Shown piece after piece: positions 1 to 64,000 of a stretch of 64,000 bases of DNA; positions within the stretch are counted from its first letter, which is position 1; each line of letters begins with the position of its first letter. The DNA lies in assembly GCA_001767455.1 (NCBI GenBank), contig MELC01000022.1, forward strand, positions 1 through 64,000, written 5' to 3'. This DNA comes from Acidobacteria bacterium RIFCSPLOWO2_12_FULL_66_21 (lineage in GTDB: Bacteria > Acidobacteriota > Vicinamibacteria > Vicinamibacterales > 2-12-FULL-66-21). Below the pieces are notes generated by a model. It ran no database searches. It worked only from the letters and a program-made list of their open reading frames with translations, and was not told the origin of the DNA. The position numbers were made by a program, and so were the translations under genes.

Positions 1-246
1 ACGAGTGGATCGGAAGTACAAGAGAAAACTGCGGCGCTCGCGCCGCTCAGATGGAGACCTGCGGGCTACGACCCGCTAAACGGATACGTGCATTATAAGT
101 ATGCCATAAGACAATGCTAATTGCAAGGATATAATGGGCTTATAGGCTGGCGAACCTGCAAATAGGGCAGGTGGGCTAATGTGACCGGCACCTATTTGCG
201 GAACGTGGGATATGAACTTGAGTCGGAGTGAAGACTCGCCCGCGCC
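1..246. other. No recognisable gene at left edge
   Basis: One plus-strand frame stays open from the window edge to a TAA at 118-120, and another to a TAA near 77-79, so a gene tail entering from the left is possible. The residues do not resemble a family I know. The rest is AT-richer sequence with no clear signal. Confidence 0.3.
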
Positions 247-699
247 TTACTTGAGCTTTGCAGCGTTGTCCTTCACCCATGCCTGAATTCGCCAGGCCAG
301 TTTTGTTTCGGCTTCTATACGGCGGTCGCCGAGAATACCGCCACCAACAACCGAACTTGAGACATCAAGTTGTTCGGTGTAGTCACCAAATCTCAGAGTC
401 GCCTGGACGTGGTCCTCCCGTCCGAGAATGCTCGTTCGTGTCTCGGCCGTCGAAATGTCTACACTTGTGGAACCAAGGATCTCCACAGTTAGCGCGGCAT
501 CGTTAGCCAATACGATGTCCTTCTTGGCTTTCTTCAAGAGTTCCTTGGTCACGTCCTTTAGAATCTCCTGTCTACCTTTCGACTCCGCCGTGACAAACCC
601 GCCGTCGTCAGGTTTGGTGAACAGGTGGAGCTTTACCGGCTGCGCCGTTGCACTCGAAGCGAACAATGAGAGGGCCAGGAACGTGAGGGCTGTCTTCAT
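247..699 (-). CDS. Small secreted protein, unknown function
   Basis: A 150-residue protein with a clear Sec signal peptide: Lys at residue 2, a hydrophobic stretch at residues 4-17, and an Ala-Thr-Ala-Gln cleavage region near residue 20. The mature part is polar and likely periplasmic or secreted. It contains a short stretch (KDVTKELLKKAKKDIVLAND) followed by beta-like sequence, as in other small acidobacterial exported proteins. An AGGAG ribosome site lies about 8 bases before the ATG, which supports this start. The downstream-reading neighbour at 791-1465 is also a secreted protein on the same strand. Base composition is lower in GC than in the rest of the window, in keeping with its position left of the tRNA-Leu scar. 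I do not recognise the family; the function is unknown. Confidence 0.7.
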   Translation of the reverse strand: MKTALTFLALSLFASSATAQPVKLHLFTKPDDGGFVTAESKGRQEILKDVTKELLKKAKKDIVLANDAALTVEILGSTSVDISTAETRTSILGREDHVQATLRFGDYTEQLDVSSSVVGGGILGDRRIEAETKLAWRIQAWVKDNAAKLK

Positions 700-790
700 C
701 GGCGTTCTCCTCCGAAGGTTGGCTCGTGTTGGAGCCCTTGCCCGGATGTGAGTCTTGTGACGGAGTTAAAACTCACACCAAGCCACTGAA

Positions 791-1465
791 CTAACGGACT
801 ATTTCCACGAGATAGTTCTTGTTCGCAGCTTCGAGTGTGTCCGAGGCTTTCTTCAACGAATCGAGACCATAGTTCTTCTTCTTGTTATTACGTTCCAGCA
901 GCCCAAGCTCGAATTGAAGCTTCGCCAGACCATATGTACTGACGAACTCCATTTCTGCAAATGTTTTTGTCTGCATGTCTTGAGCGATTGAAATCTCGGT
1001 CTCGAACGCGAGCATGAGTTCCGAAAGCTGGCGCGCCGAGACATTCGAAGCCCACACCGCCGCGTCTACTGCCTTGCCTGCCGCATAGAGTTTGCTGAGC
1101 TTCTGTCGGTCGATGCTATAGGCACTTGGTTTCTTGGTGGTGGGTGTCGCTGCGGGCTGAAGCGTCGGAGTGCTTGTCCCAGGTTGGCGCATAACGTCAA
1201 TGATGGCGGGTGATACTCCGTTGTTGACTAAAACCGTCATCGCTGTGCCGTCGGCGTCAAACTGTCGACCCTTAGCTTCCCTGATGACCGCAATGACTGT
1301 CGCATCAGACACTTTCAAAGCGACTAGGCGGATTACATCCGCATTCGTCATTGCTGTCGGTTGGGCTGGGACTGGTGCCTGCTGGCCGGAAGCTTGGACT
1401 CCCTGTGCCGCGGAGAAGATGACGACAAACGACGCGACGATTACTACACGAGCAACATCACGCAT
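791..1465 (-). CDS. Secreted protein with MTNADV-type repeat domain
   Basis: A 224-residue exported protein. Residues about 6-25 form a signal peptide. Residues 39-92 match a short domain often seen at the N-terminus of acidobacterial secreted proteins: MTNADVIRLV at the start, then an I-x-x-A-K-G segment, then VNNGVSPAIIDVM. A Pro/Thr-rich linker (about 95-112) leads to a mainly helical C-terminal half with no motif I recognise. An AGGAGG ribosome site precedes the ATG. The gene at 247-699 follows on the same strand after about 90 bases, so the two may be co-transcribed. It lies in the AT-richer segment that ends at the tRNA-Leu scar and may be part of the mobile element. Molecular function is unknown. 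Confidence 0.7.
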   Translation of the reverse strand: MRDVARVVIVASFVVIFSAAQGVQASGQQAPVPAQPTAMTNADVIRLVALKVSDATVIAVIREAKGRQFDADGTAMTVLVNNGVSPAIIDVMRQPGTSTPTLQPAATPTTKKPSAYSIDRQKLSKLYAAGKAVDAAVWASNVSARQLSELMLAFETEISIAQDMQTKTFAEMEFVSTYGLAKLQFELGLLERNNKKKNYGLDSLKKASDTLEAANKNYLVEIVR

Positions 1466-1961
1466 ATGGCCTCCTAGCTTGACCCTTCAGTATGCCTCCC
1501 GCCCCTGGCCGTCGGCTGTACACAAACGCACACCCGTGTTCTAGCTCATCCGGCTCCCCGACACACGTCCCTTCTCTCAGTCACAGTGACCGTTTCCGCG
1601 TGGTGGGTTGGTGATTTGGGATGGCGTACAAAGGAAAGACGCCGAGCCAAATCCCATATGATGGGTTTGACTGGCGTCGAGTGCGTTTTCGCCTAGCTCG
1701 CGTCAGTCAGGGTGAGGCTGAGGAAGCCCTACTCCTGCCCACGCACTAGGAAGACTGTTCTACCTTGCGTGGTGGATGACCCTGATTTCCCGAGTATAGC
1801 ACAGGTGAGGGACGCGAAGCTGAATTAATACCGCTAAGGCCAGTGGATGGGTAAATGGCCCCACACAACCCGGCCTCACTCAGCACTACGCGGCACAACA
1901 GCGCAGTTAAAAACTTTAAGAAATACTACAAATTGTTAGGCGAACGCAAGCCTGTTTAGGG
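1466..1961. other. Intergenic region, structured but no gene seen
   Basis: About 500 bases with no convincing open frame. A possible hairpin near 1612-1660 pairs GATTTGG with CCAAATC and GGCGT with ACGCC. A second long-range pairing, CCTAG with CTAGG, encloses 1692-1752. These could belong to a small RNA or an end structure of the integrated element, but I cannot assign them. Confidence 0.3.
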
Positions 1962-2018
1962 CTCAAAATCCCGTGGGGTTCACTCCCCGTGTGGGTTCGA
2001 TTCCCACCTCCGGCACCA
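1962..2018 (+). other. 3' half of tRNA-Leu(CAA): attachment-site scar
   Basis: The 57 bases start exactly at a tRNA anticodon loop (CTCAAAA, anticodon CAA). They continue through the 3' anticodon strand TCCCG, a long class-II variable arm (GGGG-TTCACT-CCCC), a T arm with GGTTCGATTCC and an acceptor end CTCCGGCACCA. The 5' half is missing: no GCCGGAG acceptor strand or D arm lies upstream, and the bases before the loop (TAGGG) do not pair properly with TCCCG. This is the pattern left when a tyrosine recombinase crosses over in a tRNA-Leu anticodon loop, the intact gene being rebuilt at the other end. By geometry the element lies to the left and the intact tRNA should be further left, outside the window. 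Confidence 0.7.
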
Positions 2019-2070
2019 ACTATCTAATCGATTAGACCTGCGCGCATGTTCACAATACGGCCCGGAGAAT

Positions 2071-2964
2071 TCAGGCCCTCACGCTGCTTAGCCTCTCCCA
2101 AAGCTCATGCTCGCGCTGATGTGGATCTGCGGCGAGCACTCGTTCATCATTCGTGAGTTCGGCAAGGAACGCGAAGCCGCGCACGCAATCGGCCGTGATG
2201 CGGCGGCGGTCGATCGCCGTTCTGCGCCGGACAAGCTGAGCGAGATCGTCCCAATCGAAGTCGTTGCCGCCCTCGAATTTCCGCATCAGGCGTTCGGGAT
2301 CAAAGGTGTCGCGCGCCTGCCATAACTTGAGCACGACGAGCCTGCGGATCAGCCCCTGATCGAGGGGGCGAGTTGCGAACATCCCCACGTCGTAGATGTC
2401 GCGCGCCTTGTTGCGCTGGTAGCAGGCGCGGATCTTCTCCGCGATGATTTCGGCGAAGGCAAGGCAGTTGATGTCGGCGGGTGCGAACGGCAAGTGCTGG
2501 AAATAGCTTTGCTCGATCTGCCGACGGCTCTCGGTCGGCAGGGTGGGCGTTTCGCGCCGGCTGATCTGGAGCTTGATCTCGCTGGCGCCGCCATTCCAGT
2601 CGTGAACGTAGACGGGATTGACGCCCCAGGACAGGCCGCCCACCGTTTCGTAGTAGCTCTCGTCCGGGATTGAGAACTGAATCCCGTGGAATGGCTGCTC
2701 AAAGGCGGCCATCATGTCCAGGATGACGTCCTCGTGGTCGTGTTCGTCGATGCCCGTGAAATCGAGGTCCGTCGAAAACCGGCTCTGGCTGCCAACGAAC
2801 ATCTTGCGCAGGCAGGTGCCGCCCTTGAATGCGAGTCGGGCGAGAATGCCGCGCTCCGACAGGAGCTGCAGGAGATACGTGAGGACGATCTCCTCTTCCG
2901 CGATCATGATGTCGCGAAGTCCGGATTCAGTGGCGTAACGCTGGACCCGCGGGCGCGTGAGCAT
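2071..2964 (-). CDS. abiEii: AbiEii-family nucleotidyltransferase toxin
   Basis: 297 residues, the usual size for AbiEii/AbiGii toxins of type IV toxin-antitoxin systems. Family members are nucleotidyltransferase-fold enzymes that bind nucleotides and cause reversible growth arrest, giving abortive phage resistance. The nucleotidyltransferase signature is present: KGGT at residues 47-50 and FSTDLDF at 63-69 with the metal-binding Asp residues. The later conserved EKIRA (176-180) and RDIYD (188-192) segments are also present. No truncation or frameshift is seen. It starts 4 bases after the stop of the AbiEi antitoxin gene, so the two form one operon read right to left. Its stop is only about 50 bases from the tRNA-Leu scar, a typical location for defence genes. 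Confident on family; target not predictable. Confidence 0.9.
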   Translation of the reverse strand: MLTRPRVQRYATESGLRDIMIAEEEIVLTYLLQLLSERGILARLAFKGGTCLRKMFVGSQSRFSTDLDFTGIDEHDHEDVILDMMAAFEQPFHGIQFSIPDESYYETVGGLSWGVNPVYVHDWNGGASEIKLQISRRETPTLPTESRRQIEQSYFQHLPFAPADINCLAFAEIIAEKIRACYQRNKARDIYDVGMFATRPLDQGLIRRLVVLKLWQARDTFDPERLMRKFEGGNDFDWDDLAQLVRRRTAIDRRRITADCVRGFAFLAELTNDERVLAADPHQREHELWERLSSVRA

Positions 2965-2968
2965 TCTC

Positions 2969-3835
2969 TTAACGGTCGTTCCTGATCGTCCTGCGCTGAC
3001 CCAGGCCCACGCTGCCGCTCAGTTCTTCAGCGCTCACATTGACGAACAGGCGCCAGGTCTCGTTGAACCCGATCGGATCTTCCGCGCGAGCGCGCGCCGG
3101 ATCCCGGCCGAGCCACGTCTTACGCGTCCGAGCCGCTAGGTCGAGGAGGTGCGCGCGCACATCCTGCGGAACATCAGCCTTGACGTGGTCGAGGAGCCAG
3201 CCGACACGGTGCGCCAACGGGCTTGAGGCGAAGCGGTCAATGTAGGTGGCGGCTTTCGTCCAGTCGAAGCGGCGGCTGGCGTTCGCGAATATCGCGGCGG
3301 CTTCGCCCACACCGCCGGCGAGCTCGGGATGGTCGATACAATCGAGCGCGGTCTTCTCGCGGTCGGACATCATGACCCTCTGTCCGAACACATCGACTGG
3401 TTCGAAGCCAAAGAACTTCTTCTGGGCTTGGTGGACGATCTTTAGGCGCGCCTCCCCGACGTTCCGGCTGCGGAGCTTTGAAGGAGTGACAAGAACGACG
3501 ACATTCCGGTGCTGCGTGGTCAGTCCGTAGTGCGCGGCGGCGGTCCCGAAGCCGATGTAGTACGGGTCGGCGACCCGGCTTGCGAGCGCGAGTAGATTGC
3601 TGTCGCCGAGTGCGTCCGGACCCTGGTCAGGCGGGACGAGAAGGTACTTGCCCCAGGTCGCGCGCTCCAGCCAGCCCTTTTTCCGTAAGCCTTTGATCAC
3701 CGCGTCGGCGGCTTTTGGCGTGCTCCCGAGCAGGCGGATGATCTCCTCGCGTGTGGCGTCCCGTCGTCCTTGCTCGGTGAGGGCGAGAACGACGCGGCTT
3801 TCCTGTGGCGATAGGGATCGGGTCTGGAATTCCAT
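2969..3835 (-). CDS. abiEi: AbiEi-family antitoxin and autorepressor
   Basis: 288 residues from the chosen start. AbiEi proteins have an N-terminal winged helix that binds operator repeats and a C-terminal domain needed to counter AbiEii. The N-terminal 70 residues look like a winged helix (a TREEIIRLLG recognition region, then GLRKKGWLERATWGKYLL). The middle contains the family-typical YYIGFGTAAAHYGLT stretch and the C-terminal part is helical. An in-frame ATG exists further upstream at 3892, but that would place one operator repeat and the likely promoter inside the gene, so ATG at 3835 is preferred. The ribosome site there is weak. It is first in the operon with abiEii, consistent with antitoxin made before toxin. 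Confidence 0.88.
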   Translation of the reverse strand: MEFQTRSLSPQESRVVLALTEQGRRDATREEIIRLLGSTPKAADAVIKGLRKKGWLERATWGKYLLVPPDQGPDALGDSNLLALASRVADPYYIGFGTAAAHYGLTTQHRNVVVLVTPSKLRSRNVGEARLKIVHQAQKKFFGFEPVDVFGQRVMMSDREKTALDCIDHPELAGGVGEAAAIFANASRRFDWTKAATYIDRFASSPLAHRVGWLLDHVKADVPQDVRAHLLDLAARTRKTWLGRDPARARAEDPIGFNETWRLFVNVSAEELSGSVGLGQRRTIRNDR

Positions 3836-3846
3836 TACAATGACAC

Positions 3847-3880
3847 CATCAAAACCCCATTTTTTCAGATGGTTTTGATG
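3847..3880. promoter_or_regulatory. AbiE operator repeat 1
   Basis: A perfect 10-base inverted repeat, CATCAAAACC (3847-3856) and GGTTTTGATG (3871-3880), with a T-rich 14-base centre. It lies between the predicted -10 box and the abiEi start, over the likely transcription start. AbiEi antitoxins are known to bind such repeats and repress their own operon. Confidence 0.7.
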
Positions 3881-3883
3881 ATT

Positions 3884-3912
3884 ATTATGCACAAACCGAG
3901 CTGATGTGGCAA
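3884..3912 (-). promoter_or_regulatory. Predicted sigma70 promoter of abiEi-abiEii
   Basis: On the minus strand TTGCCA (3912-3907) is followed after 17 bases by CATAAT (3889-3884), with a TG two bases before the -10 box (extended -10). Transcription would start near 3876, inside operator repeat 1. Confidence 0.6.
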
Positions 3913-3920
3913 CAATGTAT

Positions 3921-3955
3921 ACGCTAAAACCCCCTTTTTCGGAGGGTTTTGACGG
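3921..3955. promoter_or_regulatory. AbiE operator repeat 2
   Basis: A second copy of the operator: AAAACCC (3926-3932) and GGGTTTT (3944-3950) around a T-rich centre. It has the same arm order as repeat 1 and lies about 75 bases further upstream, just beyond the -35 box. The two copies flank the promoter. Confidence 0.65.
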
Positions 3956-4026
3956 TAAATTTGCATGATGCGGGCTCTGCGGTTTTCAGCGGGCCGTCGG
4001 CCGTCTCAAACCGCCATATCGCTGCA

Positions 4027-4250
4027 CTAATCGGGCTTCTCCTTGCCCGATTCGCTCTGCACGTTCCAGCGATCAACGATGACCTGATTCAGGTCCGCGT
4101 CTGCCTGGAAGCGGATGGGCATTCAGCGCGTCAGCGGCGTGTGCTTCTTCGCGTCGGTGAGCTTCTGGTAGAACATTGGGTCGGCATCACGCGCGGCCTG
4201 TCGAGCGGCCTCGAAGTCTTGCTGCCGGCCGTCGCTTGACAGTCCGGCCG
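4027..4250 (-). pseudogene. Remnant of DUF5615 PIN-like toxin gene and its upstream partner
   Basis: On the minus strand an ATG at 4122 opens a 31-codon frame starting MPIRFQADADLNQ. This is the characteristic N-terminus of DUF5615 PIN-like proteins, which are normally about 110-120 residues. Here it stops at 4027-4029 after unrelated residues, and no remainder of the domain follows. Immediately upstream, ending in a TGA that abuts the ATG, is a 40-codon tail ending DAKKHTPLTR that looks like the end of a preceding small gene. Tail plus broken toxin suggests a deleted toxin-antitoxin pair next to abiE. The DUF5615 match rests on a short segment. Confidence 0.45.
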
Positions 4251-4288
4251 GGTCGCGGCATAGCATAGGCATAGGCAACTTATGCCTA
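4236..4288 (+). promoter_or_regulatory. PadR promoter and overlapping palindromic operator
   Basis: TTGACA (4236-4241) followed after 17 bases by CATAGC (4259-4264) is a plausible promoter. A perfect 8-base inverted repeat, TAGGCATA (4266-4273) and TATGCCTA (4281-4288), covers the transcription start and the ATG of the PadR gene. The placement suggests tight self-repression and a very short leader. Confidence 0.55.
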
Positions 4289-4611
4289 GGGAAACTGGAC
4301 TCCCCCCCGGAACACTCATGATGCTGGTGCTGCGCGTCCTGACGACGCAGCCGCTGCACGGGTACGCGATCGCGCAGCGCATCCACCAGCTGTCGGCCGA
4401 GGAACTCCGTGTTGAAGAGGGCTCGCTGTACCCCGCGCTCCAGAAACTGCTGGTCAAGGGCTGGGTGAAAGCCGCGTGGCGCGAATCGGATTCAGGGCGA
4501 CAGGTGCGGGAATACCGGGTGACGGCCAGTGGACGGCGGCAGCTGAAGGCGGAGATGGCGGAGTACCGGCGGACGGCAAGCGCGATCGGTTTGTTGTTGG
4601 ACGAGGCGTGA
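4282..4611 (+). CDS. PadR-family transcriptional regulator
   Basis: A 109-residue winged-helix protein of the small PadR type. Typical landmarks are the start LPPGTLMMLVLRVL, the recognition-helix region GYAIAQRIHQ, the EEGSLYPALQKLLVKGWVKA segment with its Gly-Ser-Leu-Tyr-Pro signature (about residues 52-68) and a wing ending in YRVTASGRRQL. PadR proteins are dimeric repressors released by small ligands. In acidobacterial genomes such genes commonly precede large MacB/FtsX orphan permeases, as here: the permease remnant starts 9 bases downstream. An 8-base palindrome overlaps the start codon. There is no good ribosome site, so the message may be nearly leaderless. The regulator is intact although its presumed partner is not. 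Confidence 0.85.
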   Translation: MPRETGLPPGTLMMLVLRVLTTQPLHGYAIAQRIHQLSAEELRVEEGSLYPALQKLLVKGWVKAAWRESDSGRQVREYRVTASGRRQLKAEMAEYRRTASAIGLLLDEA

Positions 4612-4620
4612 GGTTTCTCC

Positions 4621-6450
4621 ATGATCATCGGTGAGTGGATCCGCCGTCTCGGCTACCTGCTTCGACGACGTGCTCGGGAGGACGAACTGCGCCGGGAGAT
4701 GGAGGCGCACCGTGCGCTGCTGGAGGAGCCGCGGGCCTTCGGGAACACCTTGCGCCTGCGGGACGAGGCGCAGGATGCCTGGGGATGGACGTGGCTCGAC
4801 GACCTGGTGCAGGACACGCGCGTGGCGCTGCGGATGCTGCGCCGCAGTCCCGGGTTCGCGCTCACGGCGATCGTCACCCTCGCGCTCGGCATCGGCGTCA
4901 ACATCGGCATGTTCAGCCTCGTCAACGGCCTGCTGCTGCGGCCGCTGTACGAGCGCGCCGACGAAGTGGTGGGGGTGTACGGCCGAAGCACGGCGCCTGA
5001 CGGAGGATCCCGCGGCACCTCCTACCCGAACTATCTCGATCTTCGAGAAGGCACGACCGACATCTTCGCGGACCTCGCGGCCTATTCCACGATCTTCGTC
5101 GGTCTCGACGCTGGCGAGGGCCCGCGGCGCACGATGGCGTCGGAGGTGACCGCAAGCTACTTCCAGATCTTTGGCGTGCCGCTGGCTCTTGGACGCCCGT
5201 TCACCGCCGAGGAAGAGCGGCCTGGCGCTGATATCCCCGTCGCGATCGTCAGTCATTCACTCTGGCTGCGCTGGTCGTCGGCCAGGTCGCCCTCTCGGTT
5301 CTCCTGCTCGCCTCCGGTGGACTGTTCCTGATGAGCGCGCTCTCGGCGGCATCGGCCGATCCCGGGTTCCGCCTCGACGGGGGCTTGCTCGTGGAGGTCG
5401 ATCCGGGTCTGGCAGGGTACGACGAAGCGCGAGGGCGACAATCGCACCTGGCGCTGGTGGATCGGCTGGGTCCCGGGTGTGGAAGCCGTGAGTATCGGAT
5501 CGGGCTTTCTTTTTTCAGGGATGAGCGACAGTCGCGACGTGGCTCCGTTCGGCGTCGCTGACACGCGTCCGTACTCGGACGGCGCAGTGTTCACTGTCGT
5601 CGGCCGCGACTACGCTCGAGTCCTCGGACTGCCGCAGCTTTCCGGCCGGGATTTCACCGATGCCGAGCTGGCACCCGGCTCCTCCTCGGAGCGAGTCGCG
5701 ATCATCGATGACGCGCTGGCGCAACGTCCGTGGCCGGGAGAGAACGCACTCGGACGGCTGATCCAGTTCCTCGAAGAAAAGGGACCAGAAGCCAAGCAGC
5801 CTATTCGGGTGGTTGGCATCGTTCCGGCCGTGAAGCACTCGCTCGGCAATGCCCGGCCATCTCCCCACGTGTACGTGCCGCTTGGACAGCGCTACGAGAG
5901 TGCCATGACGCTGCAGCTTCGGATCGCTGATGAGAACGCCGAACAGGCCATGCTGGCAACGGTCGCCCGCGTCGTCCGAGATGTTGACGAGCGCCTGCCC
6001 GTCCTCCGTGTCGAGACGTGGCGAGATCATCTCGATGCGGGGCTCGACGTGTGGTTCTATCGAGCCGGCGCCAGGGTGTTCTCGGCATTCGGGGGAATCG
6101 CGCTGCTGCTGGCCGTCACCGGCATCTACGGCGTCAAGTCGTACGTCGTGTCGCGCCGGACGCGCGAGTTCGGCATCCGGATCGCCATTGGCGCCCATCC
6201 ACGTGTACTGCTGTGGCAGGTGCTGCGAGAGGGCGGCCGCATCACGGCCGTCGGCATTGGGATCGGCCTGCTGTTGGCTCTGGGCGCCGGGAAAATCCTT
6301 CAGGGCTTCCTGTATGGAGTGAACGCCGTCGAACCGGTCGTGCTGGTGACCGCGCCGCTCATCCTGCTCGCCTCGTCACTCCTGGCGTCCTACATTCCGG
6401 CGCTTCGCGCGACGAAAGTCGATCCGACAGTGGCCTTACGCTCGGAGTAA
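4621..6450 (+). pseudogene. Decayed MacB/FtsX-type orphan ABC permease
   Basis: Intact permeases of this type have about 800 residues, arranged MacB-PCD, FtsX, MacB-PCD, FtsX. Here the N-terminal MacB-PCD part is readable from 4621 (cytoplasmic helix, then a membrane helix at RSPGFALTAIVTLALG, then periplasmic sequence). At about 5270 it breaks off after HSLWLR. The text resumes in another frame with VVGQVALSVLLLASGG, the start of the second half. It shifts frame again near 5466, and from 5479 reads to the end in the first frame, including a complete C-terminal FtsX domain. Roughly 200 residues, mainly the first FtsX domain, are missing. It probably once formed a unit with the PadR gene. Confidence 0.8.
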
Positions 6451-6585
6451 CGCCGTTCGCGCCGCTAACGGCCACACAGGCCGGCGTTCACAATCGCTGA
6501 CGTATCCCCCCTTTTCACTCTTTTTCAGAGAAAACTCAGGACTTCTCGATGCTGCCGGGCCTATCGTGTTGACAGGAGGTGAGCG

Positions 6586-6936
6586 ATGCACAGGGAGAAT
6601 CGGCTGCTGAGGTGGGCGCCGCGTGTTCTCGGACTCGGGATGGCGCTGTTCCTGTCGGTCTTCGCGCTCGACGCATTCGGCGAGGGCGGGCTCCTGCGAA
6701 ACGTCGCAGGGTTCCTGATTCATCTGATTCCGTCGTTTATCGTCCTGGCTGTCCTGATTGCGGCCTGGCGCCGTGCACTCGTCGGCGCCACGGGGTTCAT
6801 CGCACTGGCTCTCATCTACGTCGTGATGACATGGGGGAGGTTCCCGCTCTCGGTGTACCTGGTGATTGCCGGGCCGCTGGCGCTCACGGGCGTACTCTTC
6901 CTGGCCAGCTGGTACGAGGAACACCAGTCGGCGTAA
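6586..6936 (+). CDS. Four-helix integral membrane protein, unknown function
   Basis: 116 residues that are almost entirely hydrophobic, with four predicted membrane helices: residues about 12-30, 42-60, 63-80 and 85-107. There is a charged N-terminus and a short acidic end (WYEEHQSA). It resembles a family of small uncharacterised membrane proteins common in Acidobacteriota and Bacteroidota. A strong ribosome site, AGGAGGTGAG, lies 3-12 bases before the ATG. It stands alone between the permease remnant and a convergent gene on the minus strand. No catalytic or transport motif is visible and the role is unknown. Confidence 0.75.
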   Translation: MHRENRLLRWAPRVLGLGMALFLSVFALDAFGEGGLLRNVAGFLIHLIPSFIVLAVLIAAWRRALVGATGFIALALIYVVMTWGRFPLSVYLVIAGPLALTGVLFLASWYEEHQSA

Positions 6937-6954
6937 CGCAGGAACGCCTCGAGC

Positions 6955-7446
6955 CTAGAACCGCAGGGTGAAGAAGACGCCCGGCGCCTTTCGCGACGAT
7001 GCGCCGGCCGGCGCCTTGTAGAGAACGCGCGTCGATGTGTGGGCGGCGTCGATGAGACCACCGACGAGCATTCCTGTGGCGCCGCTCCTCAGCACGACTC
7101 CGCCAAGGTCGTGCGAGCTGTCGAGCCCCTGGCCGCATACCAGGAGACACCAGAGCGATGACACGAGGCCACCAACGAACATTCCGTCCACGGGGGAGTC
7201 CCGTCTCTTCGCGTCGATCCGCATCACACCGCTCAGCGCGAGCGTCCTGGCGGAGCCGTCGGGCAGCAGGATCCTGACGGAGTCCGCGTCGATATCCAGC
7301 AACCGGCCGCGCCATGTCCCAGCCGGGACTGACACAATCACCGCCGCCCTGTCGGCCTTCGCGCGCGCCTGCTCGGGCGTGAGTTGGGCGGCCGCCGGAG
7401 CGGCTGTCATTACCAGGAGACCGCACGCGATCAGTGTCTTCTGCAC
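6955..7446 (-). CDS. Secreted protein with glycine-zipper-like segments, unknown
   Basis: 163 residues from a GTG start at 7446, chosen because AAGGAG lies 6 bases before it and the protein then begins with a proper signal peptide (KTLIACGLLVMTAAPAAAQ). Longer in-frame versions start in non-coding-looking sequence. The middle reads like a small beta domain that sets a property through a measured value (GRLLDIDADSVRILLPDG). The second half has two Gly-rich hydrophobic segments, DGMFVGGLVSSLWCLLV and GATGMLVGGLIDAAH, which may insert into a membrane. The pattern of a domain followed by paired G-x-x-x-G helices is common in exported acidobacterial proteins. The family has no name that I know. 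Confidence 0.65.
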   Translation of the reverse strand: MQKTLIACGLLVMTAAPAAAQLTPEQARAKADRAAVIVSVPAGTWRGRLLDIDADSVRILLPDGSARTLALSGVMRIDAKRRDSPVDGMFVGGLVSSLWCLLVCGQGLDSSHDLGGVVLRSGATGMLVGGLIDAAHTSTRVLYKAPAGASSRKAPGVFFTLRF

Positions 7447-7726
7447 GTCAAACTCCTTCACGGTGAGGATAGACGTCGCGACCGGCGGAGTCGTGAGCGA
7501 ACGGTGATAAACCCTGAAAAAGAAGCAGCCGCCCGAATAGGCGTTCCCGCGATTACGCCTTAGAGTTCCGGAAAGGGGTCCGTGAGAATGACGGATCCGA
7601 CCGATCGAACATCCGCGCGCGTTGACCGCGAGGACCTTATCGCCGCCGCGTTGGATGCACACCGTCGAAGTCCGGAGACCGCGGCTGCGGTCGTGAACGG
7701 CATCGTCGGGCTGTTCCTGCCGCTGA

Positions 7727-7850
7727 TCACAGCGACTTCAGGGCCGCGTCTTGAGCGGCCTTGTCGAAGTCGCTTCGCACACTGTGGAGCACGCAGGCCG
7801 ATACGACGGGCCCTTCCTTGTTCGTGAGAAGCGTCCAGCGCGTGTACAAT
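7727..7850 (-). pseudogene. C-terminal fragment of an unidentified protein
   Basis: On the minus strand a frame reads RWTLLTNKEGPVVSACVLHS and on to a TGA at 7727-7729 with DFDKAAQDAALKSL before it. It looks like the conserved tail of a larger protein, but the preceding sequence on this strand is occupied by an unrelated lipoprotein start, so only a fragment remains. Identity unknown. The surrounding 7447-7860 stretch holds no other credible gene. Confidence 0.3.
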
Positions 7851-7861
7851 CACCATCCCCT

Positions 7862-8171
7862 ATGCACACGTCCAGTATCCACATCCCGATCCTGATCCTG
7901 TTCGCCTGCCTGGTCGGCTGCGGGTCGGGTGAGCCTCTTCGCGTGGCGTCGATTCAGCTCGGTCGATCGCTGAATGCTGACGGTACCGTCGCCGGCCACA
8001 CCACCAGTTTCGCTCGAGGCGACACGGTGTATGTGTCGATCGTCACCACCGGCGACTGAGTTCCATCTTCAGAGCGAGTCGGGCTTTCCGCCGGGGGATT
8101 ACACGGTCGAGGCCTTTGTCGACGGGCAAGCCGTCGGCACGCGCACCTTCCGAGTAGACAACCGCCGCTGA
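7862..8171 (+). pseudogene. Broken lipoprotein gene (internal deletion and frameshift)
   Basis: ATG at 7862 opens a lipoprotein: a hydrophobic signal segment, then lipobox LVGC. It runs through VASIQLGRSLNADGTVAGHT and DTVYVSIVTTG to a TGA near 8057. The next frame then continues with TEFHLQSESGFPPGDYTVEA and VGTRTFRVDNRR to a stop at 8171. Together these look like the two ends of one small beta-rich lipoprotein whose middle, perhaps 25-30 residues, has been deleted out of frame. Without the deletion it would be an exported surface protein of unknown role. Confidence 0.6.
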
Positions 8172-8238
8172 CGGCCGCCGACTCGGTTGTCGGCCGGAGC
8201 GAATTCACGCCAGGATCGCCGACCTTGGCGGCTGCAGG

Positions 8239-8472
8239 CTACCGTCGCACCGCCTCGATCGCGCGCTCGAGCCTTTCGTCGCGTCCGCCCCGCGCGCCCA
8301 CGATCGTGCGGCTGACCGGAATCGTCGGCTGGATGCCTACGCCGTGGTGCCTCGAGCCGTCGTGCTTGAGCACCTTCATCCCCGTCCACGCGACCGTGTA
8401 GCCGCCCGGCAGCGTGAACGGGTTGACGTTGCCGTTCGTCCCGGCTGTTGCCGCGCCGACGATGCACGGGCG
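8239..8472 (-). pseudogene. C-terminal fragment of an S41 (tail-specific) protease
   Basis: Read on the minus strand, the frame ending at 8239-8241 carries IVGAATAGTNGNVNPFTLPG, then YTVAWTGMKVLKHDGSRHHG and VGIQPTIPVSRT, then GGRDERLERAIEAVRR. These are the conserved end of secreted S41 proteases of the acidobacterial type. Nothing of the PDZ domain or the catalytic Ser/Lys region lies upstream (towards 8763). A second, shorter copy of just the final tail (ERDKLLERAMDAGRR) lies at 8538-8585 on the same strand, which suggests the locus once held two tandem S41 genes. Confidence 0.65.
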
Positions 8473-8669
8473 TGTCGATCAGGTGCCGGAGGAAGATCGG
8501 CGACAGTCGCGGTTAACCCACGGTTGACCCAACGCTAACGGCGCCCCGCGTCCATTGCGCGCTCGAGCAGCTTGTCGCGCTCTTCAGCGGCGATCGATCA
8601 TTGTGATCGGATGGAGCTCTATGCAGTTCTGCGATCGGCCCCGTCGGCCGTGATTGAAGTCGTAACCGG

Positions 8670-8748
8670 CTTCCAGCTGAGAACTGGAAGCTGGGACGGC
8701 GAGTTGGAAACCGAAAGCTGGAAGCTGGAAGCTGGAAGCTCGAGCTGG
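8670..8748. repeat. Period-7 tandem array (AGCTGGA type)
   Basis: Imperfect heptamer array between the S41 debris and the M56 gene. The clearest part is three exact AGCTGGA units near 8717-8738, flanked by diverged units such as AACTGGA and GTTGGAA. It is the complement of the TTCCAGC units at 62281-62330, so the same repeat family occurs at both ends of the window. Confidence 0.8.
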
Positions 8749-8762
8749 TGCTCAGCTCACGT

Positions 8763-10370
8763 CTATGCCTCTCGCGTGTACAACAGCACCACCCGGGTGG
8801 CGCGCCCGTCGTTGAAACGGAACTCCGTGTCCACTCTCAATAGATCAGAGTCGAGCGAATACACGGTCCGCATCTCGCCACGCGGGCTGGCGGAGATGAC
8901 AACAAGCGTCTCTCCTTCCCACGTCGCTGTAGCGGCGTCCGTGGGAGCGCCGGAGGCATGCGGCCCGCGGAGCCGATAGACGGTTGTCGACTCGAATCCG
9001 GCAATCGCCCGACGCGCGATCGTCGCGGCCGATTCGGGGCGCGAGATCGTGAGGGTGTCGGCATCCTGAGTGATGGTCATCCCCAGGGCCGTGATATCTG
9101 CGAGGCCGACGTCGAACAGGGCTCGATTCCGCACGGGGTCCGCCGGGATCCAGCGCCCCGCGAAGCTGGTGCCGGCAGGGATGCCGGACTCAACTGTTCC
9201 GTTCCGCGCAGGAGACAGCTGTGGCCTCGACCGGGTGACGTGGCGAGGAACCCACGCCGCCTTTGCACGCACCGCCGGAATGACTGTCGACGTTCGTTGT
9301 TCCCATGCGTGAGCCAGGGTCGGCTTCGAGAATGGCAAGTCGCGTGAGAGCGTCAGCGGCCGCACGGACGCGGTCGCGACCGCGGCCGGGATTGCGCACA
9401 CGAAGAGAGCGGCGATGGTGGCATTCGAGACCTGCATGTTCCTGTTGCCTCTCCAGTCGAGAATGTGCCGCAGCCGCCGCGCAGGAGATCCGCGGCGGGC
9501 CATTGCGACGTGCCAGGCCACGCGGTGCGACCTTCGACTGACGACAGAGTAGAACGAGACGAGCGTCTCGGCGTATTCGGCGGGGTCGGCTCCCGCCGCC
9601 AGGACGGCTTCATCGCTCGCATATTCGCCGAGGTCAGCGAGATGCCTGTGCAGCCACCAGCTGAAGGGACTGAACCACATGAGGGCGCGATGAAGCAGAG
9701 AGAGAGTCAATGTCGCCGCGTCGCGACGCGCGACATGGGAGGCTTCGTGTGTCAGAACGACATCGAGCTTCTCCTCGGTCCACGTGCGCCAGTCACCGGG
9801 CAGCACGATGAGTGGACGCGTGATTCCAACGGTCATGGGGACCAGGGCTCTGGCGGACTCGGCCAGGCCGGGCGTATCGCGCAGCCCGAGAGCCCGGGCG
9901 CGCGCCTGGAGCCTTCGCTTGACGTGCGGGTCGTCGATGCGACGCGTCCGCTTTCGCAGCCCGAGAGCGGCGACCCAGCCGACGCCGGCGCGGATGAACA
10001 GGAGCAGCGCGCCGACGGTGTATATGCCGAAGAGAAAGACAGACCACGGGAGAGCATCTGCGTCGGTCGCCGGCGGCCGGGCGCCACTCGTCTGCGGTAA
10101 GCCAAATCCGTCGGCAATACCGCGCAAAGCCTGCGACGAGCGCGTGAGGAACGCGGACGCAGCGGACGCTTCAGGCAAAGGCACAGGTACCTGCCAGGCC
10201 CAACGTGGGTCCGCCCAGCACACGAGGGGAAGCGCCAGCGCGACATACAGGACGAGTCTCCACGCTCGCTGACGCGGCGCCGCGGCTTTGACTCGAAAGG
10301 CTGTAACGAGCAGTCCCGCGACGGCAGCGAAGGTCACCGCGCGGACGCCTGCCTCCACCAGAAAGGTCAT
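8763..10370 (-). CDS. M56-family (BlaR1-like) membrane metallopeptidase with C-terminal sensor-like domain
   Basis: 535 residues. The N-terminal half is a BlaR1/MecR1-type M56 peptidase with membrane helices at about 3-25, 38-52 and 109-135. The zinc-site HEASH is at 208-212, followed by SDEAV at 252-256, and a further helix lies near 325. M56 peptidases sit in the inner membrane and, when triggered, lead to cleavage of a BlaI-type repressor. The C-terminal 170 residues, outside the membrane, are not a penicillin-binding sensor. They form a beta-rich region (from about FAGRWIPADPVRNRALFD) resembling the small lipocalin-like domains often attached to acidobacterial M56 proteins. It overlaps the upstream repressor gene by 4 bases (ATGA), so the two are translationally coupled. 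Confidence 0.85.
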   Translation of the reverse strand: MTFLVEAGVRAVTFAAVAGLLVTAFRVKAAAPRQRAWRLVLYVALALPLVCWADPRWAWQVPVPLPEASAASAFLTRSSQALRGIADGFGLPQTSGARPPATDADALPWSVFLFGIYTVGALLLFIRAGVGWVAALGLRKRTRRIDDPHVKRRLQARARALGLRDTPGLAESARALVPMTVGITRPLIVLPGDWRTWTEEKLDVVLTHEASHVARRDAATLTLSLLHRALMWFSPFSWWLHRHLADLGEYASDEAVLAAGADPAEYAETLVSFYSVVSRRSHRVAWHVAMARRGSPARRLRHILDWRGNRNMQVSNATIAALFVCAIPAAVATASVRPLTLSRDLPFSKPTLAHAWEQRTSTVIPAVRAKAAWVPRHVTRSRPQLSPARNGTVESGIPAGTSFAGRWIPADPVRNRALFDVGLADITALGMTITQDADTLTISRPESAATIARRAIAGFESTTVYRLRGPHASGAPTDAATATWEGETLVVISASPRGEMRTVYSLDSDLLRVDTEFRFNDGRATRVVLLYTREA

Positions 10371-10750
10371 TTCCGTTGTCTCTTGCGCTTCCTGACCGTC
10401 TCAACGAGGCGTTCGAGCTGCTTCGCGCTCAGCACGTCGTGCTGGACCATGCCGATCAGCAACTGCTCCGCCGATCCGCCGCAGAACCGTTCGATGATGT
10501 GCTTCACGGCCCGGGCAGCTACGCTCACCTGATTCTCAGCGGCCCGGTACAGATAGGCCCGCCCCTCGACGGTGTGGGTGACGTATCCTTTCCGTTCAAG
10601 GCGCAGGAGTACGGTGCGCATCGTGGAGTCCTTCATGGGCCAGGACGCATCGAGGCCCTTCCGGCACTCCTCCGCCGAAGCCGGTCCGTGGGACCAGATG
10701 TAATCCATCACGGCCTGCTCGGCTTCCCCCAATGAACGCGGTCGCTTCAT
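10367..10750 (-). CDS. BlaI/MecI/CopY-family transcriptional repressor
   Basis: 127 residues from ATG at 10750. The longer in-frame version would run through the operators, so this start is preferred. The winged helix is typical: LGEAEQAVMDYIWSHGPAS, then a recognition region DSTMRTVLLRLERKGYV and a wing with AYLYRA. The C-terminal helices form the dimer. BlaI-type proteins repress their own operon until cleaved by the partner M56 peptidase, whose gene overlaps this one. Two perfect CTACA-N3-TGTAG sites lie 8-36 bases upstream of the start, matching the TACA/TGTA core of known BlaI/MecI operators. Confidence 0.88.
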   Translation of the reverse strand: MKRPRSLGEAEQAVMDYIWSHGPASAEECRKGLDASWPMKDSTMRTVLLRLERKGYVTHTVEGRAYLYRAAENQVSVAARAVKHIIERFCGGSAEQLLIGMVQHDVLSAKQLERLVETVRKRKRQRK

Positions 10751-10757
10751 GGCAATG

Positions 10758-10786
10758 CTACAATGTGTAGCGACTACATCTTGTAG
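10758..10786. promoter_or_regulatory. Tandem BlaI-type operators
   Basis: Two perfect palindromes of the form CTACA-N3-TGTAG at 10758-10770 and 10774-10786. Their centres are 16 bases apart, immediately upstream of the blaI-like start codon. The core agrees with the TACA/TGTA half-sites of BlaI/MecI operators. Confidence 0.8.
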
Positions 10787-10819
10787 CACTGCGGCAGGGT
10801 GGTGTCAAGTCAGCCGGCC

Positions 10820-11368
10820 TCAGCTCTTCACAAGTTCCGTATCGATCGAGATCTTGATCTCGTCGCCGACGACGACGCCGCCGGTTTCGAGGGCCTGATT
10901 CCAGGTCAGGCCGAAGTCACGCCGATTGATCTTCGTCGTGGCCGTGAAGCCGGCGCGCTCGCCGCCCCACGGATCCTTGCCGCGCCCTTCCGGCATGACC
11001 GACAGCACGACTTCCTTCGTGATCCCCTTGATGGTCAGGTTGCCGGCGACGCGGAGGCCGCCGTCACCCTGCGGTTCCACGCGCGTGCTCTTGAACGTCA
11101 TCGTCGGATGGTTCTCGGCGTCGAAGAAGTCGGCGGACCGAAGGTGCGTGTCGCGGTCGGCCTGGCGGGTGTCGATGCTGGCGCTGTCGATGCTCGCCTC
11201 GACCTCGGCGTCCCGCAGGTCCTCGTCGGCTGTGACCTGTCCGGTCAGCTCGCCGAAGCGTCCGCGCACCGTCGAAATCATGAGGTGCTTGACGGCGAAT
11301 TCCACGTGCGAATGGGCGGGGTCGATGGTCCAGAGGGTCTTCTTTTCAGGAACGGCGGATACGGTCAT
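10820..11368 (-). CDS. YceI-family protein
   Basis: 182 residues from ATG at 11368, chosen for the AAGGAG 6 bases upstream. YceI proteins are lipocalin-like beta-barrels that bind long isoprenoid or amphiphilic chains. Family landmarks are the start W-T-I-D-P-A-H-S-H-V-E-F-A-V-K, then STVRGRF, DTRQADRDTHLRSADFF and the ending ...GDEIKISIDTELV. No signal peptide is present, so this copy is cytoplasmic, unlike E. coli YceI. It is divergent from an HxlR regulator with which it shares a 15-base palindrome over overlapping promoters. The HxlR protein is thus a likely controller of this gene. Confidence 0.9.
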   Translation of the reverse strand: MTVSAVPEKKTLWTIDPAHSHVEFAVKHLMISTVRGRFGELTGQVTADEDLRDAEVEASIDSASIDTRQADRDTHLRSADFFDAENHPTMTFKSTRVEPQGDGGLRVAGNLTIKGITKEVVLSVMPEGRGKDPWGGERAGFTATTKINRRDFGLTWNQALETGGVVVGDEIKISIDTELVKS

Positions 11369-11412
11369 GACGCTCTCCTTGCAAATGCTCAGCAAATTAC
11401 GTTTCTTTAGCT

Positions 11413-11462
11413 ACTATACATAAGTAACAAACTATTGTCAAGTGGCTTACTTGTGGTAATCT
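11413..11462. promoter_or_regulatory. Overlapping divergent promoters with palindromic operator
   Basis: Minus strand, for yceI: TTGACA (11441-11436), 17 bases, TATAGT (11418-11413), nearly consensus sigma70. Plus strand, for the HxlR gene: TTGTCA (11435-11440), 16 bases, TAATCT (11457-11462). The -35 boxes overlap. A palindrome CAAGT-N5-ACTTG (11439-11453) sits across them, so a bound regulator would block both. The plus-strand start would be at or next to the GTG codon, giving a leaderless message. Confidence 0.7.
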
Positions 11463-11468
11463 ACTTCC

Positions 11469-11828
11469 GTGAACAGTTCGTTCTGTCCGCGATACCTGCA
11501 TGCGGTTGAGCTGGTTGGCCGCCGGTGGACGGGCACGATCTTGCGAGCCTTGCTTCGAGGGCCGACGCGATATCACGAGCTGCGCGACGCGATCCCCGAC
11601 ATCAGCGACCGCATGCTGTCGGAGCGCCTCCGCGAACTGGAGGCCGAAGGCATCGTGACGCGGTCGGTGATTCCCGCCTCGCCAGTGCGGGTCGAGTACG
11701 TACTGACCGAAAAGGGACGCTCGCTCGAAAACGCCATCGTCGCGATTGCCGCCTGGGCCGAGAAGTGGCTGCCCGCGCCCACCGAGGCAGAGGGCGCGAA
11801 GAAGAAATCGGACATCGTGGTGTCCTGA
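11469..11828 (+). CDS. HxlR-family regulator with single N-terminal cysteine
   Basis: 119 residues from GTG. It is a compact HxlR winged helix: CPRYLHAVELVGRRWTGTIL at the start, then LRGPTRYHELRDAIPDISDR, the helix pair MLSERLRELEAEGIV, and a wing with VEYVLTEKG. The only cysteine is Cys6, the position used as a redox or quinone sensor in Bacillus YodB/CatR-type HxlR proteins. The next gene, starting 1 base after the stop, is a ring-cleaving dioxygenase of the kind those regulators control. Together with the divergent yceI promoter this suggests an electrophile/quinone-responsive repressor. The sensing role is inferred from position only. Confidence 0.88.
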   Translation: MNSSFCPRYLHAVELVGRRWTGTILRALLRGPTRYHELRDAIPDISDRMLSERLRELEAEGIVTRSVIPASPVRVEYVLTEKGRSLENAIVAIAAWAEKWLPAPTEAEGAKKKSDIVVS

Positions 11829-11829
11829 C

Positions 11830-12783
11830 ATGCACGGCGTCCACGGTCTTCATCACATCACCGCCATCTCCGGACCCGCACAGGAGAACGTCGACTTCTA
11901 TGCGGGCGTGCTCGGCATGCGCCTGGTCAAGAAGAGCGTCAATCAGGACGACCCGGGCACGTACCACCTCTTCTATGCCGACGCGGAGGGGCATCCGGGC
12001 ACGGACCTCACGTTCTTCCCCTGGAAACAGATGGCGCCGCCGCGCATCGGCCACGGCCTCGCGACCGAAGTGGCCCTGGAGATTCCGCCGGGGAGCATCG
12101 ACTACTGGGGGACCCGGCTGCAGAAGTATGCGGTGCGCGTCGAAGGCGTCGAGACGCGGTTCGGCAACCGCACGATTGCGCTGACCGATCCGCATGGCCT
12201 GCGCGTCGCGCTCGTCGAAGGCGCCGACGGTTCGCGGCGGGCGTTCGCGCCGTGGAACGGCAGTCCCGTTCCGCCGGAACGTCAGGTCCGCGGGCTTCAT
12301 GGCGCGCAGGTCTGGGAGCGCGACCCCGAAGTGACCGCCGCGTTTCTCACGGGCGTGCTGGGGTTCGTCAGGTTCGGTGAAGAGAACGGCTGGACGCGAT
12401 TCGGCTTCCCTGATTCAGCGGGGGTTGTCGACCTGCGTGAGGCGAAGGACGCGCGCCGCGGCGCCTGGGGCGTCGGCAGCGTGCATCACCTCGCGTGGCG
12501 CGTGGCCGACGCGGGCGAGCAGCTGGCCGTGCGCGAGCAGATCGAGCAGGCCGGCGCCAACGCCACACCGGTGATCGATCGCTTCTGGTTCAAGTCGGTG
12601 TACTTCAAAGAACCGGGCGGCGTGCTCTTCGAGATCGCGACCGACGGTCCGGGATTCGCGGTCGATGAAGATCCGGCGCACCTCGGAGAAGCGCTGGTGC
12701 TCCCGCCCTGGCTCGAGACCGCCCGCGACCGCATCGAGGCAGTGCTCCCGCCGCTCACGCTCCCCGCGCTGACCTCGCATTGA
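11830..12783 (+). CDS. Ring-cleaving dioxygenase, VOC superfamily (MhqO/MhqA-like)
   Basis: 317 residues with two vicinal-oxygen-chelate domains. The first begins HGLHHITAISGPAQENVDFY (residues about 4-130). The second begins near GLHGAQVWERDPEVTAAFL (about 155-300). Likely metal ligands are His in HHITAI, His in VHHLAWRV and Glu in LFEIATD. The conserved linker phrase APWNGSPVP and the end AEQ-like GEALVLPPWLE fit the MhqO/PcpA-like ring-cleaving family, which opens hydroquinone-type rings as a detoxification step in the cytoplasm. It is co-transcribed with the HxlR regulator. Substrate is not determined from sequence. Confidence 0.87.
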   Translation: MHGVHGLHHITAISGPAQENVDFYAGVLGMRLVKKSVNQDDPGTYHLFYADAEGHPGTDLTFFPWKQMAPPRIGHGLATEVALEIPPGSIDYWGTRLQKYAVRVEGVETRFGNRTIALTDPHGLRVALVEGADGSRRAFAPWNGSPVPPERQVRGLHGAQVWERDPEVTAAFLTGVLGFVRFGEENGWTRFGFPDSAGVVDLREAKDARRGAWGVGSVHHLAWRVADAGEQLAVREQIEQAGANATPVIDRFWFKSVYFKEPGGVLFEIATDGPGFAVDEDPAHLGEALVLPPWLETARDRIEAVLPPLTLPALTSH

Positions 12784-12914
12784 GGCAGCCCTGAAGGGCA
12801 TTGAGGCAGCCCCAAAAGGGCTGCGCAACATCGCCGACCGCGACGATCGCGGAGGCGCGGTCCGCGGCCGCGCGAATCAGAGAGTGTCCTGTTGCGCAGG
12901 GCTTCAGCCCTGCC
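12784..12914. repeat. REP-like palindromic element, copy A
   Basis: Outer arms GGCAGCCCTGAAGGGC and ...GCAGGGCTTCAGCCCTGCC are inverted copies, with inner GCGCAACA / TGTTGCGC also inverted. Copy A is longer than copy B at 28405-28464 because the left arm is duplicated (a second GGCAGCC...GGGCTGC unit) and the loop is about 60 bases. It lies just after the dioxygenase gene. Confidence 0.8.
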
Positions 12915-13040
12915 CCCCAGCGCACGGTCGAGCCGGCGGGCTTTGCCGGGATCCACACCGCGCTGTATCATGCCGAGAACACCCTCATGGTCTTCGGCGA
13001 CGCCAAGGCTGAAACTTAACCCTTTCTCCGTGAACCCCGC

Positions 13041-13700
13041 TTGCACCAGCTGATCGATCTCTTCCTGCACTTCGACGTCCACCTGGCGGACTTCGTCGCG
13101 CGCTACGGCACGTGGGTCTACGCGCTGCTGTTCGCGATCATCTTCGCCGAGACGGGACTGGTGGTCACGCCGTTCCTGCCGGGGGATTCGCTGCTCTTCG
13201 CGGCCGGCGCGCTCGCGGCGACCGGAGGCATGGACATCCGGCTGCTCCTCGTGCTGCTCGCCGCCGCCGCGATCCTGGGCAACATCGTGAACTACTCGAT
13301 CGGCCGGTTCATCGGACCGCGGGTGTTCCACGCGGAAGCCTCGAGCGGACGGTTCTCGCGCCTGCTGAACCGGCAGCACCTCGATCGCGCGCACGCGTTC
13401 TTCGAGCGCCACGGCGGCATGGCGATCGTAATCACGCGCTTCGCCCCGATCATCCGGACCTTCGTGCCGTTCGTGGCAGGAGCGAGCGCGATGAGCTACC
13501 CGCGGTTCCTGGCGTACAACATCGCCGGCGGGGTGCTGTGGGTGGGAGTGTGCGTGGGCGGGGGGTACGCGTTCGGCAACGTCCGCGTCGTGAAGGAGAA
13601 CTTCTCGCTCGTCGCGCTCGGCATTGTCGCGGTCTCGCTGATCCCGATTGCGGTCGAGTGGTGGAAGCACGCGAGACGAAAAAAAGGGCAGCGGGAGTGA
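13041..13700 (+). CDS. DedA-family membrane protein
   Basis: 219 residues of the DedA/SNARE-associated family. These are inner-membrane flippase-like proteins that affect membrane lipid balance, including undecaprenyl-phosphate or phosphatidyl lipid recycling. Hallmarks are ETGLVVTPFLPGDSLLFAAG (about residues 33-52), the amphipathic middle, and ITRFAPIIRTFVPFVAG (about 130-147) with the conserved Arg residues. There are four to five membrane helices. The start is taken as TTG at 13041, because the GTG just upstream runs into a stop. Transcription ends against the convergent cold-shock gene, whose terminator overlaps the last codons here. Confidence 0.9.
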   Translation: MHQLIDLFLHFDVHLADFVARYGTWVYALLFAIIFAETGLVVTPFLPGDSLLFAAGALAATGGMDIRLLLVLLAAAAILGNIVNYSIGRFIGPRVFHAEASSGRFSRLLNRQHLDRAHAFFERHGGMAIVITRFAPIIRTFVPFVAGASAMSYPRFLAYNIAGGVLWVGVCVGGGYAFGNVRVVKENFSLVALGIVAVSLIPIAVEWWKHARRKKGQRE

Positions 13701-13711
13701 TCCCGCTGCCC
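13686..13711 (-). terminator. Intrinsic terminator of the cold-shock gene
   Basis: A perfect 10-base stem GGGCAGCGGG / CCCGCTGCCC with a 6-base loop. On the minus strand it is followed by a run of T (13685-13679). It lies inside the end of the convergent dedA-type gene. Confidence 0.85.
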
Positions 13712-13736
13712 TGGGGCGTTCGCTGAAACCGCGGCG

Positions 13737-13943
13737 TTACGCGAGGCGGACGTTCTCGGCGCGCGGACCCTTCGGGCCCTGCCCCTTCTCGAACGTCACG
13801 GCCTGGCCTTCACGCAGGTTGTCGAACTGGCAGCCGTTGCAGGCTGACTGGTGGAAGAAGTACTCGTTGCCGTCGCCGGCGGCGACAAAGCCGAAGCCCT
13901 TCTCGCTCACCAACCGCTTGATAGTGCCGGTCATCGATGCCAT
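13737..13943 (-). CDS. Cold-shock (CspA-family) protein
   Basis: 68 residues from ATG at 13943, preceded by GAGGAGTG. A single cold-shock OB fold with RNP1 KGFGFVAAGDG and RNP2 EYFFHQSA. It binds single-stranded RNA/DNA and acts as an RNA chaperone in the cytoplasm. The sequence NGCQFDNLREGQAVTFEKGQ has a cysteine-bearing insert after RNP2, a feature seen in several acidobacterial paralogues. A longer in-frame version upstream is not supported by the ribosome site. It ends in a strong terminator at 13686-13711. Confidence 0.93.
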   Translation of the reverse strand: MASMTGTIKRLVSEKGFGFVAAGDGNEYFFHQSACNGCQFDNLREGQAVTFEKGQGPKGPRAENVRLA

Positions 13944-14166
13944 CTCTGTCACTCCTCTGTTCGGGTCCCACCGTGCACGGCGTGCACGATTCGGACCCAC
14001 GTCTTGTTGTGGCTGGGCCAACCGCCAACAGAGGCGGCCTGCGGCTCAACCGTCTACCCTGGGTACGCAGCTTTGTGAGGTCTGGAGCGCAGATACCCGG
14101 GACATCGGGCCGAGCGACAGGCGCACGAAAGCAGAATATGTAGTATATCACAGCGGTTGACGTAAC

Positions 14167-15273
14167 ATGCGGCCCATGACCGCGTGGGTCCGCGACCTCG
14201 GCCGCGCCGTGACCGGCCGCTGGCTCAACCTCCTGCTGCTGGCCGGCCCGGCCAGCCTGTTCCTGGCGTGGACCCGTGGATACTCTCTCTGGGTATTTGC
14301 CACCGCGGCCGTATCCCTCATCCCGGCTGCCGGCCTGATCGGAACCGCGACCGAGCACCTGGCGCGCCGGTCGGGTCCGACCCTCGGGGGGTTTCTGAAC
14401 GCCAGCTTCGGCAACGCGGCTGAGCTGATCATCGGCACGGTCGCGCTCCGCGCGCACCATACCGAGATCGTCAAGGCCTCAATCACCGGGAGCATCATCG
14501 GCAATCTGCTGCTCGTTTTCGGCCTGTCGTGTTACGCCGGCGGGCTGCGCCATGGCACGCAGAAGTTCAACCGGACGTCGGCGGGATCGGCGACGGTCAT
14601 GCTGTTCCTGGCCGTCGTCGCGCTCGTGATGCCCGCGGCGGTCGATCTCGTCAGCTTCGGCTCGCTGCAGGCACACCCCGAGCAGATCGATCGGCTCAGT
14701 TACTGGACCTCGCTCGTGCTGCTCGGCGTGTACGGCGCCGGCCTGGTGTTCGCGTTCAAGTCGCACCGCGATCCGCTCCGCGTCGATCCCGGCCACGAGC
14801 ACGGCCATCGGCTGAGCACGGCGTCGGCGATGACGCTGCTTGCCGTGGCCACCGTGTTCACGGCGGTCGAAGCCGAAGTGCTGGTCGCGGCGCTCGAGCC
14901 CGCCCTGAAGGGCCTCGGCATGACGGAGCTTTTTGCAGGCGTGATTATCGTCGCGCTGGTGGGTAACGCGGCCGAGCACTACAGCGCGGTCACGGCCGCG
15001 CGCAGCAACGAGATGACGCTTGCGCTGGAGATCAGCGTCGGCAGCAGCGCGCAGATCGCGCTGATGGTCGCGCCCGTGCTGGTGCTGTTGTCGTACTGGT
15101 TCGGCGCCCCGATGTCCCTCGTCTTCAATCCATTCGAGATCATCGCGATCGGACTGTCGGTGCTGGCGGTGGCGCTCGTGTCGATGGATGGAGAAAGCAA
15201 CTGGCTCGAGGGGCTCCAGTTGCTGGGCATCTACGGCATCATGGCGATTGCGTTCTACCTGATTCCCGGATGA
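14167..15273 (+). CDS. Calcium/proton exchanger, CaX family
   Basis: 368 residues, about eleven membrane helices. CaX exchangers export Ca2+ against a proton gradient. Both conserved cation-binding repeats are present: [17 protein letters not shown] (about residues 77-93) and, in the second half, [17 protein letters not shown] (about 264-280) followed by [15 protein letters not shown] short His-rich loop (DPGHEHGHR) lies on the cytoplasmic side and may sense or bind metal. A possible -10 region (TATGTAGTAT) lies 15-25 bases upstream. A second ATG three codons in is an alternative start. Stand-alone transcription unit. Confidence 0.92.
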
Positions 15274-15353
15274 GGCGTACGTGGCACTTCGCTTGCTCCA
15301 TTGACAGCGACACGAGAACAGACTTCAGCAGAGCTGTTCAGGAGGAGCAAACG

Positions 15354-16196
15354 ATGAAGCGTTCGACGACCCCATGGACGACAGCCCTGGCCGCCGCGGC
15401 GCTGCTGGCGCTGCCGGTGAGCGGCTGGGCTCAAACGTCACCACCGTCGCAGCCGCCCACGACGCAACCGCCGACCACGCAACCCCCACCCGCACCGCCA
15501 CCAACGACGCCGCCGCCAGCCACGCAGCCGCCAACCACGCCGCCGCCAACGACGCCGCCGCCAACGACGCCGCCGCCAACGACGCCGCCGCCAACGACGC
15601 CGCCGGCGCAGGTCGATGCCGAGGCGGCCCGCCGTCGCCTGACCGAGGCACGCGACACGTTGAATCAGCTCACGCAGCTTCCAGCCGCGGCGCAGTTGAG
15701 CGGCGAGGCACGGACCCAGGTCTCGCAGCTCATCACCAACTTCAACGAGTTGATCACCACTCCGACCGACTGGCGTGCCACCTATGCCAAAGTGGACGCG
15801 AACCTGACGATGCTTCTCGGGCCCGACAACACCGATGCCGAGCGGACAGGGGTTTCGACGGGCACCGCCGGGACGACCGGCACCGCCGGCGCAACCGGCT
15901 CAACGGGCACCACGGCGGGACTCACCACCCTGGATCCGGCGATCCGCGCCAAGCTCGTCGAACTGCGGCGCCAGTTGAACGAGTTCGCGAAGGGGTCGGG
16001 CGGCGTCCCGACGACCGCGGCGCCCAAGACCGAGGAAATGGGGCACCAGGAGGCCATGCGCCACATCCAGGCCATCGAGGGGCTCCTTGGGACCGGGACG
16101 GCCGCACCGCTGACGTTGACGGCGGCCCAGGTCGAGCAGCTTCGCACGCATCTGGCCGAGCTTCGAAAACTGGTCAGCCAGGCTGAAAAGCGGTGA
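15354..16196 (+). CDS. Secreted protein with Pro/Thr-rich repeat stalk
   Basis: 280 residues from an ATG with AGGAGGAG upstream. Signal peptide about 1-25, ending at WAQ. Residues 26-85 are a Pro-Thr stalk built of TPPPT/TQPP units, encoded by near-exact 15-base repeats. Residues 86-160 are helical (DAEAARRRLTEARDTLNQLT). A Gly/Thr linker, TAGTTGTAGATGSTGTTAG, follows near 165-185 and a second helical segment runs to the end. This looks like an exported cell-wall-spanning or surface protein with two helical domains on flexible linkers. No known family. Confidence 0.75.
   Translation: MKRSTTPWTTALAAAALLALPVSGWAQTSPPSQPPTTQPPTTQPPPAPPPTTPPPATQPPTTPPPTTPPPTTPPPTTPPPTTPPAQVDAEAARRRLTEARDTLNQLTQLPAAAQLSGEARTQVSQLITNFNELITTPTDWRATYAKVDANLTMLLGPDNTDAERTGVSTGTAGTTGTAGATGSTGTTAGLTTLDPAIRAKLVELRRQLNEFAKGSGGVPTTAAPKTEEMGHQEAMRHIQAIEGLLGTGTAAPLTLTAAQVEQLRTHLAELRKLVSQAEKR
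15536..15605 (+). repeat. 15-base coding tandem repeat
   Basis: About four to five near-identical units of the form CCAACGACGCCGCCG, encoding Pro-Thr-Thr-Pro-Pro. It lies inside the stalk of the secreted protein at 15354-16196, with diverged units upstream from about 15450. Confidence 0.85.
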
Positions 16197-16225
16197 TCTG
16201 AGAAGGCTCTTCCCTGTGGAATAAG

Positions 16226-16270
16226 ATGGACGCTCCCGGGGTTATCCTCGGGCACGCGTCCATTTTTTTG
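16226..16270 (+). terminator. Intrinsic terminator after the Pro-rich protein gene
   Basis: Stem ATGGACGC (16226-16233) with GCGTCCAT (16256-16263), plus an inner CCCGGGG/CCTCGGG pairing, followed directly by seven T residues. It ends the 15354-16196 transcript. Confidence 0.85.
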
Positions 16271-16413
16271 CGGCCGGAATGGAGCCGGCGGCGAAGCGCC
16301 GGCGCAATGGAGGCCGCCAGTCGGGGTGCCCGCCTTCGCGACCGCGGGCAGAACGGTCGCTTCGGCGAGGCAAGCAGGGGACCCCGACGATCAAACGAAG
16401 AGAGGGAGGAAGC

Positions 16414-16755
16414 ATGAAGAAGGTTCTCGCGTGTTTCGGGATGGCGCTGCTCATCAGCTCGACGGCCTTTGCGGACGAGTGGACGGGCAAGATCAGCGAC
16501 TCGATGTGCGGCGTGAAGCACGGCAGCGGCGAGCACGACGGCAAGAAGATGACCGACCGGGACTGCACCGAGGCGTGCATCAAGGGCGGCGCCAAGTACG
16601 TGTTCGTGTCGGGCGACAAGGTCTACAAGATTTCGAACCAGGACTTCGCGGGACTGAAGACCCACGCGGGGCACGAAGTCGTGCTGTCCGGGGACATGAA
16701 GGACGACGCGATCACCGTCAGCAAGATCGAGATGCCGAAAGAGACCAAGAAGTAG
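16414..16755 (+). CDS. Small secreted cysteine-containing protein (DUF-type, unknown)
   Basis: 113 residues from an ATG with GGAGGAAG upstream. Signal peptide 1-20 (ending AFADEW). The mature protein has the pattern TGKISDSMCGVKH...DRDCTEACIKGGAKYVFV...GKVYKISNQ, a recognisable small exported family in Acidobacteriota in which three conserved cysteines and a His may bind metal or form disulfides. The C-terminal half is beta-rich and charged. The M28 peptidase gene follows on the same strand after about 50 bases, so co-transcription is possible. Function not known. Confidence 0.75.
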   Translation: MKKVLACFGMALLISSTAFADEWTGKISDSMCGVKHGSGEHDGKKMTDRDCTEACIKGGAKYVFVSGDKVYKISNQDFAGLKTHAGHEVVLSGDMKDDAITVSKIEMPKETKK

Positions 16756-16806
16756 CTGTTCACGGGGCCTGTCCGCGGCTAGAATGCCGGACGGGCAGGC
16801 CCTCAT

Positions 16807-19503
16807 ATGAAAAAATCGACCGCGCTGACCGCCGCGTTCCTCGCGGCGCTGTGGATCCCCGCGTCCGGCCATTCCCTTGAATCTCCGCTGCAACGCGCCG
16901 CGCTCGCCTGGGATCGCGGCGACTACCCCGCCGCGCTGACCGCGTATCTGCAGGTGCTCGACTCCCCCGCCGCCGACAGCGCGCTCGAGACGATCGCGCT
17001 GCAGACGGGCGAGCTCTATCCCACGACCGAGCTCACCGCGAACGGGGCTGCGCCGCAATTCTCTCCCGACGGCAGCCGCCTTGTGTACGAGACAGGGCCG
17101 GTCCTGAAGCGGCTGACGCGGCTGCTGCCGTCGGATCTCGCGTCGCCCGCGACCGAATGGACCGGAAGCGCCGCCGCGTTCTCGCCCGACGGCCGGAAGC
17201 TCGTTTACCTGAAGCTGGCGGCCACGCCGGAACTCACCGACGCCCAGGCCGCGCTGGAGCGGGCAGGACCCGAGGAGCGCGCGCTCCGCCAGGCCGCCTT
17301 CACCCAGTTGACTGCGCTCCGATCGACGCTCGTCGTTCGCGATCTTGCGAGCGGCGCCGAGAACACGATTGACACGGCGGACCTGCGGAAGACGGCGCCC
17401 GCGTTCGGCCGGGACGGGACGATCCTGTTCGCCGGGGGACCGGCCGGCGCGGAACCGGTCCAGATCTACACGGTCGCCGAGGGTCGCGCCGCGGCGCCGC
17501 TGACGACCGGCGCGGGCGACAAGGCCATCATCGACATCAACAGCACGGGGACGACCCTGCTCTACTCCGCCCGCGCTGGCGGGGCCGGTCCCGGGCGGGG
17601 TGGGCGGGGAGGCCGGAGCGGACCTGGAGGCGGCGCCGCGGCGACCTTCGGCGTGCTGTCGCTTGCGGACGGCCGCGCGGCGACCATCACCGGCTCCGCC
17701 CCGTCCTTCTCGCGCGACGGCGGAATGCTCACGTATGTCGTGCGCGACGGCGCGGAGAGCCGGTTGATGCTCGCCGATGTCGCCAATCCGTCGAAGGGCG
17801 TCATCCTGCACAAGGGACCCGCGCGCCTCGACGCGCCGGCGATCTCGCCGGACGGCGCGCGCGTGGCGTTCCAGATGATGCCGAACCTCGACTGGGAAAT
17901 CTACGTCGTCGATCGCGAGGGGGACGCGGTGACTCGCGTCACGCGCGAGATCCAGCACGACATCGTGCCGCGCTTCCTCACGCCAAACCAGCTGCTTGGC
18001 GCGATCGGCGAGCCGCGGCACCGCCGGTCGTACCTCTACAACCTGCCGTCGATGAAACGCACGCGCCTGTTTCACAACAACACGGTGCGCACGATCGCTC
18101 CGGAGTACGACTGGGTGCCCAGCCCCGACGGCACCAAAGTCCTGATCGTCTCCGAACGCGACGGCGACACCGTCTCGCCCGAGCGTGGCGTGTATCTCGT
18201 GGATCTGGCGCGGCGGGTCACGCGCGACGAAGTGCGCGCGCGCGTGAAGGCAAGCCTCGAGGCCGAACAGGCGCTCGTCACAAGGGGAAAGCACATGTAC
18301 GCGCCGATTGCCGCCGAGGTCAGGTCCGTGGTGGCGGGCGCGTCGGTCGAACGTGTTTACGGCTACGAGAAGACGCTTTTCGACTTTGACTCGAAGCACG
18401 TCTCGCAGCCCGGCAACAAGCTGGCCGCGGCGTACCTGTTCGATCGCTACACGTCATTCGGCTACGAGCCCGAGTATCAGCCGTTCGAATACCGCGGCAG
18501 GGGCGGCGCCGCCGGCGGACAGACCGCCAACGTCGTGGCGACGCTCAAAGGCACCGTCAACCCCGAGTTGATCTACGTCGTCAGCAGCCACTACGACTCC
18601 GTCGCCGGCGGCCCTGGCGCCGACGATGATTCGTCAGGCACCGCCGCGCTGCTCGAAACGGCGCGGATCCTGGCGGGGCACCCGCAGCCCGCGACGATTG
18701 TCTTCGCGTCGTTCACCGGCGAGGAAGCGGGCCTGCTGGGCAGCCGCGAGTTCGTCCGGCGCGCGGTCGCCGGCAAGCTCGACATCGTGGGCGCGCTGAA
18801 CAACGACATGATCGGATGGTCGAACGACTACCGCCTCGACAACACGATCCGCTACTCGAACCGCGGCATCCGCGACGTGCAGCACGCCGCGGCGATGCAG
18901 TTCACGAACCTGATCACGTACGACACGCTCTACTACAAGAGCACGGACGCCGCCGCGTACTACGAGGCGTACGGCGACATCGTCGGGGGCATCGGCTCGT
19001 ATCCGGTGCTCGGCAATCCCCACTACCACCAGTCGCACGACTTCCTCGAAGGCATCAATCACCAGCTCGTCACCGAGGTGGCCAAGACGACGGCCGCCTC
19101 GCTGATGCTGCTCGCGTCGAGCCCCGCGCGTGTGAAGAACGTGACCGTGGACGGCTTCAGCCACGGCACGGTGAAGCTGTCGTGGGCGCCGAGCCCGGAA
19201 AAAGGGGTGACCGGGTACATCGTGGCTTTTGGCCCCCCGACGAAACCCGAAACCGGGCGCGTTCGTGTGCTGAAGCCGGCGGCGACGCTCACCGGCATCG
19301 CGCCGGGCACCATCATCGCGGTGAAGGCGGTTGACGCCAGAGGGCTGGAGGGCTGGGATTGGGCCTCACTGACGGTGACAACGCCCAACTCCCAACGCCC
19401 AACTCCCAACGCCCAACTCCCAACTCCAAACCTCAAACTCCAAATTCCAAACCCCACGCCCAGACCCCACGCCTCCGCGCCCCAAACTCAGAACTGGAAA
19501 TAG
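16807..19503 (+). CDS. Secreted M28 peptidase with WD40-like (TolB) repeats and Fn3-like domain
   Basis: 898 residues. A signal peptide (1-22) is followed by a TPR-like start. WD40/TolB-type beta-propeller blades with FSPDGSRLVYE and FSPDGRKLVYL follow to about residue 470. A Gly/Arg-rich linker (near 255-275) is inserted in the propeller. The M28 domain is complete: HYDS (about 594), DDDSSGT (605), GEEAG (637), NNDMIG (664) and His of HDFLEG (744), giving two zinc sites and the catalytic Glu. An Fn3-like domain spans about 778-857. It probably degrades peptides outside the cell. The last 40 residues are translated period-7 repeat DNA, so the original stop was probably lost. The gene end overlaps the convergent MBOAT gene by 16 bases. 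Confidence 0.88.
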   Translation: MKKSTALTAAFLAALWIPASGHSLESPLQRAALAWDRGDYPAALTAYLQVLDSPAADSALETIALQTGELYPTTELTANGAAPQFSPDGSRLVYETGPVLKRLTRLLPSDLASPATEWTGSAAAFSPDGRKLVYLKLAATPELTDAQAALERAGPEERALRQAAFTQLTALRSTLVVRDLASGAENTIDTADLRKTAPAFGRDGTILFAGGPAGAEPVQIYTVAEGRAAAPLTTGAGDKAIIDINSTGTTLLYSARAGGAGPGRGGRGGRSGPGGGAAATFGVLSLADGRAATITGSAPSFSRDGGMLTYVVRDGAESRLMLADVANPSKGVILHKGPARLDAPAISPDGARVAFQMMPNLDWEIYVVDREGDAVTRVTREIQHDIVPRFLTPNQLLGAIGEPRHRRSYLYNLPSMKRTRLFHNNTVRTIAPEYDWVPSPDGTKVLIVSERDGDTVSPERGVYLVDLARRVTRDEVRARVKASLEAEQALVTRGKHMYAPIAAEVRSVVAGASVERVYGYEKTLFDFDSKHVSQPGNKLAAAYLFDRYTSFGYEPEYQPFEYRGRGGAAGGQTANVVATLKGTVNPELIYVVSSHYDSVAGGPGADDDSSGTAALLETARILAGHPQPATIVFASFTGEEAGLLGSREFVRRAVAGKLDIVGALNNDMIGWSNDYRLDNTIRYSNRGIRDVQHAAAMQFTNLITYDTLYYKSTDAAAYYEAYGDIVGGIGSYPVLGNPHYHQSHDFLEGINHQLVTEVAKTTAASLMLLASSPARVKNVTVDGFSHGTVKLSWAPSPEKGVTGYIVAFGPPTKPETGRVRVLKPAATLTGIAPGTIIAVKAVDARGLEGWDWASLTVTTPNSQRPTPNAQLPTPNLKLQIPNPTPRPHASAPQTQNWK
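19380..19500. repeat. Period-7 tandem array (CCCAACG/CCCAACT type)
   Basis: Heptamers alternating CCCAACG and CCCAACT, decaying to CCAAACC and CCAAATT units. It is read through as the Pro/Asn-rich tail of the M28 peptidase and ends at its stop codon. Confidence 0.85.
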
Positions 19504-20930
19504 ATGAAATCCAATGACGTGCGGCTGCGGAGAACGAGGATCGCCGCGAAGGCCAGGCCGCACGCGGCGCCTTGCAGCACGACGCGTGGCCACCCGATCG
19601 TCAGACGATCGTGACGGCCCGTCAGCTCGACCCAGATGCTCTGCGCCCAGAGCGGGACCGAGTACAGGAACGTCAGCAGGAACAGATACGCGGCCGCCTG
19701 ACGGTCCAGGGAACTTGCCGCGCCGGGCGAGAGGCGCAGGTCCCGCACGATGGCGTGGAGATCCGTCTCGCGAAACAGCAGCCAGCCGATATTGATCAGG
19801 ACGAACATCCCCGCAATCTGCAGCACCTTCACGAGAGGCGAGAGATAGCTGGCGCCAGGCAGCCAGGCGGCAGGCCGCCGCGAGGCGGGACGCAGCATCG
19901 CGTGCGCTCTCGTCGCGATGAGCAGCAGGCCGTGATAGAGCCCCCACAACACGTAGTTCCAGCTCGCCCCGTGCCACAGGCCTGACAGGAGGAACGTCGC
20001 CAGGATGTTGCGCGCCCAGACGGCCTCGCCCGCGCGCGAGCCGCCGAGCGGCACGTACACGTAGTCACGAAACCAGGTCGAGAGCGAGATGTTCCACCGG
20101 CGCCAGAAGTCCGAGGGGCTCCGCGCCATGTAGGGATGGTCGAAGTTCTCGGTCAGCTCGAACCCCAGCCAGCGCGACGTGCCGCGCGCGATGTCGGTGT
20201 ACGCGGAGAAGTCGGCGTAGATCTGAATCGCGAAGGCGAACACGCCCGCCCAGAGCAGCGGGAACGACGGATCCTCCAGCGCGAACACCTTGTTCGCGAT
20301 GATCCCGACGTTGTCGGCAATCACGAGCTTCTTCAGGAACCCCCAGCAGATCAGCAGGAAGCCGGTCCTCGCCTTCTCCGGCGAAAAGCGGCGGACCGAC
20401 TCGACCTGCGGCAGCAGGTACGACGCCCGCTGGATCGGCCCGGCCACGAGGTGCGGAAAGAAGGAGATGAACACGGCCACGTCGACGAGATTGCGCCGCG
20501 CGCGCAGCTCGCCGCGATAGACGTCGATCGTGTAGCTCATCGCCTGGAACGTGTAGAACGAGATGCCGACCGGCAGCACGATGCGCAGCAGCGGCGGGCT
20601 GATCGCCAGTCCGGCCGCCGCCAGCACCTGCCCGACGTTCTCCGCGAAGAAGTTGAAGTACTTGAAGAAGCCGAGCATCCCGAAGTTCGAGACGATGCTC
20701 ATCAGGAGGAAGCGCATCCGGTGGGCCGGCCACGCCTCCATTCCCCGCGCCGCGCAGTAGTCGATCACCGTGGAGGTCGCGATCAGGATCAGGAACCACG
20801 GGTGCACGTAGCCGTAGAAGAAATAGCTGGCGGCGAGGAGCAGGATGTTCTGCCCGCGCTGCGGCAGGCGCCAGTACAGCGCCGTGACGAGCAGGAAAAA
20901 GACGACGAAGTCGAGACTGTGGAAGATCAC
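19488..20930 (-). CDS. MBOAT-family O-acyltransferase (AlgI-like)
   Basis: 480 residues from a GTG at 20930 that overlaps the TGA of the upstream gene by 4 bases. The usual MBOAT start, FHSLDFVVFFLLVTALYWRL, follows immediately, so longer versions are rejected. About ten membrane helices. Family marks are VGISFYTFQAMSYTIDVYRG, FFPHLVAGPI, the WRRWNISLSTWFRDYVYVPL segment, and the catalytic His in SGLWHGASWN followed by LYHGLLL. AlgI/DltB-type enzymes pass acyl groups across the inner membrane to a partner SGNH protein that acylates an exported polysaccharide. The partner is encoded directly upstream. Its 3' end overlaps the convergent M28 gene. Confidence 0.92.
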   Translation of the reverse strand: MIFHSLDFVVFFLLVTALYWRLPQRGQNILLLAASYFFYGYVHPWFLILIATSTVIDYCAARGMEAWPAHRMRFLLMSIVSNFGMLGFFKYFNFFAENVGQVLAAAGLAISPPLLRIVLPVGISFYTFQAMSYTIDVYRGELRARRNLVDVAVFISFFPHLVAGPIQRASYLLPQVESVRRFSPEKARTGFLLICWGFLKKLVIADNVGIIANKVFALEDPSFPLLWAGVFAFAIQIYADFSAYTDIARGTSRWLGFELTENFDHPYMARSPSDFWRRWNISLSTWFRDYVYVPLGGSRAGEAVWARNILATFLLSGLWHGASWNYVLWGLYHGLLLIATRAHAMLRPASRRPAAWLPGASYLSPLVKVLQIAGMFVLINIGWLLFRETDLHAIVRDLRLSPGAASSLDRQAAAYLFLLTFLYSVPLWAQSIWVELTGRHDRLTIGWPRVVLQGAACGLAFAAILVLRSRTSLDFIYFQF

Positions 20931-21979
20931 CGGAAGATCGACGGGAGGCGCTCGTACAGGATCTCGGTGTAAACCCTGTGCTCGGAGCCCTTGAGGTGGT
21001 CGCCATCTTCGTACATGTCGAGCGTCAGCGCCAGATCGCCCGTGTCGTCGCGAAAGATTCCGCCGTTTGCTTCGATGTAGCGCCTCAGGTCGCGAATGTA
21101 CCGGCGGAGCGCGGGCGATTGGTACGGCGGACGCCCGCCGACCGGACGCCGCTGGACGCGCACGAAGCAGAGAGTGAGACCCGCCGCGCGCGCGTCGCGC
21201 AGCATCAGCGGCAAGGCCGAACGGTTCACGAACCGTCCGAAGTCCGCCTCGCGATCCTCGGCCGCCTGGAGGTCCGCCGCGTCCATCGCCCGCAGGTGAT
21301 CGAGCCCGAAGCGCGCGTTCATGCTCGTCATGAACGCCCCGCGGCGCCGGCGGCTCGGCACGATCGTCCGCCCGACCTCCGCGGTGAGCGCCGGTTCGAT
21401 CCACCGGCGCGCGGTGTCGGCGCCGTACATCGCGTCGATCGTGCGGTCCACGCGGTACCACGGCCCTTCCATGGCGGAGAGGATGACGGCGTTCAACTCG
21501 TCCTCACGCTCGGCCGCGGCCGTGTCGAGCATCCAGCCATCGTCGAGCCGGAACGTGACGTTCGTCAGGTTCGTGTCGCGAAAGAAGATCAGGACGGCGC
21601 GCGGGTGGATCCGGGCGGGGATGACGAGGTTCTTGAGGACGAGGTACCACCAGGCGGACCCGGACGCGGCGTGCATCATCGGCGCGATCGGCCGTCCCGT
21701 CAACTGCGCCAGCACCAGCGGGTCGATCCTCGATCCCGCCATCGAGTCGCCGATGACGACGTAGCCGGGGTTCAACCGGGCGAGATCGCCGATCGGTGTC
21801 GGGTCGAACGGCGCGCGCACGCGCGATCCCTGGACCGCCGGGAGGTAGGAAGACGCGGCGTCGGCCGGCTGCGCGCGCCAGGCGCCGGCCAGCCGCAGAC
21901 CTGCGGGAGCGAGGAGCGTGAGGACGACGAGCGCGGCAAGCTGCAGCGAGGGCCGCAGGCGGCCGCGATCACCTGGCAC
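20927..21979 (-). CDS. SGNH/GDSL-type acyltransferase-like protein, partner of MBOAT
   Basis: 350 residues with an N-terminal membrane anchor or signal (about 11-33). The SGNH block I motif is VVIGDSMAGSR (GDS at about 77-79) and the block V Asp/His is in EDGDHLKGSEH near the C-terminus, so the catalytic Ser and Asp-x-x-His are present. The layout matches AlgJ/AlgX/DltD-like periplasmic proteins that receive acyl groups from an MBOAT protein and put them on polysaccharide. It is translationally coupled to the MBOAT gene (ATGA-type overlap) and overlaps the secreted-protein gene upstream by 11 bases. The polysaccharide is unknown. Confidence 0.82.
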   Translation of the reverse strand: MPGDRGRLRPSLQLAALVVLTLLAPAGLRLAGAWRAQPADAASSYLPAVQGSRVRAPFDPTPIGDLARLNPGYVVIGDSMAGSRIDPLVLAQLTGRPIAPMMHAASGSAWWYLVLKNLVIPARIHPRAVLIFFRDTNLTNVTFRLDDGWMLDTAAAEREDELNAVILSAMEGPWYRVDRTIDAMYGADTARRWIEPALTAEVGRTIVPSRRRRGAFMTSMNARFGLDHLRAMDAADLQAAEDREADFGRFVNRSALPLMLRDARAAGLTLCFVRVQRRPVGGRPPYQSPALRRYIRDLRRYIEANGGIFRDDTGDLALTLDMYEDGDHLKGSEHRVYTEILYERLPSIFR

Positions 21980-22943
21980 AGGCTGCGACCGGATAGCTCA
22001 CCTCGTACCGGATGTCCTTCGACGTGGGCCGCGTGACGTTGTAGAACTCGTGATCGTAGCCGGAGGATTGCGACACCCAGTAGACGTGGCCGTTGGCGTG
22101 GATGAGCCCGAGCGGAAGAAAGAACGACACGCCCTTGCGATCGCAATAGGTGATCTGCGCGACAACGCGCGTCCACTCCTTGGTCGGACCGATCACGACC
22201 CAGCCGCTGGCCGAGGTCACGAGGCCGCACCCGCGGTCCTCCGGTGCCGGGGCGTACTTCTTGACCGCCTCGACCCAATACGCGGTCCAGCCCTCCTCTT
22301 CCATCGGCGCGCGGTAAACCGCCTCCACCTCGACGAGCACCTTGCGCCTCGCGGCCCGCTTCACCGGATGGTCCCACTGCGTGAACTCGTTCACCGCCTT
22401 CTGTTCGGCGACGTCAACGGGATCCAGGAGCGACACCGCGAGCTTCGCGCGCTGCTCGCTAGCGGTCACGTCCTCGACAGCGCCGATCCGCGGAGTGCCC
22501 GAGACGACGAGGCCATCCTTCGGGTACGGCTGGACGAAGGGCGGGGGCGCCATCTCCGCCGGGCGATAGTTCGATTTGACGGCGAGCCGGCTGGTGCAGG
22601 CGACAGGGAGGACCGCCGGACGTTCGAGCCGCAGCGTGCCGGCGCGCACGCCGTTGCTCCAGATCGTCATCTCGCCGGGCGCGGCCGCCTTGCCCCACCA
22701 CTTCGAAGGCACGACGTCGAGCGAGATCGGCAGCTCGATGCCCCGCAGCCCCCCCGGCCACGCGGCGTCCCAGTCCTTGCCGTCGAACGAGGTGAACGGA
22801 ATGACGTCGCCGTCGCGGCGCAGCACGCCGACGACGAACGGTTCGGGCGACGGCGTCGCGCGGCTCTGCGCGCGCGCAGGGCTCTCTGCCGGGGACAGCC
22901 AGGCGGACGACACGCACCAGAGGAGGAGGGAAACGAGGTGCAT
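21969..22943 (-). CDS. Secreted protein of unknown function in acylation operon
   Basis: 324 residues with a signal peptide (about 1-25). The rest is beta-rich with no catalytic motif I recognise. Segments such as FTSFDGKDWDAAWPGG, GCGLVTSASGWVVIG and IHANGHVYWVSQSSGYDHEF suggest a receptor- or carbohydrate-binding-like fold. It ends with a conserved-looking SYPVAACAR. The gene overlaps the SGNH gene by 11 bases, so the three genes 22943 to 19488 form one operon and this protein probably helps in surface polysaccharide modification. That role is inferred from context only. Confidence 0.65.
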   Translation of the reverse strand: MHLVSLLLWCVSSAWLSPAESPARAQSRATPSPEPFVVGVLRRDGDVIPFTSFDGKDWDAAWPGGLRGIELPISLDVVPSKWWGKAAAPGEMTIWSNGVRAGTLRLERPAVLPVACTSRLAVKSNYRPAEMAPPPFVQPYPKDGLVVSGTPRIGAVEDVTASEQRAKLAVSLLDPVDVAEQKAVNEFTQWDHPVKRAARRKVLVEVEAVYRAPMEEEGWTAYWVEAVKKYAPAPEDRGCGLVTSASGWVVIGPTKEWTRVVAQITYCDRKGVSFFLPLGLIHANGHVYWVSQSSGYDHEFYNVTRPTSKDIRYEVSYPVAACAR

Positions 22944-22956
22944 CCCGCCCCTGATT

Positions 22957-23427
22957 CTACCCCCGGTCGAGCACCTCGCGGATCTTGTTCAGCAGGTCGT
23001 CGCGCGAAAAGGGCTTCGCCAGGAAGTCAGAGGTCAGACCCGTGTCGATCGCGCCCGGGTACCCGGAGATGCAGATCAACTTCAGCGAGTGCCGCCGCGC
23101 GCGGAGGACCTGCGCGAGCTCGGTCCCGCCCATGTAGGGCATCCGGATGTCGGTCAAGAGCAGGTCGATGCCGTCACCGTGTTCGTCGAAGATCTTGAGC
23201 GCTTCCTGGCCGTTGCGCGCCTCGTGCACGCGGTAGCCGGCGCGCAGCAGCGCCTGGGCGAACAACTGCCGGACCGCCGGCTCGTCCTCGACGAGCAGGA
23301 TGGTCTCGCGCCGCTCGCGCGGCGTCCCGGCGTCGGCGGCGGTGGCGCGACGTGTCTGACTTGCGCTCAATTCGAACATCTCTCGCCTCGGTGTGTGCAC
23401 GCGAGGGGTTGCAACTTCCCGGCCCAT
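22957..23427 (-). CDS. Single-domain response regulator (CheY/FixJ receiver)
   Basis: Taken from ATG at 23427 (156 residues). ATG at 23379 with a GAGGCGAG upstream is equally possible, and an in-frame ATG at 23535 is less likely. The receiver domain fills the C-terminal 120 residues: acidic pocket VEDEP, phosphoacceptor Asp in LLLTDIRMP, Thr/Ser in CISGYPG and Lys in FLAKPFSRDDL. No output domain is present, as in CheY-like proteins or the detached receivers of hybrid kinases. No sensor kinase is nearby. It sits between the PAP2 gene and the acylation operon, all on the minus strand. Confidence 0.85.
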   Translation of the reverse strand: MGREVATPRVHTPRREMFELSASQTRRATAADAGTPRERRETILLVEDEPAVRQLFAQALLRAGYRVHEARNGQEALKIFDEHGDGIDLLLTDIRMPYMGGTELAQVLRARRHSLKLICISGYPGAIDTGLTSDFLAKPFSRDDLLNKIREVLDRG

Positions 23428-23531
23428 GACGACCTCGTGATTTTCGAACGTTTCCAGGGTTTGTGGTGTGCGCTCGCGCACATTCGCGTGCGTCTTATCC
23501 GCACACGATGTGCGGTCGCGCCCATTTCGGT

Positions 23532-24290
23532 TCACCCGTCTCCATCCGCCTGTGCCTGGCTCCGCTCACGCTTCAGGCCGGCGCGCGGTTCGATCGCGCG
23601 CTCGATGACCCAGCATAGCAGCGCCCACGATAATCCGATCAGCCATCCCGCGATGACATCGGTTGGATAGTGTACGCCGAGATAGACCCGGCTGGCACCC
23701 ACGAGAAACGTCGCCGCCATCGCGAGCGCCATGATGTAGAACTTCACGAGCCGCCGCGTCGCCACCCGCATCAGCAGCGCCCCGAGCGTCAGGTACACCA
23801 CGGCGGAGGTCATCGCGTGACCGCTCGGAAAACTCATGGTCATCACCTCACGCAGGTGAGGGACGACATCCGGGCGGGGACGCTGAAAGAGCTGTTTCAA
23901 CGCGCTGTTGATGAACCAGCCGCCGAGGCTCGCGACGCTCACGAAGAGGCCGGTGCGCCACATACCCTGAAGCATCAGGAACCCGGCCACCGCGACGACG
24001 GTCAATCCAAGCACCGCGGCGCTTCCGAGCGCGGTGATGTCGAGCGCGCCGTTCACCAGCCAGTGCGGGCCGATCGGCCGCGAGGGATCGGCCGGGTCGC
24101 GCAGCGCGACGAGAAACTGCTGGTCGAACTTCTGCGTGTCTCCCTCGAGCACTTCGCTTGCCAGCTTGGTGAACGCGACGAGGAGCAGGAGGACGGCGAT
24201 GCCGCTGACGAGCAGCGTCAGCTCGCCGCGCTCGCGGCGGCTCACCCGCGCCAGCAGCCGCCGCCAGATCGCTGTCCACTCCGGAGCCAT
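23532..24290 (-). CDS. PAP2-family phosphatase
   Basis: 252 residues with six membrane helices. The three phosphatase motifs are present: KQLFQRPRP (about 131-139), SFPSGHAM (about 153-160) and SRVYLGVHYPTDV (about 199-211), with the Arg and His residues of the active site. Members dephosphorylate lipid phosphates such as undecaprenyl pyrophosphate or phosphatidic acid at the outer face of the inner membrane. The gene starts 7 bases after the stop of the M28 peptidase and is followed by the response regulator, so all may share a transcript. Confidence 0.9.
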   Translation of the reverse strand: MAPEWTAIWRRLLARVSRRERGELTLLVSGIAVLLLLVAFTKLASEVLEGDTQKFDQQFLVALRDPADPSRPIGPHWLVNGALDITALGSAAVLGLTVVAVAGFLMLQGMWRTGLFVSVASLGGWFINSALKQLFQRPRPDVVPHLREVMTMSFPSGHAMTSAVVYLTLGALLMRVATRRLVKFYIMALAMAATFLVGASRVYLGVHYPTDVIAGWLIGLSWALLCWVIERAIEPRAGLKRERSQAQADGDG

Positions 24291-24297
24291 GCAGCGA

Positions 24298-26463
24298 TTA
24301 TTGCTTCTTTTTTGCCGGTGCCTCCGCGGGTTTCGGCACGAGCCTGATTTGTCCGGCCGCCTCGCGCGCGCGCAGCACGGCCATCACGGCGGAGAGCGGC
24401 ACCGGCTCGAACTCGCCCGTCAGGAAGTCGCGGATCTCGAGCGCGGTCTTCTTCTTGCCGAGCAGGATCGTGAGCTCCGCGCCCATGTGCTGCGGCAGCG
24501 ACGGCCCGGCCGCGCCGCGGCCGCCGCCCGGCCCGCGGCCGCCGCCAGCCGCGGCACCGCGCGCGCCGGCAGTGCCGCGCCCGCCGCCGGCGCATCCGGA
24601 GAAGGTCGCCCCGTTGACGCACTCGACAAGAAGGGCGGCCGCCTCCTTCTCCTCCGCCGTCATGGGCGGATCGAACGCCGGCTGGGTGTTCAGCCGCTGC
24701 GCATGAAGCACGTAGGACGCGCGCGCCTCCTCGAGGACCGCCGCGCTCGTCTTGTCGATGGCCGCCGCGATCGCCGCGAGACGCTTCGACGCCTCGGCGG
24801 GATCCGGATAGAGAACGGCCGAAGACAGGACGACAGCCTTCTCGACCTCCGCCTGATGACGGATGGTGGCCCGGGCGTCCTTCCACGCCGCGTGCAGCGC
24901 CTCGGGAGTCGCGGCATCCGCCAGATAGTTGATCCCCTTGCGCTCGGAGTCGCCGATGCGCTCGGTGCCGCGGCCCAGGTTCTCCGTCGTCACACGCCCC
25001 GCGAGCGTGTCGCCGCCGGTCGCGATCACGGCGAGCGCGCCCGTGCCGACAATCGCCGCCCGTCTGTACTGCGTCGGGTCCTGCTTGTCGGGCGTGTCCT
25101 GCGAGGAGTGGTACCACATGTCGGGCCAGGTGATGAACATGACGGCCGGTATGCCGTGCTGCATGTAGGTGACGTGATCGCTCGCCCCGTAGTGCTTGTC
25201 GATCTTGATGTAGAAGGCGTCGCTGCTGCCGTTCGGCGAGGTGATCTCCACGCTCGGCGCGTACCCGTTGCCGCGGTAGCGCACCCGCTCGCGCGTCAGC
25301 TCGGAGACGTATTCCATCATGCTCTGCGCGACGTCGTTGATGTACGACGGGAACGTGTCGGGCGTGCGCTGCAGAATCCAGTAGCTCCGGCTCATGGTGA
25401 GGCGGATGGCCTCCATGTCGAAGTTCAGGTCGCCGATGATGGCCTTCGCCTTCTCCGGGTGCGCGTTGAACCACGCGTTGGTGCCGCTGATCTCCTGCAC
25501 CCAGTTGAAGTTGATCGTCCGCTTCGGCTTCGGCAGCTTTCCTTCGTTGATCAACTTCAGGTACGCGCGGCCGATCTCGAGCGTCAGCGCGCAGCCGGAA
25601 TTGTCGTCGTTGGCGCCCTGCTTGATGTAGCCCTCGAACAGGTGCCCGCCGATCGCCACTTCCTGCGTCGTGCTGAGGTCGCCGGGGATCTCGGCGTGGA
25701 CGATTTCCTGCTTGTTCGGCACCTGCTCGCTCTTCGTCACGGAGCGAATCGTCACCTTCTGCCCGCGAGTGAGCTCGGTCTCGAGCAGCCGGGCGGTGCG
25801 GGGCGACAGCGCCCACGCCGCCGTCCCCGGCTGCGCCGTCACGTTCGTCGAGACGATCGCGGTCGGGTAATCCACCGCCCGGGCGCCCGGTCCGATCGCG
25901 GCGATGCCCAGCGCGCCGATCGCGCCGGCCGCCACCGCGCGGGCGTAGATGCCGCCGAGGCCGCTCGGGGCGAGCGACAGCACGAACTTCCCCTTGAGGT
26001 CCTTCCCCTCGAAGTCCTGCGCCGTGCCCTGGCCCACGCCGACAAGCTCCCCGGTGATGTCCGCGTTGGCATTGCCGGACGCGAGCGACTCGGGGATGTC
26101 ATGGATGTCGTACAGCTTCCGGCTCGACGGCGCCGTCATCCACAGCTCGCCCACGACGGGCTGCCACGTCTGTCCCGTCGGGTAGTCCTCGATGGCGACG
26201 TTGCTGAAACCGTACTCTTTCGCGAGCCTGGCCATCACCTCGCTCTCGCGGAAGTGTCCCTGATACTCGGATGGCGGGCGCACGAACTGGTACGGCACGA
26301 GCTGCAGCACGTGGTGCATCGCGCGCTCGCCCGACGCCTCGTTGATGATCGCGCGCATGTCCTCGGACGACAGCAGCGTCCGATCCTCGCGCTCCTGGGC
26401 GGGTATGACGGCGGTCGCGGCCGCGCAGGCGACGGCGGCCAGCATGACTCTTCGGAATCGCAT
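24298..26463 (-). CDS. Secreted M28-family peptidase with PA domain; unusual active-site Glu
   Basis: 721 residues from ATG at 26463, with GAGGAGAAG upstream. Signal peptide about 1-22. A protease-associated (PA) domain (about 100-240) is inserted before the M28 core. The core has GGHLFEGYIKQGANDDNSGC (first His and Asp), then VQEISGT where other M28 enzymes have GEE, then NFDMEAI and the final His in MWYHSSQDTPD. The catalytic Glu before the metal-ligand Glu is thus Gln, so activity may be altered. A Gly/Arg-rich linker follows near 625-655. It is linked to PAP2 downstream and a universal stress protein 10 bases upstream. Confidence 0.85.
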   Translation of the reverse strand: MRFRRVMLAAVACAAATAVIPAQEREDRTLLSSEDMRAIINEASGERAMHHVLQLVPYQFVRPPSEYQGHFRESEVMARLAKEYGFSNVAIEDYPTGQTWQPVVGELWMTAPSSRKLYDIHDIPESLASGNANADITGELVGVGQGTAQDFEGKDLKGKFVLSLAPSGLGGIYARAVAAGAIGALGIAAIGPGARAVDYPTAIVSTNVTAQPGTAAWALSPRTARLLETELTRGQKVTIRSVTKSEQVPNKQEIVHAEIPGDLSTTQEVAIGGHLFEGYIKQGANDDNSGCALTLEIGRAYLKLINEGKLPKPKRTINFNWVQEISGTNAWFNAHPEKAKAIIGDLNFDMEAIRLTMSRSYWILQRTPDTFPSYINDVAQSMMEYVSELTRERVRYRGNGYAPSVEITSPNGSSDAFYIKIDKHYGASDHVTYMQHGIPAVMFITWPDMWYHSSQDTPDKQDPTQYRRAAIVGTGALAVIATGGDTLAGRVTTENLGRGTERIGDSERKGINYLADAATPEALHAAWKDARATIRHQAEVEKAVVLSSAVLYPDPAEASKRLAAIAAAIDKTSAAVLEEARASYVLHAQRLNTQPAFDPPMTAEEKEAAALLVECVNGATFSGCAGGGRGTAGARGAAAGGGRGPGGGRGAAGPSLPQHMGAELTILLGKKKTALEIRDFLTGEFEPVPLSAVMAVLRAREAAGQIRLVPKPAEAPAKKKQ

Positions 26464-26473
26464 CACCTTCTCC

Positions 26474-26908
26474 TCATCGGGCGGTCAGCGTCGCCCGTAC
26501 CATCAGCACCGGGACCGTGACGTTGTGCCGGACGCGGTCGGCGGTGCTGCCGTGAATCAGATCGTTCAGGAACCGGTGGCCGTGCGTCGACATCGCGATC
26601 AGGTCGACCCCTTCCTCGGCGGCCACCTTCACGAGCTGGGTGGCGGGGTCGCCCATGGCGAGCCGCGCACGCGCCTGGAGCCCGCGATCGACGAGCTCCC
26701 TGCACACGCGCTCGAGATAATCCCGATCCTCGCGCATCTCGTCCGACTCCCGGAGCTGGAGCTCCTCGAAGTTGCGCGCCGCCCACCCGTCGGCGACGTG
26801 CACCAGCAGCAGCTCGGCGCCGGTCAGCCGCGCGAGCTGCTCGATGTGCGCGAGCACCGTGCGATCCGCTTCCGAGTTCTCGATGGCGACGAGGATGTGG
26901 GTATACAT
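26474..26908 (-). CDS. Universal stress protein (UspA family)
   Basis: 144 residues, one Usp domain. It starts YTHILVAIENSEADRTVLAH, has LLLVHVAD, and ends with the ATP-binding loop pattern G-2x-G-9x-G-S/T as MSTHGHRFLNDLIHGSTADR, then VTVPVLMVR. The nucleotide site therefore looks intact. It lies 7 bases from the stop of the Nramp transporter gene and 10 bases before the M28 peptidase, so it is in one transcript with both. Such linkage to a metal transporter is often seen and may reflect a shared stress response. Confidence 0.9.
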   Translation of the reverse strand: MYTHILVAIENSEADRTVLAHIEQLARLTGAELLLVHVADGWAARNFEELQLRESDEMREDRDYLERVCRELVDRGLQARARLAMGDPATQLVKVAAEEGVDLIAMSTHGHRFLNDLIHGSTADRVRHNVTVPVLMVRATLTAR

Positions 26909-26915
26909 ACGCTCT

Positions 26916-28271
26916 CTAGAGGAAGGTCTGCCAGAGCAGCCATCCGTTGAGTGACGCGATGAGGACCGCGACGGGCCAGGCCAGCGCCATCATCCAGCGC
27001 GGCGCGGCGAGCGGCCCCATCTTGCGCTTGTCGCCGGTGAAGAGCACGAGCGGAAACACCGCGAACGGCAACTGGAGGCTGAGCACGACCTGGCTCAGGA
27101 TGAGCAGCGATCCCATCCCGCGCTCGCCGTAGAGATACACGGTGATCAGCGCGGGGATGATCGCGATCAGGCGCGTGATGAGGCGGCGCAGCCACGGCCG
27201 CAGCCGGATATTCAGGAACCCCTCCATCACGATCTGGCCGGCGAGCGTGCCGGTCAGCGTGGCGTTCTGGCCGGCGAACAGCAGCGCGAGCGCGAACAGC
27301 GTGCTCGCGGCCTGCGTGCCGAGCAGCGGCGTGAGCAGCTTGTAGGCGTCCGAGATGTCCGCGACGTCCTGGTGTCCGCTGCCGTGGAAGGTCGCCGCCG
27401 CCATCACGAGGATCGCGCCGTTGAGGAACAGCGCGAACATCAGCGCGACGGTCGAGTCGATCGTCGCGAACCGCACCGCTTCGCGCCGGCTCTCCGCCGT
27501 GTCCTGATACCTGCGCGTCTGGATGATGGACGAGTGCAGGTACAGGTTGTGCGGCATCACAGTCGCGCCGAGGATGCCGATCGCGATGTACAGCATCCCC
27601 GGATCCGCGACGATCCCACCGGCCGGAACGAACCCCTTGAGCACGCCGACGAGGTCCGGCCTCGCCAGGCCGAGCTGGATCGCGAACGATCCGGCGATCC
27701 CGAGAATGAGCAGCACGACGAGCGCTTCGACGTAGCGGAACTGGTACTGCTGCATGTAGAGGACGAGCAGCACGTCGAGCGACGTCAGGCACACGCCCCA
27801 CATCAGCGGCAGGCCGAACAGCAGGTTCAGCGCGATCGCGGACCCGATGACCTCCGCCAGGTCGCACGCCGCGATCGCCACCTCGCAGAGCAGCCACAGC
27901 ACGATCGTCGTGGGACGCGAGTAGTGATCGCGGCAGGCCTGCGCGAGATCGCGGCCGCTGGCAATCCCGAGCCGCAGGGCCAGGGCCTGCAGCAGGATCG
28001 CCATCAGGTTCGACATCATGATCACGCTGAGCAGCGTGTAGCCGTAGCGCGATCCGCCGGCCAGGTCCGTCGCCCAGTTGCCGGGATCCATGTAGCCCAC
28101 CGCCACGAGATACCCCGGACCCGCAAACGCCAGCAGCTTCTTCCAGAAGCTGCCGGTGAGCGGGATCGGGACGGTCCCATGGACCTCGGGCAGACTCACC
28201 ATCCTCCGTTTCTGCCGCCAGCCGTCCTGCTGCGTTCCGCCCGGACCTTTGCCGTCTTCCGCTGTCTCCAT
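26916..28271 (-). CDS. mntH: Nramp-family divalent metal transporter
   Basis: 451 residues, eleven to twelve membrane helices. The metal-binding motifs are present: DPGNWATDL in helix 1 (about residues 62-70) and the helix 6 motif MPHNLYLHS (about 230-238), both required for Mn2+/Fe2+ transport with protons. The N-terminal 30 residues are a polar cytoplasmic extension. It leads an operon with the universal stress protein and the M28 peptidase. No Mn or Fe regulator site is recognised upstream. Metal preference is likely Mn2+/Fe2+ but cannot be fixed by reading. Confidence 0.9.
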
Positions 28272-28404
28272 CAGCCGCTTACGTTACACGACGCGTAACC
28301 CTTTACAGAAACAGAAAGCACCGGTAGTGCGAAGTCCTGAATCTACTGACAGTTAGCAGGCGGCGGATCCGGCGCGGCGCTTGCCACATGCGCTGGCGCG
28401 GGTA

Positions 28405-28464
28405 GGCAGCCCTGAAGGGCTGCGCAACACGCACGCGCATGTTGCGCAGGGCTTCAGCCCTGCC
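28405..28464. repeat. REP-like palindromic element, copy B
   Basis: GGCAGCCCTGAAGGGCTGCG followed by CAACA and, after 10 bases, the inverted TGTTG and CGCAGGGCTTCAGCCCTGCC. Near-perfect 25-base arms. It sits in the 5' region of the CHRD lipoprotein gene, ending 22 bases before its ATG. Copy A is at 12784-12914. Confidence 0.88.
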
Positions 28465-28485
28465 TCACTCGAGGAGGAAGGACCG

Positions 28486-29016
28486 ATGAAGCGAATCGCC
28501 GCCCTGACGTGTGCCGCGGCCCTGCTCGGTGGGTGCGGGAGCAGCCCGACCACGCCGACCAACACGCAGCCAAACACCATCGTCTTCACCGCGCAACTGA
28601 GCGCCGCGAACGAGGTGCCGCCGATCACCAACGCCGACGCCAACGCGCGCGGGACGGCGACCATTACGTTCAACCTGACGCGCGACGCGGCCGGCACGAT
28701 CACCGCGGCCACGGTCAACTTCGTCTACAACCTGAATGGCTTCCCCGCGGGGGCCCTCATCCGCCTCTCGCACATCCACGAGGGAGCCGCCGGCGTCGCT
28801 GGCGGCGTCAGGATCGACACGGGTCTGACCCCCGCCACCGCGATCACGCTCGCCGATGGCACCGCCACCAACGTCACCTTCTCGAACGTATCCGTAAAAC
28901 CGGAGGATTTGCAGCTCGTGGTGGCGATTATCGCCAATCCGTCCAACTACTACTTCAACGTCCATTCCGCGCTCAACCCGAGCGGCGCGGTCCGCGGACA
29001 GCTCGTGAAGCAGTAA
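28486..29016 (+). CDS. CHRD-domain lipoprotein
   Basis: 176 residues from ATG with AGGAGGAAGG upstream. Lipoprotein signal with lipobox LLGGC (Cys about 17), then a Thr-rich linker. A single CHRD domain follows: TAQLSAANEVPPI near residue 30, RLSHIHEGAAGVAGG, and the end ...YFNVHSALNPSGAVRGQL. CHRD domains (named after chordin) bind unknown ligands in bacteria, mostly in extracellular proteins. A period-9 repeat and a terminator follow the stop. The start is immediately downstream of a REP-like element. Confidence 0.88.
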   Translation: MKRIAALTCAAALLGGCGSSPTTPTNTQPNTIVFTAQLSAANEVPPITNADANARGTATITFNLTRDAAGTITAATVNFVYNLNGFPAGALIRLSHIHEGAAGVAGGVRIDTGLTPATAITLADGTATNVTFSNVSVKPEDLQLVVAIIANPSNYYFNVHSALNPSGAVRGQLVKQ

Positions 29017-29024
29017 CGCTGCAA

Positions 29025-29063
29025 CACGGAAGGCCACGGACGGCACGGAAGGACACGGAGGAC
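29025..29063. repeat. Short period-9/10 tandem array (CACGGAAGG type)
   Basis: Four imperfect units of CACGGAAGG/CACGGACGG between the CHRD stop and its terminator. Related to the longer inverted CACRAAGNN arrays at 47863-47973. Confidence 0.7.
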
Positions 29064-29110
29064 GACTTTGTGTTGACCGTGGTGCGGCGTGCAAGACGGT
29101 ACGATGAGAA

Positions 29111-29148
29111 GGGCCGGCGCAGACAACCTGCGCCGGCCCTTGTTTTTT
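29111..29148 (+). terminator. Intrinsic terminator of the CHRD gene
   Basis: A 12-base perfect stem GGGCCGGCGCAG / CTGCGCCGGCCC with a 5-base loop, followed by TTGTTTTTT. Confidence 0.9.
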
Positions 29149-29191
29149 CACAGGAGGAGGAGAGAAGGGGAGCCTGCCTCCCCTTCTCCTG

Positions 29192-31000
29192 TCAGTGCGT
29201 GCCGATCTTGCCGGTCTTCCCCTTGCCGACGCGCGGCCCCTTGTTGTCGCGCGCCGGCGCGTGATCGAGGTTGGCCACCCGCACGCCTGTCGAGTACACG
29301 AGCTGCGTGATCTGCGCCAGCTTCGGGAACTCGATCTTGCTCACCTCGTCGGTCAGCCCGTGATAGTCCGGGTGCAGGCCGGTCGTGTAGAAGATGATCG
29401 GGATGCCCTTCAAGGCGTAGCTGTAATGATCGCTGCGCGTGTAGATCGACTCCGGGTCCGCCGGATCGTTCATCTCGTAGTCGAGCGTCATCGGCTTCGC
29501 CATCTTCGCGTTGGCGTCCTCGCTGATGTTGTGCAGCTCGGTGCTGATCCGGTCCGAGCCGACGACGTACACGGTGTTCGCCTCGGTGGGCTTGTCGTCC
29601 CGGTTGCGGCCGATCATGTCGACGTTGAGCTGGGCGACGATCTTGTCGAGCGGAACGACGGGGAAATCCGCGTTGTAGCGCGACCCGTAGAGGCCCACCT
29701 CCTCGCCGGTGTGCCAGACGAACAGCAGCGACCGCTTCGGCTTCGGCCCGAGCGCGAACGCCTTGGCGAGCGCCATCTCCGCCACCGTTCCCGACCCGTC
29801 ATCGTCGGCGCCATTGCTGATGACGTCACCCGGCCTCGGCGTCGGCCGCGTGGACTGCCCGCCGCGACCGCCGCCGCGGCCCGCCGGCGCCGCCGCTTCG
29901 CGGTAGCCGATGTGGTCGTAGTGGGCGCCGAAGGCGACGTAGGTGTCCTTCAGTTTCGGATCGCTGCCGGGAACGATTCCGACGACGTTGTGCGACAATC
30001 GCGTGCGAACGATGGTGTAGTCGGCGGCGACGTTGACCGTGACCTTCACGCCCTTGAGCGCGAAGGGCGGGAGCGCTTCCTGCCCGGTCGCCTTGTCCTT
30101 CAGCTCGGCGTATTTCACGTCGGAGCCGCTGAACAGGAACTCGAAGAAGTCGTCGGTGGCGGTCAGCGTCGGGGTGACTGGCTGGTCGTACCGCTGCACG
30201 GTCGTGAAGTCGCCGTTGTCGGGCTGCGCGGCGGCACCGCCGCGCCCCGCGGGCGGCTGCGCCGCGGGAGCGCCCTGGCCGCGCCCACGCGCCGCGTCCG
30301 GCGCGGGCGCCGCTGCCGGCGCGCCTGGCGCACCTGGGACAGCGGCACCGGGCGCACCGCGTCCACCTCGCCCGCCGCCAGGCGGGCTGACGACGGCGAT
30401 GGCCCCCTTCTCAATCGCGTTGCGGCTCCGCGCGCCAAGCAGGCGACGCGATTCCGGACCGACGGTCTTGGGCCCCTGGGGTCCGAGCCAGATGACGATC
30501 TTCCCCTTCGGATTGACGTTCGCGTAGTCGTCGATCTGCTTGTCGGGAATCTGCAGCCCGTAGCCGACGAACTGGATCTGGTCGCCAGCGATCGTCTGCC
30601 CGCCCCCCATGTTCCTCGGGAACGTGATCCCTTCCCCATCTTTGAAGGTGCGCTGCTGGCCGTTCACGTCCACGGTCACCGAAGCGTTGCTCGTCGTGCG
30701 GACGCCGAGCACCTTCACGGTCTGGAAGTAGGTGCCGTTGTCGCCGGCCGGCTTGACGCCCCATTCCTTCAGATGATCGGCGATGTACGCACCGGCGAGG
30801 CCGAGGCCCTCGGTGAAGATCTGGCGTCCCTGGAGTTCGTCGGACGCGATATAGCTCAACCAGTCCTTCAGCTCGGCTGGCGTGATCGAATTGACGCCGC
30901 CGGCGGCGGACCGGGCCGGCGCGGCCGGCTTTTGCGCGCCCAGCCCGGCGACGAGGGCAGAGACGAGGAGCGTAGAGACAAGAAATCTGCGGGATCGCAT
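29192..31000 (-). CDS. Secreted M28 peptidase with PA domain and Gly/Pro-rich linker
   Basis: 602 residues with a signal peptide (about 1-22). A PA domain surrounds a Gly/Arg/Ala/Pro-rich linker near residues 210-265. The M28 core is complete: HYDHIGY (about 360), ADDDGSGT (395), TGEEVGL (430), NVDMIGRNRD (455) and the final His in RSDHYSYALKGIP (525), so two zinc ions and the catalytic Glu should be present. It is predicted to be an extracellular aminopeptidase or glutamate carboxypeptidase-like enzyme. A long GC-rich inverted repeat follows its stop and may act as a terminator, though without a T run. It is transcribed separately from the amidase-like gene upstream by about 110 bases. Confidence 0.9.
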   Translation of the reverse strand: MRSRRFLVSTLLVSALVAGLGAQKPAAPARSAAGGVNSITPAELKDWLSYIASDELQGRQIFTEGLGLAGAYIADHLKEWGVKPAGDNGTYFQTVKVLGVRTTSNASVTVDVNGQQRTFKDGEGITFPRNMGGGQTIAGDQIQFVGYGLQIPDKQIDDYANVNPKGKIVIWLGPQGPKTVGPESRRLLGARSRNAIEKGAIAVVSPPGGGRGGRGAPGAAVPGAPGAPAAAPAPDAARGRGQGAPAAQPPAGRGGAAAQPDNGDFTTVQRYDQPVTPTLTATDDFFEFLFSGSDVKYAELKDKATGQEALPPFALKGVKVTVNVAADYTIVRTRLSHNVVGIVPGSDPKLKDTYVAFGAHYDHIGYREAAAPAGRGGGRGGQSTRPTPRPGDVISNGADDDGSGTVAEMALAKAFALGPKPKRSLLFVWHTGEEVGLYGSRYNADFPVVPLDKIVAQLNVDMIGRNRDDKPTEANTVYVVGSDRISTELHNISEDANAKMAKPMTLDYEMNDPADPESIYTRSDHYSYALKGIPIIFYTTGLHPDYHGLTDEVSKIEFPKLAQITQLVYSTGVRVANLDHAPARDNKGPRVGKGKTGKIGTH

Positions 31001-31111
31001 AGAGGGCTGTCCTCCAGAAAACTGACAGTGCGTCGGATACGGACGGACCCGGACGGAAACCGCCCGAAACGAAGGCGATACACGGGGATACGCCGCGCCG
31101 CGCGCGGCCGC

Positions 31112-32137
31112 TTACTTGCGGAAGATTTCCCTGGGCATCTTCACATGGACCCCGACCTTCTGGTCCACCAGTTGGGTGACGATGACGTTGCCCGCGATGC
31201 TCGTGAGTTGATACGCCTCCTGCTTGTCGAGGCCGCGCGTCGCGACGAGAAAATCGATCATCTCCTGGATCGCGATCTTCGTGGCCTTGGTCAGGTCTTC
31301 GTCGGTGCCCATGGTGATGTAGTCGGTCGGCGTCTCGGCGCGCGGCCAGGCGAGCGTCATCCCCTTGCGCACGACGAGCTGCAGGCGCCCCCGCAGCGAT
31401 GTCTCGATCGCGGTCTGATCGACCTCGCCGTCGCCTTGCGCCGCGTGTCCGTCGCCCACTTCGAAGAGCGCCCCCGCCACGTGCACCGGGATGAACAGCG
31501 TGGTGCCGGACACGAGCTCGCGGTTGTCGAGGTTGCCGGCATGCGTGCCCGGCGGCGTGCTGCTGACGCGACCCGCCGAGGCGGGCGGCGCCACGCCCAT
31601 GCTGCCGAAGAACGGCTTCAGCGGCACGACGATGCCTGGCGCGAACGCCGCGGTCATCTTTTTCTTGTCGAGCGGAATGATCTTCGTGCCGCCGGTCGGC
31701 TTGCAGTTCTCGCGAAGAAAGCCGCTGCAGCCGTTGTAGCCGTACGGGATGGCGAGATCGATCGCGAGGATGCGCACTTCGAGCGCATCGCCGGGCTCCG
31801 CTCCCTCGACGTACACCGGGCCGGTCAGGATGTGACCGCCGGGGCCTTTGTCGGTCACGGCGTCCACAACGGCGCGCAGTGAGGCTTGAATATCGTCAGG
31901 CTTCACTCCGGCTGCCTCGAGCCGGCGCGGCGTGTTGGTCAGGAGCGTATCGACGTCGATGATGTCCCCCGACCTGATGCGAAGGACCGGTTTCGCCTCG
32001 GACCAGTAGTAGCCGTAGGCGACCGTTTGCGGCGTCGCCTCGAGCCGATGCGTCACGGGCTTTCCCGACTGCGCCCCGGCGCGGATCGGAACGAGCACCA
32101 GCGCCAGCGCCGCAAACAGAATCGTGATTCGCGTCAT
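31112..32137 (-). CDS. Exported acetamidase/formamidase-family protein
   Basis: 341 residues of the FmdA/AmdA family, which hydrolyse formamide or acetamide to ammonia and acid. This copy has a signal peptide (about 1-22), which cytoplasmic members lack. Recognisable blocks are DTLLTNTPRR, ILTGPVYVEGAEPGDALEVR, FFGSMGVAPP, THAGNLDNRELVSGTTLFIP and VGDGHAAQGDGEV, with the metal-binding His/Asp residues of the family. The C-terminal end (KVGVHVKMPREIFRK) is typical. Paired on the minus strand with the M28 peptidase. An exported form may release ammonia from amides outside the cell; substrate not known. Confidence 0.87.
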   Translation of the reverse strand: MTRITILFAALALVLVPIRAGAQSGKPVTHRLEATPQTVAYGYYWSEAKPVLRIRSGDIIDVDTLLTNTPRRLEAAGVKPDDIQASLRAVVDAVTDKGPGGHILTGPVYVEGAEPGDALEVRILAIDLAIPYGYNGCSGFLRENCKPTGGTKIIPLDKKKMTAAFAPGIVVPLKPFFGSMGVAPPASAGRVSSTPPGTHAGNLDNRELVSGTTLFIPVHVAGALFEVGDGHAAQGDGEVDQTAIETSLRGRLQLVVRKGMTLAWPRAETPTDYITMGTDEDLTKATKIAIQEMIDFLVATRGLDKQEAYQLTSIAGNVIVTQLVDQKVGVHVKMPREIFRK

Positions 32138-32145
32138 GGGTGCAT

Positions 32146-32198
32146 TCTACAATTCACCAACCCACCAATTCACCAATTCGCCAATTCGCCAAGTTCTG
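32146..32198. repeat. Period-8 tandem array (CACCAATT/CGCCAATT)
   Basis: About five units: CACCAACC, CACCAATT, CACCAATT, CGCCAATT, CGCCAAGT. Immediately upstream of the formamidase-type gene start, in the gap before the small membrane protein at 32359. Confidence 0.75.
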
Positions 32199-32358
32199 TC
32201 AGGCCCCCGCCGAATGTGTAACGCAGCGGAATGCAGCACGGGGCGCGCGGAGGCCCAAGACGCTGCGATTCAATCACTTCGCGGCCTCACCGCTTGCGGC
32301 ATTTCATTTGCGGGTGGCCCGGTCACCGGCGCTGCATCACCGAAGGGGGAGGCGAACC

Positions 32359-32499
32359 ATGAGGCTCAGCGTAGGGTGGACTCTCGGCGCCGCGGTCGGC
32401 GTCATCGTCGTGATGCTGTTCTTCGCTATCGTCGCGGCGCGGATGGTCCAGACGCCTGCGGCGGCCCAATCACCGCAGGCGACCGAATCGCGCCGCTGA
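32359..32499 (+). CDS. Small single-helix membrane protein
   Basis: 46 residues from an ATG with GGGGAGGCG upstream. One membrane helix (about 5-27, GWTLGAAVGVIVVMLFFAIV) and a short polar tail, AAQSPQATESRR. Proteins this small are easily missed. The good ribosome site and membrane-helix composition support it. No function can be assigned. Confidence 0.5.
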   Translation: MRLSVGWTLGAAVGVIVVMLFFAIVAARMVQTPAAAQSPQATESRR

Positions 32500-32802
32500 G
32501 GCTGCCGGTTGCGAGCCGCGAGGCTCAAACGTCCCTCTTGACTCGGGGCGGCGGCGGATCCATGCTGTGGCCAACTCGCCCCGTCAGGAGGCTAACCGTG
32601 GACGCACCACCGGACGGAGAGCGAGCCTGACGGGGTTCTGCCGCACCGCGCCGCACGGCTTCCGGATCGACATCCGGGCACGCGGTCCCAACCATTCCGG
32701 CGACAGGACCCCGGCCAGGCTCCTCTGACCCTTCCTCCCGCCCGCGCCGCCGATCCTCCTCGATCCTTGCATCCGCATGGGCTCTCGGAGCACACTATAC
32801 AC
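32500..32802. other. Intergenic region with a long inverted repeat
   Basis: A 10-base inverted repeat, CCCCGTCAGG (32579-32588) and CCTGACGGGG (32626-32635), encloses a strong-looking ribosome site (AGGAGG) and a 10-codon GTG frame ending in TGA. It may be a leader or chance. There is no other gene-like feature before vapB. Confidence 0.35.
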
Positions 32803-33042
32803 ATGAAACGTACAAATCTTGTGCTCAATGAAGATCTGCTCGAGGAGGCCGTCCGCCTGGGCGGCGAGCGGACGTACTCGCGGACTGTCGAGCGCGCGCT
32901 CGAGGAATTCGTCCGGCGAAGGAAGGCCCGACGGATTCTCGAGCTGACGGGCAGCGGGTTGTGGGAGGGCGATTTGTCTGTCGTGCGCGAGGATGCCGCC
33001 ACGTACCGGCCCCGCGGAAAGTCCCGCCGTGGTACTCGTTGA
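32803..33042 (+). CDS. vapB: VapB-type antitoxin
   Basis: 79 residues. It starts MKRTNLVLNEDLLEEAVRLG and continues TYSRTVERALEEFVRRRKAR, the pattern of the ribbon-helix-helix / DUF2191-type VapB antitoxins. The rest (ILELTGSGLWEGDLSVVRED) is the toxin-binding tail. The VapC toxin gene overlaps the end by 14 bases, the usual arrangement. VapB neutralises VapC and the pair represses its own promoter. A TATAC-like -10 region lies just upstream (ACACTATACACATG), giving a short leader. The end is followed directly by the toxin. Confidence 0.87.
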   Translation: MKRTNLVLNEDLLEEAVRLGGERTYSRTVERALEEFVRRRKARRILELTGSGLWEGDLSVVREDAATYRPRGKSRRGTR

Positions 33043-33436
33043 CACGTCCGTGTGGATCGACGTGTTCCGGAAGCCGGCGCGCCTCCGGCTGGCCGACCTG
33101 GTCGACGTGGACGAGGTGGTGACGGTACTGCCGATCGTGCAGGAGGTGTTGCAGGGGTTTCGCGAGGAGCGGGCGTTCGCCGTCGCGCGCGAGGCCATGC
33201 TCGCCTTCACGATCCTGGAATCTCCGCTCGACGCGGACGTGTTTCTCGAAGCGGCCGGCCTGTATCGGGCGGCGCGGCGCGCGGGCCTCACCGTTCGCTC
33301 CGGCGTGGACTGCCTCATCGCCGCGTGCGCGTTGCGGCACGACGCGACGGTCCTCCATCAGGATCGCGACTTCGACGCGCTCGCGCGCGTCTCCCCGCTC
33401 AAAGCCCAATCGGTGACCCTCACCGCGCGGCACTAG
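33029..33436 (+). CDS. vapC: VapC-type PIN-domain ribonuclease toxin
   Basis: 135 residues from a GTG start at 33029, which places the canonical VLVDTSVWIDVF at the N-terminus. A longer frame begins within vapB and is not supported. PIN-domain acidic residues are present: Asp in VDTSVW, Glu in QEVLQGF, Asp in SGVDCLIAACAL and Asp in HQDRDFDALA. VapC toxins are Mg2+-dependent RNases that cut specific tRNAs or rRNA. It overlaps vapB, so the two are translated as a pair. Confidence 0.9.
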   Translation: MVLVDTSVWIDVFRKPARLRLADLVDVDEVVTVLPIVQEVLQGFREERAFAVAREAMLAFTILESPLDADVFLEAAGLYRAARRAGLTVRSGVDCLIAACALRHDATVLHQDRDFDALARVSPLKAQSVTLTARH

Positions 33437-33440
33437 CGCA

Positions 33441-33629
33441 TCATTCCGGCCGGTGCCCGCTGTGAAGCAGCCGCTCGATCTTCTCGAGTCGGATGGCCAT
33501 GGCTTGCTGGCCGGTACGGATCTGGTGCAGCGTGACGAGCGCCCACACCGCCGCCCCTGCGGGCACCAGCCAGAACAGGCCGATGAGCAGAATCACCAGG
33601 AGTTCGGGCAGTCCAATGGAACCGAGCAT
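33441..33629 (-). CDS. Small membrane protein with cytoplasmic tail
   Basis: 62 residues. One long or two closely packed membrane helices (LPELLVILLIGLFWLVPAG, then AVWALVTLHQIRTG) and a basic tail with KIERLLHSGH. An AGGCC-type ribosome region (GGGGAGG) precedes the ATG. It abuts the end of vapC on the opposite strand (5 bases between stops). Small hydrophobic proteins of this type occur widely; no function known. Confidence 0.6.
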   Translation of the reverse strand: MLGSIGLPELLVILLIGLFWLVPAGAAVWALVTLHQIRTGQQAMAIRLEKIERLLHSGHRPE

Positions 33630-33838
33630 TCAGGCCTCCCCCCGCGCGACGCGCCGCGAGCCGCGGCTCAGGCAAGGCTCGCGCCGCGTTCGCGCAGCAG
33701 CGCCCGCGTGGAGGCCGTCGCACGGTCCCGAGGCGCAGCCCCTCGCCGCGTTCCCTGGGGCTTCCGAGCCGTACTACTCGAACCGCCATCTCGAAATCCC
33801 TGAAGAATCCCGTCGTCCCCGCGACGCGCTTGCCGCGC

Positions 33839-34093
33839 CTATTTCGTAATCCGCTTCACAGTGTAAGCGAACTGCACGGCCTTCCACTGTCCGTCGACGC
33901 GGACCACAAGCTCTCCTACCGGCGCGTCCCCTCTGCGCCCGTGCATGCGGAATCCGATGTCGGCTCCCGAGAGCACCGTGGGCTCGATCGGTTGTGTCGC
34001 GACAAGTCCTTGCGTGTAACCCCATGCCGCGGCGGCAAGAAGCGCGATGATGAACACGCCGCCGGTGAGCAGATGACGGAATGCGAGCTTCAT
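33839..34093 (-). CDS. Small exported or membrane-anchored protein
   Basis: 84 residues from an ATG with GAGGAGGACAT upstream. An N-terminal helix (residues about 8-26, GGVFIIALLAAAAWGYTQG) acts as signal or anchor. The rest is beta-like (TVLSGADIGFRMHGRRGD, then GELVVRVDGQWKAVQFAYTV). It appears to be an envelope protein with one small domain. Not a family I recognise. A 231-base gap without a gene separates it from the next upstream gene. Confidence 0.65.
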   Translation of the reverse strand: MKLAFRHLLTGGVFIIALLAAAAWGYTQGLVATQPIEPTVLSGADIGFRMHGRRGDAPVGELVVRVDGQWKAVQFAYTVKRITK

Positions 34094-34325
34094 ATGTCCT
34101 CCTCGACAGACTCTCAGTGATCGGACGGCGCGGAGGACCAGGTGGTTGTCAAGGAAATTGCGCCGGCGTAGCGACGCGGACGAACACGGCGACGGTTTGC
34201 AGCGCGCTTCAGCGGATTGGCTCAGCCCCGAAGATCACGCCTGCGTTGTTGCTGATGTACGCCAACCCGCAGGGGTCCGTCCTGTCCTTGATCTTCATGA
34301 AACAACCCGGAAATTGAAGCCATCT

Positions 34326-35174
34326 CTAACGCTGCTCGAGATGGAGATCGAGTCGGCTCACGCCTTGAACGCCTCGACCCACCACCTGCGAACTCGGCGC
34401 GTAGTTCGGATGCGTGACGTACAGAAATGTCGTGTTGAAGCCGATCGTCCCTTCCGAAGGGCAGCCGAGATCGATGCGATACCAACCGTCCTGTCCGCTG
34501 GTTGTGGTTACGCCCGCGACAGAAACGGTCGCGCCGGCGACTGGTTGCAGCGTTCGGGCATCCACGAGCGTTCCATAGCGCGAAATGCAGGTGCCGGTGT
34601 CAACAAGGAGATCGCCGCGATACGTGGATCCCGTGACTCGCGCCATGCCGGCATGTCTGCCGTCCATCCAGACAGTAAACGAACCGATACTCGGCATCGA
34701 CATGAGGTAAACGCCACTGGCGTCCGTCGTCGCGCGTGCCTCCTGTGCTCCGCCGGTGAACTGGACCACCACCCCTGGGACCGACGCGTTCGTGCCGAAG
34801 TCGAGTACCCGTCCGCGGATCCCATTCGCCGCGGTCAAGGCAATCGAGGCTGACAGGGACTTCCAGGTTCCAGTGATCGTGGCGCGGCCTTCATTGCGCA
34901 CGCTCACGACACCGTCGGGCGAAACATCACATACGGTTTCGTCGGAGGTGCTCCAGGTGGTACCGGCGGAGGCATCGACCACCCAGCCGTTGTCGTACGC
35001 CACGAGTGCACGAAGCCGTGCGGATTCTCCGAGAAGCAGTTGCGTCCGGTCGGCAGAAATCGAGAGGGAGCCCGATCCGGGAGGAGCCGAACTCGGACTG
35101 GTCGTCGAGGGAGACGAGCCTCCGCATGCCAGCATGAATCCCAACGCTGCGACAAGAACACCTGCACGAGACAT
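34326..35174 (-). CDS. Lipoprotein with Big2-like and carboxypeptidase-regulatory-like domains
   Basis: 282 residues from ATG at 35174, with GAGGATGG upstream. Longer in-frame versions extend into sequence with no coding look. Lipobox FMLAC (Cys about 16). A Ser/Pro linker, then a bacterial Ig-like (Big2-type) domain: LSISADRTQLLLGESARLRA through TTWSTSDETVCDVSPDGVVS. Then a carboxypeptidase-regulatory-like domain, RGRVLDFGTNASVPGVVVQF with DASGVYLMSMP, and a second similar repeat, LVDARTLQPVAGATVSVAG. It is probably on the cell surface. No enzyme motif. Confidence 0.78.
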   Translation of the reverse strand: MSRAGVLVAALGFMLACGGSSPSTTSPSSAPPGSGSLSISADRTQLLLGESARLRALVAYDNGWVVDASAGTTWSTSDETVCDVSPDGVVSVRNEGRATITGTWKSLSASIALTAANGIRGRVLDFGTNASVPGVVVQFTGGAQEARATTDASGVYLMSMPSIGSFTVWMDGRHAGMARVTGSTYRGDLLVDTGTCISRYGTLVDARTLQPVAGATVSVAGVTTTSGQDGWYRIDLGCPSEGTIGFNTTFLYVTHPNYAPSSQVVGRGVQGVSRLDLHLEQR

Positions 35175-35206
35175 GTCCATCCTCAAAAGCCCGATTCCGG
35201 GCCATA

Positions 35207-35776
35207 TCAACGGCCGCGTCGCGGGCGCCGCGGACCAGTGTGCAGCGGTTCGAGCACGACTTCCACGCGTGCCGGAAGCTTGTACGCTGCGCCCGTTAGG
35301 AAATCGATTCCCACGCCCACCGCCGGGAACACGAACGTGTACGCCACCTGCTGAGAGTGAGACCACGGATTGTCCGCCAGACCCTTCGGCCCGCTCAGCG
35401 GGTTCCAGGCGAAGAGCGCAAACGGGAGGTTTCCAGCCACCGCGCCACTGATCGATCTCTTCAGCGGCACGTCAACGGGCACATACCCCTCTTTCACGAC
35501 GCGCAGAACGTGTCTGTCGCCGTTCCTCTTCAAGACCACCCGAACCGGCGTAATGCCCACGACCTGGCCCGCAAGAAGCACTTGCGCGCCGGTCGGCTCT
35601 GAGACGACTTCGACTGCCTGCGTTGCCGTACCCCGGCCAGGCGACGGAGCCTTGTGGACCACCGACGCACACCCGCCCAGCAGCAGTCCGGCTGCTCCCA
35701 AGCCAATCGCGAGCCCGCGCAGCGACGGCGATTGATCTGCTCCCGGTTGCGGCTGACCCGAATTCACAGTACGCAC
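35207..35776 (-). CDS. PEGA-domain lipoprotein
   Basis: 189 residues. Signal with lipobox LLGGC (Cys about 36), preceded by a longer polar N-terminus, so the true start may be further inside. A PEGA domain (VEVVSEPTGAQVLLAGQVVG) follows at about 55-100. A hydrophobic segment, AGNLPFALFAWNPLSG, comes next and the tail is basic. PEGA domains are small surface modules in lipoproteins, often near S-layer or secretion genes. The protein is on the same strand as the Big2-type lipoprotein 32 bases downstream and may be co-transcribed with it. Confidence 0.8.
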   Translation of the reverse strand: MRTVNSGQPQPGADQSPSLRGLAIGLGAAGLLLGGCASVVHKAPSPGRGTATQAVEVVSEPTGAQVLLAGQVVGITPVRVVLKRNGDRHVLRVVKEGYVPVDVPLKRSISGAVAGNLPFALFAWNPLSGPKGLADNPWSHSQQVAYTFVFPAVGVGIDFLTGAAYKLPARVEVVLEPLHTGPRRPRRGR

Positions 35777-35794
35777 GCTCGTGCCACCGGCCTC

Positions 35795-36178
35795 TCAAGT
35801 CCCCGAACCACGCAGCGCGGGCAGGAGGAGCAGGATGATCTGCACGATGCTCAGCAGGGTGCCGAACGGAAGATACCAGAGACCGAGTGCCGCGCAGGCG
35901 AACATCCCCCACCAGGCCCACCGCCACCCCAACGCAAAGCACACCACGACCGCGAGCCATGCAACTCCGAGCACGAGATGAACGGATTTCATCAGAGTCG
36001 ATCGCGGTTCGATCCCTGCCGCCGAAACGAGGCCGGCCCACGGCCCGAGCTGCCCGGCGTGCGGTCCCGTCCCCGGTGTCACGTAGTCCCCGAGCACGAG
36101 CGCACGACCACCGTCGAAGGCCAGCCAGCCAGCCTCGATACAGGCCAGGACGACGACGACCCATGCGAGCCAATGCAT
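35795..36178 (-). CDS. Four-helix membrane protein, unknown
   Basis: 127 residues from ATG at 36178. Membrane helices near 1-20 (HWLAWVVVVLACIEAGWLAF), 50-65, 75-95 (WLAVVVCFALGWRWAWWGMF) and 100-120. Overall aromatic and hydrophobic. A longer frame upstream contains proline/arginine-rich sequence typical of a non-coding frame and is rejected. No conserved motif recognised; likely an inner-membrane protein. Confidence 0.6.
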   Translation of the reverse strand: MHWLAWVVVVLACIEAGWLAFDGGRALVLGDYVTPGTGPHAGQLGPWAGLVSAAGIEPRSTLMKSVHLVLGVAWLAVVVCFALGWRWAWWGMFACAALGLWYLPFGTLLSIVQIILLLLPALRGSGT

Positions 36179-36254
36179 CCTTGGACCTGATACAGGCTCT
36201 TCGGTTTCTTCGATGATTCTTTCGTTCAAGAGGCCGTCTGACGTGCGGCCTGGG

Positions 36255-36899
36255 CTACAAGCCGAAAAACCCGAGCGCGGCCCACGTCTGCAGCTTCGAG
36301 GCGAGCGGCAGCGCGAGGCGCTGGTTCTGCTCGGGGACGCGTTCCCTGGCCTCGAACCGGCGCACCACCACGGTCGCGTCGGGCACGCCGGCGAGCACCT
36401 CTGATACGTCCACCTGGGACAAGCGCAGCCCCGCTGCATAATAGAGTTGTTTGCGAACCCACTCGAACTCCTCCTTCGAGAAGTTCGCTCGATTCATCGC
36501 ATCGATCTGCGCCACCTTGGCATTCAGATAGACACCCTTGATGTCTCCGAACGCGAGCAGTGCGGTCTGGACCGACAGAGCGTGTGTTTCGCGCGCCCGC
36601 TCCAGATCCGCCTGGCTCCGCGCCAGGACTGCGATTCCGGCCGCCAGTTGCTTCTGGACTTCTTCCTCCACGACAGCGAACTTCGCGGTCTGCTCCGCGG
36701 TGAGTTCCCCGGAGGCCGGCGCCAGAAACTCAGCGCGGTTCTGCAGCCGCCGCTCTTCGAGCGTTTTCCCGCCAGCCATGGCCATGAGCGGCGAACCGAG
36801 GGGCCGGTACACTTTCACGTAGAAGGCGGTTCCCGCCGCGCCGACGACCAGCAGGAGCACGCCAGCCCCAATCAGGAGAGCGACTCCGGTTCTCTTCAT
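36255..36899 (-). CDS. Membrane-anchored helical protein, unknown
   Basis: 214 residues from ATG at 36899. One N-terminal membrane helix (about 4-28, GVALLIGAGVLLLVVGAAGT) followed by a mostly helical exported part with regularly spaced acidic and basic residues, for example TLEERRLQNRAEFLAPASGE, LTAEQTAKFAVVEEEVQKQL and ANFSKEEFEWVRKQLYYAAG. It resembles periplasmic coiled-coil proteins that bind other envelope parts. No enzyme motif. Confidence 0.6.
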   Translation of the reverse strand: MKRTGVALLIGAGVLLLVVGAAGTAFYVKVYRPLGSPLMAMAGGKTLEERRLQNRAEFLAPASGELTAEQTAKFAVVEEEVQKQLAAGIAVLARSQADLERARETHALSVQTALLAFGDIKGVYLNAKVAQIDAMNRANFSKEEFEWVRKQLYYAAGLRLSQVDVSEVLAGVPDATVVVRRFEARERVPEQNQRLALPLASKLQTWAALGFFGL

Positions 36900-37089
36900 G
36901 TCGCGCCTCGGCTTCAAACAGTCGCGGTCCAAAACCCGCCAATCGGCACCCTACGCCAGTCAGACTCTTTACTTTCATTGGCTTTGGCATGTTGCTCCTC
37001 CAACCATGCGCCGATGGGTACCGTTCGTCGAACTCGCTCCATCGTTCGCCGGCGCCGTCAGATGCATCTGGCTCTGATGTGGCGCCGCC

Positions 37090-37488
37090 TCAAGCGGGCT
37101 CTACGCCCATGAGACGTCGAATGGGCAGGTTGTCTGCGTACACTCGCCACATCGCCACTTGGCCATCACGTATCTCTGCCAGCCAGGCGGCAGGGACCTC
37201 CCACGTGCCGGCCTGCCTACCGGAACTTCCGCCGGCGAATGTTCCTCCGGCTGCGCCGAACAACGCGACGACTCCGTCGGCCTGAAGCGTCCTCTCGACC
37301 TTGATCCAGTAGTCCGGGACCAGGTCGAAGTAGTGCTTCCAGCCGGCCCGCATGGCGGCACGGCCGGCAACGTGATTGTCGAGGGCATCGATGAACACGT
37401 GGTCGTCGGTCATCAGCTCGCTCAAGCCGACGAGGTCGTGTTCGTTGATCCGGGCCACGAATGCGACCGCTACCTCCGCGGGTCGCAT
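37090..37488 (-). CDS. SnoaL-like / NTF2-fold protein
   Basis: 132 residues from ATG at 37488 with AGGAGG upstream. NTF2-like cone fold: RPAEVAVAFVARINEHDLVG, DDHVFIDALDNHVAGRAAMR, then PDYWIKVERTLQADGVVALF, WEVPAAWLAEIRDGQVAMWR and a terminal ADNLPIRRLMG. Catalytic acid/base candidates Asp and His lie in the cavity region. Proteins of this type include cyclases and isomerases or ligand binders; no specific substrate can be read. Cytoplasmic. Confidence 0.8.
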   Translation of the reverse strand: MRPAEVAVAFVARINEHDLVGLSELMTDDHVFIDALDNHVAGRAAMRAGWKHYFDLVPDYWIKVERTLQADGVVALFGAAGGTFAGGSSGRQAGTWEVPAAWLAEIRDGQVAMWRVYADNLPIRRLMGVEPA

Positions 37489-37522
37489 CCCTCCTCCTGA
37501 ACTCCACATGACGTCGGGCGTC

Positions 37523-37750
37523 TCAGCCGCAGCGGCTCATGATCGCACCGGCCGCCGTCGACTGCAAACCGATGTTCGCCGGCGTCGCGCTGTCTACCAC
37601 CTCGACGCTCACATCCGGCAGCACCGTTGACTGACCATCATCCCGCAAGACGCTGATCTGGGCTGTCGGATTGATCGGCGATACGAACGTGACGACAAAA
37701 CCCGGTGCAGCCGCTTGTTCGGCAGCGCCGGTGTGATTGTGTCGAAGCCC
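37523..37750 (-). pseudogene. Possible C-terminal fragment of unknown protein
   Basis: A minus-strand frame reads PGFVVTFVSPINPTAQISVL, VLPDVSVEVVDSATPANIGL and ends MSRCG. It has no start with a ribosome site, and its upstream continuation runs into the VanZ-like gene in another frame. It is either a leftover gene end or a short unrecognised gene. Confidence 0.25.
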
Positions 37751-37763
37751 GTGTCTCCACCCC

Positions 37764-38201
37764 TCATCGACTGGCGGCCTGATACCAGCGCCGCAGGCCC
37801 AGGGCGACCAGCGCGCCCGCGCAGAGACCCGGCAGTGTCGCCGCCACGTCGCGCCAGTCGAACGTATATATCCTCCGCACGAATGGCAGAATCTGCGCGA
37901 ATTCCAACCCAAGCGCGACGGTCCCGGCCAGCCGCGTCGCCCGAGCGATCGTGAGGCGCGCGAATCGGCGCTCGCTGGACAGGATCACAAGCAGCAGTCC
38001 CGCCGGACCGATGAGGCTCGGTGCAATCCCGAAGACCACCGGATCGATGCCCAAGTCAAGACGGCGCGCTTCTTTGACCGGCAGGATCAGCACCCAGCAG
38101 ATTGCACCGATGTACCCGTACATGCGCTTCAGCCGCTGAGACGCGCTAACAGTAGGTGCCGGCTGCATTCTGAGTGTCGGTCGGAAGAGGTGATCCAGCA
38201 T
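37764..38201 (-). CDS. VanZ-like membrane protein
   Basis: 145 residues from ATG at 38201 (a longer frame is unlikely). Four membrane helices. The third region reads ALGLEFAQILPFVRRIYTFD followed by WRDVAATLPGLCAGAL, the VanZ-type signature of Glu-x-x-Gln, Arg and an Asp in the last loop. VanZ proteins were named from teicoplanin resistance, but most members are of unknown role. The upstream half is Arg/Pro-rich and may be translated from a later start such as MYGYIGAICW. Not near vancomycin genes. Confidence 0.6.
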   Translation of the reverse strand: MLDHLFRPTLRMQPAPTVSASQRLKRMYGYIGAICWVLILPVKEARRLDLGIDPVVFGIAPSLIGPAGLLLVILSSERRFARLTIARATRLAGTVALGLEFAQILPFVRRIYTFDWRDVAATLPGLCAGALVALGLRRWYQAASR

Positions 38202-38241
38202 TACTGAGCCGAGAATCGCAGACGGTACCGTCGCCGGTCGA

Positions 38242-38772
38242 TCAGGTCCCTCCGCCAGCCAGCACCCTGGCGATCGCGGTGATGGTATTCCAGTTGCGCG
38301 TGGTGACCGGGACCCCAAAAAGCCGGTCGAACGTGCCAAGGTAGCTGATGACCTTCATGTGGCGCCGGTACACGCCGAAGACGAACCGGTTGTCCCTCGC
38401 GAGGATCTTCAGCAGCCACCTGCCGCTGGAAGGAAAGCTCATGGGCGTCAACGGCGCCGAGCGGGGGCGTTTGGACAGGACGCTCACGAAGCGGACGATG
38501 TCGTGTCGAACGGGCTGGTCCGCGAAATGATTCTGAGACATCAGTCTGACAATCTCGCGGCCCTCGCAGATCATGATCTCGGTCTCAAAGGGAAGCCTGC
38601 GTGCCAATTCGGCGCGGAGTTGCGCCCGGGTGACAGGCCGCCGGATCACGAAGGTGCCCGCCGCGCCGATGTTGACGGCATCGAGGTGCTTCAGTTGTTC
38701 GGCGAGCGGGCCAGGTCGGAAGATCCTGTGACCGCCGACGTTGACCCCTCTCAGAAGAACCACGAGTGCCAC
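38242..38772 (-). CDS. DUF1697-family protein
   Basis: 176 residues. It starts MALVVLLRGVNVGGHR, the constant opening of DUF1697 proteins. There is a central region with NIGAAGTFVIR and a C-terminal KVISYLGTFDRLFGVPVTTR with TITAIA. Family members are soluble, with an unknown biochemical role. The next gene upstream on the same strand is a methyltransferase 51 bases away, so the two may form an operon. No ribosome site is obvious. Confidence 0.88.
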   Translation of the reverse strand: MALVVLLRGVNVGGHRIFRPGPLAEQLKHLDAVNIGAAGTFVIRRPVTRAQLRAELARRLPFETEIMICEGREIVRLMSQNHFADQPVRHDIVRFVSVLSKRPRSAPLTPMSFPSSGRWLLKILARDNRFVFGVYRRHMKVISYLGTFDRLFGVPVTTRNWNTITAIARVLAGGGT

Positions 38773-38823
38773 GCGTTTCCTCTCGATGTTGTTGACCAGG
38801 CTGACCAGCGTTTCACCGCACGA

Positions 38824-39519
38824 TCAGGGCGCCGCGGGCTTGTCCCACAGAATCGTATAGCGCCACAACGCGTGGTCCAGGACGCGTGCGCCGGGCAGGA
38901 TCCGATCGGCGAGCGCCCTGGCTTCATCGAACGAGAGGTATGTCTCGCCGGCGCCATGGCGGGCCCATGCCTCTCGCACGCGACGGCTCGACCGCAGACG
39001 GCCGGTGCGGACCAGGCAAATCAGGAGGGTGTGCGCGAGCGCGCTGCAGGACCGCAGCGTTTCGCGGAGACTGCTGTCGCGCCGAAGGTCCTGGACGATC
39101 AAACGGCCTCCAGGCCGGAGCAGCGCAGCCATTCGCGCGATCGCCATGTCGTAGGGCATGTGGTGAAGCACCGCGGCGGAGACGACGCAGTCGAAGCTGG
39201 CTTCGGCGAGCTCGGCCTCGAGAAAATTGCCGCAGATGAAAGACACGCCCGGGGCATTCTCCGCTCGGCGCGCCCGTTCGATCATCACAGGGGACAGATC
39301 GATGCCGACCACTTCCCTGCCGTCGGAGGCAATCGCAAACGCAAGACCCCCAAGACCGCAGCCGACGTCGAGCACGCGGACCGTCCCGGCGGGCACGAGA
39401 GAGGCCAGGAACCGATCGCAGCGATCCGAGCCGCTCCCCCGCGGACCGGCGAGCCGCGCGATTTCGTCGAAATCCGCCCGGACGCGTTCGGCGTCGTGCA
39501 TCGCGTCAGCGCACGTCAA
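38824..39519 (-). CDS. SAM-dependent methyltransferase (class I)
   Basis: 231 residues. Motif I is VRVLDVGCGLGGLAFA (about 48-63), then GIDLSPVMIERAR, motif II/III SFDCVVSAAVLHHMPYD and PGGRLIVQDLRR. These mark a class I Rossmann methyltransferase of the UbiE/Methyltransf_11 type using S-adenosylmethionine. Its start could also be the second Met at residue 7. The substrate is not evident. It lies on the same strand as DUF1697. A period-7 repeat ends about 20 bases before its start. Confidence 0.85.
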   Translation of the reverse strand: MTCADAMHDAERVRADFDEIARLAGPRGSGSDRCDRFLASLVPAGTVRVLDVGCGLGGLAFAIASDGREVVGIDLSPVMIERARRAENAPGVSFICGNFLEAELAEASFDCVVSAAVLHHMPYDMAIARMAALLRPGGRLIVQDLRRDSSLRETLRSCSALAHTLLICLVRTGRLRSSRRVREAWARHGAGETYLSFDEARALADRILPGARVLDHALWRYTILWDKPAAP

Positions 39520-39542
39520 CAGTCAAGGTGAACGGAGGGACC

Positions 39543-39577
39543 CCGAGCTGCGAGCAACGAGCAACGAGGCACGAATT
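39543..39577. repeat. Period-7 tandem array (GAGCAAC type)
   Basis: Units GAGCTGC, GAGCAAC, GAGCAAC, GAGGCAC, GAATTAT. It ends at the stop of the small helical protein gene. The same GAGCTGC-GAGG motif closes the array at 62330. Confidence 0.75.
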
Positions 39578-39869
39578 ATTCAGTGCTGAAGGCCTTGCGC
39601 GCATGTTGCGAGTGCAGCTCGTGCAGCAGGCGCATGACGTTGTAGGCGCTCATCTCGACGAGCACCGACGTCACATAGGTGTGCACATCGTCGCTCAGGA
39701 GCGGCTCGAGCTGCTTCATCGCCGCGGTGACGCGCTCCTCCTGCCGCTTCAGCTCCTCGCGCGAGACGACGCCGTCCTCCATCGCGTTTGTGAAGGATTC
39801 GAGCTTGGTGATCTGCTCCTGGATCACGGGATGCTCCGCCCTCTCGTCGAACCAGCTCGTTCGCGCCAC
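39576..39869 (-). CDS. Small helical protein, last gene of VWA-PspA-ABC-AAA operon
   Basis: 97 residues from GTG at 39869, chosen because AAGGAGG lies 6 bases upstream. An ATG 6 codons earlier abuts the AAA+ stop. All-helical and charged, with QITKLESFTNAMEDGVVSRE, then EELKRQEERVTAAMKQLEPL and SVLVEMSAYNVMRLLHELHS. There is no signal or membrane helix, so it is cytoplasmic. Its gene follows directly after the AAA+ ATPase, so it probably acts as an adaptor or regulatory subunit of that ATPase. This is inference from position. No family recognised. Confidence 0.7.
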   Translation of the reverse strand: MARTSWFDERAEHPVIQEQITKLESFTNAMEDGVVSREELKRQEERVTAAMKQLEPLLSDDVHTYVTSVLVEMSAYNVMRLLHELHSQHARKAFSTE

Positions 39870-39887
39870 GTGCCGCCTCCTTGTCAT

Positions 39888-41660
39888 TCAGAGTGCGTTG
39901 ACCAGTTGTTTGATCGCCGTCAGCCGCTCCTGCAGCTTCGCGCGGCCGCCGTCCGCGTCGATGCGCGCTGCAATCTGCGGCGGCAGGAACTGGCGATCCG
40001 TGCACTCGAGGATCGCCGCCGTCTCCTGCAGATCCCGCTCGAGCCCCTGCGTGGACGGCATGAACTCCGCCACGACCTGCGCCAGCGCCTCGCGCGTGAT
40101 GTGATCGCTTCCCGCGATCAGCGACCGCCGCCACGCGCGGCCGACCATGCCCTCGATGTCCGCTCCCGACAGGTGCCCGCGCTGCGGGATCGGCGGCACG
40201 TCTTCCGGCGCGAGCCGCGATCCCATCTTGCCCGCCAGGATCAGGAACATCTTCCTGATCTCCTCGTCGTCGGTCGGGTAGAAGAGCGGAATGTGCACCT
40301 CCGCGCGTCCCTGGCGCTTGAGGTCGATCGGCAGCAGATCGGGGCGCGCCGTCAGCAGCATCCAGATGATCTGGCCGCGATACCGGGTGTCGCCCATCTG
40401 CGCCGCGATCATCCCGAACACGCGGCTCGACGTGCCGGAGTCCCCTTCCGCCTCGCGGCTCCCCAGCGCCGCGTCCGCTTCGTCGACGACGACGACGACG
40501 GGCCCCATCGCGCGCAGCACCGCGAGCACGCGCTCGAGGTTCCCTTCGGTCTCGCCGACGTACTTCGACCTGAAGTTCTTGAGGACGACGCAGGGAACGC
40601 CGATCTCGCCGCTGAGGCACTGCGCGATGAACGACTTCCCCGTCCCGACCGGCCCGCAAATCAGATATCCCATCGGCAGGCTGTCGAGCGCGCCGCGCTT
40701 GAGCAGCGCCGCGTCCTCTCGCAGCCGCGCCTTGGCCGCCTCGTGGCCGACGACCGTGTCGAGCGTCCACTTCGGCTCGATGAACTCCAGCAGCCCGTGG
40801 CACTGGCGCTCGAGCAGCCGCTTCTTCAGCGCGCGGAACACGACCGCGTCGAGTCGTCGCCCGGCCTCCCTCGCGGACCGGACGAGGACGTTGAGGTCCG
40901 TGAGCGAGATGCCCGCGGTCAGCTTCGCCAGCTCGGTCGCGTTGAAGTCCGAGAATCGCTGGAGCTCCTCAGCGGGCACCGTCGTCTCGAGAAACGCGTG
41001 GCGCTCCCGCTCGGCGGGCAACGGCACCTCGATGGAGGCGACGTGCGGGTTGCCGGTCAGACGATCGTTCAGGTCCACGAGCTTCTCGTCGATCAGCACG
41101 AACGCCATGTTCAAGCGCTTGACGTGCGGGCTCATCGCCCAGTTCAGCATCGTCACGAGCTGCGACGAGGACTGGAGGCTGAGCCGGCCGGGCTCGCCCG
41201 ACGGGAACACGTAGGACGCCTGGTCCATGATGAGGGCGAGGCTCAGGCGATCGTCCTGCGGCGCCATGATGTTGTTGCGGACGAACCGGTCGATCGCGGC
41301 AAACGTCGCGGCAGGATCCTTGGACAGCGCGCTGAGATCGCCGACCTTGCGGTTGGCGAGCGGCACGATCTCCTTCAGCCGCTTCTCGTCGCGCCCCGCG
41401 AAGGCGCGAAGGCCCTGGCCGAGGTCGTAGTGCAGCACGATCGACCAGCGCCCGAACACCTGCTCGGTGAGGAACTCGGCGAGACTGCCGGTCCGCGCCG
41501 GCTCGGATTCGCTGATCTTGAAGAGGTCGTAGGTGTTGCCATGGAGGATGAACGCCGACGTGGTGCCGGAGAAATACAGGTCCGCGAGCTGCGACGCCCA
41601 CGCGGGAAACCACTCAGGGAGCGTCTCCGGACGCCGGGGCGTGGCCGACTCAGGCGTCAT
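39888..41660 (-). CDS. AAA+ ATPase with N-terminal degenerate P-loop-like domain
   Basis: 590 residues. The C-terminal half (about 310-560) is a full AAA+ module: Walker A GPVGTGKS (about 335-342), Walker B VVVVVDEADAA (about 392), sensor 1 MLLTARPDLL and later helical lid. The N-terminal 290 residues contain FILHGNTYDLFKI, then ALIMDQASYVFPSG and LNMAFVLIDEKLVDLN. That looks like a P-loop-type fold without its own Walker A, an arrangement also seen in Ycf46-type AAA+ proteins. It overlaps the upstream 308-residue gene by 11 bases and is followed by a small helical protein. It likely remodels or moves a protein target in an envelope-linked complex. Confidence 0.85.
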   Translation of the reverse strand: MTPESATPRRPETLPEWFPAWASQLADLYFSGTTSAFILHGNTYDLFKISESEPARTGSLAEFLTEQVFGRWSIVLHYDLGQGLRAFAGRDEKRLKEIVPLANRKVGDLSALSKDPAATFAAIDRFVRNNIMAPQDDRLSLALIMDQASYVFPSGEPGRLSLQSSSQLVTMLNWAMSPHVKRLNMAFVLIDEKLVDLNDRLTGNPHVASIEVPLPAERERHAFLETTVPAEELQRFSDFNATELAKLTAGISLTDLNVLVRSAREAGRRLDAVVFRALKKRLLERQCHGLLEFIEPKWTLDTVVGHEAAKARLREDAALLKRGALDSLPMGYLICGPVGTGKSFIAQCLSGEIGVPCVVLKNFRSKYVGETEGNLERVLAVLRAMGPVVVVVDEADAALGSREAEGDSGTSSRVFGMIAAQMGDTRYRGQIIWMLLTARPDLLPIDLKRQGRAEVHIPLFYPTDDEEIRKMFLILAGKMGSRLAPEDVPPIPQRGHLSGADIEGMVGRAWRRSLIAGSDHITREALAQVVAEFMPSTQGLERDLQETAAILECTDRQFLPPQIAARIDADGGRAKLQERLTAIKQLVNAL

Positions 41661-42576
41661 TGCGGAGGACCTCGCGGAGATCGGTCTCGAGGATCGCCGG
41701 CGGCTCTTCGAGCTGGTCCGCGAGTCCCGTCAGGTGCTGCAGCTCGCTGACCGCCTTTTCCGTCTGCCGCATGCTCTCGGCGGCCGAATCGACCTGGCTG
41801 CTGAGGAAATCCGGATCCTGGCGATTGACGGCCATTTCGGCGAGCGCCTGGATCTTCCCCTCGATGCGATCCAGCTCGATCGACACGAACTCGCCGTTCT
41901 TCTTCGCGCGCGCGAAGTTGTCGAGCCGCAGCTCCGCCATCGCGATGCTGTCCTGGAGCGACCGCACGATCCGCTCGTCGCCCCCCGTCTGCGCGGCGGC
42001 GAAGTTCTTCCTGAGCTCCTCCAGCCGCGACGTGATGTCCTGCCCGTCCATGCTCTGTAGGAACCGATCGAGCGCGGTCTTCGACACGAGCAGGCGAAGG
42101 AACAGCCAGAGCAGCCGATCGAGTCCCGGCGTGCGGATCTCCTCCGCCGAGTTCGCCTGGACGCCGGTCGCGCCGCGCACGCCCGCCGCGATGCCGCGCA
42201 TGTCCACGCACCGGGCGTGCAGCCGCTCGAACCGGCGGCGCGCGTCCAGCGGCAGTCCGCCCAGCATCGTGACGAGCGAGACCGGCGGCGCGGCCGGCGC
42301 CTGGTCGTCGCCGCCTCCCGTCCGAGCCGCATGCGCCTTCGCATCGATGGCCGCGCGGAACCGCGGCACCGAGATCAACCCGGTCAGGTACGTGACTTCT
42401 CCAGCCGCCACGAGCGGGAGCAGCACCGGCGCGAGCGGCGTCAGCGCGGCCGCGGCCGTGCCGCCGACAAAGAACAGCAGGTTCCAGCGGAAGAGGAACG
42501 CCTCCCGCAGGTACTCCTTGAGGCCGGCGCCTTCCGGCGTGGTCCCTGCCGTTGTTCCGAGAGGATCTCTGTTCAT
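41650..42576 (-). CDS. Membrane protein with coiled-coil cytoplasmic part, operon member
   Basis: 308 residues. A membrane region lies near the N-terminus (about 30-70, LLFFVGGTAAAALTPLAPVL and following) with one or two helices. The remaining 240 residues are mostly helical and coiled-coil-like (ITSRLEELRKNFAAAQTGGD, SIELDRIEGKIQALAEMAVN, ESMRQTEKAVSELQHLTGLA). No enzyme motif. It sits between the ABC ATPase gene (68 bases upstream) and the AAA+ gene, which it overlaps by 11 bases. It is a candidate membrane anchor or substrate for the AAA+ ATPase. I do not recognise the family. Confidence 0.7.
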   Translation of the reverse strand: MNRDPLGTTAGTTPEGAGLKEYLREAFLFRWNLLFFVGGTAAAALTPLAPVLLPLVAAGEVTYLTGLISVPRFRAAIDAKAHAARTGGGDDQAPAAPPVSLVTMLGGLPLDARRRFERLHARCVDMRGIAAGVRGATGVQANSAEEIRTPGLDRLLWLFLRLLVSKTALDRFLQSMDGQDITSRLEELRKNFAAAQTGGDERIVRSLQDSIAMAELRLDNFARAKKNGEFVSIELDRIEGKIQALAEMAVNRQDPDFLSSQVDSAAESMRQTEKAVSELQHLTGLADQLEEPPAILETDLREVLRNDA

Positions 42577-42644
42577 CAGTAGTCGCTAAAGAACAGTGTC
42601 CATCCGTGTCCTTCCCTGGTGATAGCTCTGTGTGCGTCCGTGTT

Positions 42645-43442
42645 TCAATCTCCGGCCTTGGTGGACGTTTCGAGCTTCTCGATCAAATCCCGGATCTCGA
42701 ACACCAGATCGACGAACGATCGCTCGCGCTGCATCTCCTTCGGCGGCCGATCGGGGGGCGGCACCTGCATTTCCCGCAGGATGGTCCCCGGCGCCGACGA
42801 GAACACGTACACGCGGTCACCAAGGTACACCGCTTCCTCGATCGAGTGTGTCACGAAGAACACGGTCGCCTGCGCTTCCCGCCACAGGTTGACGAGCAGC
42901 TCCTGCATGTTCAGGCGCGTCGTCGGATCGAGCGCGCCGAACGGCTCGTCCATCAAGATGATGCGCGGCGAGAGGATCAGCGTGCGCGCGATGGCCACCC
43001 GCTGGCGCATGCCGCCGGACAGCTCGTGGGGATACTTCGGCGCGTCGCGCGTGATGTCGAGGCCGACCTTCGCGATCCACTCGCGGGCGCGCTCCCGCCG
43101 CTCCTTCGCCGCCACGCCGCGGCACTCGAGGCCGAACGCGACGTTGTCCTGCACCGTGCGGTTGTCGAACGACGTGTAGTCCTGGAAGACCATGCTGCGA
43201 TCGGAGCCCGGGGGCCCGACCGGCTTGTCGGCGACGAGAACGGCTCCCTCGCTGGCCGGGTGGTGCGGCGGCAGCCCCGCGATGAGCCGCAGCACGGTGG
43301 ACTTGCCGCAACCCGACGGCCCGAGGATCGCGATGAACTCCCCCTTGCCGGGGCGGTCGTCGACGGTGAAGTTGACGTCGCGGATCACCGTCGTCGCGCC
43401 GAAGCGCTTCGTCACGTTCTGGAACTGGACGACGTTCGGCAT
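42645..43442 (-). CDS. ABC transporter ATP-binding protein (NitT/TauT type)
   Basis: 265 residues from ATG at 43442, which shares one base with the permease stop. A complete nucleotide-binding domain of the NitT/TauT class: Walker A GPSGCGKST (about 41-49), Q-loop MVFQDYTSF, signature LSGGMRQRV (about 145), Walker B ILMDEPFGALD (about 165) and H-loop FVTHSIEEA. A C-terminal tail of about 30 residues follows (DRPPKEMQRERSFVDLVFEI). It powers the adjacent permease. It is in the middle of the operon, before the 308-residue membrane protein gene. Confidence 0.92.
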   Translation of the reverse strand: MPNVVQFQNVTKRFGATTVIRDVNFTVDDRPGKGEFIAILGPSGCGKSTVLRLIAGLPPHHPASEGAVLVADKPVGPPGSDRSMVFQDYTSFDNRTVQDNVAFGLECRGVAAKERRERAREWIAKVGLDITRDAPKYPHELSGGMRQRVAIARTLILSPRIILMDEPFGALDPTTRLNMQELLVNLWREAQATVFFVTHSIEEAVYLGDRVYVFSSAPGTILREMQVPPPDRPPKEMQRERSFVDLVFEIRDLIEKLETSTKAGD

Positions 43443-44263
43443 CACTCCTCGACGACGCGGTAGGGGAACAGGCCGCGCTGGAACCAGAAGAGGAGGCGGT
43501 CGATGCCAAAGGCCAGCAGCCCGATGATGAGCAGGATCAGGATGATGTGCTCGGACAGTCCGCGGCGCTGGCTCGTCATCAGCAGGTAGCCGAGGCCGTG
43601 CTTCGCGTTGATCAGCTCGGCGAGCATGATGTAGCCGAACGCGAGGCCGAACAGGTGGCGCAGGCTGTTGTAGATGTCGGGCAGCGCCATCGGGACGAGC
43701 ACCTTCCGCACGATCTGCGAGGAGCTGGCGCCGAGGGTCTGCGCGGTTTCGACGTAGCGGTCCGGCACCGCCGTGATCGCGGCCACGACGTCCGAGTACA
43801 CGAACGGCACGCACGCGATGAAGATGAACATCACCTTCTGCGTCTCGTCGATGCCGAACCAGAGAATGGTGAGCGGGATCAGCGCGGCGACCGGGAGGTT
43901 CCGGCCGAAGAGCGCGAGCGGCGCGCCGGCCGCCTGCACGACGCGCCACGAACCGGCGACGATGCCGATGGGGATCCCGACGGCGGCGGCAAGCCCGAAG
44001 CCCACGAGGACGCGTTGGAGCGTCGCCGCGATGCTCTCGACGAGGCCGCGGTCCTTCCACAGCGACGGAAAGCTGCGGAACACCTCGAGCGGGCTCGGCA
44101 GGATCACCGGAGACACGAAGCGGTTTTCAGGGCTGGCGCCGTAGGTCGCGAGCCACCAGAGCAGGAGTACGAAGGCCACTCCGCCCACGCCGACGAGCCG
44201 CCGCGCGGTCGGCCTCGGCGCGACCCTGAGCGCAAACAGCGCCCGTTTCGGTGCGGCGGCCAT
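43442..44263 (-). CDS. ABC transporter permease (NitT/TauT type)
   Basis: 273 residues, six membrane helices. It carries the cytoplasmic EAA loop that contacts the ATPase, read here as TLGASSSQIVRKVLVPMALP with DIYNSLRHLFG following. The N-terminal part has VGGVAFVLLLWWLATYGASP, and a LPSPLEVFRSFPSLW periplasmic segment typical of this class. NitT/TauT transporters import nitrate, sulfonates, taurine or thiamine precursors, so the class alone does not fix the solute. The gene starts one base after the binding protein gene ends and overlaps the ATPase start. Confidence 0.9.
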   Translation of the reverse strand: MAAAPKRALFALRVAPRPTARRLVGVGGVAFVLLLWWLATYGASPENRFVSPVILPSPLEVFRSFPSLWKDRGLVESIAATLQRVLVGFGLAAAVGIPIGIVAGSWRVVQAAGAPLALFGRNLPVAALIPLTILWFGIDETQKVMFIFIACVPFVYSDVVAAITAVPDRYVETAQTLGASSSQIVRKVLVPMALPDIYNSLRHLFGLAFGYIMLAELINAKHGLGYLLMTSQRRGLSEHIILILLIIGLLAFGIDRLLFWFQRGLFPYRVVEE

Positions 44264-45991
44264 CTACTTGGGGGCCGTCGCCTCCGCCGGATACACCTTG
44301 ATCTCGACGCGGCGGTTCTTCGCGTGGTTCTCCGGATCGGACGGATCGGCGGGACGATCCCACCCCATGCCCGCCGTCGAGAACTGGTTGGGCTGCAGCG
44401 ACGAGAACTTGCGCACGATTGCTTCCTTCACGGCGTTCGCGCGGTTCAGCGACAGCTCCTGCACGAGGCTCTTCGGCACCTGGGCCTTCATCGACCCGTC
44501 GGTGTGCCCTTCGATCACGATGCGCGCCGCGCCGTACTGGCCGGCGAGCTTGCCGACCTCCTCGACGACGAACCCGACGTTCGGATCGTAGAGCTCCTCG
44601 ACTTCCCTCCCCTCCGCGTTGCGCGTGATCTTCTTGGTGAGGTCCCAGGAGTTCGGGAAGAAGTGGATGACGACCGTCTTCGTCAGGATCTCGGTGCTCT
44701 CCCCCTGGATCGACCCCGCGGCCGACGGCGCGAACTGGATGTCGTACTCGTTCTTCTGCGAGGCGTACTTCTGCTCGCTCGCGAGCTTCTGGATGATCGA
44801 GAAGTCCATCACCTGGTCGAACGGCGTCTGCTGCGTGACGGCGTTGATCTTCTTGTAGAGGAAGTACGCGGTGTTCCAGGTCCGCTCGAAGTTGGTCGGG
44901 TTGTTCTGGTTCAGGAAGAACTCGCGGTTCTCCGCGTAATTGGTCGAGTGCGCGTCGCCGAGCATCCCGAGCGTGTCGCTCTCGGGGATCGAGTAGCCGG
45001 CGGCCATCAGCTTCGCGACCTTCTGCCGGTTCTCCTGCGTCTTCAGGTCGATCATCGCGTCGAAAATGCCGCGGACGATCCCTTCCATGATGTCCGGGTT
45101 GTCCTTCGCGAAGTCCGCCCGCGCGAACCAGATGTCGGCGATCAGCTTGTTCGCGGTGGCCGTCGTGACGATCAGCTTGTTGCCGCGGACCTTCTCGAGG
45201 TTGTAGATGTCGGGCGCCCAGGTGACGCATCCGGCGAGCCGCTTGTCGGCGTTGAACGCGGCGGCGGCCTGGAAGGCGTCCTGCGTGAACTTGAAGTCCA
45301 CTTCGGCCGGCTGCACGCCGGCGTTGATCAGCGCGTTGAGCACGAAAAAGTGCGACGGCGAGTTCTGCGCGAGCACCACCGTCTTCCCGCGCAGCTCCGC
45401 CATCGTCTTGATCGCATCGCGGACGACGATGCCGTCGCCGCCGTTCGACCAGTCGACCTGCTGGTAGACGCGCGGCATGACGCGCGAGTCCTTGCGCAGC
45501 CCCTCGAGGAACAGCGGCACCATGTCGAGCGTGGCCCAGCCGACGTGCAGGTTGCCCGCCGCATACGCATCGCGCATCGCGATCGGGTCGTCGATCAGGA
45601 CCAGCTCGACCTTGAAGTCCTTGCCCGAGGGGCTCTTCCACAACTTGCCCGGCTTGAACCCGTTGTTCGCGTAGATAATCGGGCCCCAGCCCGCCCACAC
45701 GTTGATGGCGAAGCGGACGGTGCGATCCGCCATCGCCGTGTAGTTCGAGATGCCCTTGACCTCGGGCAGCTTCGCCGCGGCGACGTAGTTGTATTCCTTG
45801 ACCGTCGTGATGCCCGAGGTGTCCGGCGCCTCGGCGCCCCCCTTCATCTGCTTCAGCTCTTCCTGAGAGAAGGTGCCGGAATCCCGCTTCGGCCCGATCG
45901 CGCCGTACCGCCAGAGCGCGAGGCCGACGAGCGCGAGGACGACGACGAGCACTGCGACGTAGAACGCTGGTTTCGGCTGTCCGTTCGCCAT
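44264..45991 (-). CDS. Membrane-anchored NMT1/TauA-type solute-binding domain fused to OmpA domain
   Basis: 575 residues with an unusual domain order. A single N-terminal membrane helix (about 8-28, AFYVAVLVVVLALVGLALWR) serves as anchor. Residues about 85-430 are an NMT1/TauA-type binding domain, with VRFAINVWAGWGPIIYANNG, then AGNLHVGWATLDMV and GGDGIVVRD. Residues about 432-575 are an OmpA-like peptidoglycan-binding domain starting VVIHFFPNSWDL, with Asp in GHTDGS, Arg in ELSLNRANAV and the end NRRVEIKVYPAE. The two residues that hold diaminopimelate in OmpA are both present. The receptor is thus fixed between inner membrane and cell wall. The permease gene follows with no gap. Ligand unknown. 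Confidence 0.9.
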   Translation of the reverse strand: MANGQPKPAFYVAVLVVVLALVGLALWRYGAIGPKRDSGTFSQEELKQMKGGAEAPDTSGITTVKEYNYVAAAKLPEVKGISNYTAMADRTVRFAINVWAGWGPIIYANNGFKPGKLWKSPSGKDFKVELVLIDDPIAMRDAYAAGNLHVGWATLDMVPLFLEGLRKDSRVMPRVYQQVDWSNGGDGIVVRDAIKTMAELRGKTVVLAQNSPSHFFVLNALINAGVQPAEVDFKFTQDAFQAAAAFNADKRLAGCVTWAPDIYNLEKVRGNKLIVTTATANKLIADIWFARADFAKDNPDIMEGIVRGIFDAMIDLKTQENRQKVAKLMAAGYSIPESDTLGMLGDAHSTNYAENREFFLNQNNPTNFERTWNTAYFLYKKINAVTQQTPFDQVMDFSIIQKLASEQKYASQKNEYDIQFAPSAAGSIQGESTEILTKTVVIHFFPNSWDLTKKITRNAEGREVEELYDPNVGFVVEEVGKLAGQYGAARIVIEGHTDGSMKAQVPKSLVQELSLNRANAVKEAIVRKFSSLQPNQFSTAGMGWDRPADPSDPENHAKNRRVEIKVYPAEATAPK

Positions 45992-46012
45992 AAGTGCAGA
46001 CTCCTGTCCGCG

Positions 46013-46777
46013 TTAAGAATTCGTCTGTTTCTCGGCCACCGGCTCGGTGGTCGCGGGACCGAGGTCCTTCGCCGTCTGCGCGACCGGCGTGGTTTCGGGA
46101 GACTTGAGGCCGAGCTCCACCTCGAAGTCCGTGAGCGCCTGCTCGGCGAGCTGCGCCTGCATGCGCTCCTCGGCATCGATCGCGGCGATGCCTTTGGCCG
46201 AGAGGTCCGCCGCGACGCGCACCTTGCCGCGGTTCTGATCGATCTTCTGCTGGATGACGGCCTCGATCTCGCCGAAGTCGGTCGTGAGGTTCATGTCGAA
46301 GGTTTCCGACAGCTTGGCGATCTCCGCCTCGGCGCTGCTCATCTTCAGCTCGGCGTCGTACTTCTGGATCTTGTCGCGCAGCTCGATCAGCTTCTCGTTG
46401 GCGTGCTGGATCTTCTTCAGGCTGTTGCCGTAGGCGGTCTCGTGCATCTGGAGCTGCTGCTCGTTCGCGGCGTGCTCCGTCTTGGCTTTCTGCAGCTCCA
46501 GGGCGAACTTGGCCGCCGTCACGCGATCTCCGGCCTTGAGGTACGCCTTCGTCTCCGCCTCGAGCTTCTGCACGTGCGAGCGGTTGGCCTGGACCTGGCG
46601 CGTGACGCGCTCGACGAGCCCGCGATATTGCTCGAGGCCGACGCGGCCTTCCTTCAGCTGGGCGACCGCCTGGTCGTACTCGTAGCGCATCTGCGCGACG
46701 GGATCCGCTTCCCAGAAGAGGTTGGCGACCTTGTTGATCTGCGCCATCATCGCGGACCAGAACTTGTGGAGGATCAC
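46013..46777 (-). CDS. PspA/IM30-family (ESCRT-III-like) protein
   Basis: 254 residues. An N-terminal amphipathic helix (MMAQINKVANLFWEADPVAQ) is followed by long helices typical of PspA/Vipp1: MRYEYDQAVAQLKEG, VERVTRQVQANRSHVQKLEA, ALELQKAKTEHAANEQQLQM and a later helical segment with AELKMSSAEAEIAKLSETFD. The last 35 residues are a disordered acidic tail (SPETTPVAQTAKDLGPATTE). PspA proteins polymerise on damaged or stressed membranes and are related to ESCRT-III. It lies 21 bases before the binding-protein gene and 32 bases after the VWA gene. Confidence 0.88.
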   Translation of the reverse strand: MILHKFWSAMMAQINKVANLFWEADPVAQMRYEYDQAVAQLKEGRVGLEQYRGLVERVTRQVQANRSHVQKLEAETKAYLKAGDRVTAAKFALELQKAKTEHAANEQQLQMHETAYGNSLKKIQHANEKLIELRDKIQKYDAELKMSSAEAEIAKLSETFDMNLTTDFGEIEAVIQQKIDQNRGKVRVAADLSAKGIAAIDAEERMQAQLAEQALTDFEVELGLKSPETTPVAQTAKDLGPATTEPVAEKQTNS

Positions 46778-46809
46778 GGGCGTCTCCTTGTGCCAGTTGT
46801 CCGACGTAA

Positions 46810-47589
46810 TTACTTCTTGACGGGTTCCCGCTCGCCGGCGTCGATCGCCTCGGCCAGGATCTTGCCCTGGTAGACCCCTTCGAGCGCCGCCTGCAGCTCG
46901 CCGCCGGTGCCGGCGCCCAGGACGTCGCCGCCGACCTGCTTCAGGAACGCAAACTTCACGGGGCTCGTGTCGAACGCGACGAAGTAGATCTGCACCGCTC
47001 CTTCGCTCTTCCTGTAGATGTCCCGCGCCACGTCGTCCGGATCCCGGCCCGTCGTGTTGTCGCCGTCGGTCACGACCAGAATGTACTTCCGGAAGACGCC
47101 GGCTCGATAGAGCGCGGGCCGGGCCTCGCGCAGCGCGTCGCCGATGGCCGTGCCGCCGCCCGGTCGCGGCAGATTGGCCAGCGCGGCACGGACCGTCTCG
47201 CGATTGTAGCGTTGAATGGGCAGCAGCTCGCGCGGGCTGCTCGCGAAGCTGTAGATGCCGATTTTGATCGGAAAGTCAGGGCGCTTCGCCACGAACGCGT
47301 CGGTCGCGTTCAGCATCGTCTCCAGCGCCTCGCGCGCGATGACGTGCTTCGGCCGGCTCTCGCCGGGCGGGTCTTCCTTCATCGAGCCGGAGGTGTCGAC
47401 GAGGATGGCGACCGCGGCACCCAGACCCTCTTCGACCTCCGCCTGATACGGCGCGGACTCGCTGGCGCGCGCCGGTGTCCCGGCCTGCTCGGGACGGTCG
47501 GCTCGCCGGCTGCTCTGATAGAGGCTGAAGGCGAGCACCGCCGCCAGCACCAGGTAGCCGACCGGGCTCCCTCCCCTACGCGTGCTCAT
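46810..47589 (-). CDS. Membrane-anchored VWA-domain protein, first gene of operon
   Basis: 259 residues. One N-terminal membrane helix (about 10-26, VGYLVLAAVLAFSLYQS), a short linker, then a von Willebrand A domain. The MIDAS metal site looks complete: DTSGS (about 66-70), Thr in GGTAIGDAL and Asp in VVTDGDNTTGRD. The domain faces the periplasm. VWA domains bind partner proteins through a Mg2+ ion and often team up with AAA+ ATPases. It is the first gene of the operon 47589-39576. The upstream region has no convincing promoter that I can read. Confidence 0.85.
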   Translation of the reverse strand: MSTRRGGSPVGYLVLAAVLAFSLYQSSRRADRPEQAGTPARASESAPYQAEVEEGLGAAVAILVDTSGSMKEDPPGESRPKHVIAREALETMLNATDAFVAKRPDFPIKIGIYSFASSPRELLPIQRYNRETVRAALANLPRPGGGTAIGDALREARPALYRAGVFRKYILVVTDGDNTTGRDPDDVARDIYRKSEGAVQIYFVAFDTSPVKFAFLKQVGGDVLGAGTGGELQAALEGVYQGKILAEAIDAGEREPVKK

Positions 47590-47862
47590 GGCTCTGTTGC
47601 CTCGCTCTTGCGCAGCCTCAAACGCCCCCCGCCGCCGTGTTGCGCAGCCCGCCAGGGCCGCCCGACAGGAGCTGCTGAAACGGGCGGAAATGCGTCTTGC
47701 AGTCTAGCGTCGGGTGCCGGCCGAATCAAGCCGGCCCCGGCGAGTTGCGGCTGGACGGCGGTGAGCGTAGCCGCACGAAGACAGCCCTGTGCCGGGTGTC
47801 CCGCCGTCCCGCCGTCCCGGCCGTCCCGCCGTCCCGCTGAGACGCACCCACGGTTTTCACCG

Positions 47863-47973
47863 CACGAAGACCACAAAGCACACGAAGGACACGAAGACAG
47901 CAAAGCTCTTTTGGATCCCTTTCTCAGTCTTCGTGAACTTTGTGAACTTCGTGCTCTTCGTGCTGAAAAGCCG
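47863..47973. repeat. Inverted pair of period-9 arrays (CACRAAGNN)
   Basis: Left arm (47863-47898): four 9-base units of type CACGAAGNN/CACAAAGNN. Right arm (47938-47973, possibly from 47928): the inverse complement with CTTCGTG and CTTTGTG units. The region between could form the loop of one large hairpin. The rest of 47590-48057 holds a GTCCCGCC-type short repeat (about 47795-47838) and no gene that I see. Confidence 0.8.
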
Positions 47974-48057
47974 TCGGCTCGTGCATCGTCGGGGTGTGTA
48001 TCGGCGGGATGTGTTCGATGGACTGAGCGGCGATCTTCGAGTGTTAGAATCGGCCGC

Positions 48058-49656
48058 ATGCCTAAGCTCACCGCCCTCCTCCTCGGCGGCGTCGTGTGCG
48101 CGGCGCTTGGTATTCATACGGCCGCGCAGACTTCCCCCTACGATCTGCTCCTGAAGAACGGCCGCATCGTGGACGGCACCGGCGCCGCCTGGTATCGCGG
48201 CGACGTAGCCATCACAGGAGACACGATCGCGCGCATCGCGCCGGCGATTGGCGCGCGGGCGGCGCGCGTCGTGGACGTGCACGGCGCGGTGGTGGCGCCC
48301 GGGTTCATCGACATCCACACGCACGCGCGGCGCGGCATCTTCGACGTCCCCACGGCGCCGAACTACGTCCGGCAGGGGGTCACGACCGTCATCGAAGGAC
48401 CTGACGGATCCTCGCCCGTCCCGCTCGCGCCCTTCCTGGCGAACCTCGAGAAGCTCCAGAAGTCGCCGAACATCGGCAGCTTCATCGGCCAGGGCTCGGT
48501 GCGCTCGGAGATCATCGGCAACGTCGATCGCACGGCGACCGCCGAGGAAATCGAGAGCATGAAGGCGCTGGTCGAGCAGGGCATGAAAGACGGCGCGTTC
48601 GGTCTGAGCACGGGTTTGTTCTACGTGCCCGGCACGTTCACGCCGACGAGCGAAGTCATCGAGCTGGCCCGCGTGGCCGGGCGTTACGGCGGCGTGCACG
48701 TGTCGCATCAGAGAGACGACGCGTCGCGGGTGATCGACAGCGTCAAGGAGACGATCGCCATCGGCGAGGAGGGGGGCCTGCCGACACAGGTGACGCATCA
48801 CAAGGTGGTCGGGCAGGCGAACTGGGGCAAGAGCGTGGAGACGCTCCGGCTGATTGACGACGCGCGCGCCAGGGGCGTCGACGCCACGATCGATCAGTAT
48901 CCGTACACGGCATCGAGCACGAGCGTAGCGGCGGCGCTGCTGCCCGCGTGGGCACTGGAAGGGGGCCGCGAGGCGCAGGCGGCGCGGCTGAAGGACCCCG
49001 CGCAGCGCGCGAAGATCAAGGCCGAGAGTATCGCGATGATTCGCGACGAGCGCGGCGGCGGCGATCCGAAGAACGTCCAGTTCGCGAGCTGCGGCTTCGA
49101 CGAGTCGCTCTCGGGCAAGACGCTCGCCGACCTCACGGTCGCGCGCGGCATGCCGCCCACGATCGAGAACGCGGCGGAGACGACGTTATGGCTCGTCGAG
49201 CGCGGCGGATGCCAGGGCATCTTCCACGCGATGGACGAGAAGGACCTCGAACGGATCCTGCGCCATCCGGCGGCGATGATCGCGTCGGACGGCGAGGTGC
49301 CGATCTTCGGCCGCCGGAACCCGCATCCGCGCAGCTATGGCACCTTCGCGCGCGTCCTTGGCGTCTACGTGCGCGGGAAGAGGGTGATAACGCTCGAGGA
49401 CGCGGTCAGGAAGATGACCTCCTTCCCCGCCACGCGCCTGCGCCTCGGCGACCGCGGGATCCTGCGGGCGGGCATGAAGGCGGACATCGCGGTGTTCGAC
49501 CCGGCCACGGTGCGCGACACGGCCACCTACCAGCAGCCGCACCAGTACGCCGAGGGGTTCTCAATGGTCATCGTCAACGGCCAGGTGGTTTACGAGAACG
49601 GCGCGATGACCTCCGCCCGTCCGGGCCGGGTGCTCTACGGGCCTGGGAAACAGTAG
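48058..49656 (+). CDS. Secreted N-acyl-D-amino-acid deacylase-type amidohydrolase
   Basis: 532 residues from ATG at 48058. Signal peptide 1-23. A metal-dependent amidohydrolase of the D-aminoacylase family: LLLKNGRIVDGTG, the metal-binding DIHTHARRGIF (His-x-His), HVSHQRDD, VTHHKVVG with two His, and Asp in MIASDGEVP. The C-terminal end is a typical small beta domain with GDRGILRAGMKADIAVFDP. Members cleave N-acyl-D-amino acids. Its export signal is a common acidobacterial feature. The membrane acyltransferase gene begins 27 bases after it and may be co-transcribed. Confidence 0.9.
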   Translation: MPKLTALLLGGVVCAALGIHTAAQTSPYDLLLKNGRIVDGTGAAWYRGDVAITGDTIARIAPAIGARAARVVDVHGAVVAPGFIDIHTHARRGIFDVPTAPNYVRQGVTTVIEGPDGSSPVPLAPFLANLEKLQKSPNIGSFIGQGSVRSEIIGNVDRTATAEEIESMKALVEQGMKDGAFGLSTGLFYVPGTFTPTSEVIELARVAGRYGGVHVSHQRDDASRVIDSVKETIAIGEEGGLPTQVTHHKVVGQANWGKSVETLRLIDDARARGVDATIDQYPYTASSTSVAAALLPAWALEGGREAQAARLKDPAQRAKIKAESIAMIRDERGGGDPKNVQFASCGFDESLSGKTLADLTVARGMPPTIENAAETTLWLVERGGCQGIFHAMDEKDLERILRHPAAMIASDGEVPIFGRRNPHPRSYGTFARVLGVYVRGKRVITLEDAVRKMTSFPATRLRLGDRGILRAGMKADIAVFDPATVRDTATYQQPHQYAEGFSMVIVNGQVVYENGAMTSARPGRVLYGPGKQ

Positions 49657-49683
49657 CCGCGATCCTCGCAGAAGGATGTCCAG

Positions 49684-50904
49684 ATGGGATCCGCCGACGT
49701 CCCCGGCTCCACGCGCTGTCGGACGGTCGACGTGTTGCGCGGCCTGACGATCATCTGGATTACCGCGTTTCATTTCTACGCGGATACGCGCGGCGGGCCA
49801 GGGCCCATCACCGCGTCCATGTTCAGGCGGGCGTTGGCAGAGATGGACGTGTGGTCCCTGACGGACCTGGCCGCGCGGACCTTCGTCGCGCTCCCGTCCT
49901 ACCGCCTCGACGTCTTCCTGGCGGTCACCGGCCTGGTGCTCACGCTGTCGCGGCCCGTCCCTGCGATGACGTTCTGGCGGGTTCGCGCCCGAGCCATCCT
50001 TCCCAATTACTGGTGCGGAAGCATTGCGGCTGCCGTGCTGCTCGTTGGCCTCGCCCTGCTGCGCTCCAGCCTCAAGGGCACTGCCGGAGCAGTGGAAATA
50101 TCGGATGGAACGCTGCTGGCCCGCGGACTCTATCACTTCGAATGGGGAGACCTCGTGAGATCCCTGTCAGTCGTGGGCCGGCTGCACGACACGCGCGCGA
50201 TGCAAGTCGTCGCGCCGTCCCTTTGGTATGTGCTGCTGGCGATGCAGTTGTACCTCGTCTTTCCGCTGCTCCGATGGCTGATGGAGAGACTGGGCAGGTG
50301 GACGTTCCTCGGACTCTGCCTGGCGATCATGTGCATCGCGCGGCACTGGGTGCTGAATGGTTGGGCACTGCGCGGCTTCGGCATATCCGGCACGCTGATC
50401 TACTTTCTGCCGTTTCGCCTGGTGGGACCTGCGCTGGGAATGGTCGGGGCCACGTGGCTGCGGCAGCGCCGCACGCTTCAGCCGACGCGAATGGCGTCGG
50501 TGGTGCTCGCCGGCCCCGCTATTGCGGTCGTGCTCGGTACTCTGTGGTACGGTGCCGATTCGGCGCGTCACGGAATCCTCGGCGCGACGATCCCTCTCGT
50601 CATCGGATTGCCGGCACTCTGGACCATTTCGTCGGGATTGCTTCACGTGCCGAGGGGAGCCACGCTCGTCACCGGGATCGGCAGACATTCCCTGTCAGTT
50701 CTGGTCGTTCAGGACTTCCTGCGTCTGATCACCGGAACCGCCATCGCGCTGTGGGGCCGCCTCGACGCGCTGACGTGGTACCTGCTGCCTCTCTATCTGG
50801 TGACCGCAGTGGCCCTGACGCCACTCTGGGGGCCGATCCCGGAGAGGGCCGCCGCTCTGGTGGGGTGGAATCGGCAGCGGCGAGCCCCAGTTGGAGTTTC
50901 TTGA
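49684..50904 (+). CDS. Integral membrane acyltransferase (acyltransferase-3-like)
   Basis: 406 residues with ten to eleven membrane helices. It opens TRCRTVDVLRGLTIIWITAF with His in FHFYAD, which resembles the RGLAxxxVxxxH start of acyltransferase-3/OpgC/HGSNAT-like proteins. Downstream are VVAPSLWYVLLAMQLYLVFP and the C-terminal GRHSLSVLVVQDFLRL. These enzymes transfer acyl groups on the outer side of the inner membrane. The true subfamily cannot be fixed by reading. It is co-directional with the deacylase, and the M16 peptidase follows after about 120 bases. Confidence 0.78.
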   Translation: MGSADVPGSTRCRTVDVLRGLTIIWITAFHFYADTRGGPGPITASMFRRALAEMDVWSLTDLAARTFVALPSYRLDVFLAVTGLVLTLSRPVPAMTFWRVRARAILPNYWCGSIAAAVLLVGLALLRSSLKGTAGAVEISDGTLLARGLYHFEWGDLVRSLSVVGRLHDTRAMQVVAPSLWYVLLAMQLYLVFPLLRWLMERLGRWTFLGLCLAIMCIARHWVLNGWALRGFGISGTLIYFLPFRLVGPALGMVGATWLRQRRTLQPTRMASVVLAGPAIAVVLGTLWYGADSARHGILGATIPLVIGLPALWTISSGLLHVPRGATLVTGIGRHSLSVLVVQDFLRLITGTAIALWGRLDALTWYLLPLYLVTAVALTPLWGPIPERAAALVGWNRQRRAPVGVS

Positions 50905-51023
50905 TGCGCCCGACGTGCATCACGGGGGCCGCCACGCGCAGCGCATGGCGGACGCGGGCTGAAAGTATGGCTCCAGGCCCGCACGGCACTATATTAGGAG
51001 GTCGGACATACATCGGAGGGTTC

Positions 51024-53930
51024 ATGCGTGCATTACGCGCGACAGGCGTCATCATCCCGCTCCTTCTCACCGCTTCCCTTTCCGCCCAACCGGCACGGCC
51101 GGCGGCGCCATCCGGCAGCGTCCTCCCCTTCAAGGCGTCCGAGACGACGCTCCCGAACGGCCTGAAGGTGATCGTCGTGCCCACCGGATTCCCGAATCTG
51201 GTGACGATGCAGATCCCCGTGCAGACCGGTTCGAGAAACGAAGTCGAGCCCGGCAAGTCCGGGTTCGCGCACTTCTTCGAGCACCTGATGTTCCGCGGCA
51301 CGCCGAACACGCCGCCCGAGAAGTACCGGCGGATCATGACGAACGCCGGCGCGCGCGAGAACGCCAGCACCGGCGACGACTTCACGCGCTACTACGCGAC
51401 GTTCGCGAAGGAGGATCTGCCGACGATGGTGGAGACCTACGCGGACATGTTCCAGAACCTGTCGTACGCGGAGGGGGATTTCAAGACCGAGGCGCGCGCG
51501 ATCCTGGGCGAATACAACAAGAACAGCGCCGAGCCGCTCCAGAAGCTGTTCGAGGTCCAGCGCGAGCGCTTCTATCAGGCGCACACGTACAAGCACACGA
51601 CGATGGGCTTCATCAAGGACATCGAGAACATGCCGAACGAGTACGAGTACTCGAAGCTGTTCTTCCAGCGCTGGTACCGCCCGCAGTTCACCACGCTCAT
51701 CGTCGCCGGCGACGTCACCCCGGAACAGGTGCTGCCGCTCGTTGAGAAGTACTGGGGCGGATGGACGGCCGGCGCGCCCTCCGCGACGGAGATCCCGAAG
51801 GAGCCGGCGCCGAAGGCCGCGCAGTACGTGCACGTCCCATGGCCGAGCGACACGCTCCCCTGGGTGACCGTCGGCTACCTCGGCCCCGCGTTCGACGAAC
51901 ACAGCAAGGAGACGCCCGCGATGGACATCCTCGCGGCGCTGTACTTCGGCCCCACGTCCGATCTGTACAAGCGGCTCGTCGTGACGGAACAGAAGGTGGA
52001 CGACCTCGGGGTGGACACACCGACGGGCGTCGACCCGTCGCTGTTCACCGTGCTCGCTCGCGTCAAGAACCCGAGGGACGCGGTGTACGTGCGCGATCAG
52101 ATCATGGCGACGCTCGCCGAGTCGCGCGCCGCGCTCGTGCCGGCCGCGCGGCTGGCCGACGCAAAGTCCTTCAACAAGTACGGCTTCGCGCGGTCGCTCG
52201 ACAGCACCGAGCGGATCGCCGCCGTGCTGTCGTCGTTCGCGCCGTACCGGCGCTCGTTCGACACGGTCAACAATTACTACCGCACGCTCGACACGCTCAC
52301 GCCGCAGGACCTGCAGGCGGCCGCGCGCACGTATTTCGTGGACAACAGCCTCGTCGTCGCGACGCTCTCGAAGGACCCGCTGCCGGCGGGCATCGAGCCT
52401 CTGCCGTCGCTCGACGCGATCAAGCCGGCGGCCCAGGCCGCGACACCCGAGTCGAAGCCGGCGGTCACCCCGGTTCCGATCGCGGCGGAGGCCGGCGCGG
52501 GCGCCGGGATTCCGCTCGTCGAACAGAAATCGGCGATGCCGCAGCTCGACGTCAAGCTGCTCTTCAACGTGGGCTCCGCGCACGATCCGGCGGGCAAGGA
52601 AGGACTGGCGGCCCTGACCGCCGCGATGATTGCGGAAGCCGGCTCGAAGGCGCTCACCATCGACCAGATCCAGGCCGCGCTGTACCCGATGGCCGGATCG
52701 CTCAGCGGCCGCGCCGACAAGGAGATGACGACCTTCACGGCCGTCATCCATCGCGACAACTGGCGCCCGTTCCTCGCGGTCGTGCTTCCGCAGCTTCTGG
52801 AGCCGGGATTCCGCGACCAGGATTTCAAGCGGCTGAAGGAAGACCAGCTCAACGCGCTGACGCAGGACCTGCGCTCGAACAACGAAGAGGAACTGGGCAA
52901 GGAACGGCTGCAGACGAACATCTTCCGCGGTACGCCGTACGGACACGTCGCGCTCGGCACGGTGTCCGGCATCAATGCGATCGCGCTCGCCGACGTGCAG
53001 GACTTCGCGCACCGGATGTATACGCGCGCGAACCTGACGCTCGGCGTGAACGGCGACGTCCCGGCGGAGATGCTGCGGACCGTCCAGGCGAATCTGGCGA
53101 AACTGCCGGAAGGGCCGGCTGCGGCAAAAGCGACGGTGCGCGTGGAACGGGCGTCGGGCATCAACGTCGAGATTCTCGAGAAGGACACGCGCGCGACGGC
53201 CATCTCGTTCGGTTTCCCCACCGGCGTGACGCGGGCGCACCCGGACTTCGTCGCGCTGTCGGTGGCGCGCGTCTGGCTCGGCGAGCACCGGGCGTCGTCA
53301 GGGCGGCTCTACGACCGCATCCGGCAGGTGCGCGGGATGAACTACGGCGATTACGCCTACATCGAGGCATTCCCCCGCGGGATGTTCCAGTTCTTCCCGG
53401 ACCCGAACGTCGCGCGCCAGCAGCAGATCTTCGAGATCTGGATCAGGCCGGTCGTGCCGGTCAACGCGCACATGTCGCTCCGGATTGCCATCTACGAGCT
53501 GCAGAAGCTCGTCGACAAGGGGCTGACGCCGGCCGACTTCGAATCGGCCCGCATGTACCTGATGAAGAACGTCTACGTCATGACCGCGCGGCAGGACCAG
53601 CAGCTTGGCTACGCGCTCGACTCCAGGTGGTATGGCATCGGCGAATTCACCAAGTACATGAGAGATGCCCTCCAGAAACTGACCGTCGAGCAGGTGAACG
53701 CCGCCGTCAGGAAGCACCTGGCCGCGAAAGACCTCTCAATCGTCTACATCACGAAGGATGCCGCCGCGCTGAAGCAGGCGCTCGTCAGCGACGCGCTCTC
53801 GCCCATCAAGTACGACGCCGACAAGCCACAGGAGTTGCTGGACGAGGACAAGACCATCGGCGCGATGAAGCTCAATATCGGGGCTGAGAACGTGAAGATC
53901 ACGCCGATCGCCGACGTTTTCGTGCGCTGA
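51024..53930 (+). CDS. Secreted M16 metallopeptidase, two-domain
   Basis: 968 residues from ATG at 51024 with CGGAGGG upstream. Signal peptide about 1-22. Two M16 half-modules. The first (about 40-470) has the inverted zinc motif HFFEH (in SGFAHFFEHLMFRG, about 86-99) with the third ligand Glu in AILGEYNK about 75 residues later. The second half (about 500-960) has the inactive module with VKLLFNVGSAHDPAGKEGLA and GRLYDRIRQVRGMNYGDYAY. M16 peptidases degrade peptides in a closed chamber. The end carries a short basic/acidic tail. It may act in the periplasm. Confidence 0.92.
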   Translation: MRALRATGVIIPLLLTASLSAQPARPAAPSGSVLPFKASETTLPNGLKVIVVPTGFPNLVTMQIPVQTGSRNEVEPGKSGFAHFFEHLMFRGTPNTPPEKYRRIMTNAGARENASTGDDFTRYYATFAKEDLPTMVETYADMFQNLSYAEGDFKTEARAILGEYNKNSAEPLQKLFEVQRERFYQAHTYKHTTMGFIKDIENMPNEYEYSKLFFQRWYRPQFTTLIVAGDVTPEQVLPLVEKYWGGWTAGAPSATEIPKEPAPKAAQYVHVPWPSDTLPWVTVGYLGPAFDEHSKETPAMDILAALYFGPTSDLYKRLVVTEQKVDDLGVDTPTGVDPSLFTVLARVKNPRDAVYVRDQIMATLAESRAALVPAARLADAKSFNKYGFARSLDSTERIAAVLSSFAPYRRSFDTVNNYYRTLDTLTPQDLQAAARTYFVDNSLVVATLSKDPLPAGIEPLPSLDAIKPAAQAATPESKPAVTPVPIAAEAGAGAGIPLVEQKSAMPQLDVKLLFNVGSAHDPAGKEGLAALTAAMIAEAGSKALTIDQIQAALYPMAGSLSGRADKEMTTFTAVIHRDNWRPFLAVVLPQLLEPGFRDQDFKRLKEDQLNALTQDLRSNNEEELGKERLQTNIFRGTPYGHVALGTVSGINAIALADVQDFAHRMYTRANLTLGVNGDVPAEMLRTVQANLAKLPEGPAAAKATVRVERASGINVEILEKDTRATAISFGFPTGVTRAHPDFVALSVARVWLGEHRASSGRLYDRIRQVRGMNYGDYAYIEAFPRGMFQFFPDPNVARQQQIFEIWIRPVVPVNAHMSLRIAIYELQKLVDKGLTPADFESARMYLMKNVYVMTARQDQQLGYALDSRWYGIGEFTKYMRDALQKLTVEQVNAAVRKHLAAKDLSIVYITKDAAALKQALVSDALSPIKYDADKPQELLDEDKTIGAMKLNIGAENVKITPIADVFVR

Positions 53931-53939
53931 ACAGGAGAA

Positions 53940-53972
53940 GGGGAGGAGGGGAGGACGTCTCCCTTCCTCCCC
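53940..53972 (+). terminator. Possible hairpin after M16 gene
   Basis: Inverted repeat GGGAGGAGGGGAG / CTCCCTTCCTCCC without a T run. It lies between the convergent M16 and channel-like genes. Weak terminator candidate. Confidence 0.4.
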
Positions 53973-54364
53973 TACATCTGTTTGTTCTTGGAAGGCTTCC
54001 CTGCTCTCCTTCTCCTGTTTCGCTTCTCCTCCGCAAGATGCAGTTTGTGGAGCATCCGGTGCAGGACGGGCGCGATCAGGAGCGCGGCGGCGCCCAGAAA
54101 GACGATGCCGGCGTAGAGGGCGTACAGCCCCGCGAACAGCTTGCCCGCCGTGCTGTCGAAGGACCCGACCGGGCCCATCCCGCCGAGCAGCATCGTCGAA
54201 TTGACAAAGGCGTCGACCCAGGACTCTTGCGAAAGCCAGTGGAAGCCGGCCATGCCGATGGCCAGCGACAGCAGCAGGACGCCCAGCGCCCATAACGAAT
54301 GGCGGCCGAGGCGTCGGAAGAACTGGGCGCGTGGAAGGAGCGGTTCGTGCCGTGGCTCGTACAT
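53972..54364 (-). CDS. Two-helix membrane protein with channel-like pore-loop layout
   Basis: 130 residues. A membrane helix at about 22-43, then an extracytoplasmic loop with SWVDAFVNSTMLLGGMGPVG, then SFDSTAGKLFAGLYALYAGI leading into a second helix (to about 105), and a strongly basic tail (EEKRNRRRRAGKPSKNKQM). The spacing matches Ion_trans_2 potassium channels (helix, pore helix, TxGxG filter, helix), but the filter reads LLGGMG instead of TVGYG. It may therefore be a channel-like protein of other selectivity, or unrelated. No second copy. No ribosome site of note. Confidence 0.55.
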   Translation of the reverse strand: MYEPRHEPLLPRAQFFRRLGRHSLWALGVLLLSLAIGMAGFHWLSQESWVDAFVNSTMLLGGMGPVGSFDSTAGKLFAGLYALYAGIVFLGAAALLIAPVLHRMLHKLHLAEEKRNRRRRAGKPSKNKQM

Positions 54365-54491
54365 GGCGGCCGCACTTTAGCACGAGCTCAGGACGCAACC
54401 GGGACAGTTCCCTGCTACCCTCTGCTCTTCCCGCCGTCAGAAGCGGAAGCCGCGCCGAACGGCCAGGTGCCGGCGATCCGCCGGACTCTCG

Positions 54492-54497
54492 TATAAT
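54492..54497 (+). promoter_or_regulatory. TATAAT -10 box
   Basis: A consensus TATAAT 25 bases before the ATG at 54522. No good -35 box at the right distance. It suggests a transcript starting near 54504 with a short leader. Confidence 0.4.
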
Positions 54498-54521
54498 CGC
54501 GCGCACCTGGAGACTGCCCTG

Positions 54522-57038
54522 ATGAAAACACTGATTCCCGCCGTTGCCGTCACGATCGCCCTCTGCGGAGCCGCTGCCGCGCAGCCGCCCTCGGCCCCGG
54601 CCGGCGCCCCGCAGCCGGCCTCATCCATCGCGGCCCGGACGTCCGGCCTGGAGCGGCACGACGGATACGTGCCGTTCTATGTCGATGCCGCGCGCGGCCG
54701 CGTGCTGCTGGAGGTGCCGAAGCTGGACGAGGACCTGCTCTATTTCGTGCAGGTCGCCAAGGGGATCGGCAACGTCGATCTTGGCGTGGACCGCGGCGCG
54801 GGCGGCGCCTCGAAGGTGATCGCGTTCACCCGCCAGGGCAACCGCGTCGTCATCGTCGAGCGCAACCTGCGGTTCCGGGCGACCGGGGGCAATGCCGCGC
54901 TTCAAGAGGACATGGAACAGTCGTTCGCCTCCTCGATCCTGGCGTCGCTGCCGATCGAGGCGGACGAAGACGGGCGGCTGCTCGTCGACGCGACATCGTT
55001 CGTCTTGCGGGATGCGATGGACCTGGAGGGTCAGTTGCGGCGGCGCAATCAGGGCGCCTACCGGTTGGACGCGGCGCGCAGCAGCGTCTACATGCCGCGC
55101 ACGACGGGGAACCCTGACAACACGGAAATCGAGACGACCGTCACCTACGCCGGGGACACCCCGGGACCGCTGGTGAGCCGCGTCACGCCCGATGCGCGCG
55201 CGTTGACGATCCGGCTGCACCAGTCGTTCATGCGCGCGCCGGCCGGGTATCGTCCACGCGTGGCGGACCCGCGCATCGGCGCGATGGGTCTGACGTTCCG
55301 CGACTACTCGACGCCGTACAACAAGCCGCTCGACGTGCAGTGGGTTCGGCGGTTCCGGCTCGAGAAGAAAGACCCGGCGGCGAGGGTGAGCGAGCCGAAG
55401 AAGCCGATCGTCATCTATCTGGACGCGGGCATCCCGGACCCGATCAGGCCGGCGATGCGCGAGGGGATTCTGTGGTGGAACCAGGCGTTCGAGGCGGCAG
55501 GTTTCCGCGACGCGATCCAGGTGAAGGATCCCACGCCGGACATCGACCCGCTCGATCCGCGCAACTCGTTCGTGTTCTGGGTGAACCGCGACGATCGCGG
55601 GTTCTCGGTCGGCGGCAGCCTCGCGGACCCGCGCACGGGAGAGATCCTCGCGGCGCGCGCGCGCCTGGACTCGCACCGCATCCGGACGATCGCGGACTAC
55701 TGGCGCAGTTACCGGATGGGGCCCGCTTCGGACGCCGGTCTGGCCGACGGCTTTCCGGCCGCGGAGTGTGCCGAGTTCCTCGCGCCGTTCGACGCCGTGC
55801 TCCTTCAGGCCGCCGCGCAAACACCCGGCCCGATGGCGCGCACCCAGGAGGCGCTCGTCGCCACGCGCCAGGCGCTCGTCACCGCGCACGAACTGGGCCA
55901 CACGCTCGGCTTCGGCCACAACTGGGCGGCCAGCATCAACAACAACGCCTCGGTGATGGAATACCCGTCGCCGCGCATCACGCTGACGGCGAGCGGCGAC
56001 ATCGATCTCAGCGACGCCTTCCAGCGGGCGATCGGCGAATACGACAAACTCGCGGTGCGCTACTCGTACACCGAGTTCCCGGCGGGCCAGGAGGCAGCCG
56101 GCCTCGAGGCGATCATCGCCGAGATGCGCCAGCGGAACATCCTGTTCACACCCTCCGCCGATCCGCGGTGGAACCGCTACGACGATCTGGCGAGCCCCGC
56201 CGACTACCTGCGCGAGACGCTGCGACAGCGCAAGGTGCTGCTCGAACGCTACGGTCCCGCCGTCCTCGACACGGGGGACCCCTATGGCGATCTGCGCGGC
56301 ATGGGGCTGTGGATGACCTACCTGCACAACCGATGGGCGATCGACACCGGCGTGCGCTACATCGGCGGGCTGTACGACAACCTGGCCGTCAAGGGAGAGT
56401 CCATCGCGCCGACAGCAATCGTGCCCGCGGCGCTGCAGCGCGACGTGCTCAAGCAGTTGATGGAGGCCATTCAGCCGGCGAACCTCGCGATACCCGAGCG
56501 GCTGCTCGTCGATCTTGCGCAGCCGGTGGGCCGCGAGATCGAGGAATTCAACATGCCGACCGGCGCGGCGTTCGACCATCTGGCCGCGGCCCGCACGCTG
56601 TCGGCCATGGTGCTCGAGCAGCTCCTCGAGCCCCAACGGTCCGCGCGGCTCGTCAGCTTCGCCGATCGTCAGCCGAACGCGCTCACGCTTCCCGAGGTGC
56701 TCCGCCAGGTGATGGCGGCGACGTGGACGGCTCCCAGGGACGCGGACGCGAAAGCGCGATCGCTCCGCCGCGTGACGCAGCGCGCCGCCCTCGACGCCAT
56801 CATGATTCTCGGCGCCAGTCCGCAGGCAACGCCGGAGGTGCGGGCCGTCGCGCTCAACGAGGTGTCACGGCTGAAGACGACGCTGACGGGCATGCACGAC
56901 GCCGACGCGGTGACGGAAGCACACTTCAGGCAGGCACAGCGCGACATTACGAAGTATCTCGAGAACCCGACGGCGTACGCGCCGAAGTCGTTCGCGCTCC
57001 CCCAACCTCCGGGAGCACCGATCGGGAGTCGAGACTAG
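54522..57038 (+). CDS. Secreted zinc metalloprotease (DUF5117/DUF4953 type)
   Basis: 838 residues. Signal peptide about 1-20. The N-terminal part (TSGLERHDGYVPFYVDAARG with VLLEVPKLDEDLLYFVQVAK) matches the DUF5117/DUF5118-type head of these proteins. The zinc site is HELGHTLGFGH (about 458-468), an HExxHxxGxxH motif of metzincin-like enzymes, followed by the Met-turn-like SVMEYPSPRI. The C-terminal third is helical. This family is widespread in Acidobacteriota and Bacteroidota as large secreted proteases of unknown substrate. Confidence 0.88.
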   Translation: MKTLIPAVAVTIALCGAAAAQPPSAPAGAPQPASSIAARTSGLERHDGYVPFYVDAARGRVLLEVPKLDEDLLYFVQVAKGIGNVDLGVDRGAGGASKVIAFTRQGNRVVIVERNLRFRATGGNAALQEDMEQSFASSILASLPIEADEDGRLLVDATSFVLRDAMDLEGQLRRRNQGAYRLDAARSSVYMPRTTGNPDNTEIETTVTYAGDTPGPLVSRVTPDARALTIRLHQSFMRAPAGYRPRVADPRIGAMGLTFRDYSTPYNKPLDVQWVRRFRLEKKDPAARVSEPKKPIVIYLDAGIPDPIRPAMREGILWWNQAFEAAGFRDAIQVKDPTPDIDPLDPRNSFVFWVNRDDRGFSVGGSLADPRTGEILAARARLDSHRIRTIADYWRSYRMGPASDAGLADGFPAAECAEFLAPFDAVLLQAAAQTPGPMARTQEALVATRQALVTAHELGHTLGFGHNWAASINNNASVMEYPSPRITLTASGDIDLSDAFQRAIGEYDKLAVRYSYTEFPAGQEAAGLEAIIAEMRQRNILFTPSADPRWNRYDDLASPADYLRETLRQRKVLLERYGPAVLDTGDPYGDLRGMGLWMTYLHNRWAIDTGVRYIGGLYDNLAVKGESIAPTAIVPAALQRDVLKQLMEAIQPANLAIPERLLVDLAQPVGREIEEFNMPTGAAFDHLAAARTLSAMVLEQLLEPQRSARLVSFADRQPNALTLPEVLRQVMAATWTAPRDADAKARSLRRVTQRAALDAIMILGASPQATPEVRAVALNEVSRLKTTLTGMHDADAVTEAHFRQAQRDITKYLENPTAYAPKSFALPQPPGAPIGSRD

Positions 57039-57159
57039 TCAGCCCCTAATGGGCTGACCCACAGGGGTCCTGTGCGGATTGGAGGCTAAGGAGACTGGAT
57101 GCGGCAGCACCGTGGCGAGCGGCTGTGCTCGCTGGTCGTCCTCGGGGCAGCGCAGCCGG

Positions 57160-57835
57160 GCTCCTCGTGACGGTCCTCTCGGCCATGCTTGCACGATCGA
57201 CTGTCCTCCACGGATGGGTTCTTCCACCCTTCCTTATGCTTGCTCGGCTACTGGGGCAGCGGCTGGCTGTTCGCCGGGCCGATGCTGCGCGCGGAGCGGG
57301 CGCTCGCCGCGTTCGACCGTGCGGCGCGGGTGCGTGAGATCGCCGGACGTACGCGCCCGCGCTCGTCGAGTTGCTGGAAGTCGCGTACGGCGTCGTGTAT
57401 CCGTCCATCCCGACCGCGTTGGCGATCTACATCGCCGTCAGCGCCGTTCCGAATCTCGATCGCTTCTGGGCCGTCATGGTGATCACCGACTACATCTGCT
57501 TCGGGTGCCTGCCGTGGATTCGGACGCGCCCGCCTCGCCCTCGAGCCGCACGCTCCCTGGCACTCGAGGGTGCGCCGCTTCAACGAGTGCCTGCTCGGCG
57601 TCGCGAGCATCCACGTGAACACGTTCCCGAGCGGCCACGCCGCCGAAGCGCTGGCGGCCGCGCTCATCGCCGGCGCCTCTCCCGCTGCTTTTGGAATGAT
57701 GCTGGTGTGTGCCCTTGCAATCAGCGCGGGGCCATCTTCGGCCGCTACCACTACGCACTCGACGCGCTGACCGGCCTGGCCCGTCGCGCTCGTGGTGTGG
57801 CTCTCGCTGCGGTGAGACTCGTGGACCTTGTGGAA
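57160..57835 (+). pseudogene. PAP2-like membrane phosphatase gene with several frameshifts
   Basis: Pieces of one PAP2-type protein occur in order but in changing frames. These are LLGYWGSGWLFAGPMLRAER (from about 57240), then LVELLEVAYGVVYPSIPTAL with YIAVSAVPNLDRFWAVMVIT (about 57360-57500), then FNECLLGVASIHVNTFPSGH (about 57580-57640) with the phosphatase SGH motif, then AIFGRYHYALDALTGLA (about 57730-57785). At least four frameshifts would be needed to restore it. The ends are otherwise complete, so it is either a recent pseudogene or an assembly-error stretch. It lies directly after the protease gene. Confidence 0.75.
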
Positions 57836-57848
57836 CCGTGATCGTTGC

Positions 57849-60320
57849 TCACTCCTCGCGCAGGGCGGCGAACGAATCACGCCGGCCAACCCGATACGCG
57901 ATGGCGGCGAGGGTGACTCCGGTCGCGGCCAGGAACAGCACCACAGGCGCGATATAGGGTGAAGGATCCACGGCAAATGGGGCGAGCATCAACAATCGCT
58001 GCGACTGGAGCACCCGGAGGCCAGACCATGACGCGAGAACGCCGCACGATAGCCCGATCGGCACCAGGCGAAGGCCCGAGAGGACGATTCGTCGCCTGAC
58101 GGCTGACGGTGTGGCTCCGAGCGCAAGCCGGATCGCGAACTCCCTCCTCCGGCGGTTCGCCTCCGAGGTGATGACTGCGACGAGTCCGATCAGTGCCAGC
58201 ATCATTGAAGCCGCGCCCGATGCCAGCGACAACGACTTCAGCCGGCGAATTCCTGCATACCTCTCGGCAAGCCGCGACTCGAACGTGGCGACCGGGGCTG
58301 CGGAGCCCGTGAGATCGCGCAGGCGCGCGCGCACAACATCCGCCGTCGCAGCGCCACGATCGCTCGCTTTGATCAACAGGAATCCGAATTCAGAGGACGG
58401 GTCCATCGGTTCGTACACCATTGATCCGTCGGCGATCGCCTTCGTTGTTTCCTGTCCCGTGCTCCGGTCCTGCGCGACCCCGACTATCGTCATGGATACG
58501 GGTCCGGAACGGTCCTCTGCGGCGATCCGTTCGCCGAGAACATTGTCCTTTCCAAAGAAGCGCCGTGCGAACTGCCGGGAGACGACCACGGGCTCCTGTG
58601 CACCGGTCCGCCCCGCATCCTGGCGGTTCAAGGCCCTGCCCATGAGGATCGGTATTCCGAGAACACGAAAATAGTCAGGCGAGACGGAAACCGCCGGTGA
58701 CGAGATCCATTCCGGCCGGGTGCCAGAATGCACCTGCACCGCACTTTCGCCGAGGAGCGGAAGCGCTTTCGCGTACGCGACGCCCTCCACGCCGGAGGAA
58801 ACGGAGAGACCGTCCGCGATCGCTCCGAGCGGCGCGCGCCGGCTGCCATCGTCGGGCAATTCCGCGACCAGGAGGTCCGTCGTGCTGAACCCCGGTTCCG
58901 CCGTCCGGGTGGCCGTCCGGACGAACGCCGCTGCCGTCACGAGCAGCAATGTGCTGGTCGCGATCTGGATACCGACGAAGAGTCGCGCCGCGCGGCTTCC
59001 CCGCGGCGTTTCGAGACCGCGCCCGAGGCGCAGGGATTGCGCCAGACGGGGGTTCAGCGACTCGAGTGCCGGTGCAAGACCAGAGAGGATCGCGGCTGCG
59101 ACGCTGGTTACGGCCAGAAACGTGAACGCTCGCCAGTCGGGTCCGAGCGATCCCGCGCCGACCCACGATTCGGCATTCAGCGCGCGCACGAGCAATCGAG
59201 GCAGGCTGTAGACGAGAAACAGGCTCAGCAGCGCCGCCAGCCCGCACACGATCGTACTCTCGATGAGCAGCATGCGGATCAGCGCGGCCCTGCTCGCCCC
59301 GAGCGCCAGCCGCACGGCCATTTCAGGAACACGTTTCGCGGCTCGCGGGATCAACAGAGCCGCCACGTTGACGCACGCGGTGATCAGGATGAGCACCGGC
59401 AGGGCAAGCACGATCATGGAGAGGCGCAGAATCTTGAGCGGCATGGCCGACCATCGCGAACCGTCGGTCACCACAACGAGCGAGGCGGGCCAGGGGCTTG
59501 GACGTGCATGTCGAGCCAGAATCACGCGGAACTCGTTCGCCGCCGTGCCGCGCGATGTCCGCGGCTCGAGAAGCCCGGCCAGCTCGAGCCACGGCACGGT
59601 ACTGTCCTCGCTGAGCAGATCGCGTCCCCTGAACAACGACTCGACATTCTTGAGGGCGTGCTGTGTCGTATAGGGCAGACACAGATCGGCGACGGAATCC
59701 GCATCGCTGAAATGCCCGCGTACCTGAATCGCGGGCGTCGCTGCGATTCCCACGACGACGACCGGCACCCCGCCGTAAGGGAACGATCTCCCGACAACCG
59801 ACGGGTCGGCTCCGAACCGGCTGCGCCAGCAGCGTTCGCTCATGACCGCAACGGGCAATCGGCTCGTACAGTCCTCGGGCGTAAGGAGCCGACCTGCCAC
59901 CGGCGCATCGACACCGAAGGCCGAGAAGAAATCGCAGGTCACGAGCAAACCCGACGCCGGGCCACGATCGCCGCCGATCCGTGCGGTCAGGAGGGCGGAA
60001 GACCAGGCGGTGAGCCGTCGGGCGGACCGGTTCTCGTCGGCGAGCGCCCGGTACTCAGCGAGCGTGACTACGCCGCTCGAACGGCTCGGCTCTCGAACGA
60101 CCCTGAAGAACGAGTTGGGATCGTGGCTCGGAGGTGTCCGAAGCGCCATCGTGCTGAGAAGGCTGAACACGACCGTCGGACTTCCAATGCCGATGGCGAG
60201 AGTGAGAACGACGGCCGCCGTCAGCCCCCACTGGTTGCGGACCTCCCGCCATGCGTACCGTAAGTCCTGCGCGGTCATCGCGATCCATTGCCGTCCCGTC
60301 GCGCCAAGATGAATGTCCAT
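57849..60320 (-). CDS. MacB/FtsX-type orphan ABC permease, intact
   Basis: 823 residues, the full length of acidobacterial orphan permeases. First MacB-PCD with membrane helix at WGLTAAVVLTLAIGIG (about 32-48). First FtsX module (about 290-420) with ACVNVAALLIPRAAKR and MAVRLALGASRAALIRMLLI. Second MacB-PCD from about 445 with LFVGIQIATSTLLLVTAAAF. C-terminal FtsX module from about 690 with RREFAIRLALGATPSAVRRR. These proteins lack their own ATPase nearby and may serve as efflux or signalling permeases. The start could be M15, but GGGAGA precedes the first ATG. No PadR gene is adjacent, unlike at the remnant at 4621. Confidence 0.9.
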   Translation of the reverse strand: MDIHLGATGRQWIAMTAQDLRYAWREVRNQWGLTAAVVLTLAIGIGSPTVVFSLLSTMALRTPPSHDPNSFFRVVREPSRSSGVVTLAEYRALADENRSARRLTAWSSALLTARIGGDRGPASGLLVTCDFFSAFGVDAPVAGRLLTPEDCTSRLPVAVMSERCWRSRFGADPSVVGRSFPYGGVPVVVVGIAATPAIQVRGHFSDADSVADLCLPYTTQHALKNVESLFRGRDLLSEDSTVPWLELAGLLEPRTSRGTAANEFRVILARHARPSPWPASLVVVTDGSRWSAMPLKILRLSMIVLALPVLILITACVNVAALLIPRAAKRVPEMAVRLALGASRAALIRMLLIESTIVCGLAALLSLFLVYSLPRLLVRALNAESWVGAGSLGPDWRAFTFLAVTSVAAAILSGLAPALESLNPRLAQSLRLGRGLETPRGSRAARLFVGIQIATSTLLLVTAAAFVRTATRTAEPGFSTTDLLVAELPDDGSRRAPLGAIADGLSVSSGVEGVAYAKALPLLGESAVQVHSGTRPEWISSPAVSVSPDYFRVLGIPILMGRALNRQDAGRTGAQEPVVVSRQFARRFFGKDNVLGERIAAEDRSGPVSMTIVGVAQDRSTGQETTKAIADGSMVYEPMDPSSEFGFLLIKASDRGAATADVVRARLRDLTGSAAPVATFESRLAERYAGIRRLKSLSLASGAASMMLALIGLVAVITSEANRRRREFAIRLALGATPSAVRRRIVLSGLRLVPIGLSCGVLASWSGLRVLQSQRLLMLAPFAVDPSPYIAPVVLFLAATGVTLAAIAYRVGRRDSFAALREE

Positions 60321-60651
60321 GGTCTCCCGCGCCGCGCTGCCCCTGCAGCAGCGCCTCGATAGACGTTCTGAACAGAATTGCCGGCTGGGCCCCTCGGATG
60401 GATTTCAGCGCGACCATGCGTCCGGGGGCCTGGATCCGTCCTGGCACGAACGCCGGAGTCGACACGAGTCCCAGCCTGCGCGCGACCTCGATATCCCTAT
60501 TATCGCACGATCGACGGTCGCCGTGTCGAGCAGGCAGCTCAAGAAGTCGTCAGGCCTGAGACCGACCTGGGCTGCAAGGAAAGGAATCTCCTCGTCGCTC
60601 TTTGTCAGTGAATCACGCCATGCGTTCACAGGGCTCCTCCACGACGGGAAA
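60321..60651. other. Region with unassigned minus-strand reading frame
   Basis: The minus-strand frame 60629-60405 (74 codons) reads SDEEIPFLAAQVGLRPDDFL and SCLLDTATVDRAIIGISRSR. It could be a small gene or a fragment, but it has no good ribosome site and no family match that I know. Nothing else is seen in this gap. Confidence 0.3.
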
Positions 60652-61041
60652 TCACTTGGACAATTCCGGCACCATGTCGAATCCGTTCACGTTGGTGATG
60701 TATCGGCTGATCTCCTTGATCGACTTTCCCTGGTCCACCGTTCGCTCGGCACTGAGTGCGGTGATCACGCAGATCGGACAAGTCTCGGCGTGCTCGGTCT
60801 TGAAACAGTCCAGGTTCGAAGCATGCGGGTTCTTTGTCCTGTCCATGCAGCCGCAGAGGCACGGGATCTGCGAGAGCACCTGTGGCATCTTCCTGGCCAC
60901 CGCGTAGGCATTCTGGACTCGTGGGTCCGTGCTCGTCGTCGCATACGGTCGTGTCCTGTTGGCCCACCAATAGCCCGCTGCGCCTGTCGTCGCGAGAATG
61001 AAGAGAGCCAGGGACAACATCAGGAATCGTTTTGAGAGCAT
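60652..61041 (-). CDS. PCYCGC-motif-type exported protein (variant PCLCGC)
   Basis: 129 residues with an N-terminal signal or anchor helix (about 6-26, FLMLSLALFILATTGAAGYW). The family, named from the PCYCGC motif, contains small lipoproteins or anchored proteins with a Cys cluster that may bind metal. Here the motif reads IPCLCGCMDRTKN, then LDCFKTEHAETCPICVITAL with further cysteines. No lipobox is present, so it is probably membrane-anchored. It follows, on the same strand, a frameshifted lipoprotein gene 26 bases away with which it was likely co-transcribed. The role is unknown, perhaps copper or heme binding. Confidence 0.75.
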   Translation of the reverse strand: MLSKRFLMLSLALFILATTGAAGYWWANRTRPYATTSTDPRVQNAYAVARKMPQVLSQIPCLCGCMDRTKNPHASNLDCFKTEHAETCPICVITALSAERTVDQGKSIKEISRYITNVNGFDMVPELSK

Positions 61042-61067
61042 GTTCGTACCAGCGAGCAGGGCGCCTT

Positions 61068-61590
61068 CTATTTGTGCCCCGCGAGAAAGACGTCATCGGG
61101 AATGGCCTCCATACGAAACAGCTCGTACCCGTACCACACATGCGGAAGCACCATTTTCAGTTCCTTGATCCGCTTCGGGCCGAGTTTCATGGCCGTTTCG
61201 TACGCGGTGGCCTCAGGGCTGCCTGGGAACACGCGCGCGTAGTAGATCCTGACGAAGTCTCCTTCGTGGATCCCCTCGACGACTCCTGGGGACACGTAGA
61301 TTCCAGTGACCATCGCCTGCTTGAAATAGGGGATCGCGCGGTGTTTCAGGTTGACCCTGACTAGTCCGCCAGGGCCAGGCAGAAGGATCTCGGTGATGAC
61401 CCCCTCCCCGACGAATGGGTCTTCGCGGGTGCCCGCAGGCCGCCGTCCGATTGAATCCTGCGGGACAAAGTCCTTCAGGGTGGACCGGGTCCGCGGGCGT
61501 GATCTGTTCTTGCTGGCGACGGTGACAGGCGCCGGCGCAGAGCATTGCTGCGATCAACGCCGCCGTGACCGAAGGCTTACGCATCGGCAT
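61068..61590 (-). pseudogene. Lipoprotein gene with a single frameshift
   Basis: ATG at 61590 gives a lipoprotein signal (KPSVTAALIAAMLCAGACHR, lipobox Cys at about 22) and stays open only in a frame that soon becomes low-quality. From about 61500 the adjacent frame carries KDFVPQDSIGRRPAGTREDP, then EGVITEILLPGPGGLVRVNL and HRAIPYFKQAMVTGIYVSPG, to the end at 61068. One single-base change near 61495-61505 joins the two into a roughly 174-residue lipoprotein with a beta-rich copper- or ligand-binding-like fold. The intact part MVTGIYVSPGVVEG might be expressed on its own. This could also be a sequencing error. Confidence 0.7.
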
Positions 61591-61776
61591 GTCGGCCTGT
61601 GGCGGAAGAGTGAGTCAGCCGGGATCGGATTCGCCCACCGGGGAAGCGAGGCTGCGACAGGCGGCCCCGGCGCAGCCTCGCCCGGCGTCGGCTACTGAAT
61701 CTGCTCGCAGAGATGCGGGTCGGAGATGCACTCCGTCCCGGACATGTCTTACCGTTCGCTACAGGATACGGTCCGT

Positions 61777-61957
61777 TCAGCGAGACTGCGACAGCACGCT
61801 GAGGAAGGCACCGTCGTCAGGAGCGCGCAGCCGGTGTCGCGGGTCCCGATCGAGACAGCGCGCCAGCAGACGCCGGACAGAAGGCGGGGTATCGGCCGGC
61901 AGCACCCGCCAGTCGGGGTCGCGCGTCAGGATGCCGGCGAGGACCTCCGACACCGTT
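61777..61957 (-). pseudogene. C-terminal remnant of a Ser/Thr protein kinase
   Basis: A minus-strand frame ending at 61777-61779 reads TVSEVLAGILTRDPDWRVLP, then ADTPPSVRRLLARCLDRDPR, HRLRAPDDGAF and a stop. This matches the last helices of the kinase domain of acidobacterial eukaryotic-like Ser/Thr kinases (the region around the invariant Arg of RDPRHRL). No catalytic core (HRD, DFG) lies to the right; the DUF1330 gene starts there instead. A deletion must have removed the rest. Confidence 0.65.
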
Positions 61958-61985
61958 TCGGCGTTTCAGGGCTTTATGCCCTGAC

Positions 61986-62273
61986 TCACATTCCATCGAT
62001 GATGACGAGCTCGCTCTTCGAGGTGGCCTGCCGGATGGTCTTCGCCGCCGCGTATTCCGGAGATTCCCACCACTTCCGGGCCTGATCGGCCGACGGGAAT
62101 TCGAGCAGTACCAGGCGCTTCGGGCGCCACTCTCCCTCGAGGACGTCGGGCTTCGGCCCGCGCGCCAGATAGCGCCCACCGTAATGCTTCACCGTCTCGA
62201 AGGCCAACTTCTTGTAGTCCTCGTACCGCTCCGGGTCCGTCACGTCAACGTGTGCGATCACATAAGCGCTCAT
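61986..62273 (-). CDS. DUF1330-family protein
   Basis: 95 residues from ATG at 62273. It starts SAYVIAHVDVTDPERYEDYK and has VKHYGGRYLARGPKPDVLEG, RPKRLVLLEFPSADQARKWW and the end YAAAKTIRQATSKSELVIID. These match DUF1330, a small ferredoxin-like (dimeric alpha-beta barrel) fold of unknown role, cytoplasmic. A longer frame upstream runs into the period-7 repeat and recQ and is not the gene. It is transcribed after recQ on the same strand. Confidence 0.88.
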   Translation of the reverse strand: MSAYVIAHVDVTDPERYEDYKKLAFETVKHYGGRYLARGPKPDVLEGEWRPKRLVLLEFPSADQARKWWESPEYAAAKTIRQATSKSELVIIDGM

Positions 62274-62280
62274 AGGTCGG

Positions 62281-62357
62281 CTTCCAGCTTCCAGCTTCCA
62301 GTTTCCAGCTTCCAGTTTCCAGCTTTGTCGAGCTGCGAGGTGCGAGCCACGAGCCAG
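62281..62357. repeat. Period-7 tandem array (TTCCAGC/TTCCAGT, then GAGCNNC)
   Basis: CTTCCAG and TTTCCAG heptamers at 62281-62325 turn into GAGCTGC, GAGGTGC, GAGCCAC, GAGCCAG units. It sits between recQ and the DUF1330 gene. The array at 8670-8748 is its complement type, and 39543-39577 shares the second half. Confidence 0.85.
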
Positions 62358-62376
62358 CCGCCTTCGCGCTTCCGCG

Positions 62377-64000
62377 CTACGGCGCGCCAGGCGAGCTGCG
62401 GCAAATCTCTTCGACGAACCGCTCTCCCAGCGTCTCCGCCTTCTTCGCGCCGACGCCGCGCACCTGGTGCAGCTCGCCGACGCTCCGCGGCTTGAGCCGC
62501 GCCATCTCGCGCAGCGTCGTGTCGTGGAAGATGACGTACGGCGGCACGCCGCGCGACCGGGCGATCGCGAGCCGCAAGGCCCGCAGCCGCTCGAACAGGT
62601 CGCGATCGACATCCTGCCACGACTCGGCCTCGATGCGCGAGCGCTTCGGGAGGCGGTCCTTGACGGGCCGGCGCTGCCGCGCGAGCACGAGGTCCAGCGC
62701 CCCCGACGCATCCTTCAGCAGCTCGACGCCCGGCGCCGTGAGCGTCACCACTGGAAACTGGTCGTCGGTCTGGCGCAGAAACCCGTGCGCGATGAGCTGC
62801 TCGATGTACCCCCGCACCTCCGCGACCGGCATGTCCTGCAGCAGCCCGAACGTGGTCAGCTCCTGGTGGCCCCTGCCGGTCACCTGCTCGTTGTCGCTGC
62901 CGCACAGGATGTTGGACACGTGCGCGACGCCGAAGCGCTGCCCGACACGCGCGACGCACGACAGGATCTTGCGCGCGAGGACGGTGGGCTCGCCGACCGT
63001 CTCGAGTTCGTCGAGACAATAATCGCACGCGCTGCAGTCGGCGCGGCGGTACGCCTCGCCGAAGTAGCCGACGAGATGCTTGTGCCGGCAGCCGACGCTC
63101 GCCGCGTAGCGCTCCATGTCGCGCAGCAGCTTGCGGCTCGCGTCGCTCAGCTCCCCGTTGCGCTCGAGCATGACGCGCCACTTCATGAAATCGGCGGTCG
63201 AATAGAGCAGCAGGCACTCCGCTTCCAACCCGTCGCGGCCCGCGCGCCCCGATTCCTGCTGGTAGTGCTCGACCGAGCGCGGCGCGCCTGCGTGGACGAC
63301 GAACCGGACGTCCGAGCGGTCGATGCCCATGCCGAAGGCAACGGTCGCGACAACGACATCGGCGTCTTCCTCGAGAAACGCGTCCTGGTTGCGGCTCCGT
63401 TGGTCGTCGGCCAGTCCGGCGTGATACGGCAGCGCGCGGACGCCGGATTCGCGCAGCCATGCGGCGAGCGCGTCAACCTCCCGTCGCGACGTGCAGTAGA
63501 TGATGCCGGCCTGCCGCTCGTGGCGGGACAGGACGTCGAGGAGCTGGCGCTTCAGGTTCGCGCGCGCCAGCACGCGGTAGACGAGATTCGGCCGGTCGAA
63601 CGAGCCGACGAGCTCGATCGGATCGGTCAGCCCGAGCTGCGACACAATGTCGCGGCGGACCCGCGCCGTCGCGGTTGCCGTGTAGGCGTGAAGGCTGATC
63701 GAGGGCAGCAGTGCGCGCAGCCGCCCGAGCTGCCGGTACTCGGGACGGAAGTCGTGTCCCCACTGGCTGATGCAGTGCGCCTCGTCCACCGCCACGAAGC
63801 TGACGTCGCACTGCGACAGCATGGCGACGAAGCCGTCGCCGCCTTCGCCGACGAGACGCTCCGGCGAGACGTAGATCAGTCGATAGCGCCCCTCGCGCAG
63901 GCCCGCGGCGACCGAGGCCTTCTCGTCAGCGGCGAGCGAGCTGTTGTAGCACGCCGCGGGGACGCCGTTGCCGGTCAGCGTGTCGACCTGGTCCTTCATC
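62377..64000 (-). CDS. recQ: RecQ-family ATP-dependent DNA helicase (N-terminus outside window)
   Basis: At least 540 residues are visible; the N-terminal part with Walker A lies beyond the right edge. From MKDQVDTL on, the helicase core is clear: motif II VDEAHCISQWGHDFRPEY (DEAH box plus the RecQ aromatic-rich loop), motif III TATATARVRRDI, motif IV YCTSRREVD, motif V VVATVAFGMGIDR, motif VI QESGRAGRDG. A zinc-binding region with four Cys (CRHKHL...CSACDYC), the RQC winged helix and a C-terminal HRDC domain (PPYVIFHDTTLREMA) follow. RecQ unwinds forks and recombination intermediates. The end is close to the array at 62281-62357. Confidence 0.95.
   Translation of the reverse strand, partial: MKDQVDTLTGNGVPAACYNSSLAADEKASVAAGLREGRYRLIYVSPERLVGEGGDGFVAMLSQCDVSFVAVDEAHCISQWGHDFRPEYRQLGRLRALLPSISLHAYTATATARVRRDIVSQLGLTDPIELVGSFDRPNLVYRVLARANLKRQLLDVLSRHERQAGIIYCTSRREVDALAAWLRESGVRALPYHAGLADDQRSRNQDAFLEEDADVVVATVAFGMGIDRSDVRFVVHAGAPRSVEHYQQESGRAGRDGLEAECLLLYSTADFMKWRVMLERNGELSDASRKLLRDMERYAASVGCRHKHLVGYFGEAYRRADCSACDYCLDELETVGEPTVLARKILSCVARVGQRFGVAHVSNILCGSDNEQVTGRGHQELTTFGLLQDMPVAEVRGYIEQLIAHGFLRQTDDQFPVVTLTAPGVELLKDASGALDLVLARQRRPVKDRLPKRSRIEAESWQDVDRDLFERLRALRLAIARSRGVPPYVIFHDTTLREMARLKPRSVGELHQVRGVGAKKAETLGERFVEEICRSSPGAP

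Follow-up and report, generated by a model that had tools for sequence, protein, structure and literature searches.

A Vps4-like ATPase that turns over a PspA polymer under the control of a receptor is the reading that we favor for the gene cluster described here, with a probability of roughly 0.55. The evidence comes from a gene neighborhood that recurs in several phyla and from a C-terminal motif of PspA that is associated with a two-domain AAA+ ATPase.

The eight genes and their products

Inspection of the ORFs in the window (the whole stretch of 64,000 nucleotides that was analyzed) confirmed eight genes at 39576-47589, all on the minus strand. Their spacings, from the VWA gene onward, are 32, 21, 0, -4, 68, -11, and 0 bases, the last (g7-g8) being 18 instead of 0 if g8 starts at the GTG at 39869. 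The initial annotation had described the same genes with their short gaps and overlaps, and the complete MIDAS, Walker, and OmpA residues that it reported were located in the VWA, AAA+, and receptor proteins. The features are as follows.

46810..47589, minus strand: g1, VWA protein, 259 aa (PF13519 7.5e-14; N-terminal hydrophobic segment 7-24; accessory part)
46013..46777, minus strand: g2, PspA, 254 aa (PF04012 8.8e-8)
46055..46069, minus strand: PspA tail motif KDLGP, residues 237-241 (from the K.[LIM]G[PST] motif counts)
44264..45991, minus strand: g3, receptor, 575 aa (hydrophobic segment 6-33, NMT1/SsuA-like binding domain, C-terminal OmpA)
43442..44263, minus strand: g4, ABC permease, 273 aa (PF00528 4.7e-21)
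42645..43445, minus strand: g5, ABC ATPase, 266 aa (PF00005 1.7e-28; 4-base overlap with g4)
41650..42576, minus strand: g6, 308-aa protein, predicted membrane hairpin then long helices (AF2 model, hydrophobic segment)
41689..41706, minus strand: g6 tail EPPAIL, residues 291-296 (from the P.[IL][LIF] motif counts)
39888..41660, minus strand: g7, AAA+ ATPase with two AAA domains, 590 aa (classical AAA 3.9e-21)
40809..41660, minus strand: g7 N-terminal AAA domain, residues 1-284, degenerate, without Walker A (profile A4 matches)
40632..40655, minus strand: g7 Walker A GPVGTGKS, second AAA domain, residues 336-343 (motif search)
39576..39869, minus strand: g8, small helical protein, 97 aa (GTG start), no Pfam name (homologue family)
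38824-39519: flanking ORF, methyltransferase-like in our reading
47212-49656: flanking ORF, hydrolase-like in its later part in our reading
38242-38772: flanking ORF, no name given

When seven related loci from six genomes were searched at E 1e-5, none of the three flanking ORFs gave a homologue (some of these loci, L019, L020, and L030, show little flank), and nothing suggests that the unit extends past the eight genes. A consensus scan of 38700-48300 returned no sigma-70-like promoter and six terminator-like sites (shuffles, mean 5.1). The genome that contains the window measures 6.48 Mb, and g2 is its only PF04012 match.

In g7, Walker A (residues 336-343) sits in the second AAA domain, and Walker B is found at residues 389-396. 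Exactly one Walker A, together with a Walker B and a pore-loop motif, was present in 91/91 AAA+ proteins. Because the profile of the first half (A4) matched VCP/Cdc48 chains at 2.5e-7 and CdvC/Vps4 chains at 3.4e-4 in a PDB profile search, the first domain is, as judged from these matches, a degenerate AAA domain, the second having intact motifs. Direct comparison of the two halves by hhalign gave a probability of 0.4%, collinear over 124 columns, and the PDB profile search was relied on instead. A Pfam search (E up to 0.1) reported neither an MIT domain nor a Vps4 C-terminal domain in the AAA+ protein, so tail recognition, if any, would differ from that of Vps4. The degenerate first domain and the PspA tail motif had both gone unnoticed in the initial annotation.

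The g2 protein scored 32.5 bits against PspA_IM30, just under the cut-off of 33.9. Precomputed PF04012 matches were present on 120/120 listed homologue rows, the window's own included. Compared directly with canonical PspA by hhalign, the window-type profile gave 2%, and it matched no solved PspA/Vipp1 chain. The same profile matched intermediates at 100%, and these matched canonical PspA at 92%; it is through its homologues and these intermediates that g2 is assigned to the PspA family.

Neither g6 nor g8 had a family above cut-off in Pfam or NCBIfam. For g6, no significant fold or profile match was found either, and profile comparison with PspA detected no relationship. Its AF2 model (pLDDT 85.5) has a membrane hairpin and helices at 201-251 and 255-283, a hydrophobic segment covers residues 33-59, and P.[IL][LIF] occurs within the last 35 aa of 43/58 g6 proteins (shuffles, mean 4.0, maximum 11). 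The g8 ORF could begin at the ATG at 39887 (103 aa) or at the GTG at 39869 (97 aa), the latter being most likely since 97 aa is the usual length of the homologues. These number 1223, and the 120 of them that were listed carry no Pfam domain. The AF2 model of g8 consists of three helices (pLDDT 76.9) and gave no significant fold match.

The g1 protein contains DTSGS (65-69), GGGTAIG (144-150), and TDGDN (174-178), which we read as the MIDAS residues. The g3 protein joins a binding domain of the NMT1/SsuA/urea type to an OmpA domain (1.5e-10) with GHTD at 495-498 and NRRVEI at 559-564. For the binding domain, TIGR03427 gave 9.6e-22 and 77.6 bits, far short of the 333.9 that its cut-off requires. 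From the N-terminal hydrophobic segment and the OmpA domain, the receptor is predicted to run from the inner membrane to the peptidoglycan.

Conservation of the neighborhood

A g6 homologue was found in 13/40 genomes searched, the window's own among the 40. The gene order of the window is retained in the closest genomes (G002, G004, G009, and G010), the G009 locus being divided between two contigs and the G002 contig stopping at the AAA+ gene. Scanning species genomes with the AAA+ alignment gave at least 531 relatives, the best 80 of which were retained. According to the record titles, in our grouping, all but two of these 80 loci belong to Acidobacteriota, Gemmatimonadota, Myxococcota/Deltaproteobacteria, Planctomycetota, and two gamma-labelled MAGs. 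The whole cluster was visible with more than 1 kb on both sides at 46/80 of them, 30 of the 46 being from Planctomycetota.

In the 46 visible clusters, the neighbors of the AAA+ gene were PspA (43), g8 (38), the receptor (34), the permease (32), the ABC ATPase (32), g6 (32), and VWA (8); these counts describe the loci most similar to the window AAA+ (the best 80 of at least 531) and are no sample of all relatives. Outside Planctomycetota, the main order is (VWA)-PspA-receptor-permease-ATPase-g6-AAA-(g8), and within Planctomycetota it is PspA-AAA-g8-(VWA)-receptor-permease-ATPase-g6. Because this set of genes is found together again and again in different phyla, the cluster is more than chance. 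Rather than being scattered in relatives, the neighborhood of PspA, receptor, ABC transporter, and AAA+ recognized in the initial annotation is retained across phyla.

PspA is the most constant neighbor of the AAA+ gene and accompanies it even where only PspA-g6-AAA+ was found. Reduced loci of this kind, or with PspA-AAA-g8 only, exist in the stretch seen. For 13 loci without a nearby receptor, the rest of the genome was searched. The receptor is encoded elsewhere in five of these genomes (L050, L074, L084, L098, and L103; the L074 locus reaches a contig edge), and the other 8/13, whose completeness is not given, returned no receptor at E 1e-20. A 14th genome searched, L072, has the receptor at the locus.

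VWA is the least constant part of the cluster. It adjoins the receptor or stands one gene away, and was found in 16/93 loci (L016-L108), plus the window, with these loci spread over several separate branches of the AAA+ tree. The VWA protein may be an optional component on the receptor side.

The PspA tail motif and the ATPase

The motif K.[LIM]G[PST] was present within the last 45 aa of 70/73 complete cluster PspAs (2000 shuffles; mean 0.37, maximum 4). A test set was taken from a Pfam search of 297 Acidobacteriota genomes, 91 of which had a hit; 60 places were hand-picked, with flanks of up to ~6 kb, and 59 were scored on the last 42 residues. In this hand-picked set, the strict motif was found in 15/30 PspAs with AAA+, g6, or receptor nearby vs 3/29 without (Fisher 0.0015). 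A looser motif, widened after the test-set sequences had been seen, was found in 21/30 linked vs 4/29 unlinked PspAs. The other 15/30 linked PspAs lack the strict motif, six of them ending in QKTM and others being without any form.

The association extends to genomes in which the two genes lie apart. Three genomes have a motif-bearing PspA with no AAA+ gene within ~6 kb (G087 and G098, strict; G129, looser), and all three encode a full-length AAA+ elsewhere (E 4.8e-172 or better), ~1 Mb off on the same contig in G129 and on other contigs in G087 and G098. Of the four unlinked PspAs with the looser motif, three (L157, L159, and L168, the first not in the strict form) are in these genomes with a full-length AAA+ elsewhere, and the fourth, L195, begins at a contig edge. 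A more distant AAA+ relative is present in G246, G101, G064, and G224, with an alignment that covers almost all of the profile (E between 5.7e-115 for the best and 1.0e-54 for the weakest). The scored PspAs of these genomes are without the motif, and no PspA was found within ~1.5 kb of their AAA+ genes.

In family f35, a full-length AAA+ is missing from 18/18 genomes in which PspA was hit (15 genomes at E 1e-40, plus G120, G177, and G230), and g6 still stands beside PspA. The f35 PspA tails had the strict motif in 0/18 cases (0/15 and 0/3) and the looser motif in 4/18 (3/15 and 1/3), always as KQIGA. By eye, [KR]QI is present in 12 of the 15 tails, which looks like a decayed motif. Three of the 18 f35 PspAs are also counted among the 30 linked PspAs of the test set. 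As f35 is one clade, the absence of both AAA+ and motif is perhaps a single event. More generally, the association of motif and AAA+ may reflect shared ancestry, since the sequences are not independent.

On the favored reading, the two-domain AAA+ ATPase would grip the conserved KxLGP tail of PspA and would thread or unfold PspA out of the membrane-bound polymer, as Vps4 does to ESCRT-III. The receptor, wall- and membrane-anchored by prediction, would set the sites of PspA disassembly. It probably binds a small solute, could report that solute or the distance to the wall, and, together with the permease where present, may recruit or release the PspA coat under envelope stress. The g6 protein may be a membrane-bound partner or adaptor, and perhaps a second client or an anchor, with g8 a putative cofactor of the ATPase.

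ESCRT-III proteins cut membranes in our cells. The cluster has in common with ESCRT-III/Vps4 a protein of the ESCRT-III superfamily beside a classical AAA ATPase, as well as the association of the ATPase with a motif in the C-terminal tail. It differs in its AAA+ protein, for which neither MIT nor Vps4_C was reported and whose first AAA domain is degenerate. The placement of PspA in the ESCRT-III superfamily is made in a passage of PMC8281802.

Receptor modules, alternative readings, and known systems

Four loci, L021 and L024 of Acidobacteriota and L067 and L069 of Planctomycetota, have a flavin amine oxidase beside the receptor and VWA, and no system permease or ABC ATPase was seen at any of them. 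The two oxidases tested matched PF01593 at 6.7e-57 (L021) and 2e-56 (L067); we read the oxidase N-terminus as twin-arginine-like. The receptors of these loci, with that of L025, form one clade (support 1.0), in which 5/5 loci have no permease beside the receptor, L025 and L069 reaching a contig edge. The AAA+ tree sets the pairs L021/L024 and L067/L069 far apart.

The L067 receptor is 47% identical to that of L021 and 45% to that of L024, vs 27% to those of L051 and L056, which belong to its own AAA+ clade. For the AAA+ protein, the L067 identities are 68% to L051 and 70% to L056 vs 40% to L021 and 39% to L024, and for PspA they are 75% to L051 and 69% to L056 vs 27% to both L021 and L024. Since the receptor is nearer to loci of another phylum and AAA+ and PspA are nearer to their own clade, the receptor (and oxidase) and the motor genes have, on these identities, different histories, with receptor modules exchangeable between motor modules in two phyla. 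That VWA moved along with the exchanged receptor is not evident from its identities (30-33% to L021/L024 vs 28-30% to L051/L054).

A broader version of the favored reading, which we hold only tentatively and consider somewhat doubtful, is that of a complete bacterial ESCRT-III/Vps4-type machine. It would comprise a PspA polymer with a MIM-like tail, a two-tier unfoldase, g8, g6, and plug-in wall-anchored receptors, whose transporter-coupled or amine-oxidase-coupled (with VWA) modules would tell where and when to remodel the membrane.

Small-solute uptake of the urea, sulfonate, or nitrate type could instead be the primary function, with PspA, g6, and AAA+ protecting or assembling the transporter. 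Permease and ABC ATPase were indeed found in 32/34 visible clusters with a receptor, and the nearest named families in NCBIfam transport taurine, urea, sulfonate, and nitrate, with every score far below the cut-off concerned. The binding-domain, permease, and ATPase families are also those of NitT/TauT-type ABC importers; unlike in these, the binding protein of the window has an N-terminal hydrophobic anchor and an OmpA fusion. Moreover, the motor genes occur as PspA-g6-AAA+ trios without receptor or permease in the stretch seen, the receptor is encoded elsewhere or was not found for the 13 loci described above, and the receptor clade of L021, L024, L025, L067, and L069 has no adjoining permease. 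With these observations, a transport-first function is possible but rather improbable.

Envelope-stress regulation of the PspA-PspF kind, with the AAA+ protein as a signaling partner held by PspA and not an unfoldase, is unlikely. PspF is an AAA+ protein regulated by PspA in known Psp systems (PMC8281802, in the passage concerned), but the AAA+ protein of the cluster matches the Cdc48/VCP/CdvC type and has a pore-loop motif, Pfam and NCBIfam searches reported no family of sigma-54 activators for it, and sigma-54-like sites in the window are at chance level (21 vs 21.5 expected). PspA is what the cluster has in common with the classical Psp system (PspFABC). The eight genes include no PspF, PspB, or PspC family by Pfam or NCBIfam, the AAA+ is of another type, and PspA is encoded with a receptor and a transporter.

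In MoxR-VWA chaperones, a VWA protein and an AAA+ protein share one cluster. The initial annotation had proposed a VWA/AAA+ pair that remodels the membrane or transporter, and VWA does open the cluster in the window and recurs in several separate branches of the AAA+ tree. However, VWA is missing from 38/46 visible clusters and sits by the receptor, whereas the AAA+ gene accompanies PspA. The AAA+ protein is Cdc48/Vps4-like and had no match to the MoxR family in Pfam or NCBIfam searches, and we regard the pairing as very improbable. Least credible is an anti-phage defense role with an IetA-like AAA+ and a ZorB-like OmpA part, as the PADLOC matches (IetA 1.1e-15, ZorB 5.6e-6) span only the shared AAA or OmpA domain, the NCBIfam IetA score is 43 bits vs a cut-off of 510, and the Pfam search of the eight genes reported no protease family.

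The core gene set, including the Vps4 analogy, is already published. The initial annotation knew of no characterized system with this combination, but PspA/TM-Snf7/double-AAA/ABC/PBPB-OmpA operons are described by comparative genomics, with no experiment on the combination, in section 18 of PMC11237479 (Ravi et al. 2024; operon example OGG56892.1), the only paper to describe it among those that the literature search brought up. These operons share with the window PspA, a double-AAA protein with an inactive first copy, an ABC ATPase, a permease, and a receptor-OmpA protein, and their "Snf7 homolog with a TM segment" may be g6. The window cluster has VWA, whereas "vwa" and "willebrand" have 0 occurrences in the main text of that paper, and its section 18 mentions neither a partner of 97 aa nor a motif in the PspA tail, a variant with an amine oxidase, or an exchange of receptors. 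New here are the tail motif of PspA, its loss and its association with the AAA+ gene in trans, as well as the family of g8, the distribution of VWA, the variant with an oxidase, and the exchange of receptors. None of these was found in print in a literature search of main texts, chiefly those of openly available papers.

PMC8281802 (2021) describes it as unclear whether PspF acts on PspA in the manner of Vps4 and whether there is an equivalent ATPase for Vipp1. If the favored reading is true, the AAA+ protein would be the missing motor for bacterial ESCRT-III. The cluster offers a candidate for such an ATPase and a contact of five residues that can be mutated, and genomes with PspA and g6 but without the ATPase serve as natural controls, so that the question of a Vps4 role becomes directly testable. 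Finally, the receptor exchange suggests a general membrane-remodeling motor under plug-in extracytoplasmic sensors.

Receptor loci with an amine oxidase gene

The receptor and VWA genes are adjoined by a flavin amine oxidase gene at four loci, representing two phyla (L021 and L024, Acidobacteriota; L067 and L069, Planctomycetota):
L021:2250-3728, flavin amine oxidase gene
L024:1326-2807, flavin amine oxidase gene
L067:10707-12293, flavin amine oxidase gene
L069:12118-13590, flavin amine oxidase gene
Permease and ABC ATPase genes were not seen at these loci. We read the N-termini of the four predicted oxidases as twin-arginine-like.

Variation in the PspA tail

In family f35 (loci L166, L167, L170 and L237-L251), PspA is paired with the 308-residue protein, and full-length AAA+ is missing from those genomes; the tail motif of these PspA proteins looks decayed. 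In a subgroup of linked PspA (L175-L178, L190 and L192), QKTM replaces KxLGP at the tail end. One further copy was excluded from the counts:
L184:6159-8011, minus strand, PspA, apparently split over two frames

Other features of the window

38824-39519, same strand as the 97-residue protein gene (g8) and 56 bases after it, ORF read as methyltransferase-like
15282-15297, sigma-54-like site, exact TGGCAC-N5-TTGCT
No homologue of the ORF was found at seven related loci. The overall number of sigma-54-like sites across the window is at chance level.

Outlying AAA+ copies

Two MAGs labelled Gammaproteobacteria/Lysobacterales carry AAA+ copies (L050 and L053) nested among those of Myxococcota, reflecting either transfer or binning error. 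Other cluster genes were not detected in their flanks, which are short; the L050 genome encodes a receptor elsewhere. More distant AAA+ relatives, spanning almost the whole profile, occur at L210-L213 (genomes G064, G246, G101 and G224). No PspA was seen within ~1.5 kb of them, and they perhaps represent a different subfamily.
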